From the NCBI GenBank assembly GCA_023251235.1, contig JAHEZE010000024.1, positions 1 through 35,642 on the forward strand: a stretch of 35,642 nucleotides of DNA. Direction: 5' to 3'. The position numbers and the translations under genes are program-made. This document shows, one piece after another, positions 1 through 35,642 of this stretch. Origin of the DNA: Sphingobacteriales bacterium. Lineage in GTDB: Bacteria > Bacteroidota > Bacteroidia > Chitinophagales > Chitinophagaceae. The notes beneath the pieces were generated by a model. That model saw nothing but the letters and a program-made list of their open reading frames with translations. It had not been told where the DNA came from and made no database searches. The number at the start of each line of letters is the position of its first letter. Position 1 is the stretch's first letter.

Positions 1-77
1 CCCAGCCTGCCACGTCGAATGTCGTGGGAGCAAAGCGAAGGCACTCTTCATCGTTCTGTAATTTTACTGAACAAATG

Positions 78-335
78 CTAATCATACTTGAAAAAGGCTC
101 CGCTCTGTATTGCTAAAACAATATGAGTCTTATTCTCTAATTGTTTTTCTGATAGGTTATCTTGATAAGAAAAATCAATCTCATTAATTACATTGAACTT
201 TTTTGTTTCAGGATTATACGCAACTTGTTTGCTACTTCTCGCTCCGGCATTTAAGACAATAAAAAAGTCAACATAGCTACCATTTTGACTTGAGGCCTCT
301 TTTTTGAGTTCCTCAACTGAGTTTATTCGTTTCAT
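78..335 (-). CDS. Small conserved-type hypothetical protein (85 aa)
   Basis: I do not recognise a named family. The 85-aa protein starts MKRINSVEELKKEA and has a mixed, soluble composition with a central ARSSKQVAYN segment and an acidic C-terminal half ending GAFFKYD; there is no signal peptide or membrane segment. The frame stays open upstream, and an in-frame ATG at 363-365 would add ten residues. That start, and any longer one, runs into the C-box operator of the divergent regulator gene, so I prefer the ATG at 333-335. The gene is divergent from the C-protein-like HTH gene and may belong to the same restriction module, but this is only inferred from position. Confidence 0.6.
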   Translation of the reverse strand: MKRINSVEELKKEASSQNGSYVDFFIVLNAGARSSKQVAYNPETKKFNVINEIDFSYQDNLSEKQLENKTHIVLAIQSGAFFKYD

Positions 336-365
336 AAATAATTCTTTTCCCAAAGTTAAGGACAT

Positions 366-394
366 GACCCTTAAAGTCCGTTGACTTAAAGGCC
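366..394. promoter_or_regulatory. C-box-like operator of a restriction controller protein
   Basis: Two half-operators, GACCCTTAAAGTC (366-378) and TGACTTAAAGGCC (382-394), flank a central CGT. This AGTC-CGT-TGACT arrangement resembles the C-boxes bound by controller (C) proteins of type II restriction-modification systems. It lies 22-50 bp before the ATG of the HTH gene at 416, the usual place for autoregulation. The match was made by eye to the known pattern; binding is inferred. Confidence 0.65.
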
Positions 395-415
395 ACAAAA
401 GCTGACCTTCCTGGT

Positions 416-637
416 ATGGATATAAAACAAAAAGTCGGGCAACGGATACGACAATTACGTAAAGAATTAAAGCTATCTCAGGAAGCACTCGCCTTAAAAG
501 CAGAAGTGGATAGAACTTATGTGACAGATGTTGAAAATGGGCGCAGAAATGTTTCATTAGAAATTTTGGAGCGATTGATTAAAGCATTGAATGTTTCAGT
601 GACTGATTTTTTTAATTCAAAAGAGTTTAAGAAATAA
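416..637 (+). CDS. XRE-family HTH regulator, C-protein-like (73 aa)
   Basis: A 73-aa single-domain helix-turn-helix protein. The HTH spans about residues 8-62, with the segment SQEALALKAEVDRTYVTDVE forming the helix-turn-helix and a C-terminal dimerisation helix pair (LEILERLIKALNV). Length and sequence resemble controller proteins of type II restriction-modification systems, which bind C-boxes to activate their own gene and the nuclease gene and repress at high dose. A C-box-like site lies just upstream. The stop codon overlaps the start of the next gene in TAATG (635-639), implying translational coupling. An ordinary XRE regulator remains possible, but the C-box and the coupled nuclease favour a controller role. 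Confidence 0.85.
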   Translation: MDIKQKVGQRIRQLRKELKLSQEALALKAEVDRTYVTDVENGRRNVSLEILERLIKALNVSVTDFFNSKEFKK

Positions 638-1341
638 TGTCAATCCATCCTGGTGATATTATTTCTCATGCTCAAATGAGCTTAGAAGAAGGAGTAAGTC
701 TTCAAAGGGGAATGAATTTTAGAATTAAGGGGGAAGCAACTGTTATTTTAATGTCTTTAAGAAAAGGAGCTCCTTATGCAGACACGGTAGAAGATAATGG
801 AGAAACACTTATTTACGAAGGGCATGATGTACCTAGAAATTTAGCAAAAGATCCTAAAACAGTTGATCAACCAGATTATACTCCACGAGGAACTTTGACA
901 GAAAACGGAAAGTTTTTTCATGCTGCAATGAAATTTAAAGATGGTAAAGCAGAAGCGGAGCTAGTAAAAGTTTATGAAAAAATAAAAGATGGTATTTGGG
1001 TTTATAATGGCTTTTTTGAATTGATTGATGCTTGGATTGAAAAATCTGATGGAAGAAATGTTTTCAAATTCAAATTACATATATCAGATAAAACTACTAC
1101 TGAAAAGAAAAAAAGAAAAATTGAAATAAAAGATTTAGATCACAACCGAATGATACCGACTTCAGTTAAACTAGAAGTTTGGAAAAGAGACAAAGGCCAA
1201 TGTGTTCAATGTAAAAGCAAGGACAATTTACATTTTGATCATATTCTTCCTTATTCAAAGGGTGGAACTTCTTTGAAAGCTGAAAACATTCAATTGCTTT
1301 GTGCAAGACATAACTTGCAAAAAAGAGATAAAATTCAATAA
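637..1341 (+). CDS. SRA-like/HNH endonuclease, probable modification-dependent restriction enzyme
   Basis: A 234-aa two-domain protein. Residues about 15-150 look like an SRA/YDG-type PUA fold: the APYADTVEDNGETLIYEGHD segment parallels the Y-DDVDNGDTF-YTG signature, and WVYNGFFELIDAW followed by VFKFKL parallels the domain's C-terminal part. Residues about 175-232 are an HNH nuclease: zinc pairs C189-x2-C192 and C222-x2-H225, and the H199-F-D201-H202 beta-beta-alpha core with N217 and N226. SRA domains in bacterial nucleases commonly read 5-methylcytosine or related modified bases, so the likely role is cleavage of modified foreign DNA. No methyltransferase is adjacent, which fits a type IV-like enzyme. 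The start overlaps the HTH stop by one base. The modification specificity is unknown. Confidence 0.85.
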   Translation: MSIHPGDIISHAQMSLEEGVSLQRGMNFRIKGEATVILMSLRKGAPYADTVEDNGETLIYEGHDVPRNLAKDPKTVDQPDYTPRGTLTENGKFFHAAMKFKDGKAEAELVKVYEKIKDGIWVYNGFFELIDAWIEKSDGRNVFKFKLHISDKTTTEKKKRKIEIKDLDHNRMIPTSVKLEVWKRDKGQCVQCKSKDNLHFDHILPYSKGGTSLKAENIQLLCARHNLQKRDKIQ

Positions 1342-1358
1342 AATCTCCAAACCAACCG

Positions 1359-1424
1359 ATCCGGCTTTGTGTTCTTCGCCTTTATCTGGCTCATATCATA
1401 GCTACGGATCTTCTTATCATGCAT
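1359..1424 (-). pseudogene. vsr N-terminal fragment (remnant)
   Basis: On the minus strand this stretch reads M-H-D-K-K-I then RSYDMSQIKAKNTKP, the conserved N-terminus of Vsr mismatch endonucleases (the intact copy at 3740-4153 has RRYNMSQIKAKNTKPE at the same place). Homology stops after the KP of that motif, about residue 24, and 18 bp further on lies the stop codon of the HNH nuclease gene. The first residues differ from the intact vsr, so it derives from a different allele rather than being a simple duplicate. It encodes no catalytic residues. Confidence 0.75.
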
Positions 1425-1581
1425 ATCATGGCCATGGAATTAAGTTACATTCAGACAAATAAGATAAAGCGGTATGTTTTAGGACACAAAGTGATTTGTG
1501 TAAAACAATTTAGCGGGAGCAATAATACCTGAAGTGCTTAAGAACATGTTTGCTTTTAAGAAACATTGGAGAAATAAAAAA

Positions 1582-1602
1582 GGAGCAGTTACTTACTACT
1601 CC
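1582..1602 (-). terminator. Rho-independent terminator of the ORF6N gene
   Basis: On the minus strand the arms GGAGTAGT and ACTGCTCC pair over 8 bp (one G-T) around a 5-nt loop and are followed by a run of six T (plus-strand A run just below 1582). It overlaps the stop codon of the ORF6N gene. Confidence 0.6.
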
Positions 1603-2138
1603 TCATCTTTTCTTTTAAAACCGATTTTTTGCCGGGGCGGTTGTGGCGGGTTCAACAGTTGCTTCAGATATTTAAAAACGAGTGCAAGGTCTTCATCATG
1701 CCCGGTAAGTTTCTTTTCTATTTTTTCTAATTGCAGTAAAATGTCTTTATGCGTCATTATCATTCCCCTCATCCGTGTAAACACTCTTATGATCTGTATA
1801 TTCACCCGTATTGCTGTTTCACTTTTTAAAACAGAAGAAAGCATAGCTACTCCCTGCTCTGTAAAACAAAAAGGTGGGCGGCGTAATCCCATCTTTTCTG
1901 AATTGGAGGTCGCAAATTGCGACCTCCAATTTTCCAACTCTTCCTGGGTCATTTCGAACATAAAGTCTACCGGAAACCGGTCAATGTTTCTCCTGACAGC
2001 TTCTTTTAATCTACGGGTATCCACATCGTACAATTCTGCCAGATCTCTGTCCAGCATTACTTTCTGTCCACGAATCAGGTAAATTCTGTTCATTACCAAT
2101 TCGTCGGGAATCATTAGTTCTTTTGTTGTTTTAGCCAT
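1596..2138 (-). CDS. ORF6N domain-containing DNA-binding protein
   Basis: A 180-aa protein of the ORF6N/KilA-N-type family. The ORF6N domain covers about residues 10-105: IRGQKVMLDRDLAELY, then VRRNIDRFPVDFMF, then SQFATSN (73-79) and FTEQGVAML (92-100). The C-terminus (130-180) is a short helical segment and a basic tail (RQKIGFKRKDEE). These proteins are common in phages and mobile regions and are presumed DNA binders; a specific role is not established. The open frame extends to 2198, but MAKTTKELMIPDELV at 2138 is the family-typical start, and the extension would read through a palindrome that looks like an operator. Confidence 0.85.
   Translation of the reverse strand: MAKTTKELMIPDELVMNRIYLIRGQKVMLDRDLAELYDVDTRRLKEAVRRNIDRFPVDFMFEMTQEELENWRSQFATSNSEKMGLRRPPFCFTEQGVAMLSSVLKSETAIRVNIQIIRVFTRMRGMIMTHKDILLQLEKIEKKLTGHDEDLALVFKYLKQLLNPPQPPRQKIGFKRKDEE
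1901..1931. repeat. Perfect 31-bp palindrome inside the ORF6N gene
   Basis: The arms AATTGGAGGTCGCAA (1901-1915) and TTGCGACCTCCAATT (1917-1931) are exact reverse complements around a single central A. The site encodes the conserved SQFATS region of ORF6N, so part of the symmetry may come from coding constraint, but 15 perfect pairs is notable. The core resembles the palindrome upstream of the gene. Confidence 0.8.
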
Positions 2139-2175
2139 AGACTTGATCTTCCAATCCAGAATATCAAAAACTTTT

Positions 2176-2196
2176 GAAGTCACAATTTGTGACCTC
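2176..2196. promoter_or_regulatory. Operator-like palindrome upstream of ORF6N gene
   Basis: The perfect core GTCACAA-T-TTGTGAC (2179-2193) extends to 21 bp with one mismatched pair. It sits 38-58 bp upstream of the preferred ORF6N start, in the expected promoter/leader region. The core GTCrCAA-w-TTGyGAC is shared with the intragenic palindrome at 1901-1931. Binding by the ORF6N protein itself is an inference. Confidence 0.5.
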
Positions 2197-2242
2197 AAGA
2201 TAAAACAGTCAATTATTATAAACTATACCACAAAGCGGTAAT

Positions 2243-2469
2243 TCAGCGGAGTATTTTTTCCGGTAGCAAAGAAAGAATTTCTTCAACCTTAGCAGGTTTC
2301 AACTTACATTCCCAAATAATAATTACTTTCCACCCATCTTTTCTCAAAGCCTTCACCGCTTTTGCATCATTCACTTTATTGCTGTTTATCTTCTTCAACC
2401 ACCATTTGGTTCTTGTTTTCGGAACAACAAAGTATTTGCAATTGCTATGTCCATGCCAGAAACAACCAT
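2243..2469 (-). pseudogene. vsr C-terminal fragment (remnant)
   Basis: On the minus strand this reads HGCFWHGH, then KTRTKWWLKKINSNK, to a stop at 2243, matching residues 64-137 of the intact Vsr at 3740-4153. The start, E25 and D51 parts are missing; reading further upstream in frame meets a TGA with no ATG. Identity to the intact gene is complete over 112 bp (2359-2470 against 3853-3964) but falls to roughly 84% in the adjoining 68 bp by hand alignment, suggesting gene conversion or a recombination junction. The homology ends at a perfect hairpin sequence. Confidence 0.85.
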
Positions 2470-2490
2470 GCCTGCCATCGGGCAGGCATG
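2467..2490. repeat. Perfect hairpin repeat, CATGCCTGCC arms
   Basis: CATGCCTGCC (2467-2476), loop ATCG, GGCAGGCATG (2481-2490): a 10-bp perfect stem. GCCTGCC/GGCAGGC hairpins recur as intergenic repeats in many Bacteroidota genomes. Here it marks exactly where similarity between the vsr fragment and the intact vsr gene ends. No T run follows, so I do not call it a terminator. Confidence 0.75.
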
Positions 2491-2540
2491 GGATGTGAGT
2501 TTTTAAATTTCAATAAAACGATTGTATGAAATAATATCAT

Positions 2541-3662
2541 CTATCCTCCAAAGAGGCTTACATATTTACGGTAGATATAGGTCTTGCCATATTTTATTGT
2601 TTCATCTTTTGGCTTTAGTATATCCTTCGCCACAAAGCGGTCAATTACTTTTTGTGCACCTAACCGGCTAAAGCCCGTATGCGCCGCAACGGATGCTGCA
2701 GTTACTATTGGTGTTTTAAATAATTGCTGTAGCAACAATATTCCGCTGGCCGCTTCTCTTTTGCCAAGGCTTTGTATTTTTTTCATATCCGATTCACGCA
2801 GCGCATTTATTTTCCTGGAAACATCAATGCTTTCTCGGGCCGTTTCAATAATTCCATCCAGGAAAAAATGAAGCCAGGGTTCTGCTTTGCTGTTATGGTA
2901 ATCGTTCAGCCGGTCATAATACAGTTGCCTGTGTTTTTTAAAATAAGCCGAAAGAAACAAAACCGGTTTTTCCAATACAGCCCTTTCAAATAAAAACAAT
3001 GCAATGAGCAGGCGGCCTGCTCTTCCGTTACCATCGAGGAAAGGGTGTATAGTTTCAAACTGCGCATGCAGTAAGCCTGCCTGTATAAGGGGCATCATGT
3101 TTTCACGATGAACAAATTTTTCCCAATCATTCAGAGCCTTGTTCATGGCCTCAACGGGTGGCGGTACATAAGCTGCATTATCCGGTTTGGTTCCGCCAAT
3201 CCAGTTTTGTGAGCGGCGAAACTCTCCCGGGTCAGCAAACTGCGAAGACCGGGCGCCAGTCATTAGTTCTTTGTGCAACTCCCGTACAAAACGCAATGAG
3301 AGCGGAAATTTCTTTAACCGTTTCATTCCATAGTTAAGGGCCCCGACATAAAACAAAATATCATCTGCATCGGTATCTTTTGTCTGCACACCGGCATCCA
3401 GTTCCAGCGCATCCATTAATGTGGCCCTTGTTCCTTCAATTTGTGAAGAGAAAGTAGCGTCTTTTGCAACATACATAAACAAAAAGAAACCAGCATCCGG
3501 TAGTGTTTGAGTAATGCCATCAAGTTTGCCGGTGAGCCTTTCGGCCATAGCCGCTTTGGCCAGTATTTCCGGTGAGAAATCCAGCAATTCTTTGGGCGGG
3601 AAATCAGCAGGAATAAAGGCTTTGAATCCTCCGGGTTGCTTTATGAATTTGCCTAAAACCAT
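2541..3662 (-). CDS. Fic family protein, class II with C-terminal winged helix
   Basis: A 373-aa Fic protein. The catalytic motif is HPFLDGNGRAGR at residues 206-217 (H206 general base, R214/R217 phosphate contacts), expected to transfer AMP from ATP to hydroxyl side chains of target proteins. The inhibitory helix motif (S/T)xxxE(G/N) is present before the Fic core as S72-S-Q-I-E76-G77, which defines a class II, self-inhibited enzyme; no separate antitoxin gene is needed. Residues about 300-373 form a winged-helix-like tail (VAAHTGFSRLGAQKVIDRFV). The gene lies between a broken and an intact vsr copy. An inverted repeat covers the promoter, so autoregulation is plausible. The target is unknown. 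Confidence 0.92.
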   Translation of the reverse strand: MVLGKFIKQPGGFKAFIPADFPPKELLDFSPEILAKAAMAERLTGKLDGITQTLPDAGFFLFMYVAKDATFSSQIEGTRATLMDALELDAGVQTKDTDADDILFYVGALNYGMKRLKKFPLSLRFVRELHKELMTGARSSQFADPGEFRRSQNWIGGTKPDNAAYVPPPVEAMNKALNDWEKFVHRENMMPLIQAGLLHAQFETIHPFLDGNGRAGRLLIALFLFERAVLEKPVLFLSAYFKKHRQLYYDRLNDYHNSKAEPWLHFFLDGIIETARESIDVSRKINALRESDMKKIQSLGKREAASGILLLQQLFKTPIVTAASVAAHTGFSRLGAQKVIDRFVAKDILKPKDETIKYGKTYIYRKYVSLFGG

Positions 3663-3672
3663 TTTTGAAAGT

Positions 3673-3702
3673 TAGTTTACAATTTTCTGTATATGTAAAC
3701 TA
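3673..3702. promoter_or_regulatory. Inverted-repeat operator candidate of the fic gene
   Basis: TAGTTTAC (3673-3680) and GTAAACTA (3695-3702) form a perfect 8-bp inverted repeat with a 14-bp spacer, 11-40 bp before the fic ATG. A third half-site, GTAAACTA, lies at 3735-3742 over the vsr stop codon. Between them on the minus strand is a perfect TAnnTTTG -7 box (TATCTTTG, 3714-3707). This is the layout of a repressor site; the repressor could be the winged helix of the Fic protein. Confidence 0.55.
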
Positions 3703-3706
3703 AAAT

Positions 3707-3714
3707 CAAAGATA
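3707..3714 (-). promoter_or_regulatory. Bacteroidota-type -7 box for fic
   Basis: TATCTTTG on the minus strand matches TAnnTTTG exactly. The GTTTAC element about 21 bp upstream (3740-3735) could serve as the -33 region. The predicted transcription start falls within the upstream arm of the inverted repeat. Confidence 0.5.
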
Positions 3715-3739
3715 GTTTCTTTTTGGCGGAGGAAGTAAA

Positions 3740-4153
3740 CTAAAAGATTTTCTTTACAAGTAAGGAGAGGGCTTTTTCAGCTTTAGCAGGTTTCAGCTGG
3801 CATTCCCAAACTGTTATCACTTTCCATCCATCTTTTCTCAAAGCCTTTACCACTTTTGCATCATTCACTTTATTGCTGTTTATCTTCTTCAACCACCATT
3901 TGGTTCTTGTTTTCGGAACAACAAAGTATTTGCAATTGCTATGTCCATGCCAGAAACAACCATGAATAAAGATGATGGTTTTGTATTTTGCTAAAACTAT
4001 ATCCGGTTTGCCCGGTAGTTTTTTATTGTGGAGTGAGTAACGGAAACCTTGTGCATGTAAAAATTTTCTCACCAGCATCTCTGGCTTTGTATTCTTCGCC
4101 TTTATCTGCGACATATTATATCGCCGCTGCTCTGGAGTATGTACATCAGCCAT
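3740..4153 (-). CDS. vsr: Very short patch repair (Vsr) endonuclease
   Basis: A 137-aa full-length Vsr protein. In E. coli Vsr this enzyme nicks 5' of the T in T-G mismatches that arise by deamination of 5-methylcytosine. Key residues fall at the E. coli positions: E25, D51 (PDIV), H64 and H69 (HGCFWH), with zinc ligands C66, H71, C74 and C118. Such genes usually sit beside a cytosine methyltransferase gene; none is visible here. The gene starts 31 bp after the stop of the upstream amidohydrolase gene on the same strand, so it may be read from that promoter. Two partial vsr remnants lie nearby. Confidence 0.95.
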   Translation of the reverse strand: MADVHTPEQRRYNMSQIKAKNTKPEMLVRKFLHAQGFRYSLHNKKLPGKPDIVLAKYKTIIFIHGCFWHGHSNCKYFVVPKTRTKWWLKKINSNKVNDAKVVKALRKDGWKVITVWECQLKPAKAEKALSLLVKKIF

Positions 4154-4184
4154 TACGTACCGGTTCTTTTTTATTACCTAAAAA

Positions 4185-5891
4185 TTAAAATCCTTTTTGC
4201 AAAGACGCTTCATACACTTTCTTTCCTTCAAACATTGTCCACAAAATTTTAGTGTCTCTCATTGCCTGGGGGTTAGCAGTTAATATATCCCTGTCGAGCA
4301 TGATGATGTCAGCAGACTTACCGGGCTCCAGCGAGCCAATCTTTTTTTCTGCCATCAATGCTTTAGCGGCATTGATAGTATAAGCATATAACATGGCCAT
4401 GCGGGGCATGCATTGTGTACTGTCCAATACACCCAATGGCCCAAGTCTTGTTTCTGCATAATAAATTGCTTCAAAAGGATTGGCCGAACTCACCGGCCAG
4501 TCACTTGCACCACAAATCGTCGTGCCTGCCTGCAATAAAGAACGGGAAGGGTATTGCCATTTATAAAGTGAAGGATCAATATATGGTTTTATAATATTCA
4601 CGGTGGTTACATCACCAAAGGCCCAGAGCAATTGATAAGAAGCCAGCACATTTAATTTTCCGAAGCGTTCAAAATCGGAAGGCAATACTATCTGCAGGTG
4701 AGTAATCGTATGAGGAATTTTAGTATTGCCATTGGTTTTGCGAAGAACTTCAAATCCATTGAGTGTTTCTGTTACTGCCCTGTCACCGATGGCATGTACA
4801 TGCACCAGCAAGTTTTGTTTGTCGGCCGCGATGGCAAACTTTGTAAATTTTTTCGGATCAAACATCAGCACTCCTTTTGATTGGGTGCCGGTGTAAGGCA
4901 ACGACAACGCTGCAGTATGTGTGGGATATTCAATTACTCCATCAGCAAAAATTTTACAGCCGAGTATCTGTAAGTTTTGCTGATTGTATTTTTTTTGTAA
5001 AGCTTTTACAAAAGCAATCTGAAGCTGCGGATCAGCATCTGCATTACTGACAATGGTGGCAGCTATATGTGCTGTTAGTTTTCCTTTTTTGATTAACAAA
5101 GTATATGCATCAAGATAAGGCTGCTGTATATTAGCCGTTCTGCCTGCATTCGGATCAAGCCATGCAGTAATGCCCAACCGATTGCAATACTCCAATGCCT
5201 TTTCTGCTCCTTTATTATAGTTATCATCTTTGGGAATGGCAGCACCAATAATGCGGTAACCACTTTCACTTACAAAACCATTGGGTTCTCCTGATTGAGT
5301 GACACCATAAAATATTTTATCATCAGGTGCTAATGCCTTTATAAATTGTTTATTTAGCCCTGCACGATTCATCATGGTATTGTTGGCCCATGAAGTATGT
5401 CCATCCGAACCGCGCAACACTACCGGCTGTCCGGCAAATTCACCGGCATTGAATTGCTGAATGATATCATCAAGATGTGACCATGTACTGATATTGATTC
5501 CATGAATGACCAGTACATCACCCGTCATTCCTTCTTTTTGCTTCAGCATTTTTTTTGCATAGGCGGCCAATTCGTCTACAGATAAATTTTTATCACTGGT
5601 ATTGGCTTTTGTTAAACCCATACCACCGCCGATAGCATGGATATGACTATCTACAAAACCCGGCATCAGGAATTTGCCTTTGCAATCAATTAACTCAGCA
5701 GCAGGGCTGACCGTTTTTTTTACTTCACTGTAACGACCGATGGCAATAATTTTTTTTCCTTTAATGGCTATTGCGTTTGCAAAAGGATGCAATGCGTCGG
5801 CTGTAAAAATGAGAGCATTGTAAAAAACTTTTTCCTGTGCAGCCAGCAGCAGGGGCAGAAAGAAGAGTAGCAATAGTTTTAATCGTTTCAT
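4185..5891 (-). CDS. Secreted amidohydrolase, YtcJ-like (Amidohydrolase_3)
   Basis: A 568-aa metal-dependent amidohydrolase with a signal peptide (MKRLKLLLLFFLPLLLAAQ, residues 1-19), so probably periplasmic. The TIM-barrel metal site is intact: H83 and H85 in DSHIH, K313 in KIFADG (candidate carboxylated lysine), H366 in HVHAIGD, H398 in THLQ and D464 in GASDWP. The C-terminal beta-sandwich returns around residues 520-560 (GKSADIIMLD). YtcJ-type enzymes hydrolyse amide or formamide bonds of small molecules; the substrate is not predictable here. It is transcribed towards vsr and appears to be a single gene or the head of a two-gene unit. Confidence 0.9.
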   Translation of the reverse strand: MKRLKLLLLFFLPLLLAAQEKVFYNALIFTADALHPFANAIAIKGKKIIAIGRYSEVKKTVSPAAELIDCKGKFLMPGFVDSHIHAIGGGMGLTKANTSDKNLSVDELAAYAKKMLKQKEGMTGDVLVIHGINISTWSHLDDIIQQFNAGEFAGQPVVLRGSDGHTSWANNTMMNRAGLNKQFIKALAPDDKIFYGVTQSGEPNGFVSESGYRIIGAAIPKDDNYNKGAEKALEYCNRLGITAWLDPNAGRTANIQQPYLDAYTLLIKKGKLTAHIAATIVSNADADPQLQIAFVKALQKKYNQQNLQILGCKIFADGVIEYPTHTAALSLPYTGTQSKGVLMFDPKKFTKFAIAADKQNLLVHVHAIGDRAVTETLNGFEVLRKTNGNTKIPHTITHLQIVLPSDFERFGKLNVLASYQLLWAFGDVTTVNIIKPYIDPSLYKWQYPSRSLLQAGTTICGASDWPVSSANPFEAIYYAETRLGPLGVLDSTQCMPRMAMLYAYTINAAKALMAEKKIGSLEPGKSADIIMLDRDILTANPQAMRDTKILWTMFEGKKVYEASLQKGF

Positions 5892-5928
5892 ATGTTTTTT
5901 AAAACTACTAAAAGCAGAGACATAAAAA

Positions 5929-5949
5929 AAGCCCCGCTTCCAGGGGCTT
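5929..5949 (-). terminator. Rho-independent terminator of the 5970 lipoprotein gene
   Basis: AAGCCCC (5929-5935) and GGGGCTT (5943-5949) pair over 7 bp with a 7-nt loop. On the minus strand the stem is followed by a T run (A run 5924-5930 on plus). It lies about 20 bp past the stop codon. Confidence 0.8.
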
Positions 5950-5969
5950 CTATAAAAAAATAATGCAGG

Positions 5970-6518
5970 TTATTTCTTTGGTCTCTTGTATTGTGCATAC
6001 CATGTTATTTTTCCGCCCTTCAGCTGGTTAATATCATGATAGCTGGCTGAATCTACTTTCCCGGTTTTATAAGTATCGGTTTCATCATACCAGGTAACAA
6101 TGTAACTATCTTTTTTATCGGTAGAATACATTTTATTCCAACCTGCCATAACAATCTTAACTGAACTAAGACTGTCCCGGTAAGTGGTCCACATTTTCAT
6201 GAGATCCGCATTGGATTTTACCAAATGATCTCCGGTATTCATATCTACCGTTACAGTATCTGCCATTTCCTTTGAAAGCTCGGCGAAATTAGCATCCGTC
6301 CAATTCTTATAAGACATCAGCACCGTTTTCAGATCGGCATCTGATATATCCTGGCTCCAGCTGCTGGAATAAGTTGCCGTATATGGCAGGTCGACAGCAG
6401 CTTTATCTGTGCTGGCTGTAGCAGGTTTTTCAGCTTCAGTACCGGCAGCTTTGTCTTTGTCGTTATTACAGGAAATTAAAAATGCTCCAAAGCAGAAACA
6501 TAAAAAAAACTTTTTCAT
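5970..6518 (-). CDS. Putative lipoprotein with NTF2/SnoaL-like fold
   Basis: A 182-aa lipoprotein: the signal sequence MKKFFLCFCFGAFLISC places the lipidated cysteine at C17, followed by a charged, Ala/Thr-rich linker (residues 18-42). The remainder resembles small NTF2/SnoaL-like domains: a helix with LMSYKNWTDANFAEL, a strand with DTVTVDM, and alternating strands ending in the aromatic-rich KITWYAQYKRPKK. It is expected at the periplasmic face of a membrane. No catalytic motif is evident. It has its own terminator and is not closely coupled to neighbours. Confidence 0.65.
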   Translation of the reverse strand: MKKFFLCFCFGAFLISCNNDKDKAAGTEAEKPATASTDKAAVDLPYTATYSSSWSQDISDADLKTVLMSYKNWTDANFAELSKEMADTVTVDMNTGDHLVKSNADLMKMWTTYRDSLSSVKIVMAGWNKMYSTDKKDSYIVTWYDETDTYKTGKVDSASYHDINQLKGGKITWYAQYKRPKK

Positions 6519-6631
6519 ACTTGTTTATTTTTTTTGGTTTGTGAATACAAGGTAGGTTATCAAAGGGGGAATTGGCAGGAAGAATAAGAATAGAAAGGTA
6601 AACAATATAACGGGAAGAAGAAAAGATTTTT

Positions 6632-7186
6632 TTATTTCCATTTAATATTACACCCGATACCTGGTCTCTGTTGCTCCGGCACAGGTTGGTTGTTAATTAA
6701 ACAATCCAGCGCATGGCGGATATCTTTTCCGGTTACAGGTATTTCATTTCCGGGTCGGCTATCATCCAGCTGACCCCGGTAAACGAGCCGGAGATTTTTA
6801 TCATAGATAAAAAAATCAGGTGTGCAGGCAGCGTCATAAGCTTTAGCTACCTGCTGTGTTTCATCATAACAATAAGGAAAAGGATAGTTTAATTGCAGCG
6901 CAACCTGTTTCATTAAAGTGGGTGAATCATCCGGATGATTGATTACATCGTTTGAACTGATGGCAACAAAACCAATCTTTTTATTTTTATAATCCATGGC
7001 CAATCTTACCAGTTCATCATTTACATGTTTTACAAAAGGACAATGATTACAGATGAACATAATTACAGTTGCTGCTTCGCCTTTTATTTCATTTAATGAA
7101 ATTTGTTTTCCGGTTACTGTATTGGGTAGTGTAAAGTCAGGAGCTTTAGTACCCAGGGCTACCATTGATGAAGGAGTTCTTGCCAT
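6632..7186 (-). CDS. Thioredoxin-fold redoxin (AhpC/TSA-like)
   Basis: A 184-aa thioredoxin-fold protein. APDFTLPNTVTGKQISL (15-31) is the typical redoxin opening, C46-N-H-C49-P is the redox-active CxxC, and C121-T-P123 supplies the cis-proline loop. The C-terminal RPGIGCNIKWK matches the tail of the CNHCP-type redoxins common in Bacteroidota and cyanobacteria. There is no signal peptide, so it should be cytoplasmic. Its substrate, whether peroxide or a protein disulfide, is unknown. The gene is divergent from nfeD, sharing a 133-bp intergenic region. Confidence 0.85.
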   Translation of the reverse strand: MARTPSSMVALGTKAPDFTLPNTVTGKQISLNEIKGEAATVIMFICNHCPFVKHVNDELVRLAMDYKNKKIGFVAISSNDVINHPDDSPTLMKQVALQLNYPFPYCYDETQQVAKAYDAACTPDFFIYDKNLRLVYRGQLDDSRPGNEIPVTGKDIRHALDCLINNQPVPEQQRPGIGCNIKWK

Positions 7187-7319
7187 TGGATAAAGTTACT
7201 TCATAAAACAGATTTGCCTGACCGTTATGCCGGGTGTCTATTCAATTTTATAATTTTTGTTTGCTTTTGAATTCAGTAACTTACAGAAGGTCATTTCAAA
7301 CCCGGCAGGGAAGGTTCTT

Positions 7320-8603
7320 ATGAAACGGTTCTTACAATATTATTTCATTTTATTTTTCTTTTCATCTTCACTTTTAGCGCAGAAGGTTGTTTCCATGAAG
7401 ATTAACGGCACGATTAATCCCGTTACCGCAGACTTTATTCATAATGGAATTGAAAAAGCAAAGAAGGAAAATGCAGAATGCCTGATCATTCATCTGAACA
7501 CTCCCGGCGGTTTATTGAATTCAACAAGAGCGATTGTAAGTGATATGCTGGAATCGCCGGTGCCGGTAGTGGTGTATGTTTCTCCCGGCGGGTCACATGC
7601 TGGTTCGGCTGGTGTGTTCATTACACTTGCCGCTAATATTGCCGCTATGACGCCGGGCACTAATATTGGCGCAGCACACCCGGTAACCCTGCAGGCACAG
7701 ATGGATACTACCATGAATGAAAAAGTTACCAATGATGCAGCTGCATTTATAAGATCGATTGCCGAAAAAAGAAATCGAAATATGGTTTGGGCCGAAAGGG
7801 CAGTACGGAGAAGTTATTCTTACACTGAAACGGAAGCTTTGCAGGATTCGGCCATTGATTTGATTGCAAAGAATGAACAGGAGTTGCTGGGTATGATTGA
7901 TGGAAAAACAATTAAACTCAATTCCGGTTCAAAAATACTGCATACCCGATCGGCAACCATTGAAGAATATAACATGAGTATTTGGGAAAAAATACTGGAC
8001 ATTATCAGCGACCCGAACATTGCTTATATTTTATTGTTGATGGGTATGTATGGAATTTTCTTTGAGTTGTACAATCCCGGATCAATTCTGCCGGGTATTG
8101 TGGGGGTGATTGCTCTTATACTTGCATTTTATTCCATGAATTCATTGCCCGTGAATTATGCCGGACTGGCATTGATCATTTTTGCCATCATTTTATTTTT
8201 ACTGGAAATAAAAATTGTGAGCCATGGTTTGCTGGCTATCGGAGGCACTATTTCCCTGTTGCTGGGTTCTATGATGCTGATAAAGTCCACTTCATCACTG
8301 GAGATGGCAAGAATATCACGCAGTATAATTTTTTCAGCAACGGTAGTGACGGCTCTTTTCTTTCTTTTTATTGTAGGGCTTGGCATAAGAGCACAACGAC
8401 GAAAAATAGTTACCGGGATGGAAGGGCTGATTGGTAACATAGGCGAAGTAACAGAACTGCTTGCACCTACCGGCATTGTAAAAGTGCAGGGAGAAATATG
8501 GAATGCAGAATCCCTTACCGGAAATATCAGCATAGGGGAAAAAGTAAGGATAAAAGAAATGAAGAATCTGAAATTATATGTAGAAAAAATTCATCACAGT
8601 TAA
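7320..8603 (+). CDS. NfeD family membrane serine protease (long form)
   Basis: A 427-aa long-form NfeD protein. A signal peptide (1-20) precedes a ClpP-like protease domain (about 23-210) with LNTPGGLL, the SAG motif carrying the probable nucleophile S96 and candidate base K135 (NEKVTNDAAAFIR). Then come four or so membrane helices (about 230-350) and a C-terminal OB-fold (370-427, GEVTELLAPTGIVKVQGEIWNAES). In archaeal homologues this protease cleaves the C-terminal region of the partner stomatin. That partner, a slipin, is encoded 10 bp downstream. A TTG-initiated extension from 7257 is possible, but MKRFLQYYFI gives a proper signal peptide. Confidence 0.9.
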   Translation: MKRFLQYYFILFFFSSSLLAQKVVSMKINGTINPVTADFIHNGIEKAKKENAECLIIHLNTPGGLLNSTRAIVSDMLESPVPVVVYVSPGGSHAGSAGVFITLAANIAAMTPGTNIGAAHPVTLQAQMDTTMNEKVTNDAAAFIRSIAEKRNRNMVWAERAVRRSYSYTETEALQDSAIDLIAKNEQELLGMIDGKTIKLNSGSKILHTRSATIEEYNMSIWEKILDIISDPNIAYILLLMGMYGIFFELYNPGSILPGIVGVIALILAFYSMNSLPVNYAGLALIIFAIILFLLEIKIVSHGLLAIGGTISLLLGSMMLIKSTSSLEMARISRSIIFSATVVTALFFLFIVGLGIRAQRRKIVTGMEGLIGNIGEVTELLAPTGIVKVQGEIWNAESLTGNISIGEKVRIKEMKNLKLYVEKIHHS

Positions 8604-8613
8604 AAATTAAATT

Positions 8614-9387
8614 ATGGAACAGTTTCCTGTAGCAATCGTTGCAATTATTCTTTTTGTACTCATGATCCTGTCAAGCGCCATACGCATATTGCGTGAATAT
8701 GAGCGGGGTGTTATTTTCCGGCTGGGAAGACTGATCGGCGGAGGTGGAATAAAAGGTCCGGGGATTATTTTCTTAATTCCGGTAATTGATAAAATGGTAA
8801 GAGTAAGCCTGCGCACCGTGGTGCTGGATGTGCCGCCGCAGGATATCATTACACAGGATAATGTTTCCATCAAGGTAAATGCCGTAGTTTACTTTCGGGT
8901 AGTAGAACCTCAGAAAGCCATCGTGCAGGTGGAAAATTTTTTGGCTGCCACTTCACAGATTTCTCAAACTACATTGCGGAGTGTTTTAGGTCAATCAGAA
9001 CTGGATGACCTGCTTTCACAAAGAGAAAAAATAAACCACCGGTTGCAACAGATCATTGATTCGCAAACGGACCCATGGGGGGTAAAAGTTTCCAATGTAG
9101 AAGTAAAGCAGATTGATCTGCCGCAGGAAATGCAAAGAGCCATGGCTAAACAGGCGGAAGCGGAAAGGGAAAGAAGGAGCAAGGTAATTGCAGCGGAAGG
9201 AGAATTCCAGGCATCACAGCGTTTAGCCGATGCGGCAAAAATTCTTGCCGGAGAACCAAGTGCATTAACATTGCGCTACTTGCAGACCTTAAGAGAAATT
9301 GCTACAGAAAATAATTCAACAACCATTTTCCCGGTTCCAATTGATCTGCTGAGACCGTTTTTAAAAATCAACGAACTGAAATCATAA
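8614..9387 (+). CDS. Slipin/stomatin-like SPFH membrane protein
   Basis: A 257-aa slipin. One N-terminal membrane helix (about 5-23) is followed by the SPFH/Band-7 domain ([14 protein letters not shown] at 27-40; [25 protein letters not shown]) and a helical oligomerisation segment rich in Ala, Glu and Arg ([19 protein letters not shown]). It is expected to form ring-like scaffolds in the inner membrane. The 10-bp spacing from nfeD fits the classic NfeD-stomatin operon involved in membrane quality control. The start at 8614 is the only sensible ATG. Confidence 0.93.
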
Positions 9388-9439
9388 TAGCTTTTTCTTT
9401 TTTGAAACGATTGCCTTGTAATCTTAAAAAAGACAGTCT

Positions 9440-9649
9440 ATGGCAAAGCACAATGTTTATTTCAATTTACCCACCCGGGAGTTGGGCTATTCAGATATTA
9501 TCATTGAAGTATTCAGCGATAATGAAAAATTTGGAACCATCACCATTTCCAAAGGATCATTGGAATGGTATCCGGCAAATGCCAAAAACCCCTACAAACT
9601 GGAATGGGAATTTTTTGATAAGGTGATCAAATCTTATTTTGAGAAATAA
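9440..9649 (+). CDS. Small conserved hypothetical protein (69 aa)
   Basis: A 69-aa soluble protein. Its body looks like a small beta-rich domain: VYFNLPTRELGYSDIIIEVFSD, then FGTITISKGSLEWYP, then LEWEFFDKVIKSY. I recognise the KLGxIxISKGxLEWxP pattern as typical of short uncharacterised Bacteroidota proteins, but no function is known to me. An overlapping open frame at 9402-9626 is poorer in composition and I reject it. It follows the slipin gene by 52 bp and could be its third operon member. A strong bidirectional terminator follows at once. Confidence 0.7.
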   Translation: MAKHNVYFNLPTRELGYSDIIIEVFSDNEKFGTITISKGSLEWYPANAKNPYKLEWEFFDKVIKSYFEK

Positions 9650-9650
9650 A

Positions 9651-9678
9651 AAAATTCCGGCTTGATAGCCGGAATTTT
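9651..9678. terminator. Bidirectional rho-independent terminator
   Basis: AAAATTCCGGCT (9651-9662), loop TGAT, AGCCGGAATTTT (9667-9678): a perfect 12-bp stem flanked by A and T runs, between the convergent genes ending at 9649 and 9699. Confidence 0.92.
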
Positions 9679-9698
9679 TTCTGCTAATACTTATTAAA

Positions 9699-10361
9699 TC
9701 AAAATCTAAAGCCAAAACCTGCATTTACATTTAATGTACTTAACTGGCGGGTTTCTTGTACTGTCGGTTGTCCGGCGATGTTAATTTTGTAACCAGGTCT
9801 TGCATGATTATAGTCTGCATTAAAAATAAACACTCCGTTTTTTTTAAGATTATATCTAAAATCCATGCCAACTGACCACGGTGTAATTGAAGTAGCAGTG
9901 TTTCCATTCCCAATGGTTTTATTATCTACGATGATTACCGGGGTATTAAGGCTGGCAATTCCTGTTAAAAATTTTAAATCTACAAAGGCTTTGGAGCCTA
10001 TCGTTTCTGTGAGTTTCGGGCCAATCATTAAACCAATGTATTCATAGATATCAATATCAGAGATTTGTACTTCGGTTGGAAGCTTTTTTTGAATATTGTA
10101 ACGGGTATAAAATCCATTGAGGGCAATTCCAAAATTTGTTACTATGTTATATCCATAATTAACATTAAGATTCATGGCGGCTTTAGCATAACCAGCCTGA
10201 AAATTATTTTTGTTATTGGAACCAAAATCTCCCAATGGAAAAGAAGTTCCCGCACTAAAAGAAAGAAAGGATTTAGTTTCTTTTACAGGGTTGCTTTCCT
10301 GAGCCATTACTGTAAAGCCAGCTAATAATATGGCAAATGATAATAGAATTATTTTTTTCAT
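9699..10361 (-). CDS. Outer-membrane beta-barrel protein
   Basis: A 220-aa protein with a signal peptide (MKKIILLSFAILLAGFTVMAQ, cleavage near residue 21). The rest has alternating amphipathic strands typical of an eight-stranded barrel (FLSFSAGTSFPLGDF, LNVNYGYNIVTNFGIALNGFY, VGMDFRYNLKKNGVFIFNADY) and ends NAGFGFRF, the aromatic C-terminal residue used by the BAM machinery. It probably sits in the outer membrane as a small porin-like or OmpA/X-type barrel. No substrate can be assigned. Confidence 0.8.
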   Translation of the reverse strand: MKKIILLSFAILLAGFTVMAQESNPVKETKSFLSFSAGTSFPLGDFGSNNKNNFQAGYAKAAMNLNVNYGYNIVTNFGIALNGFYTRYNIQKKLPTEVQISDIDIYEYIGLMIGPKLTETIGSKAFVDLKFLTGIASLNTPVIIVDNKTIGNGNTATSITPWSVGMDFRYNLKKNGVFIFNADYNHARPGYKINIAGQPTVQETRQLSTLNVNAGFGFRF

Positions 10362-10716
10362 CTTATTTAATTTTTTAATAAGCCCATCAACAAAAGATAA
10401 TCAAGGCACAAAATATTACCGGATCAGTTTCTTCAATATGACCTTCGTGCCACGGAATAGTGATTTTTATCAATCACCCTCAATTTAAACAAGAGACAAG
10501 ATTATCTTTTTTTATAAAATCCCTCAGGCAGGTAATTGCTTTCAATGTGAGTTTGTATCAGCAAATAGATTTCGGATTTTAAAAAGGTATTGTAATTCAG
10601 GGAAATATAAATAGCGGCAAGCCAAATTATATGACAATAATCAATCACAACGTTGATATTATGCAAATTATTATTTGTGAAGAGGTAATAACTATGTACT
10701 CTAAAATTTTTAAGTT
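10362..10716. other. Intergenic region before ppdK
   Basis: A 355-bp AT-rich stretch between the divergent barrel gene and ppdK. It must hold both promoters, but I found no exact TAnnTTTG box or strong hairpin I would defend, and no small gene with sensible codon use. Confidence 0.4.
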
Positions 10717-13467
10717 ATGGCAAAAAAACCAGCTCCCCGTAAGTATGTCTATTACTTCGGTGGTGGCAAAGCAGATGGTAATGAATCCATGAAGAACTTA
10801 CTGGGTGGCAAAGGAGCCAACCTCGCCGAAATGGCCGGTCACCCAAAACTCCGTTTACCTGTACCTCCGGGTTTTACAATTACTACAGAAGTATGCACTT
10901 ATTATTATGATCATAAAAAGATGTATCCAACAGAAATAAAGAGACAGGTGGAAGTATCGCTTGAAAAAATGGAAAAACAGATGGGTAAAAAATTTGGTGA
11001 TGAAAAAAATCCATTGCTGGTGTCTGTTCGTTCAGGTGCCCGGCGCAGTATGCCCGGAATGATGGAAACAGTTTTGAATATCGGGTTAAATGCAAAAACC
11101 ATCAAAGGGCTCATTGCACAAAGCGGGAATGAACGTTTTGTTTATGATGCTTACCGGCGACTGATCATGATGTATGCCGATGTGGTGATGGAAAAAGGGA
11201 ATAACCATGAAGTAAAAAACGGGAAAGGCATCCGCAAAATATTAGATGAGAAACTGGAGCACATCAAACACAAACAGGGATATACCAATGATACTGACTT
11301 AAAAGTTGATGAACTGAAAACACTGGTGAAGGACTACAAAAGGACAGTAAAGAAAGTATTAGGAATGGATTTTCCCGATAATCCATGGGAACAACTCTGG
11401 GGCGGTATCGGTGCCGTATTCAGCAGCTGGAATGGAAAGAGGGCTGTGGAGTATCGCCGCATTGAAAAGATTCCGGATGAATGGGGTACAGCTGTAAATA
11501 TTCAGGCGATGGTATTTGGTAATATGGGCAATGACAGTTGTACCGGCGTGGCTTTCACAAGAAATCCGGGTACGGGAGAAAATAAATTTTATGGTGAATA
11601 CCTGATAAATGCACAGGGAGAAGATGTGGTAGCTGGTATCAGAACCCCGGCGCCGGTGAATGAATATTCAAAGAATGCCCAAAGCAAACAATTCAAAACG
11701 CTGGAAAAAATAATGCCCAAACTGTATAAAGAATTAGATGGTTATCAAAAACGGCTGGAGCAACATTATAGAGACATGCAGGATATTGAGTTTACTATTG
11801 AAAAAGGAACGCTATACATGCTGCAGTGCAGGGTAGGTAAAAGAAATGGAATTGCCGCTGTACGTATGGCAACAGAAATGCATTCTGAAAAACTGATTGA
11901 TGCTAAAACAGCGGTCATGAGAGTGGGACCAAATCAGTTGGTTGAATTATTGCTCCCGATGCTGGATCCGAAAGCAGAGCATACGAATGCAGTAATAGCA
12001 AAAGGATTACCCGCAGGTCCGGGAGGTGCCAGGGGACGTGTGGTATTTTCATCAAACGATTCAGTGGAGTGGGCACATAAGGGAGAGAAAGTGATTTTAG
12101 TTCGTGAAGAAACTTCACCGGAAGATGTTGATGGCATGCATAAATCACAAGCCATTTTAACAACAAAAGGCGGCATGACATCACATGCTGCATTGGTGGC
12201 AAGAGGATGGGGTAAATGTTGCATTGTTGGTTGTGGTGATATTGAAATCCATGCTGACACAAAAACATTTCATGGAAAAAATGGAGTAGTGATAAAAGAA
12301 GGAGACTGGATTACCTTAAATGGTACAAAAGGATTGGTGTATGAAGGAAGCCTGCCATTGGTAGATATTGATCTTGATAAAAACCAATCATACAAGTACC
12401 TGATGAAGCTGGTGGATAAAATAAAAACGATGGGTGTTCGCACTAATGCAGAAACACCCGGCGATGCAGCACAGGGTTTAAAATTCGGTGCCGAAGGAAT
12501 TGGTTTGTTCCGTACTGAACATATGTTTTATGGTGAAGGAAGCGAACAGCCTTTGTTCCTGCTGCGCAAAATGATTGTCAGCAAAACTTTGGAAGAAAGA
12601 AAATCCGCTTTGAATGAATTGTATATCTATGTAAAAAAAGATATAAAAGACACATTACTTGTAATGAAAGGTTACCCGGTAACTATTCGTCTGCTTGATC
12701 CGCCATTGCATGAGTTTGTTCCGCATGATGCAGAAAAACTTCATCAACTGAGTAAAGAGCTTGGTATAAGAATGAGTGTATTAAAAAGAAGAGTACTTGC
12801 CCTGCATGAAAACAACCCGATGCTTGGTCACCGTGGTGTAAGACTGGGAGTCAGTTATCCTGAAATAACAGAGATGCAGATAAGGGCCATATTTGAAGCA
12901 ACTGTTGAAATAATAAAGTCCGGTAAAAAGGCATTTCCGGAAATTATGGTGCCGGTTACCTGTACGGTGAATGAACTTATACATCAGAAAGCGATTGTGG
13001 ATCGTGTATATATAGATGTGTGTTCGGAAATGAAGGTGAAATCCATTCCGTATTTATATGGTACCATGATCGAGATACCAAGAGCAGCATTAAAAGCAGG
13101 ACGTATGGCAGAAGTAGCTGATTTCTTCAGCTTTGGTACCAACGATCTTACACAAATGAGTTTTGGATTCAGCCGCGATGATATTGGTGGATTTTTACCA
13201 AATTATCTTGATCAGAAAATTTTGCACGACGATCCTTTCCAGACCATTGACCAGGATGGGGTAGGAGAACTTATTAAAATAGGAACTGAACGTGGCCGCA
13301 AAACAAAACCCAAACTGAAAGTAGGTATTTGCGGTGAACATGGTGGAGATGCGGAGAGTGTAAAATTCTGTCACCGTATTGGTATGAATTATGTAAGCTG
13401 TTCACCATTCCGTGTGCCGATAGCCAGGTTGGCTGCAGCACAGGCGGCTGTTATGTATAATAAATAA
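10717..13467 (+). CDS. ppdK: Pyruvate, phosphate dikinase
   Basis: A 916-aa PPDK, close to the usual length of about 880-910. It interconverts pyruvate, ATP and Pi with PEP, AMP and PPi in the cytoplasm. The N-terminal ATP-grasp domain opens with YYFGGGKADG and KNLLGGKGANLAEMA. The phosphohistidine swivel domain carries GGMTSHAALVARG with H490. The C-terminal PEP/pyruvate TIM barrel has FGAEGIGLFRTEHMF, the GTNDLTQM motif and the catalytic cysteine C872 in GICGEHGGD. It is monocistronic, with a terminator 34 bp after the stop. Confidence 0.98.
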   Translation: MAKKPAPRKYVYYFGGGKADGNESMKNLLGGKGANLAEMAGHPKLRLPVPPGFTITTEVCTYYYDHKKMYPTEIKRQVEVSLEKMEKQMGKKFGDEKNPLLVSVRSGARRSMPGMMETVLNIGLNAKTIKGLIAQSGNERFVYDAYRRLIMMYADVVMEKGNNHEVKNGKGIRKILDEKLEHIKHKQGYTNDTDLKVDELKTLVKDYKRTVKKVLGMDFPDNPWEQLWGGIGAVFSSWNGKRAVEYRRIEKIPDEWGTAVNIQAMVFGNMGNDSCTGVAFTRNPGTGENKFYGEYLINAQGEDVVAGIRTPAPVNEYSKNAQSKQFKTLEKIMPKLYKELDGYQKRLEQHYRDMQDIEFTIEKGTLYMLQCRVGKRNGIAAVRMATEMHSEKLIDAKTAVMRVGPNQLVELLLPMLDPKAEHTNAVIAKGLPAGPGGARGRVVFSSNDSVEWAHKGEKVILVREETSPEDVDGMHKSQAILTTKGGMTSHAALVARGWGKCCIVGCGDIEIHADTKTFHGKNGVVIKEGDWITLNGTKGLVYEGSLPLVDIDLDKNQSYKYLMKLVDKIKTMGVRTNAETPGDAAQGLKFGAEGIGLFRTEHMFYGEGSEQPLFLLRKMIVSKTLEERKSALNELYIYVKKDIKDTLLVMKGYPVTIRLLDPPLHEFVPHDAEKLHQLSKELGIRMSVLKRRVLALHENNPMLGHRGVRLGVSYPEITEMQIRAIFEATVEIIKSGKKAFPEIMVPVTCTVNELIHQKAIVDRVYIDVCSEMKVKSIPYLYGTMIEIPRAALKAGRMAEVADFFSFGTNDLTQMSFGFSRDDIGGFLPNYLDQKILHDDPFQTIDQDGVGELIKIGTERGRKTKPKLKVGICGEHGGDAESVKFCHRIGMNYVSCSPFRVPIARLAAAQAAVMYNK

Positions 13468-13500
13468 AGGCATTAGTATTTATCTGAAAATGGATAACAG

Positions 13501-13528
13501 GGCTGGTGATTCTTCACCGGCCTTTTTT
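13501..13528 (+). terminator. Rho-independent terminator of ppdK
   Basis: GGCTGGTGA (13501-13509), loop TTCT, TCACCGGCC (13514-13522), a 9-bp stem with one G-T pair, then a run of six T. Confidence 0.88.
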
Positions 13529-13542
13529 ATAAGAATAAAAAA

Positions 13543-13567
13543 ACCGGAGCGATATTAACCCCCCGGT
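13543..13567 (-). terminator. Weak terminator candidate of the WG-repeat gene
   Basis: ACCGG (13543-13547) and CCGGT (13563-13567) pair over 5 bp; on the minus strand a T run of seven or so follows (13543-13536). The stem is short, so this is tentative. Confidence 0.45.
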
Positions 13568-13589
13568 CTTTCAATTAAGCAGTACTTAC

Positions 13590-14180
13590 TTATTGATCTT
13601 CTTTAACTGCTTTGCCGGTTTGATCAATATACATCCACTTGCCATCTTTCATTACACGGGCAACGCCATCAGTAAAAGTTTCCGCAAAGCTGTAACGAAA
13701 AGGAATGACTTCTTTTCCATTTTTGTCTATAAATCCCCATTGCATTTTACGATTGGATACCGGGGCAAGACCACTGTTAAAACTTCTGGCATTGTTGTAG
13801 TTCATTGGAATTGCAAGATGACCGGTCGTATCTATAAATCCATAATTATCGTCTTTAGCTACTACGGCAAGGCCTTCTTTAAAAGAAAACACCTCACTGT
13901 ATTGTGGTTCTACAAACTCTTTACCTGTACTATCAATGAATCCCCATTTATCGTCTTTCATAATACCCGCCCTTCCTTCTGAGAAAGTCATTGCTGCATT
14001 ATAAATCAAAGGAATCATCAATTTACCCTGTTCATTAACATAACCACGCTTACCATTTTTTTCTACCAACGACAATCCGCAAACACATTTACTTACATTT
14101 TCATAATTTTTCAGCCATAGTTGTCCGTAGTTATTAATAAAAAGAATTAGTAATGCAGGAAGAATAATACCTCTTTTCAT
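13590..14180 (-). CDS. WG-repeat protein, probably exported
   Basis: A 196-aa protein with an N-terminal hydrophobic signal (MKRGIILPALLILFINNYGQ). The rest is about five WG repeats of 30-35 residues, each with a (K/Q)WGFID-x2-GK core followed by a P-x2-Y: GKRGYVNEQGK, KWGFIDSTGK, NYGFIDTTGH, QWGFIDKNGK and KWMYIDQTGK. WG repeats build beta-rich scaffolds used in protein binding; no catalytic site is expected. The open frame begins two residues earlier at 14186, but MKRG is the more typical start. Its partner is unknown. Confidence 0.85.
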   Translation of the reverse strand: MKRGIILPALLILFINNYGQLWLKNYENVSKCVCGLSLVEKNGKRGYVNEQGKLMIPLIYNAAMTFSEGRAGIMKDDKWGFIDSTGKEFVEPQYSEVFSFKEGLAVVAKDDNYGFIDTTGHLAIPMNYNNARSFNSGLAPVSNRKMQWGFIDKNGKEVIPFRYSFAETFTDGVARVMKDGKWMYIDQTGKAVKEDQ

Positions 14181-14328
14181 AAACATGAGTTTTTATGTTA
14201 TGAAAAATTATTTACAAGGTTAAGGTAGCTTCAATTACAGAGCAGGAGTATGACTTTTAGCAGCTATTAGGTTGATTTTTGAGTATAAATCAGGGAATTT
14301 TCTTCTGATGAACCCAAATCACACAGTC

Positions 14329-15606
14329 TTAATTCTTATAAATCTTTCCATCCTTCATTACAAATACCACTTTCTCCAATCTTTTAATATCCTGGATTGG
14401 ATCACCGTCTATTGCAATGATATCTGCCATAGCCCCTTTGCTGATTTCGCCGATCTGCCCGCTTTTGTTTAATAATTCTGCAGCCACAGATGTTGCGGAT
14501 TTTATCGCTTGCATAGCTGTCATTCCCCACTGAACATAATAAGAGAACTCACGGCTCTGTGGAATTTTACTCCAGTCAAATCCACCTGCATCAGTTCCGA
14601 AAGCAATTTTCACTCCTTTTTGTAAAGCTTTTTTAAATATCCCCGGTAACGAACGAAGCATTTGTGCATTGATGGGATTCCCTTCCTTTGCTCTTCCTTC
14701 AGCTACATAATCAATGACAGTAGCAGTAGGACACCAATAAGCATTTTTCTTTATCATCAGGTCCATACATTCTTCATCCATGCCAAAACCATGTTCAATG
14801 CTTCTGGCGCCGGCATTCAATGAATACAAAATTCCATCACGGGTTACCGCATGTGCCGCCAAAAATTTTCCTGACCTGATCGTTTCATCTGCAACGGCTT
14901 CAATTTCTTCTATGGTAAAATTTGGCCTGCTGCGAAAACTACTGTCCGGAGTCCGGTAATAACCACGGTCAGCATAAATTTTTATCCAGTCTGCCCCATA
15001 ACTTATTTGTTCCCGAACTGCTCTTCTTGCTTCATCGGCACCGGTAATTTCCTGAATGCCTTTTGGCATGTGCAGTTCCCAGCTATATTCATAATTACTC
15101 AATGAATAATGCCCGGTTGTATTGATAGCTCTTGTAGAAACAAACATCCTTGGCCCGGGAATGACGGCATTATTAATTGCTTTTTTCAGATCCACATCGG
15201 CATACATAGCCCCCTCAGTTTCCAGATCGCGGATCGTAGTAAAGCCATTCATCAATGCAATCTGGCAGGAAACACTTCCTCTTAATGTACGGTAAGGAAT
15301 ACTTTCTTTTAAAATCTGCGGATCATATTCTTCCGCCGTTACATCTCCCTGCAATAACACATGGGTATGGCAATCTATTAAACCCGGAAGCACAGTTTTA
15401 TTACTCATATCAATTATGGTGGCATTGCGTGGTATTGCACTAAAGTCTGTAATTTCTTTTATCAAATTACCTTCTATTATGATGGCTTTATTCAATTGAG
15501 GCTGATCACTTTTACCATCAATCAGTTCGCCGCATTTGATCGCTATGGTTTGAGGGATAACCATTTGCTGTATAAATATTAATAAAACAAGCAAGAAGTA
15601 GTTCAT
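14329..15606 (-). CDS. Secreted imidazolonepropionase-like amidohydrolase
   Basis: A 425-aa amidohydrolase of the imidazolonepropionase/Xaa-Pro dipeptidase-like branch. The N-terminus is a signal peptide (MNYFLLVLLIFIQQMVIPQ). Metal ligands are in place: H80 and H82 (DCHTH), candidate carboxylated K209 (DWIKIYAD), H252 (AAHAVT), H272 (IEHGF) and D339 (GTDAGG). The C-terminal ISKGAMADIIAIDGDP closes the beta-sandwich. It is likely to act in the periplasm on small amides or dipeptides; the substrate is not readable. It is a distant relative of the amidohydrolase at 4185-5891, not a recent copy. Confidence 0.9.
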   Translation of the reverse strand: MNYFLLVLLIFIQQMVIPQTIAIKCGELIDGKSDQPQLNKAIIIEGNLIKEITDFSAIPRNATIIDMSNKTVLPGLIDCHTHVLLQGDVTAEEYDPQILKESIPYRTLRGSVSCQIALMNGFTTIRDLETEGAMYADVDLKKAINNAVIPGPRMFVSTRAINTTGHYSLSNYEYSWELHMPKGIQEITGADEARRAVREQISYGADWIKIYADRGYYRTPDSSFRSRPNFTIEEIEAVADETIRSGKFLAAHAVTRDGILYSLNAGARSIEHGFGMDEECMDLMIKKNAYWCPTATVIDYVAEGRAKEGNPINAQMLRSLPGIFKKALQKGVKIAFGTDAGGFDWSKIPQSREFSYYVQWGMTAMQAIKSATSVAAELLNKSGQIGEISKGAMADIIAIDGDPIQDIKRLEKVVFVMKDGKIYKN

Positions 15607-15638
15607 AAAAAAAAATTTAGAAAAAAAGGTACAACTAT

Positions 15639-15658
15639 TTTAATCATAATTGATTAAA
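15639..15658. promoter_or_regulatory. Inverted repeat upstream of amidohydrolase gene
   Basis: TTTAATCA (15639-15646) and TGATTAAA (15651-15658) form a perfect 8-bp inverted repeat with a 4-bp spacer, 33 bp before the amidohydrolase ATG. It could be a regulator site, but AT-rich palindromes arise by chance. Confidence 0.3.
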
Positions 15659-15786
15659 CAGGGCATGACTATTTTTTTAACAAACTAATTTTTTTTAAGA
15701 CAACCATGGATTGATAATTGCCGTTATCAGGCATATCACAAGTAGGAAACCATGTGAGGAAGATTTACTTTAAAAAAATATGTAGT

Positions 15787-16161
15787 ATGAAATCAATTAA
15801 AACAATTAGGTTAATCATTACATTAAGTATGTTAATGATACTTTATTCTGCCTGTAGTAAAAGCAGTTCTGGTTATGGTAGTGGGGGAACCGGTAGTAAT
15901 GGCGTAAGTGCGGCAAATACAATTACTATCAAATCCATGGCTTTTTCGTCCAGTAGTTTATCTGTAAAAGTTGGCACAGTGATAAAATGGCAAAACGATG
16001 ATGGCGTATCCCATAGTGCAACTTCCGATGATGGAACAAGTTTTGATCTTACGGTGTCTGCCGGAGCTTCAGTAACCTTTACCTGTAGTTATGCCGGAAC
16101 ATTCCCGTACCATTGCAAGTTCCATCCTGGAATGACAGCTTCTCTTACAGTATCTCCATAA
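15787..16161 (+). CDS. Cupredoxin-domain lipoprotein
   Basis: A 124-aa copper-binding lipoprotein. The signal ends in YSAC with the lipidated C23, followed by a Ser/Gly-rich flexible linker (24-42). The cupredoxin fold has the type 1 copper ligands H76 (SHSAT), C110, H113 and M116 (YHCKFHPGM), as in plastocyanin-like electron carriers. It should be tethered in the periplasm and pass electrons to or from a redox partner not encoded nearby. An open extension to 15718 lacks a signal; the ATG at 15787 gives a correct lipoprotein. A terminator follows. Confidence 0.9.
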   Translation: MKSIKTIRLIITLSMLMILYSACSKSSSGYGSGGTGSNGVSAANTITIKSMAFSSSSLSVKVGTVIKWQNDDGVSHSATSDDGTSFDLTVSAGASVTFTCSYAGTFPYHCKFHPGMTASLTVSP

Positions 16162-16201
16162 AAGGATTTTACAAAGTAAACCTTATTCAATATATATATA
16201 G

Positions 16202-16228
16202 CAGCAGGATTATTACCTGCTGTTTTTT
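16202..16228 (+). terminator. Rho-independent terminator of cupredoxin gene
   Basis: CAGCAGG (16202-16208), loop ATTATTA, CCTGCTG (16216-16222), then six T. Confidence 0.85.
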
Positions 16229-16302
16229 ATTCAACAAACTGAAAGATTAATTCTATTTCTTAAAACAGGAAAGGGCTGTTCGCCAGATTTATTAATTTCA
16301 CC

Positions 16303-16806
16303 ATGAAAATTAAATACATGGGCATTCGCATTTTTATAACCGGCGGCACTTTTGATAAGGAATATAATGAACTGAACGGGCAGCTTTATTTTAAAGACAC
16401 TCACCTGAACGAACTTTTGGAAATGGGCCGCAGCCTGGTACCTGTTGTAATAAGAACACTGATGATGATCGACAGCCTGGAAATGAAAGAACAAGACAGG
16501 GAATTGATTGCTCATCAATGCAATCATTGTGAAGAAGACAGAATAGTGATTACACACGGAACAGATACCATGGTTGAAACCGCAAAGGTGCTGGCAGAAA
16601 AAGTAAAGAGTAAAACAATAGTACTTACCGGCGCGATGATACCTATCAAGTTCGGAAGCAGTGATGGGTTGTTTAATCTTGGAAGTGCACTGGCATTTGC
16701 CCAAACTTTACCTGCTGGTGTGTATGTTGCAATGAATGGTCTTTATTTTTCCTGGGATAATGTTAGAAAGAATAAACAAACAGGTGTTTTTGAAGAACTA
16801 AATTGA
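16303..16806 (+). CDS. Single-domain asparaginase-like protein
   Basis: A 167-aa protein equal to the N-terminal domain only of L-asparaginases (usually about 330 aa). Catalytic elements are present: T16 in TGGTFDKEY, the T87-D88 pair in THGTDTM, and K116 in AMIPIKFGSSDG. The smaller C-terminal domain, which completes the active site across the dimer in E. coli enzymes, is absent, and the gene ends cleanly rather than in a frameshift. Such short forms recur in bacteria; whether they hydrolyse asparagine is not established. An internal ATG at 16318 is an alternative start. The 3' end overlaps the convergent acyltransferase gene by 9 bp. Confidence 0.85.
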   Translation: MKIKYMGIRIFITGGTFDKEYNELNGQLYFKDTHLNELLEMGRSLVPVVIRTLMMIDSLEMKEQDRELIAHQCNHCEEDRIVITHGTDTMVETAKVLAEKVKSKTIVLTGAMIPIKFGSSDGLFNLGSALAFAQTLPAGVYVAMNGLYFSWDNVRKNKQTGVFEELN

Positions 16807-17376
16807 TGAATACTGATAGTTTTCCAAAAGATGGGCAAGACCCTTTTCAGGATAATACCCTTTTATCGGAGCAAAAAACTCAATGATCTTTCTAAAATCA
16901 GCGACTTCATCTCCTGAAGCATAAAATGGTTCTGCTATGCTCAATTCTTTTTTACTGTAATCAAAGCCTACCATTATTATAGGTACGTTGGCTTTTTTGG
17001 CAATATTGTAAAAACCGGTTCTCAGGCGTTCTACTTTTTTTCTTGTGCCTTCAGGAGAAAGAGCTATATATAAATTATCTGCTGCAAAGAATTTATCTAC
17101 CACCTGGTCCACTACGCCATGCTTGCTGAAACGGTTAACCGGGGTGCCACCCAGCCAACGGAATAAAAGTCCAAAGGGGCCCTTGAACAATTCTTCTTTG
17201 CCTAAAAATTTACCGTGTTTTATTTTCAACACACTGCGAAAAGCAATACCTATAAGAAAATCTTTCCAATAAGTATGGGGAGCAACAATAATAATTGCTT
17301 TCTTCAAATGATGAGGAAAATTATTCAAAGCTTTCCAACCGCTAAGCTTCAGGTATAATTTCCAGAAAAAAAGCAT
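16798..17376 (-). CDS. PlsC-like 1-acylglycerol-3-phosphate acyltransferase
   Basis: A 192-aa acyltransferase. The catalytic HxxxxD is H-T-Y-W-K-D in APHTYWKDF; GTPVNRF and SPEGTRKK provide the glycerol-phosphate binding blocks; VPIIMVGFDY is the last conserved block. Family members acylate lysophosphatidate or related lipids at the inner membrane. It is shorter than typical PlsC (about 240 aa) and resembles the compact acyltransferases of Bacteroidota, so the acceptor may be another lipid. It is convergent with, and overlaps, the asparaginase gene. Confidence 0.88.
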   Translation of the reverse strand: MLFFWKLYLKLSGWKALNNFPHHLKKAIIIVAPHTYWKDFLIGIAFRSVLKIKHGKFLGKEELFKGPFGLLFRWLGGTPVNRFSKHGVVDQVVDKFFAADNLYIALSPEGTRKKVERLRTGFYNIAKKANVPIIMVGFDYSKKELSIAEPFYASGDEVADFRKIIEFFAPIKGYYPEKGLAHLLENYQYSSI

Positions 17377-17546
17377 AGTTCTATATCTGTTTAATTGAAG
17401 TTAAGTATTATACCAATAGAATGGTTGTATGTAATAAATGAACCCGATCATTGAAATTATCCATGTTTATTTTGTTATTATATCAAGTTTATATTTAAGT
17501 TTACATTGTATTAATTTATGATTAACTAACACCATTGAATTCTTTC

Positions 17547-18710
17547 ATGCAACATGCATCTAAGCATACAAATCTTCTGAAGGCCGAACCATATTTTATC
17601 TGGGTACTGGCGCCGCAACTGGAAACCGACGATCCCAATCTTAAACACTATTACGACTTCGATGCAAATATCGGTGAGTTTACAAGAGCATTTAATGAAT
17701 TGAAAATGCAATGGAAATGGCAATACGTTACAATCAAGAACTTTAAAAGTGTCATTGACTACATAGCTGAATCAGCAAACGGGCATATTCCCATTGTATT
17801 TAATTTATGCGATGGGGATGAAGTAAACGGAGCACCGGGTTTATCTGTTATTAAATACCTCGAGGAAAAAAGTCTTATTTCTACGGGGGCAAGGGAAGCC
17901 TATTATTATCTTACGACTTCTAAAATCACCATGAAGCAAGCCTTTGATAGGGCCCGCATTCCAACAGCACCATGGTTGTCCATAACAAATGCGAAGCAGG
18001 ATCTTAGGGGGTATTGTAATAAAACGGGGACGCCATTAATTGTTAAACCGGCTGTATCCGGCGGTAGTATGGGCCTGGGTGTGAAAAATGTGGTGAACAA
18101 CGATGAAGAGCTTGCAACACTTGTTCATGAATTGTATAACGGTTATCATGGCTGGGATTTTACTTTCGGTGGGTTAGTTGCTGAAAAATTTATTACCGGT
18201 CCGGAGTTCACCACTTTTGTAGTGGGATCTTATAACCAGCCAAAACAAGCCTTTATTTATCAGCCGGTAGAAAGAATATTTAATAAGCGGTTACCAGAGC
18301 ATGAAAAATTTCTTTCTTTCGATCGTCTCTGGGAAACATACGAAGACGAAAAACCCTGTGGCAATGGCGTATATGAGGATTTTTATAATTATCATAAACC
18401 GGACTCTTCGCTGAATGATGCCCTCTGTAAAATAACATGGGATGCCTTTTGTGCGGTGGAGGGTACAGGTTATGGACGTATTGATATAAGAATGGATAAA
18501 GAAACAGGTAAATTGTTTATCCTGGAAGTAAATGCTCAATGCGGATTGAGCGAAGACGAAAACCACACTTCAATCGGGGCAATGGTTCGCCTGGGTAAAC
18601 ATGGATTCAGTCATATGGTCGGCGCAATTCTTGAAAACGCATTGCTTACCAAAATAAAACCGGCAACCGTTCGGAAAGCCCGTAAAAAATCAGTGAAGCA
18701 ACTTCGCTAA
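17547..18710 (+). CDS. ATP-grasp ligase, D-Ala-D-Ala ligase-like
   Basis: A 387-aa ATP-grasp protein. The N-terminal Rossmann-like part includes FNLCDGDEVNGAPG (85-98). The ATP-grasp core has VKPAVSGGSMGLGV (K167 and the SGGS loop), GPEFT with E219, and the metal-binding D312 and E327-V-N329 (RIDIR, FILEVNAQ). These enzymes activate a carboxylate as an acyl phosphate and join it to an amine. The loop after EVN differs from true Ddl (NTxPG), so D-Ala-D-Ala synthesis is unlikely. The tail is basic (KPATVRKARKKSVKQLR). It is a tandem paralogue of the next gene, 35 bp away. A TTG start at 17535 would add four residues; I prefer the ATG. Confidence 0.88.
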   Translation: MQHASKHTNLLKAEPYFIWVLAPQLETDDPNLKHYYDFDANIGEFTRAFNELKMQWKWQYVTIKNFKSVIDYIAESANGHIPIVFNLCDGDEVNGAPGLSVIKYLEEKSLISTGAREAYYYLTTSKITMKQAFDRARIPTAPWLSITNAKQDLRGYCNKTGTPLIVKPAVSGGSMGLGVKNVVNNDEELATLVHELYNGYHGWDFTFGGLVAEKFITGPEFTTFVVGSYNQPKQAFIYQPVERIFNKRLPEHEKFLSFDRLWETYEDEKPCGNGVYEDFYNYHKPDSSLNDALCKITWDAFCAVEGTGYGRIDIRMDKETGKLFILEVNAQCGLSEDENHTSIGAMVRLGKHGFSHMVGAILENALLTKIKPATVRKARKKSVKQLR

Positions 18711-18745
18711 AGATTTTTCTGTAACTATACATATAAATTGACTGT

Positions 18746-20209
18746 ATGAAGATTTGTGTTTTGCAACCCGACTATTCCCCTTCCAAAGTAGATTACCAGT
18801 ATTATGATCCGGCCCGTAATCTTTCATCTCTTATTCCTGAAGCTCAGGTGGATCATGTATTGGTAAATAAACTGACTACTTACAAACAATTAAAAGAGCT
18901 GAAGAAAAAAAACTATGATTGCTATGTAAACCTCTGCGAAGGATATCCTGATTGGGAAGTACCCGGGTATGATATATATTTCAATGCAGAACTGCTGAAT
19001 TTGCCTGTTACCGGGCCAGGGACCAAATTGTTTGATGTGCCTAAACGGATCATGAAATATGTAGCGTATTGTGAAGGAGTAAGAATCCCGGCATACACAC
19101 TTATTCATTCAATGAATGAAATAGAGAAGAATATTACTCATTTAAACTATCCTCTCTTTGTAAAACCGGCGCATATCGGGGACAGCATCGGTGTAGATGA
19201 ACATTCTCTCATACATAATAAAGAAGAGCTTTTAAAAAAATGTTCTACAATCATTGATGAATATGGTCCGCTGTTAATTGAAGAATATATTGCCGGCAGA
19301 GAATTTACTGTACTGGTGGCGGCAAATGCGGAAAACGAAAAAGAGTGCACGGTCTTCAGGCCAATAGAATATATTTTTCCTGAAGGAAAGGAATTTAAAA
19401 CCTATGCGCTCAAAACTTCTGAACTTCATCCCGATTGCAATCATGCCTGTGATGATCCTGAACTGGATAAACAACTACGTGAAGCGGCCCGCAGAATTTT
19501 TATTGGATTCGGTGGTGTTGGTTATGCAAGAATGGATTTCAGGGTGAATGATAAAAATGAAGTTTATTTTCTGGAACTCAATTTTACCTGCTCTGTTTTT
19601 TATACCGATGGTTATGAAGGTTCGGCTGATTTTATTTTAAAGTTTGATGGCATTGGTCAGGCTGGATTCTTACGACATATTATTAAAGAGGCAATAGCAC
19701 GTCATCAGCGGAAACAAAATTGTTTTGATATTCGGGGCAATTCCATTTCAGGATTTGGAATTTATGCCAACGGGGATTTAGTGGCAGGAGATATCGTTTT
19801 TAATGGCGAAGAAAAATCACAACGATTGGTTACCCGCCGGCACGTTAATCAGAACTGGAGCGAAAATGATAAAGAACATTTCCGTCGTTATGCCTATCCT
19901 ATCAGCAAAGAAGTTTTCATAATCTGGGATAATGATCCACAGGAATGGGCTCCCCAAAATCATAGCTGCGATGCTAATTGTGCCTATGACGGATTAAATG
20001 TTATTACACTTCGTGATATAAAAAAGGGAGAGGAGCTTACCTTGGATTATGCCCAATTTTTGGATAAGAATATGGAGCCTTTTCATTGCAACTGCGGCTC
20101 AATCAACTGCCGTGGGTTAATAATGGGTATGCCCAACAACTCCATTACTCACCGTGAAACCTTATTGGTAAAAACAAATAAAGAGGTAAAAGCAAGAACC
20201 GGTTCATAG
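18746..20209 (+). CDS. ATP-grasp ligase fused to SET-domain methyltransferase
   Basis: A 487-aa fusion. Residues 1-320 are an ATP-grasp ligase like the previous gene: VNLCEGYPDWEVPG (61-74), FVKPAHIGDSIGV with K140, IEEYIAGREFT, and metal-binding D264 and E277-L-N279. Residues about 333-457 form a full SET domain: GFGIYANGDLVAGDI (the SAM-binding GxG start), N405-H406-S407-C408, LRDIKKGEELTLDY with catalytic-type Y435, and a post-SET C448-N-C450-G-S-I-N-C455. The C408 plus three post-SET cysteines match the zinc site of eukaryotic-type lysine methyltransferases. No known pathway fits; a lysine-methylating step coupled to peptide or amide ligation is an inference. Acylphosphatase follows 15 bp downstream. 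Confidence 0.9.
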   Translation: MKICVLQPDYSPSKVDYQYYDPARNLSSLIPEAQVDHVLVNKLTTYKQLKELKKKNYDCYVNLCEGYPDWEVPGYDIYFNAELLNLPVTGPGTKLFDVPKRIMKYVAYCEGVRIPAYTLIHSMNEIEKNITHLNYPLFVKPAHIGDSIGVDEHSLIHNKEELLKKCSTIIDEYGPLLIEEYIAGREFTVLVAANAENEKECTVFRPIEYIFPEGKEFKTYALKTSELHPDCNHACDDPELDKQLREAARRIFIGFGGVGYARMDFRVNDKNEVYFLELNFTCSVFYTDGYEGSADFILKFDGIGQAGFLRHIIKEAIARHQRKQNCFDIRGNSISGFGIYANGDLVAGDIVFNGEEKSQRLVTRRHVNQNWSENDKEHFRRYAYPISKEVFIIWDNDPQEWAPQNHSCDANCAYDGLNVITLRDIKKGEELTLDYAQFLDKNMEPFHCNCGSINCRGLIMGMPNNSITHRETLLVKTNKEVKARTGS

Positions 20210-20224
20210 ACGTAATTTGGTTTT

Positions 20225-20494
20225 ATGAAAACCATCCGGCTGATAGTAAAAGGCAAAGTGCAGGGTGTATTTTACAGAGCTTATGCAAAAGATATAGCCG
20301 ATCAGCTTGGCATAACAGGATGGGCGAAAAATCTTCCCGATAAAAATGTTGAAATAATTGTCACGGCAAACGACAAACTGCTACGACAGTTTGTTGAGCG
20401 CTGCAAACAGGGCCCGCCCAGGGCTAACGTGGATGAAGTAATCATTGAGGAGTTAAATATCGGGGAGTTCAATGGTTTCAGGATAATCAGGTAA
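20225..20494 (+). CDS. acyP: Acylphosphatase
   Basis: An 89-aa acylphosphatase of normal length. The phosphate loop is GKVQGVFYR with catalytic R18, and N36 in GWAKN positions the water. It hydrolyses carboxyl-phosphate mixed anhydrides in the cytoplasm. It lies 15 bp after the ATP-grasp/SET gene and 20 bp before an M1 peptidase gene, so it is almost certainly co-transcribed. ATP-grasp ligases make acyl-phosphate intermediates, which gives a possible but unproven link. Confidence 0.95.
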   Translation: MKTIRLIVKGKVQGVFYRAYAKDIADQLGITGWAKNLPDKNVEIIVTANDKLLRQFVERCKQGPPRANVDEVIIEELNIGEFNGFRIIR

Positions 20495-20514
20495 CTTCAA
20501 TAAAACTCCTTGTT

Positions 20515-22107
20515 ATGCGAAAATTTTTCTTCTCTCTGACAATCTTTGTTGCTATTCATCTTCCTGCACAAAATCTTAAATCTGGCGGTGTTCTCAAACC
20601 CGAACAGGCCATCATGGATATACGGCATTATACCGTTGCACTGGATGTGGACCCGGTGCAAAAATCTATTAATGGGTATGCTGAAATTGATTTTAACCTT
20701 CTAAAACCCACTGGTAATTTATTATTTGATTTCTGGCATGGGCTTACCATCAGTCAGCTTTGGGTAAATGGAAAAACAAATACTTATACTCACACCAATG
20801 ATGATTATATAAAAATTTCATTAGCACAGGAATTGCCCGTAGGAAAAGTGAAAGTGAAAATTGCTTATGCTGGTAAACCTGCAATAGCTGTGAGACCGCC
20901 ATGGACTGGCGGTTTTCAATGGGAAAAAGATACAATTGGTAATCCCTGGATTGCTATTACCTGCCAGGGCGAAGGAGCAAAAATTTATTTTCCCTGCAAG
21001 GATCATCCCAGTGATGAACCGAATGAAGGCGCCGATCTGATTATTACCGTTCCTAAAGGTTTAGTGGTGGCCGGTCCGGGGTTGCTTCAAAATGTAATTA
21101 CAAAAAAAGATAAATCTACGTATCACTGGAAAACAAATTATACTATCAGCAATTATTGTATTGTTTTCAATATTGCAAAATACAAAGTGACCAAAAGAAT
21201 TTATACAACTATTAATGGCAACAATGTGCCGATGGAGTATTATGTGCTGGAACAAAATTTAGATAAAGCAGAGCATTTGCTTGATTTGTATGAACAATCC
21301 TGTCACATTCAGGAAAAATATTTTGGCGAGTACCCGTGGGTAAAGGAAGCCATCCGTGCTTCTGAAACGCCGCATCTTGGTATGGAGCATCAAACCAATA
21401 TTGCTTATGGTAATAAATACAGGTATGAAAAATTAGGCGGCAAAGATTTTGACTGGTTATTACATCACGAGTTTGGACATGAATGGTGGGCAAACAAAGT
21501 CACTAACCGGGATTGGGCGCATATGTGGATACAGGAAGGTATTTGCAGCTTTGGCGATGCCATGGCAACAAGAGAACTGGCCGGCGAAGAAGCATACCTT
21601 AAAAGAATGCAGCAAACCGCCAGGAACATAAAAAATAAATTCCCGGTGGTAAGGGGTGATGAAGTGGATTCCGATAGCGCTTATCAAGGAGATATTTATG
21701 GCAAGGGGGCTTTCTTCATGCATACACTCCGGTATATTATGGGAGATGATGTTTTTTTCCCGACCATAAAAAAATTAGCTACCGATCCGCAATACACTTA
21801 TGACAATACGGTTGTTACTTCCGATGTTGAAAAATTGTTTAGCGCTGCATATGGCAAAAGCCTGGAACCCATTTTTCATCTTTTCCTTTATACAACTGAT
21901 AAACTGGAAGTGTATGTAAAGCAAACCGAAGAAAATAAATATTTAATTCAATTACTTAATCTTGATATGTCAATCCCGATAGATGTTCAGACAGATGCGG
22001 GTATTCAACGTCTCATAATTGATAAGAAAGGAGTATCTGTTACAAGTAAAACTGCCATACAGGTTGATCCCAAAGTGTATTATCTGAAAAAACTGATTAT
22101 AGAATAA
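20515..22107 (+). CDS. Exported M1 family metallopeptidase
   Basis: A 530-aa M1 aminopeptidase with a signal peptide (MRKFFFSLTIFVAIHLPAQ). The N-terminal beta domain (about 30-230) precedes the thermolysin-like domain: GMEHQ replaces the usual GAMEN exopeptidase motif, and zinc is bound by H318-E319-F-G-H322 with E341 (IQEG) 19 residues on. It lacks the long C-terminal helical domain of PepN and stops after a short beta-like tail. It is expected in the periplasm or outer membrane. Co-transcription with acylphosphatase is likely, and a second M1 gene follows by 52 bp. Confidence 0.93.
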   Translation: MRKFFFSLTIFVAIHLPAQNLKSGGVLKPEQAIMDIRHYTVALDVDPVQKSINGYAEIDFNLLKPTGNLLFDFWHGLTISQLWVNGKTNTYTHTNDDYIKISLAQELPVGKVKVKIAYAGKPAIAVRPPWTGGFQWEKDTIGNPWIAITCQGEGAKIYFPCKDHPSDEPNEGADLIITVPKGLVVAGPGLLQNVITKKDKSTYHWKTNYTISNYCIVFNIAKYKVTKRIYTTINGNNVPMEYYVLEQNLDKAEHLLDLYEQSCHIQEKYFGEYPWVKEAIRASETPHLGMEHQTNIAYGNKYRYEKLGGKDFDWLLHHEFGHEWWANKVTNRDWAHMWIQEGICSFGDAMATRELAGEEAYLKRMQQTARNIKNKFPVVRGDEVDSDSAYQGDIYGKGAFFMHTLRYIMGDDVFFPTIKKLATDPQYTYDNTVVTSDVEKLFSAAYGKSLEPIFHLFLYTTDKLEVYVKQTEENKYLIQLLNLDMSIPIDVQTDAGIQRLIIDKKGVSVTSKTAIQVDPKVYYLKKLIIE

Positions 22108-22159
22108 GATAGTAGTAATACCATTTTATCCATCAGGCCTTTGTTGTAATTTTCCATTC

Positions 22160-24097
22160 ATGAAAAGATTTTTTATAAGCCTGCTGGTTATAGGCAGCAA
22201 ATCCTTTTCCCAGCATGAAATTCCTTTATGCAAAACAACCGAAGATATTGCTTTCAACGAGAGATCTTCTTTTCAAAGAACAATTCTGGTGGCCAGATCT
22301 TCAGCTTCCTCCAATTTCCAGGTAAGTTATTATCGTTGTATTTGGGATATTGACCCTGCCGTTAGGGTTGTTAAAGGAAATATTACTTCGCATTTTACAA
22401 CCAATACAACAACCAATACGATCAGCTATGATCTTTCAGATCAATTGACGGTTGACAGTGTTTATTATCATGACAGTAAGACAAGCTTTTCAAGACCGGG
22501 AACCGATCTTTTGCAGATCAATTTTCCGGTTTCAATAAATGCCGGGCAAAAAGATTCGGTTACTGTTTTTTACCAAGGTATTCCCCCCTACTCTGGTTTT
22601 GGGACTTTTAATCAAACAACACACAATGGGGTGCCTGTTATCTGGACTTTATCCGAACCCTATGGTGCAAAAGACTGGTGGCCCTGCCGCAATGGTTTGG
22701 ATGATAAAGCAGATTCCATTGATATGATCATTTCCTGTCCTGATGCTTATCGTGCTTCTTCGAACGGAATGCTGGTAAACGAAACTGATAATGGAACCAT
22801 ACGAACTGCTTTTTACAAACACCGTTATCCTATTGCCTCTTACCTGGTAGCATTTGGAGTTACCAATTACAAAGTTTTAAATCATAGTGTACAACTTGGA
22901 AACATAAATCTTCCCATGATAACTTATTGCTACCCGGAAAGTGAAACTTCTTTTCAGTTGAATACGCCAAAAGTTTTACAGGCATTATCTCTTTATCACC
23001 AGTACTTTGGTGCTTATCCTTTTATCAATGAAAAATATGGTCATACCCAATTCAGTTGGGGAGGAGGCATGGAACATCAAACCAACAGTTTCATTATAAC
23101 ACCTGAAGAAAACTTGATGGCGCATGAACTGGCACATCAATGGTTTGGAGATAAAGTCACCTGCGGCAGCTGGCAGGATATCTGGCTGAATGAGGGCTTT
23201 GCTACTTATCTTTCTTATTTCTATTTTGAAAAAATTGATCCGGCTGGTCATTTAAACCGCTTAAAAAATCTAAGCAATTCAACTACCAGTGCACCAGACG
23301 GCTCGGTTTGGGTAAATGACACAGCAAACATTAACCGCATTTTTAGTGGAAGACTTTCTTATAACAAAGGAGCTTATGTGTTGCACATGCTCCGGTGGGT
23401 TTTAGGGGATACTCTTTTCTTTCGTGGAATAAGACAGTATTTGAGTGATCCGAAACTTGCTTATGGATTTGCAAGAACAGATGATTTAAAAAGAAACCTG
23501 GAACAGGTGAGTGGAAAAGATTTTTCAGAATTTTTTAAAGACTGGTTTACCGGGCAGGGATATCCGGCTTATACGGTAAAGTGGACACAGAACAATAATA
23601 GCTGGGCCAGAATTACAATCAGCCAGGTCACATCCCATGCATCTGTTTCATTTTTTGAAATGCCGTTAGCATTGAACTTTAAAAATGCCACCCAGGAAAA
23701 AACTGTAGTAGTAAATAGTAGTACTAACAATGAAATATTTTGGGAAAACATCGGGTTCAAAGCTGATACTGTAATAATTGATCCGGAATATTGGGTGCTT
23801 TCAAGAAATAATATATCAGTTAAAGAGAATGCCATAACGACAATGGTGAATGATATTAAATTATACCCGATACCTGCAACTACCGGGATTACAATACGGA
23901 TAAGAAATCCATCCGGCAACGATTTCCAACTCAGGGTTTATAATACTGCCGGGCAATTGCTATCAACCAAACAAGTGACAACTTCCGGAAGGGATGAAGA
24001 AATTCAATTTAACTTCTCTCAATTACCAAGGGGAGTATATTTGTTACGTCTCGAAGCCGGTGATTTCCATTTAACCCGCCGGATTGTTTTGAAATAA
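22160..24097 (+). CDS. Secreted M1 metallopeptidase with T9SS sorting domain
   Basis: A 645-aa M1 peptidase. A signal peptide (MKRFFISLLVIGSKSFSQ) is followed by the beta domain and catalytic domain: GGGMEHQ (exopeptidase motif), zinc ligands H322-E323-L-A-H326 and E345 in WLNEG. After about residue 560 is a type IX secretion type A sorting domain: KLYPIPATTGITIRI, LRVYNTAGQLL, FSQLPRGVYLLRLEAG, and the final TRRIVLK. The protein should therefore cross the outer membrane and be cell-surface or released. The upstream M1 paralogue lacks this tail and should stay in the envelope. Confidence 0.95.
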   Translation: MKRFFISLLVIGSKSFSQHEIPLCKTTEDIAFNERSSFQRTILVARSSASSNFQVSYYRCIWDIDPAVRVVKGNITSHFTTNTTTNTISYDLSDQLTVDSVYYHDSKTSFSRPGTDLLQINFPVSINAGQKDSVTVFYQGIPPYSGFGTFNQTTHNGVPVIWTLSEPYGAKDWWPCRNGLDDKADSIDMIISCPDAYRASSNGMLVNETDNGTIRTAFYKHRYPIASYLVAFGVTNYKVLNHSVQLGNINLPMITYCYPESETSFQLNTPKVLQALSLYHQYFGAYPFINEKYGHTQFSWGGGMEHQTNSFIITPEENLMAHELAHQWFGDKVTCGSWQDIWLNEGFATYLSYFYFEKIDPAGHLNRLKNLSNSTTSAPDGSVWVNDTANINRIFSGRLSYNKGAYVLHMLRWVLGDTLFFRGIRQYLSDPKLAYGFARTDDLKRNLEQVSGKDFSEFFKDWFTGQGYPAYTVKWTQNNNSWARITISQVTSHASVSFFEMPLALNFKNATQEKTVVVNSSTNNEIFWENIGFKADTVIIDPEYWVLSRNNISVKENAITTMVNDIKLYPIPATTGITIRIRNPSGNDFQLRVYNTAGQLLSTKQVTTSGRDEEIQFNFSQLPRGVYLLRLEAGDFHLTRRIVLK

Positions 24098-24111
24098 TTT
24101 ATAAATTTTGA

Positions 24112-24879
24112 ATGGCAAGGCGAAAAAAGAAATCTTATACAAGCTGGCAGTTCTTACTGGCCTTTTTTCTTATGTTGGCGATTATCATATTAGGATATGA
24201 ATGGTGGAATAGCCATCGTTCAAAGTTTGTACACTATGCAGCATTTGGAATTTCTATACCTGAAAATTTTTCTATTCATGGCATAGATGTATCAAAGCAT
24301 CAGCAAACCATTGCCTGGGAAGAAGTAGAAGCTATGCAGGTAAAAAATATAAAAATAGGGTTTGCTTTTATAAAGGCAACGGAAGGAATCAGCAATACCG
24401 ATGCACAATTTTACCGCAACTGGAAAAAATCAAAAAGGGCCGGGATGATTCGCGGCGCCTATCATTTTTTTCTTGCCACAAAAGATGGAAGAGAACAAGC
24501 AGAAAATTTTATTAAAGCAGTTGATCTGGACGCAGGTGATCTGCCACCCGTAGTGGATATAGAACAAAGCTTTGGGGTTAGTACTTCTGTTTTGAAAAAT
24601 GAACTGAAAGAATGGCTTGACGTAGTGGAAAATTATTATGGAGTAAAGCCAATGATTTATACAAATGTGGATTTTTATAACCACTATCTGAATAAAGATT
24701 TTGACAGCTATCCTCTTTGGACAGCACACTATTTTCAATACGACGCACCACACATCAATCGTAACTGGGCTTTCTGGCAGCACAGCGAAGAGGGCAGAGT
24801 GAATGGTATTTTAACTAAAGTCGACTTTAATGTTTTTAATGGAGATTCTACAGCATTCAGAAACCTGCTGGTCAATTAA
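24112..24879 (+). CDS. Membrane-anchored GH25 lysozyme-like muramidase
   Basis: A 255-aa protein with a basic N-terminus (MARRKKK) and one membrane helix (about 13-29), so an inner-membrane anchor with the enzyme in the periplasm. The GH25 barrel has HGIDVSKHQ (D59), FAFIKATEG, GAYHFF, PVVDIE (D149 and E151, catalytic pair) and VDFNVFNG. The family cleaves the N-acetylmuramic acid beta-1,4 bond of peptidoglycan. It starts 14 bp after the M1 gene and is likely in the same operon. Confidence 0.93.
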   Translation: MARRKKKSYTSWQFLLAFFLMLAIIILGYEWWNSHRSKFVHYAAFGISIPENFSIHGIDVSKHQQTIAWEEVEAMQVKNIKIGFAFIKATEGISNTDAQFYRNWKKSKRAGMIRGAYHFFLATKDGREQAENFIKAVDLDAGDLPPVVDIEQSFGVSTSVLKNELKEWLDVVENYYGVKPMIYTNVDFYNHYLNKDFDSYPLWTAHYFQYDAPHINRNWAFWQHSEEGRVNGILTKVDFNVFNGDSTAFRNLLVN

Positions 24880-24895
24880 TTAGTTTTCGGCTGTC

Positions 24896-24928
24896 GTTTG
24901 ATTTAACTTATATTGGTAAAAATCAAAC
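24896..24928. promoter_or_regulatory. Inverted repeat before small membrane protein gene
   Basis: GTTTGATTT (24896-24904) and AAATCAAAC (24920-24928) form a perfect 9-bp inverted repeat with a 15-bp spacer, ending 9 bp before the ATG at 24938. No T run follows, so it is more likely a regulator site or leader structure than a terminator. Confidence 0.4.
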
Positions 24929-24937
24929 CGGTTAAAG

Positions 24938-25162
24938 ATGGCATTTGGCATGGATCCCGAGGTGACAAAGTATTTTAAAAAAATACTCAACTCACTGTTT
25001 GCTTTTTTAATATGGATGTTTATTAATATTACAGGCGGCATCTACTTCGGTCTTGCTTTCAGGGAACATTTCCCGCTTATTATAAATATTCTATTTTATT
25101 TGTGGCTGGCCCTTAGTCTTGGTTTATTGCTTTGGTATTATTTTAAAATATGGGGGAAGTAA
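24938..25162 (+). CDS. Small two-helix membrane protein (74 aa)
   Basis: A 74-aa membrane protein with two helices (about 18-38 and 45-67: LNSLFAFLIWMFINITGGIY and IINILFYLWLALSLGLLLW) and a short basic end. I do not recognise a named function. MAFGMDPEVTKYF is the preferred start; MDPEVT at 24950 is an alternative. It is 58 bp downstream of the GH25 gene, with an inverted repeat between them. Confidence 0.65.
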   Translation: MAFGMDPEVTKYFKKILNSLFAFLIWMFINITGGIYFGLAFREHFPLIINILFYLWLALSLGLLLWYYFKIWGK

Positions 25163-25261
25163 CAATTGACTTGTTCAATTCGTTAAAGAATAATAAATAC
25201 TTTTATTGATAAACATTTTGTCGGGGATGATTTTTTATTTTTAAAACCCAGAAATATTACT

Positions 25262-25678
25262 ATGGAGATAAAACGAATAAGCAAATGGGTAGTTATTTCA
25301 GGAACTCTTATTATATGGTCAATCAAGTTTGGTATTCGACCTTATTGTAAATGCGATGGGTCGTTGAATTTTTTTTTAGGTATTGCCCCTAATCTTGTTG
25401 GTTCTTTTCTGATTCCTTTCGCAGCCTGTTGGTTCTTTACAGGAAAAAATTTTCTGCTGGCAAGAATTTTCCGCATTCAATCATTAAATGAGCTTTTGCT
25501 GGTTTGTTTTATGGGATTCGGCATGTTGGTGATAAACGAATATCTTCAACTCATTCCTTTTTTTAGAAGAACCTTTGACTATTTTGATATCCTTTCTTCT
25601 TTTTTTGGTCTTACTGTTTCCTATTTTGTTTTTTGGAGAATATACAGCCGGGTCCTGTTCCGGTATTATCCGGATTAA
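25262..25678 (+). CDS. Integral membrane protein, possibly VanZ-like
   Basis: A 138-aa protein with four likely membrane helices (about 9-26, 38-60, 78-93, 110-128). The stretch NEYLQLIPFFRRTFDYFDILSSFFG weakly recalls the E-x2-Q...R-x2-D-x2-D pattern of VanZ-like proteins, but I would not assign a function. Its stop codon overlaps that of the convergent prohibitin-like gene in a shared TTAA (25675-25678). Confidence 0.65.
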   Translation: MEIKRISKWVVISGTLIIWSIKFGIRPYCKCDGSLNFFLGIAPNLVGSFLIPFAACWFFTGKNFLLARIFRIQSLNELLLVCFMGFGMLVINEYLQLIPFFRRTFDYFDILSSFFGLTVSYFVFWRIYSRVLFRYYPD

Positions 25679-26580
25679 TTCTTTGTATCAAGAATCAGCG
25701 GTGTATTTCCTTTACCCATTACTACAATTTTGGCGTTTTGAGAAAGAGCAATTTCTTTTAATGCCTTTATCTGTTCATACTGAAGTTGCTGGTCTGTTAG
25801 GCCTTGGTTGATAATATGCTGGTAATCGGCAATTCCCTGCGCTTCCACTCTTTTTCTTTCGGCTTCCTGTTTTTCTTTTTGCAAAACAAACTGCATTTTT
25901 TGTGCTTCCTGTTCTGCATTGATCTTTCCTTCAATAGTTGCTTTTACAGATTGAGGAAGGGTAATATTTCTTACCAGTAATTGTTCCAGAAATAAACCTC
26001 TTTTTTTAAAATCATCTTCGATACTTTTAAAAATCCTGTTTTGAAACTCATCCCGCTTGGTGGAATAAAGAGACACTGCCTCATAATAAACGGAGTTATC
26101 GCGGATTTTTGTACGGGTTAAAGGCCGCACAATTTTATCTACATAATTAACACCGGTTTCCCTTACCAATCTTGGGGCATCAGCTTCTGTCAAACGGAAA
26201 AGCACAGTAAGATCAATAGTTACTTCCAGGCCGTCTGCCGTTAATACCCTGATGGCATCATCACCCATTTTCAGGCCTTCGTCATGCACTCCACTCATAG
26301 TATAATTTTGGGTTTTAATATCCAGCCGGCTTACTTCCATTAAGGGATTTATCATATGTATCCCGCTTTTCAAAACATCATTTTGTACTTTTCCGAAAAG
26401 AGATTTTACTCCTACCTGCCCGGCGTCAATTTGAACAACTGAAGCCATTAATAGCCCCAGCACTATTACTCCCAGCCCTACTAATTTTACAGGACCTCCA
26501 TATCGTTGAATGGGGCTTGTATTACGGGAAATAGCGATACCAATAATCAAAACGATTAATCCAACTATTATAATTGCCAT
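25675..26580 (-). CDS. Prohibitin-family SPFH membrane protein
   Basis: A 301-aa SPFH protein. Two hydrophobic helices (about 2-17 and 31-48) precede the SPFH domain (VQIDAGQVGVKSLFGKVQNDVLKSG onwards; LTADGLEVTIDLTVLFRL) and a coiled-coil region rich in Glu, Lys and Gln (about 215-265). Prohibitins form large ring assemblies in the inner membrane and are linked to protease control and membrane organisation. It is a different subfamily from the slipin at 8614-9387 and has no NfeD neighbour. Confidence 0.93.
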   Translation of the reverse strand: MAIIIVGLIVLIIGIAISRNTSPIQRYGGPVKLVGLGVIVLGLLMASVVQIDAGQVGVKSLFGKVQNDVLKSGIHMINPLMEVSRLDIKTQNYTMSGVHDEGLKMGDDAIRVLTADGLEVTIDLTVLFRLTEADAPRLVRETGVNYVDKIVRPLTRTKIRDNSVYYEAVSLYSTKRDEFQNRIFKSIEDDFKKRGLFLEQLLVRNITLPQSVKATIEGKINAEQEAQKMQFVLQKEKQEAERKRVEAQGIADYQHIINQGLTDQQLQYEQIKALKEIALSQNAKIVVMGKGNTPLILDTKN

Positions 26581-26617
26581 AAAAAAATATTTTAGTTTAT
26601 ATAAATAAATGTACTCT

Positions 26618-27040
26618 CTAACTGCTGTGATCTGATATTATTAACCACCCTCCATTGATTTTCCTGAAAACTAAAGTAAAGTGCCCGCCTATATCGCCAA
26701 TACTTCTTTGCAGAGACCATTTACCAATAACATGATAGTATTCTGATGAAAGCCGCTTTACCTGGATAAGGTTAAAAGTAAGTTTTCCCATAGAAGTTGT
26801 ATCAGGATATCGTTTTTTGTAATTAGCTAAAGTATTATTATAGCCATAAGTAATACCCGAACTCCCGATAAACATAAGGGAATCACTTTCCCAATACCCT
26901 TTCATAAAAGTATTTACATCTCCACGGTTCCAGGCTTCATTCTGGGTGGCTAAAACTTTCCTTACCGCTGCTTCATCTTTTGATTGACCAATTGATGTTA
27001 CAGAAATTAATAAAAATAAAAGTGTATAGAATTTTTTCAT
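26618..27040 (-). CDS. Exported NTF2-like protein (DUF4440/SnoaL-like)
   Basis: A 140-aa protein with a signal peptide (MKKFYTLLFLLISVTSIGQ). The body is a cone-like NTF2 fold: VRKVLATQNEAWNRGDVNTFMKGYW helices, FIGSSGITYGYNN, and ending GGHFTLVFRKINGGWLIISDHSS, typical of DUF4440/SnoaL-like domains. The function is unknown. The frame opens three residues earlier at 27049. Confidence 0.85.
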   Translation of the reverse strand: MKKFYTLLFLLISVTSIGQSKDEAAVRKVLATQNEAWNRGDVNTFMKGYWESDSLMFIGSSGITYGYNNTLANYKKRYPDTTSMGKLTFNLIQVKRLSSEYYHVIGKWSLQRSIGDIGGHFTLVFRKINGGWLIISDHSS

Positions 27041-27090
27041 GTCCGGCATTTTAAACCATGGTCAAGGTAAGTAAAATCGGATAACAATAA

Positions 27091-27483
27091 TTAATGATTG
27101 CAGTCAGAGCTATGGCAGTGTTTGGCGAGACGACACAAACGCCAGTTTTGAAAATGAGCAAATAAGATAAGAAAAATAGCCGGGATCAGGAGCCAAAATT
27201 GAAAATTAAAGACAAATTGTTTTACAATCAGGAAAGCCATTCCACCAAAAAAGGAAAATAAAGGAATGATTTTATGATGATGTTTGAGATATCCATGCCA
27301 GAGGGTGTATCCACCAATCACTAATGCAAGTAAAATCATACCTGCTTCAAAAAAGATATTATGCAGAATATTTATTCCAAACAAAGGCAGGCTGCTTAGA
27401 AATAAGGGCAATAAGGCACAGTGTATTGCGCAGGCCAATGCAGCTGATACTCCAATAGCTTCCCAGTTGATGTGTATTTTCAT
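27091..27483 (-). CDS. MerC-domain membrane protein
   Basis: A 130-aa four-helix membrane protein of the MerC family. The first helix contains C18-A-I-H-C22, the metal-binding cysteine pair of MerC; the C-terminus is rich in Cys and His (RLCRLAKHCHSSDCNH), suited to metal capture. MerC proteins are known as mercuric ion transporters, but in Bacteroidota they often stand beside Fur-family regulators without mer genes, suggesting transport of another metal such as zinc (inference). The gene is divergent from the SCO-fur pair and shares a symmetric operator. If the predicted -7 box is right, transcription begins within a few bases of this ATG, giving an almost leaderless mRNA. Confidence 0.85.
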   Translation of the reverse strand: MKIHINWEAIGVSAALACAIHCALLPLFLSSLPLFGINILHNIFFEAGMILLALVIGGYTLWHGYLKHHHKIIPLFSFFGGMAFLIVKQFVFNFQFWLLIPAIFLILFAHFQNWRLCRLAKHCHSSDCNH

Positions 27484-27490
27484 TAAGGCA

Positions 27491-27536
27491 CAAAGATAAT
27501 TATCTTGCAACATAGTTGCAAAATAATCTATCTTTG
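27491..27536. promoter_or_regulatory. Symmetric divergent promoter/operator, Fur-type
   Basis: The core TTGCAAC-ATA-GTTGCAA (27505-27521) is a perfect 7-bp inverted repeat, extended outwards to an approximately 21-bp imperfect one. Each outer arm ends in a perfect TAnnTTTG -7 box (TATCTTTG): plus strand 27529-27536, minus strand 27498-27491. The TTG of each core arm sits 20-21 bp from its -7 box, the usual -33 spacing. A repressor on the core would cover both -33 elements. The Fur-family gene downstream is the obvious candidate regulator. Confidence 0.7.
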
Positions 27537-27585
27537 CTTTTCCTCTTTAGCGGGCAAAACGAATTTAATTTTGCGGGTATTATAT

Positions 27586-28197
27586 ATGAGTAAAAAATCA
27601 ATTTTTTATATCGGTTTTTTTGCAATACTGATAGTAAGCTTCTTTTTTGTCATAACCAGGCTTATACCTGATTTTGGGAAATCAAAATTTGAACCAATTG
27701 GTAAATTATTGCCGTTTTCGTTCAGCGACCAGGACAGGAACAGGGTTACTGAAAAAAATGTAGAAGGGAAAGTATTTGTGGCAGAATATTTTTTTACAAC
27801 CTGTAAAAGTATTTGTCCGCGGATGAATAACAACCTGAAAGAAGTATATGAAAGATTTAAAAATGAAAAGGACTTTCTAATACTTTCTCATACCTGTGAT
27901 CCGGAAACCGACTCGGCAGCAAGACTGAAAAGATATTCAGATTCATTGGGTGTTTCAAATCAACGCTGGATATTTCTTACCGGGCGCAAAGACAGCTTAT
28001 ACAATATGGCCCGCTATTGCTATAAGATTGATGATCCCAATAATAACCTGGGAAATATTAAGGAGGACTTTTTACACTCACAGTTTATGGCTTTAGTAGA
28101 CAAAAAAGGAAGAGTGAAAAGAATTTATGATGGGATAAAGCCCAGCGAGATCAACGATATGATGGAGGATATTGAAAAACTGCTGAAAGAAAAATAA
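27586..28197 (+). CDS. SCO family copper-binding thioredoxin-fold protein
   Basis: A 203-aa SCO1/SenC protein with an N-terminal membrane helix (about 6-25), facing the periplasm. Copper ligands are C73-x3-C77 (TTCKSICPRM) and H164 (DFLHSQF). SCO proteins deliver copper to cytochrome oxidase or act as thiol reductases. The gene is 10 bp before the Fur-family gene, so it is co-transcribed from the shared operator/promoter. The start at 27586 gives a clean signal anchor; the frame is open upstream but would cross the operator. Confidence 0.92.
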   Translation: MSKKSIFYIGFFAILIVSFFFVITRLIPDFGKSKFEPIGKLLPFSFSDQDRNRVTEKNVEGKVFVAEYFFTTCKSICPRMNNNLKEVYERFKNEKDFLILSHTCDPETDSAARLKRYSDSLGVSNQRWIFLTGRKDSLYNMARYCYKIDDPNNNLGNIKEDFLHSQFMALVDKKGRVKRIYDGIKPSEINDMMEDIEKLLKEK

Positions 28198-28207
28198 AAT
28201 CTTTTTT

Positions 28208-28630
28208 ATGGATAACAGGATCAGTGACATCCTTCGCCGTAACCGGCTAAGCGTTACGGAAAGCAGACAAAAAATTCTGAATCTTTTTTTATCTAATACA
28301 GGGGCACTTGCACATGCTGATATAGAACATAAAGCAGGGGAAAGGTTTGACCGGGTAACTGTTTACAGAACCTTGCAGGCATTTGTTGAAAAGGGTATTC
28401 TCCACACCATACCCACTGCTGATAACTCCATAAAGTATGCCTTATGTAAAAATGATTGCTTTGAAGGACATCATCACGATAATCACATTCATTTTGTATG
28501 TTCAAAATGTGGTAAAACAGAATGTCTTGATGATTTTATTATCCCTGCAGTAAAGCTTCCAAAAAATTATATTGCCAATAATATAGAGATTGTTGTCAAT
28601 GGCGTGTGTAATAATTGTCGGAAAAATTAA
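28208..28630 (+). CDS. Fur-family metalloregulator
   Basis: A 140-aa Fur superfamily repressor. The winged helix (about 8-80) includes LSVTESRQKILNLF and FDRVTVYRTLQAFVEKGIL, the DNA-recognition helix. The dimerisation domain has a His-rich site (HHHDNHIHF, 88-96) and zinc cysteines C98-x2-C101 and C134-x2-C137. Sequence alone does not tell Fur from Zur; the MerC-like neighbour makes zinc or another transition metal more likely than iron (inference). It is the second gene of the SCO operon, and the symmetric operator at 27491-27536 suggests autoregulation. Confidence 0.92.
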   Translation: MDNRISDILRRNRLSVTESRQKILNLFLSNTGALAHADIEHKAGERFDRVTVYRTLQAFVEKGILHTIPTADNSIKYALCKNDCFEGHHHDNHIHFVCSKCGKTECLDDFIIPAVKLPKNYIANNIEIVVNGVCNNCRKN

Positions 28631-28778
28631 GCCCCATCGTAGAAACAATGGGACTTAGGTTAAGGCTCTGATTAGTAGCTATATTGAAATGCAATTGCTG
28701 CATTTGTTATTCCATTATCCAAAATACATTGACTATCGGAGTTCTACAAAAAAGAGGCATACTACTTTAGTGGTATTT

Positions 28779-30506
28779 TTAGTTGGAAGGAATATTGCTC
28801 ATTTCATCTTTCACAAAAGATATAAGATCTGCAACTGTTTCTGGTGAAAAATTAAAGGAGATACCTGCTGCCTGGAATAAACGGGGAAGGGTTTGTGTGC
28901 CACCAAGGGCAAGGGTATTTATATAATTATTTAAAGCCACTTCTTTGTTTGACTTAAACTGTTTCCATAATCCGATTGCTCCAAGTTGGGCAATGCCATA
29001 TTCAATATAATAAAAGGGGACCTCAAAGAGGTGTAATTGTTTTTGCCAGAAATAACGACGGTATTCTTCCAGTCCTGAAACATCAAGCGAAGGAGGGGTA
29101 AACTCGTTCATAATTGAAATCCATCTTTCTGTTCTTTCATCAAAAGAATGTTTTGGGTTCTCATATACCCAGTGTTGAAATTTATCAATCGTAGCAATCC
29201 ATGGAAAAATAGTGATCACTCTTTCCAGTTGATGTTCTCTGGCTTGCCGTAATTCTTCTTCCGAAGAAAAAAAGACATTCCAGTAATCCATACTAAAGAG
29301 CTCCATAGCCATACTGGCAACTTCGGCAATTTCTGTTGGATATTCTTTGAAAGCCGAGAGCTCAAGAGAATGCACAAGAAATGAATGTACTGCATGACCC
29401 CCTTCATGTACCATCGTCGTCACATCATCCATCTGGCCTGCAGCATTCATAAAAATAAAAGGAGCACCACTTTCAATAAGGGGACAATTGTATCCTCCGG
29501 GAGCTTTTCCTTTTCTGCTGTCCAGATCAAACCGGCCCATTGTTTTCATTTTTTGTAAACAATCACCGAAAAACGGATTTAATTTATTAAAGCAGGCTAT
29601 GGACTTTTTCACCAATTCTTCTCCGGATTTAAAGGGAGTTAGTGTTTTTTCTTTTTCGGAATGTGCTTCAAGGTCCCATGGACGAAGTGAATCGACTCCC
29701 AATTTTCGTTTTTTTCTTTCATAAATCTCATTCACTAAAGGAAGCACATGTTGCTTCACTGCTTCATGAAACTGAAAACAGTCTTCTTTGGTATAGTCAA
29801 ACCGACCCATTTCCATAAACCTATAATCCCGGTAATTGGGGAAACCTGCATTTAACGATACTAGGTTTCGTTTTTCAATAAGAATAGAAAACAGATCATC
29901 CAGCTCTTTTTTGTTCTGCAGTCTCTTTTCATTGATCTTCCGGTAAACCGATTCTCTTAAACTCCGGTCATTATTTTCAAGAAATTTTGTGGCTTGCTGT
30001 AAAGTATATTCCTGTCCATTCACCTCTACGGTCATTTTACCGGATATAGTTCCAAACTGCTGCTGCAATACATTCAAATGAGCCTGTATAGGAATATTTT
30101 CTTCGCAAAAGAGATCTATATTTTTCTTAACAGTTCGCAGGTAAGTGAAATATTTTTCCTGGTCCAGTTCTTTAGTGAATGGGCAGTTAATTAATTTTTT
30201 ATTCAACTTATCTGAATATGGCTGTATTTTAGGTTGAATCTCCATCATAAAAAAAACAAAAGATTCTTCCAATTCTTTATTCTCCGTATCGCAGGTCATT
30301 TTAATTTGGCGCCAGCAAGCATCTTCACTAATGATGGCTTCCAGTTCGCTTCCATCTTTCAGCCACTGTTGTAATTCTGCATCAGAATTAATAGATCTTT
30401 CAAGTAGATTTTTGAAGTATGGTTCCAGGGCTTCCCAGGTTGTAACAGAAAAATCTTCCGGCAGAAAATGACGGGGTAATTTTTTAATGTCGGCGGAATA
30501 GTTCAT
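28779..30506 (-). CDS. M3 family oligoendopeptidase (PepF-like)
   Basis: A 575-aa cytoplasmic M3 metallopeptidase. The zinc motif is H367-E368-G-G-H371 (MVHEGGHAVHSF), with the downstream glutamate in EYPTEIAEVASMAMELF. The N-terminal helical part (about 20-250) and C-terminal closing region (YYIEYGIAQLGAIGLWKQ) are complete. It cleaves short peptides. The start MNYSADIKKLPRHF lies 7 bp after the DUF5606 stop; the longer open frame from 30542 would overlap that gene and begins with a basic low-complexity stretch, so I reject it. It is in an operon with DUF5606. Confidence 0.92.
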   Translation of the reverse strand: MNYSADIKKLPRHFLPEDFSVTTWEALEPYFKNLLERSINSDAELQQWLKDGSELEAIISEDACWRQIKMTCDTENKELEESFVFFMMEIQPKIQPYSDKLNKKLINCPFTKELDQEKYFTYLRTVKKNIDLFCEENIPIQAHLNVLQQQFGTISGKMTVEVNGQEYTLQQATKFLENNDRSLRESVYRKINEKRLQNKKELDDLFSILIEKRNLVSLNAGFPNYRDYRFMEMGRFDYTKEDCFQFHEAVKQHVLPLVNEIYERKKRKLGVDSLRPWDLEAHSEKEKTLTPFKSGEELVKKSIACFNKLNPFFGDCLQKMKTMGRFDLDSRKGKAPGGYNCPLIESGAPFIFMNAAGQMDDVTTMVHEGGHAVHSFLVHSLELSAFKEYPTEIAEVASMAMELFSMDYWNVFFSSEEELRQAREHQLERVITIFPWIATIDKFQHWVYENPKHSFDERTERWISIMNEFTPPSLDVSGLEEYRRYFWQKQLHLFEVPFYYIEYGIAQLGAIGLWKQFKSNKEVALNNYINTLALGGTQTLPRLFQAAGISFNFSPETVADLISFVKDEMSNIPSN

Positions 30507-30513
30507 AGAATAC

Positions 30514-30969
30514 TTACTTCTTCTTTTTTGGCTTTTCTTCAATAACCGGCTCTTCTTTAATTTCCTCTTCTGTTTCTTCAGGTATTTCTGAAAGTTTTAA
30601 TTCTATATGATGTTTGTGCAGCTCTTCAAACCATTTTATCATTTTTTTCCGGTCACTGTCGTATACTTTTTCAAAGTCCATTTCCGGGAACACCTTTTCG
30701 AAATATTTTTTTACAGCAGCGGTATCTTTTACATCCGGCAATACGCCACCTGCTTTTTCCATAGAAATAAATACTTCTACCAGGTTCACATTTTCCTTTT
30801 GTGTAAATACTTCAATATTTTCCAACTGAGACAAACTATGTGCCCGGCTTGAAATGAATTGCATCTTATTGTCATCAAGGGATCGAACGATGGCACCGTC
30901 ACTCCGGCTATTGATAACTTCAAATAATCCGGCTAAACCAGAAATGGCTATTATTTTACTATACTCCAT
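30514..30969 (-). CDS. DUF5606 domain-containing protein
   Basis: A 151-aa Bacteroidota-specific conserved protein. The N-terminal part has the family pattern ISGLAGLFEVINSRSDGAIVRSLDD (9-33) and LENIEVFT; the C-terminus is an acidic to basic low-complexity tail (EETEEEIKEEPVIEEKPKKKK). The function is unknown. It is cytoplasmic and sits 7 bp upstream of the M3 peptidase gene. Confidence 0.85.
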   Translation of the reverse strand: MEYSKIIAISGLAGLFEVINSRSDGAIVRSLDDNKMQFISSRAHSLSQLENIEVFTQKENVNLVEVFISMEKAGGVLPDVKDTAAVKKYFEKVFPEMDFEKVYDSDRKKMIKWFEELHKHHIELKLSEIPEETEEEIKEEPVIEEKPKKKK

Positions 30970-31025
30970 AATAAATCACAAATTTTGGGAGTGCAAGATA
31001 ACCCGAAAATGGCAACAATAATCGT

Positions 31026-31418
31026 TTACCTGCTTTCGGCTGACTTTAACTGTGCAATTTTTATCTGCATCACTGTAGCAATGCTTAATGCTTTTTGTTT
31101 TGCAAGAAACACTTTCTCTCCATCAAATAATTCATCTATGGATTCATTAAAATACTTCAGCCAGGTTTCAAAATGTTGTTTTTGCAAGGGAGATTCCTGA
31201 TGAAGAATCATATGTGGCTGCATGGCATTTTTTCTATAACTGTCTTTTTGAAACAAAATATTTTCCCAGAAATCTACAAGCACCTCCAGATGATGATGAA
31301 GATTAATTTTCGCGACATCGGTAAATAAATAGTTAATGGAATCATCCTTTAGCAGTTTTTCATAAAACAGGGTAACGAATAGCAATAAATCTTCCCGGTT
31401 GGTGATATCTTTTTTCAT
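31026..31418 (-). CDS. Group III truncated haemoglobin
   Basis: A 130-aa group III truncated globin. DITNREDLLLFVTLFYEKLL (4-23) and VLVDFWENILF are the typical A/B and E helix sequences. H69 in the AMQPHMIL stretch is the likely proximal histidine (H73 is nearby and cannot be excluded), and W86 is the conserved G8 tryptophan. It binds haem and probably O2 or NO in the cytoplasm. Its ATG directly follows the TAA of the upstream amidohydrolase gene with no gap, implying coupling. Confidence 0.92.
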   Translation of the reverse strand: MKKDITNREDLLLFVTLFYEKLLKDDSINYLFTDVAKINLHHHLEVLVDFWENILFQKDSYRKNAMQPHMILHQESPLQKQHFETWLKYFNESIDELFDGEKVFLAKQKALSIATVMQIKIAQLKSAESR

Positions 31419-32510
31419 TTAATCGGGGAAAAGAGTTTTATCAATGTTAGGTATTATCCGAAGTGTATTTTTATAATAAATTTTTTTCAAGATAAAATCT
31501 GGCAGACCCATACCATACATGGCCCAGAATGCATGATACTTTTTGTGGTACGGAAAATATTCATCTTCTGTTTCCAGCACCCGGAAATAAGTAGTATACT
31601 CTTCGGGTACCCAACTGTCTTTGCCAAACAAGATCCTCTCCTGGTACTTTTCAAAAAATTTCTTTGCCGCCCTGGGCTGCCGGCCCAACTCAGCAATGAC
31701 AGCTCCAAATTCAACATACATGTTGGGTATTTCTTCCATCAATTGGCTCAGTTTGCCAAGATCATTGGCGTACCAGCCAAAATGGGCTGCGATAAAAACC
31801 GTGTTGGGATGTTTTTTAAACATGCTGTGTTGTTCATCTATCAATTGCTGCCATGGAGCAGGATCAGTATCGCTTCTCTTTCTTCCCGGGTGAGTGGCCA
31901 GTTCCATCCATCGTTCATTCTTTTCGTCCATCGGATCCCAGAAAGGTTTGGGATCAGCAGTGTGAATAATCACTGGAATTTTCAACTCACCCGCTTTTTC
32001 CCAGATGGGATCAAGCCGTGGATCATCAACCGCAACAAGTTTCCCATCTTTATCTTTTATGGAGAAGCCAAGGTTTTTATAGATTTTTAATCCATTGGCG
32101 CCATTTCTTACATCTGCTTCCAGTTGTTTGACAGCTTTCTCAGTCCAGCCTTCTTCTCCAATACCATTGAATTCAATATTGGCAAAAACAATAAAGCGTT
32201 TGGGAAAATGATCTTTGATATTTTTAACAGATTGCACAATACTGTTACCGCTCTCTCCGCTCAGGTTTACCATCACAGCCATATTCATTTTGTCCATTTC
32301 TTTTGTCAGCGTTGACAGATCCATCGCAGGCATGCCGAACTGGTGATTGTGTACATCAATAAAAGGAAATTTTGATTTGGTGATTTTATGTTCCGGCACT
32401 ACCAGTGTAGAACTGGGATTGTATTTTTCAAAATCCATTTTTACCGGAGATTGATTGCAGGCGGTATACTCTAACAAAACAGCTGTAAGAATAAATATGG
32501 TGGTTTTCAT
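31419..32510 (-). CDS. Amidohydrolase_2-type TIM-barrel lipoprotein
   Basis: A 363-aa metal-dependent hydrolase with a lipoprotein signal (MKTTIFILTAVLLEYTAC, C18). The barrel begins FIDVHNH with H54 and H56; later conserved pieces are VIIHTADP, AAHFGW and GKDSW. It resembles the amidohydrolase_2 (ACMSD-like/TIM-barrel) family found as exported proteins in Bacteroidota. It should be lipid-anchored in the envelope; the substrate is unknown. It is the first of a two-gene unit with the truncated haemoglobin. Confidence 0.88.
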   Translation of the reverse strand: MKTTIFILTAVLLEYTACNQSPVKMDFEKYNPSSTLVVPEHKITKSKFPFIDVHNHQFGMPAMDLSTLTKEMDKMNMAVMVNLSGESGNSIVQSVKNIKDHFPKRFIVFANIEFNGIGEEGWTEKAVKQLEADVRNGANGLKIYKNLGFSIKDKDGKLVAVDDPRLDPIWEKAGELKIPVIIHTADPKPFWDPMDEKNERWMELATHPGRKRSDTDPAPWQQLIDEQHSMFKKHPNTVFIAAHFGWYANDLGKLSQLMEEIPNMYVEFGAVIAELGRQPRAAKKFFEKYQERILFGKDSWVPEEYTTYFRVLETEDEYFPYHKKYHAFWAMYGMGLPDFILKKIYYKNTLRIIPNIDKTLFPD

Positions 32511-32582
32511 TTCTGCTTTTTAAATAACAAACTAATACAATGATCTGGAAAAATAAAACCGCTTATCAGAAAGAAGAAAACT

Positions 32583-32924
32583 TTATGGCAATTCTATTAT
32601 CGTTTTCAAAAGATTTTCGTTGTCGCAAAAGACTGCCTTCTGAAATTTTTCTTTTATGGGCAATACCTTCTCCGGTTTACCGCCGCAAAATACAATCGGG
32701 ATATGCCACCGCTTTTTTGCCTCCCAAAACCATTTAGCATAAGCTTTACCATGAGAAGGTAAACGATCAAGACATATTATGAGTATGTCCGGCAAGGGAT
32801 TACTTATGTTAGCTGCAACACCCGGGGTAAAATGATAATTTACTTTATAACCGGCATTTTTCAGCGGCTGTATTTTTTCCATCAATTCAGTTTCATTCCA
32901 GTGCAGGAAAAAAATATATTTCAT
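32583..32924 (-). CDS. Receiver-like small hypothetical protein (113 aa)
   Basis: A 113-aa alpha/beta protein resembling a response-regulator receiver fold: strand MKYIFFLH, PDILIICLDRLPSHGK (the DRLPSHG motif recurs in uncharacterised bacterial proteins), and IPIVFCGG. No usual phosphoacceptor Asp is placed convincingly. Its start is 9 bp after the polA stop, so the two are co-transcribed. The function is unknown. Confidence 0.7.
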   Translation of the reverse strand: MKYIFFLHWNETELMEKIQPLKNAGYKVNYHFTPGVAANISNPLPDILIICLDRLPSHGKAYAKWFWEAKKRWHIPIVFCGGKPEKVLPIKEKFQKAVFCDNENLLKTIIELP

Positions 32925-32933
32925 TACACAAAA

Positions 32934-35642
32934 TTAATGTGCATCCAGCCAGTTTCTCCCTTCACCACATTCAGCAGTTACCGGTACTTTATTCGGAAGG
33001 AGCATTGCTGTCTGCATACACTCAATAATTAATGGTTTCAGTTTTTTTACTTCATCTTTGGTCGCATCAAAAACCAACTCATCATGCACCTGCAGGATCA
33101 TTTTACTTTTGAAACCTTCTTTTTTCATGGCAGCATGTGTTTTAATCATTGCCAGTTTTATCATATCTGCGGCTGTTCCCTGTATGGGAGAATTAATTGC
33201 ATTTCTTTCTGCAAACCCCCTTACAGTAAAATTGGCTGAATTGATATCTCTTAACCATCTTTTTCTTCCCATCAGGGTTTGCACATATCCATGTTCTCTT
33301 GCAAAGTTGATGGTATCGTCCATGTATTTCTGAATACCCGGAAACTGGGTTTTATAATTATCTATTATTTGTTTTGCTTCTGTTCTTGAAATTCCAAGAT
33401 TATCAGCAAGGCCAAAAGCACCCTGACCGTAAATGATGCCAAAGTTTACACTCTTTGCTTTGTAACGCATTTCTTTTGTTACCTCTTTTTCACTTACATT
33501 ATAAACTTTAGATGCAGTGGCAGTATGAATATCTGTTCCTTTTTTAAATGCATCACACATATTATTATCTCCGCTGATAGAAGCAACGATGCGTAATTCA
33601 ATTTGTGAGTAATCGGCGGAAAGTAAAATATGTTTACTGTCTCTTGGAATAAATGCCTTTCTTATTTCTTTACCCCGATCAGTTCTTACAGGAATATTCT
33701 GAAGATTGGGATTATTACTTGCCAGCCGGCCCGTTACAGCAACAGCCTGCCCGTAAGTTGTATGCACTCTTCCTGACTTACGATTGATCAATAATGGAAG
33801 TGAATCCACATAAGTGGATTTTAGTTTTGTAAGCTCCCGGAAAGTCAGAATATCATCTACAATTTTGTTTCCCTTTGCTGCCAGTTTTAGTAAAACATCT
33901 TCACCTGTTTGATATTGCCCCGTTTTTGTTTTTCTGGCAGAAGGATCCAATTGAAGTTTATCAAACAATACTTCACCCAGTTGTTTGGGCGATGCAAGAT
34001 TAAATCGTACACCTGCCTGCTTATATACACTCTCTTCTGCTTTTTTTCCATCTTTCTCCAATTCAACGGAATATTCTTTTAAAAAAGTTTCATCAATTTT
34101 TATTCCTTCAAATTCCATATCCGCTAATACTTTTACCAGCGGGGTTTCCACTTCATAAAAAACTTTCTCTACTTCTTTTTCTTTTAACTTAGGAAGAAAT
34201 ATATTTTTTAATTGAAGAGTTATATCAGCATCTTCTGCTGCATACTCTTTAATTTTTTCCAGTTCCACATCCCGCATGGTGCCTTGAGGCTTTGCTGCAG
34301 AATTGCGGGGAGTTTTTTTACCTATCAACTCTTCTATATGTACCGGTTCATAGCCAAGATATTTTGCGCTCAGCAGATCCATTCCGCGTTTACCATCGGG
34401 CTCTATTACATAATGTGCCAACATGGTATCAAATATTTTTCCGCTCAATTCCACATCATACCATTTCAGGACTAATAAATCGTATTTAATGTTCTGGCCT
34501 ATCCATGTCTTATTTTTATCATTAAATAATGAAGCAAACTGCACCAGGATTTCTTTTGTTTTTTTCTGATCTGCAGGGCAGGGGACATAAAATGCTTCAC
34601 CGGGCTTTACTGAAAAACTCATTCCAACCAATTCGGCATCATTGGCATCAATACCGGTAGTTTCCGTATCAAAACATATTTCATCATGTTTTTTTAGATC
34701 GGCCACTAATTTTTTTATTGCCGGGTCGCCTTCAATTGCTTCGTATTTGTGAGGAGTATTGTTTATGTTTTTATCCACCCTTAGACCTTCTGCATTTTCT
34801 TCTTCTTCGCTTTTGATTAATGTAATAGTTTCTTTGGGAGCATCAATAATATTTCCAAACAAATCAGTTTGCACACCCTGGGGCTGTTCTTTCTTAATAA
34901 AACCGGCAGCGGAACTACCAACAGAAAAATCTTCACCCAATAATCTTTTGCCCAGTGTTTTAAATTCCAGCTCACCGAAAATGGCATTCAGTTTTTCTTT
35001 ATCCAGCTCTTTTATTTTAAAATTTTCTTCATGAAATTCAACCGGAACATTGGTAATGATGGTTGCCAGTTTTTTTGAAATAATGGCCAGTTCTTTTCCC
35101 TTCTTTACTTTTTCACCCATTGCTCCTTTTATATTATCTGCATTGGCCAATGTATTTTCCAGTGATCCATATTCTGCTAAAAACTTTGCAGCAGTTTTTT
35201 CTCCTACGCCGGGTATACCGGGAATATTATCAACAGAATCGCCCATCATACCCAGTATATCGATAACCTGGCTTACATCTTTTATGTTCCATTTAGCACA
35301 TACTTCTTCTGGTCCCATTATTTCCACATCATTACCCTGGTATGCAGGTTTATATATTTTTATTTTTTTTGATACAAGCTGACCATAATCTTTATCTGGT
35401 GTAACCATGTATACTTCATATCCTGCTTTTTCCGCTTGTTTACTCAACGTACCAATAACATCGTCTGCTTCATAACCATCAATAGCTATTATAGGTACAT
35501 TAAATCCTTCTATAATTTTTTTAATATCAGGAACAGCTGCACTGATGTCTTCAGGAGTTTCCTGCCGGTTGGCTTTATAGTCGGCAAAATCAGTATGACG
35601 TTCTGTAGGTGCAGAAGTATCAAAACAAACAGCCATATGAGA
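32934..35642 (-). CDS. polA: DNA polymerase I, partial (5' end outside window)
   Basis: 902 visible residues of DNA polymerase I; roughly the first 55 of the gene lie beyond the right edge. The frame is open to the last base, and the ATG at 35636 is an internal Met in the conserved (H)MAVCFDTSAPTERH, not the start. The 5' nuclease domain includes GYEADDVIGTL and IPGVGEKTA. The 3'-5' exonuclease has D-T-E (CFDTETTG), NIKYD and YAAEDAD, so proofreading looks active, which is not true of all bacterial Pol I. Polymerase motifs A (SADYSQIELRI), B (RYKAKSVNFGIIYGQG) and C (QVHDELVF) are intact. It acts in Okazaki fragment maturation and repair. Confidence 0.98.
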   Translation of the reverse strand, partial: SHMAVCFDTSAPTERHTDFADYKANRQETPEDISAAVPDIKKIIEGFNVPIIAIDGYEADDVIGTLSKQAEKAGYEVYMVTPDKDYGQLVSKKIKIYKPAYQGNDVEIMGPEEVCAKWNIKDVSQVIDILGMMGDSVDNIPGIPGVGEKTAAKFLAEYGSLENTLANADNIKGAMGEKVKKGKELAIISKKLATIITNVPVEFHEENFKIKELDKEKLNAIFGELEFKTLGKRLLGEDFSVGSSAAGFIKKEQPQGVQTDLFGNIIDAPKETITLIKSEEEENAEGLRVDKNINNTPHKYEAIEGDPAIKKLVADLKKHDEICFDTETTGIDANDAELVGMSFSVKPGEAFYVPCPADQKKTKEILVQFASLFNDKNKTWIGQNIKYDLLVLKWYDVELSGKIFDTMLAHYVIEPDGKRGMDLLSAKYLGYEPVHIEELIGKKTPRNSAAKPQGTMRDVELEKIKEYAAEDADITLQLKNIFLPKLKEKEVEKVFYEVETPLVKVLADMEFEGIKIDETFLKEYSVELEKDGKKAEESVYKQAGVRFNLASPKQLGEVLFDKLQLDPSARKTKTGQYQTGEDVLLKLAAKGNKIVDDILTFRELTKLKSTYVDSLPLLINRKSGRVHTTYGQAVAVTGRLASNNPNLQNIPVRTDRGKEIRKAFIPRDSKHILLSADYSQIELRIVASISGDNNMCDAFKKGTDIHTATASKVYNVSEKEVTKEMRYKAKSVNFGIIYGQGAFGLADNLGISRTEAKQIIDNYKTQFPGIQKYMDDTINFAREHGYVQTLMGRKRWLRDINSANFTVRGFAERNAINSPIQGTAADMIKLAMIKTHAAMKKEGFKSKMILQVHDELVFDATKDEVKKLKPLIIECMQTAMLLPNKVPVTAECGEGRNWLDAH

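Follow-up and report, generated by a model that had tools for sequence, protein, structure and literature searches.

The stretch of DNA analysed here (the window, 35,642 nucleotides) encodes a 487-aa protein in which a D-Ala-D-Ala-ligase-like ATP-grasp part is joined to a SET and post-SET part. The key residues of the ligase, SET and post-SET parts are kept across 39 aligned fusions, so that both halves look, on conservation, catalytically intact in all complete rows. The same 35 genomes of the Chitinophagaceae sample carry the fusion, a second ATP-grasp ligase (ligase 2) and a stand-alone SET protein. In this family, the unit is therefore a cassette in which two ligases are combined with two SETs. 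In our estimate the chances are about even that the fusion is an enzyme of a small biosynthetic cassette making a short methylated, lysine-containing, peptide-like small molecule.

The fusion protein and its relatives

The preliminary description of this DNA had reported an ATP-grasp ligase fused to a complete SET/post-SET domain. The fusion was found to be real: the gene is one open frame, both Pfam domains scored above their cut-offs, and relatives were present in other genomes. Dala_Dala_lig_C matched fusion residues 124-279 with an E-value of 1e-20 (74.5 bits versus a cut-off of 24), and the SET domain matched residues 336-435 with an E-value of 1e-11 (45.4 bits versus a gathering cut-off of 22.4). 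The earlier placement of SET at residues 333-457 was backed by profile searches; KMT2D was aligned by a nine-fusion profile over positions 323-465 (E 1.9e-12). The solved relatives were D-alanine-D-alanine ligase (Ddl) enzymes for the ligase part, and BurB together with KMT2/ASH1L/SETD2 enzymes for the SET part. AlphaFold2 gave pLDDT values of 42.9 for the whole fusion and 42.5 for its SET part; the input consisted of five close relatives (60-81% identical), which is the probable cause of the low scores.

Table 1. Positions of the fusion, its parts and the other features discussed (window coordinates unless a contig or locus is named)
Feature	Position	Strand	Basis or remark
ATP-grasp-SET fusion protein, 487 aa	18746-20209	+	Single open frame, ATG start; Pfam; relatives
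D-Ala-D-Ala-ligase-like ATP-grasp part, fusion residues 1-320	18746..19705	+	Pfam, residue conservation, fusion profile
SET and post-SET part, fusion residues 333-458	19742..20119	+	Pfam, structure-chain alignments, residue conservation
Second ATP-grasp ligase (ligase 2), 391 aa	17535..18710	+	Pfam Dala_Dala_lig_C E 3.6e-13; ends 35 bp before fusion
Stand-alone SET of this genome	contig C29, 12267-12782		On another contig than the fusion
Third SET of this genome, 137 aa	G000:C170:8031-8444 (L118:3032-3445)		
Acylphosphatase	20225..20494	+	Pfam Acylphosphatase E 8e-24; 15 bp after fusion; in 4/39 loci (window, L005-L007)
Two M1-family peptidases	20515-22107; 22160-24097 (type IX secretion tail); span 20515..24097	+	Near fusion in 5/39 loci
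Asparaginase-like ORF, 167 aa	16303-16806		Match to asparaginase N-terminal domain only
Third SET of g148 cassette, ~120 aa	L086:6689-7045; also L083, L084, L085, L093		Beside ABC exporter
Close BurB relative, Eleftheria terrae plasmid	L100:7914-8435		
Aminomutase cassette	L088:7574-11459; also L090, L091, L123-L137, L139, L142		L124: one ligase beyond contig end

All motifs previously named were present in the window fusion: K140, D264, E277 and N279 in the ligase part, and GFGIYANG, NHSC, LTLDY and CNCGSINC in the SET part. The 39 loci that were aligned and examined comprised the window, 34 family-sample genomes and L005-L008, which may repeat some sample genomes. In the ligase part, K140, E186, R262, D264, E277 and N279 were invariant (39/39); such ATP-grasp residues (K, E, R-x-D and E-x-N) have catalytic roles known from Ddl. 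In the SET part, G336, G338, N405, H406 and C408 were likewise invariant and S407 was conserved in 36 of the 39. Y435, C448, C450 and C455 were kept in 38, the exception (L056) being cut by a contig end. From their layout, we take C408 and the three post-SET cysteines to be the four-cysteine zinc site of post-SET proteins. The key residues were kept in the orthologues rather than lost.

As a further possibility, the fusion could have arisen from chance read-through or an assembly error, or could contain a SET part that is a dead remnant. Stop codons were indeed flagged in the scanned stretch of three family-sample rows (G025, G053 and G010), but the frames fetched for these rows are still 467-483 aa long, so the flagged stops fall no earlier than the C-terminus. 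The other rows of the family sample have open frames, are 56-77% identical to the window protein and keep the SET residues. An artefact or dead remnant is therefore hardly credible, and is refuted by conservation.

When the same architecture was sought across genomes, relatives covering at least 420 of the 487 residues were found in 35 of 117 family-sample genomes. The fusion was also found in 17 of 395 genomes of the phylum sample, which overlaps the family sample; the window genome is included in both counts. The phylum-sample genomes belong to five families (five in f1, nine in f18, and one each in f24, f28 and f54), and five of the 22 matches obtained there at E 1e-20 were ligases only, without SET. 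All whole-genome searches were made within the phylum Bacteroidota. Beyond it, one genome-contig scan was run with six peptide patterns of one sequence: its named near matches were Chitinophagaceae or Bacteroidetes metagenome assemblies (68-80% identical), and its fifth match was a SET alone from Chloroflexi. Chitinophagaceae is the most likely source of the window. Of 72,556 plasmid records searched, 37 gave a match, which in no case extended over more than 80% of the fusion. One scan of viral contigs yielded matches to the ligase part only, and defence-system models gave zero matches to the fusion, ligase 2 and the stand-alone SET. The earlier remark that SET proteins are uncommon in bacteria agreed with a small check of 14 well-known control genomes, in which SET occurred in one, an archaeon.

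The ligase trees were built from a hand-picked subset of sequences. For the SET tree, 49 fusions and 40 stand-alone SETs were reduced to 16 and 14, respectively, by leaving out the truncated L056 and thinning near copies. The fusion ligase parts (16 used) formed one clade with support of 100/97, and the fusion SET parts (16 used) formed one clade with support of 91/99. Since each half forms a single clade, the trees fit a single origin of the fusion.

The cassette around the fusion

The preliminary picture stood as to domains, residues and fusion but was incomplete, since the family-sample fusion belongs to a cassette with a second ATP-grasp and a stand-alone SET. Ligase 2, directly upstream of the fusion, had been overlooked, as had two further SET proteins in the genome. 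Ligase 2 and the fusion share a strand in 39/39 loci, with ligase 2 upstream; the gap between them has a median of 30 bp and exceeds 500 bp in three loci. The stand-alone SET (~168 aa) precedes ligase 2 in 30 of the 39 loci, at a median distance of 2.5 bp. Across the 117 family-sample genomes, the fusion, ligase 2 (E 1e-30) and the stand-alone SET (E 1e-10) occurred in the identical 35, and none of them in the other 82 (Fisher p of 1e-30, uncorrected for kinship). The stand-alone SET was located near the fusion in 31 of the 35, and elsewhere in four, including the window genome. On a Ddl gene tree taken as a proxy, which covered 79 of the 117 genomes and among them 29 of the 35 cassette-bearing ones, cassette presence changed 16 times, at least three of them on well-supported branches, although this tree is poorly resolved and is a guide only. 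Two genera that were sampled twice differ (G004/G104 and G010/G110), and the genome lacking the cassette is without all three genes.

G322, a genome of another family (f28), carries the fusion on a different contig from the stand-alone SET and ligase 2, whose genes overlap by 4 bp. This arrangement suggests that the cassette is naturally made up of a split and a fused SET/ligase pair. The fused SETs, the stand-alone SETs and BurB stood apart in the SET tree, with long branches; these separate places imply that the two cassette SETs are not recent copies of each other. The 137-aa third SET of the window genome, in which no post-SET cysteine cluster was seen, was not grouped with the cassette SETs and sits on a long branch.

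A different arrangement was observed in g148, a genus of another family, for which six of nine fusion genomes were fetched. The stand-alone SET adjoins the fusion in 6/6, and a protein of ~580-690 aa and a third short SET then follow in five; the contig of the sixth ends at the fusion. No second ligase of the ligase 2 type was found in the three g148 genomes searched, nor in G321 and G446, in both of which the fusion is the only SET in the genome. The fusion can thus exist without the rest of the cassette, as in G321 and G446, which have it alone.

A lone ABC_membrane_3 subunit (PF13748, frames of 286-363 aa) was detected at E <1e-30 in 14 of the 117 family-sample genomes, all 14 of them cassette-bearing (Fisher 5e-9), and it adjoins the fusion in 13. 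Weak matches to the same family (E 6e-9 to 7e-4) occurred in 11 other genomes, none cassette-bearing; their frames are 589-631 aa long and were read as ordinary ABC exporters. The window genome has no lone ABC subunit, and no partner ATPase gene for it was recognised in the family-sample cassette. In g148, the large protein by the fusion is itself an ABC exporter (Pfam, one genome tested). With the lone subunit in 14 of the 35 genomes and a full exporter in g148, the cassette product is probably moved across or into the membrane. Plasmid relatives of the lone subunit in other bacteria had varied neighbours, with no SET or ATP-grasp in three annotated stretches.

A conserved precursor peptide was sought among ATG-initiated ORFs of 20-79 aa on the coding strand of the 39 loci, from 3.2 kb upstream to 0.9 kb downstream, a span that leaves distant precursors beyond its reach. 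No conserved small ORF suitable as a RiPP precursor was found in this span. Three small-ORF clusters were common to 29-31 loci, all inside or overlapping the stand-alone SET and ligase 2 genes, and the next cluster comprised 8 loci. A graspetide (RiPP) cluster, which would have a conserved precursor ORF near the ATP-grasp, was thus not supported for the span searched in the 39 loci.

Downstream of the fusion in the window, an acylphosphatase gene is a possible operon member, and a link of the two M1-family peptidases to the cassette is doubtful. Positions 17535-24879 hold six same-strand genes with short gaps (ligase 2, the fusion, the acylphosphatase, the two peptidases and a GH25 lysozyme-like gene), which could be one operon in the window lineage. 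An acylphosphatase beside acyl-phosphate-forming ligases is a curious pairing. Elsewhere in the window, the ORF matching the asparaginase N-terminal domain is kept at ~162 aa in four further related loci, and for this reason is probably a real short form, not a broken gene.

Relatives of the SET part and the methyl acceptor

BurB is described as a SET-fold methyltransferase of the sulphur of free methionine (PMC12542666). BurB (PDB 9l4t) was the best-scoring solved relative of both the stand-alone SET and the fused SET part. It resembles the fusion as a small bacterial SET enzyme with post-SET cysteines that is alike in the C-terminal half, and it sets the example of a SET acting on a free amino acid; unlike the fusion, it stands alone without a ligase and occupies a separate branch. 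The similarity detected by phmmer was limited to fusion residues 405-462. Orthology of the fused SET with BurB was abandoned as a reading, as BurB and its Eleftheria relative branch apart from both SETs in a tree with long branches and weak resolution. The fused SET was placed nearer to KMT2-type enzymes and some other bacterial SETs (87/91) than to BurB. The KMT2/ASH1L/SETD2 enzymes share with the fusion an alignment over the full length of SET and post-SET, the NHSC motif, the catalytic tyrosine and the zinc cysteines. KMT2A and KMT2D differ from it in having a tyrosine two residues before the catalytic tyrosine, where the fusion has an aliphatic residue, and the fusion is bacterial and joined to a ligase.

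This position was then compared among the SET groups, as the residue there may, we infer, bear on acceptor choice. Scoring by pattern succeeded for 46 of the 49 fusions, every one of which has an aliphatic residue there (38 Leu, 4 Ile, 2 Val, 1 Ala and 1 Met); of the three unscored, two show Ile and Leu on visual inspection and the third is truncated. The solved chains showed methionine in BurB, tyrosine in KMT2A and KMT2D, and phenylalanine in 6nzo. Of the 40 stand-alone SET rows, 31 were scored and 28 of these have phenylalanine, as do 5/5 of the short third SETs of g148; another SET of the window genome has Ile.

These residues bear on a reading in which one or both SETs, like BurB, methylate the sulphur of methionine, from which the ligases assemble a sulphonium peptide. 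It draws on BurB being the top-scoring solved relative of both SETs, on the aliphatic residue in every scored fusion where BurB has methionine and KMT2A/KMT2D have tyrosine, and on a close BurB relative in an Eleftheria terrae polyketide cluster. However, the resemblance to BurB covers the C-terminal half only and neither SET forms a clade with it; the stand-alone SET mostly has phenylalanine, like chain 6nzo; and the aliphatic residue recurs in another SET of the window genome. Taken together, a methionine route was judged distinctly improbable. The polyketide cluster around the Eleftheria terrae plasmid gene also includes genes for an aminotransferase and an aldehyde dehydrogenase, and is likely a second methionine-methylating SET cluster.

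A protein substrate was weighed in the same way. The ATP-grasp would add an amino acid to a protein in the style of tubulin tyrosine ligase, the SET would methylate a lysine there, and ligase 2 and the second SET would act on the same or another target. BurB aside, every solved SET chain matched by the fused part is named as a protein lysine methyltransferase. In eukaryotes, TTLL12 joins a SET-like and an ATP-grasp-type ligase domain in one protein, both of which are reported to lack critical amino acids (PMC3520985). TTLL12 differs from the fusion in having SET first, a tubulin-tyrosine-ligase type of ligase, a eukaryotic host and the missing critical amino acids. A TTLL12- or TTL-type ligase was rejected for the fusion: its ligase is of the D-Ala-D-Ala type, and no TTL family appeared among the Pfam matches up to E 0.01. 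Moreover, the paired ligases and the transporter subunit suit a small molecule better, and no further gene able to encode a target protein was conserved across most of the 39 loci. As the tree puts the fused SET closer to the KMT2 type than to BurB, a protein substrate stays in consideration; it was rated as unlikely but worth retaining.

The ligase part and the proposed function

Ddl enzymes, the best solved relatives of the ligase part, share with it the ATP-grasp domain and the acyl-phosphate-forming residues. They differ in having GGxSxE, the N-terminal substrate signature of Ddl, in scoring above the TIGR01205 cut-off and in having no SET domain. The fusion reached 78.5 bits against TIGR01205, below the cut-off of 245.65, whereas the genome's own Ddl scored 277.5. 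The N-terminus of the fusion, MKICVLQPDYSPSKVDYQYYDP, is without GGxSxE, while the own Ddl has GGFSGEAVIS.

A second cassette with paired ATP-grasps was found in other Bacteroidota, in which two adjacent Ddl-like ATP-grasps are accompanied by a GNAT acetyltransferase and a lysine-2,3-aminomutase-like radical SAM enzyme. Of the 395 phylum genomes, 116 gave matches to its second ligase or a paralogue at an E-value of at most 1e-30; 25 loci, mostly the best-scoring among these matches, were chosen by hand. Both ligases were present in 19 of them, and in L124 a contig end after the second ligase cuts off one ligase; all 20 have the GNAT and the KamA-family enzyme. The five other loci have a single ligase and neither GNAT nor aminomutase. 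The best match of the KamA-family enzyme was lysine 2,3-aminomutase, at 466-473 bits versus a curated cut-off of 525.4 (three tested). This cassette looks like a pathway for a beta-lysine-type peptide or solute; it was not found among the top-ranked matches of literature searches on aminomutase with ATP-grasp or Bacteroidetes.

Like the fusion cassette, the aminomutase cassette has two adjacent Ddl-like ATP-grasps followed by lysine-tailoring-looking enzymes. It differs in having an aminomutase and an acetyltransferase in place of the SETs, and the ligases are not grouped gene by gene. When fusions are set aside, three of the five top phylum-sample matches to the fusion (G282, G120 and G353) are ligases of the aminomutase cassette; the other two (G298 and G187) do not lie beside an aminomutase. 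A hint from profile scores that the ligase pairs of the two cassettes are positional orthologues was not upheld, as the tree grouped each cassette's ligases together (a quick method, with a long-branch warning). Neither aminomutase nor GNAT was matched at E 1e-10 in the ORFs of the 39 fusion loci.

The ATP-dependent formation of acyl phosphates and amide bonds is established for the ATP-grasp superfamily. In the proposed scheme, each ATP-grasp would use ATP to activate a carboxylate as an acyl phosphate and couple this to an amine, which yields a short peptide-like amide, and each SET would use S-adenosylmethionine to methylate a side chain of a building block or of the joined product. The ligase-SET fusion would couple one methylation to one ligation. 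The combination suggested before, in which the fusion would ligate an amine or amino acid and would also methylate a lysine-type amine, is plausible. In favour of a small-molecule substrate, the ligases are paired, a transporter is linked to the cassette, no conserved precursor ORF was found in the span searched, and BurB sets a precedent. The acceptor would most likely be a lysine side-chain amine within a small molecule, yielding methyl- or trimethyl-lysine units, with the methionine sulphur as the alternative. Lysine is favoured as the usual target of the SET fold and by the likeness to the aminomutase cassette, which speaks for it only by analogy. The product might be a solute, a signal or an antibiotic-like peptide. 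More specifically, we tentatively propose, as a possible though rather doubtful extension, that SET-fold enzymes tailor free lysine or a lysyl dipeptide, fused to a peptide-building ligase, and so make trimethyl-lysine (quaternary-ammonium) peptides in Bacteroidota.

Literature searches on ATP-grasp with SET domain, which scarcely covered subscription journals, returned TTLL12 only and no bacterial fusion of this kind. The architecture was absent from the top-ranked matches of searches on ATP-grasp with S-methylmethionine, SET with biosynthesis and SET with Chitinophaga. Comparative-genomic surveys of ATP-grasp amidoligases and of SET domains exist and may mention this fusion. In the literature searched, the two-ligase, two-SET cassette is thus unnamed; the fusion is conserved with both sets of catalytic residues, and the function proposed for it is a prediction from these sequences.

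SET domains have been studied mainly as chromatin enzymes, and BurB was the sole small-molecule SET with a solved structure met in this analysis. The conserved cassette would suggest that the SET fold was recruited for small-molecule synthesis beyond BurB, which bears on the roles of SET proteins in bacteria. As a set of three or four genes, the cassette could be expressed in search of a new class of metabolites.
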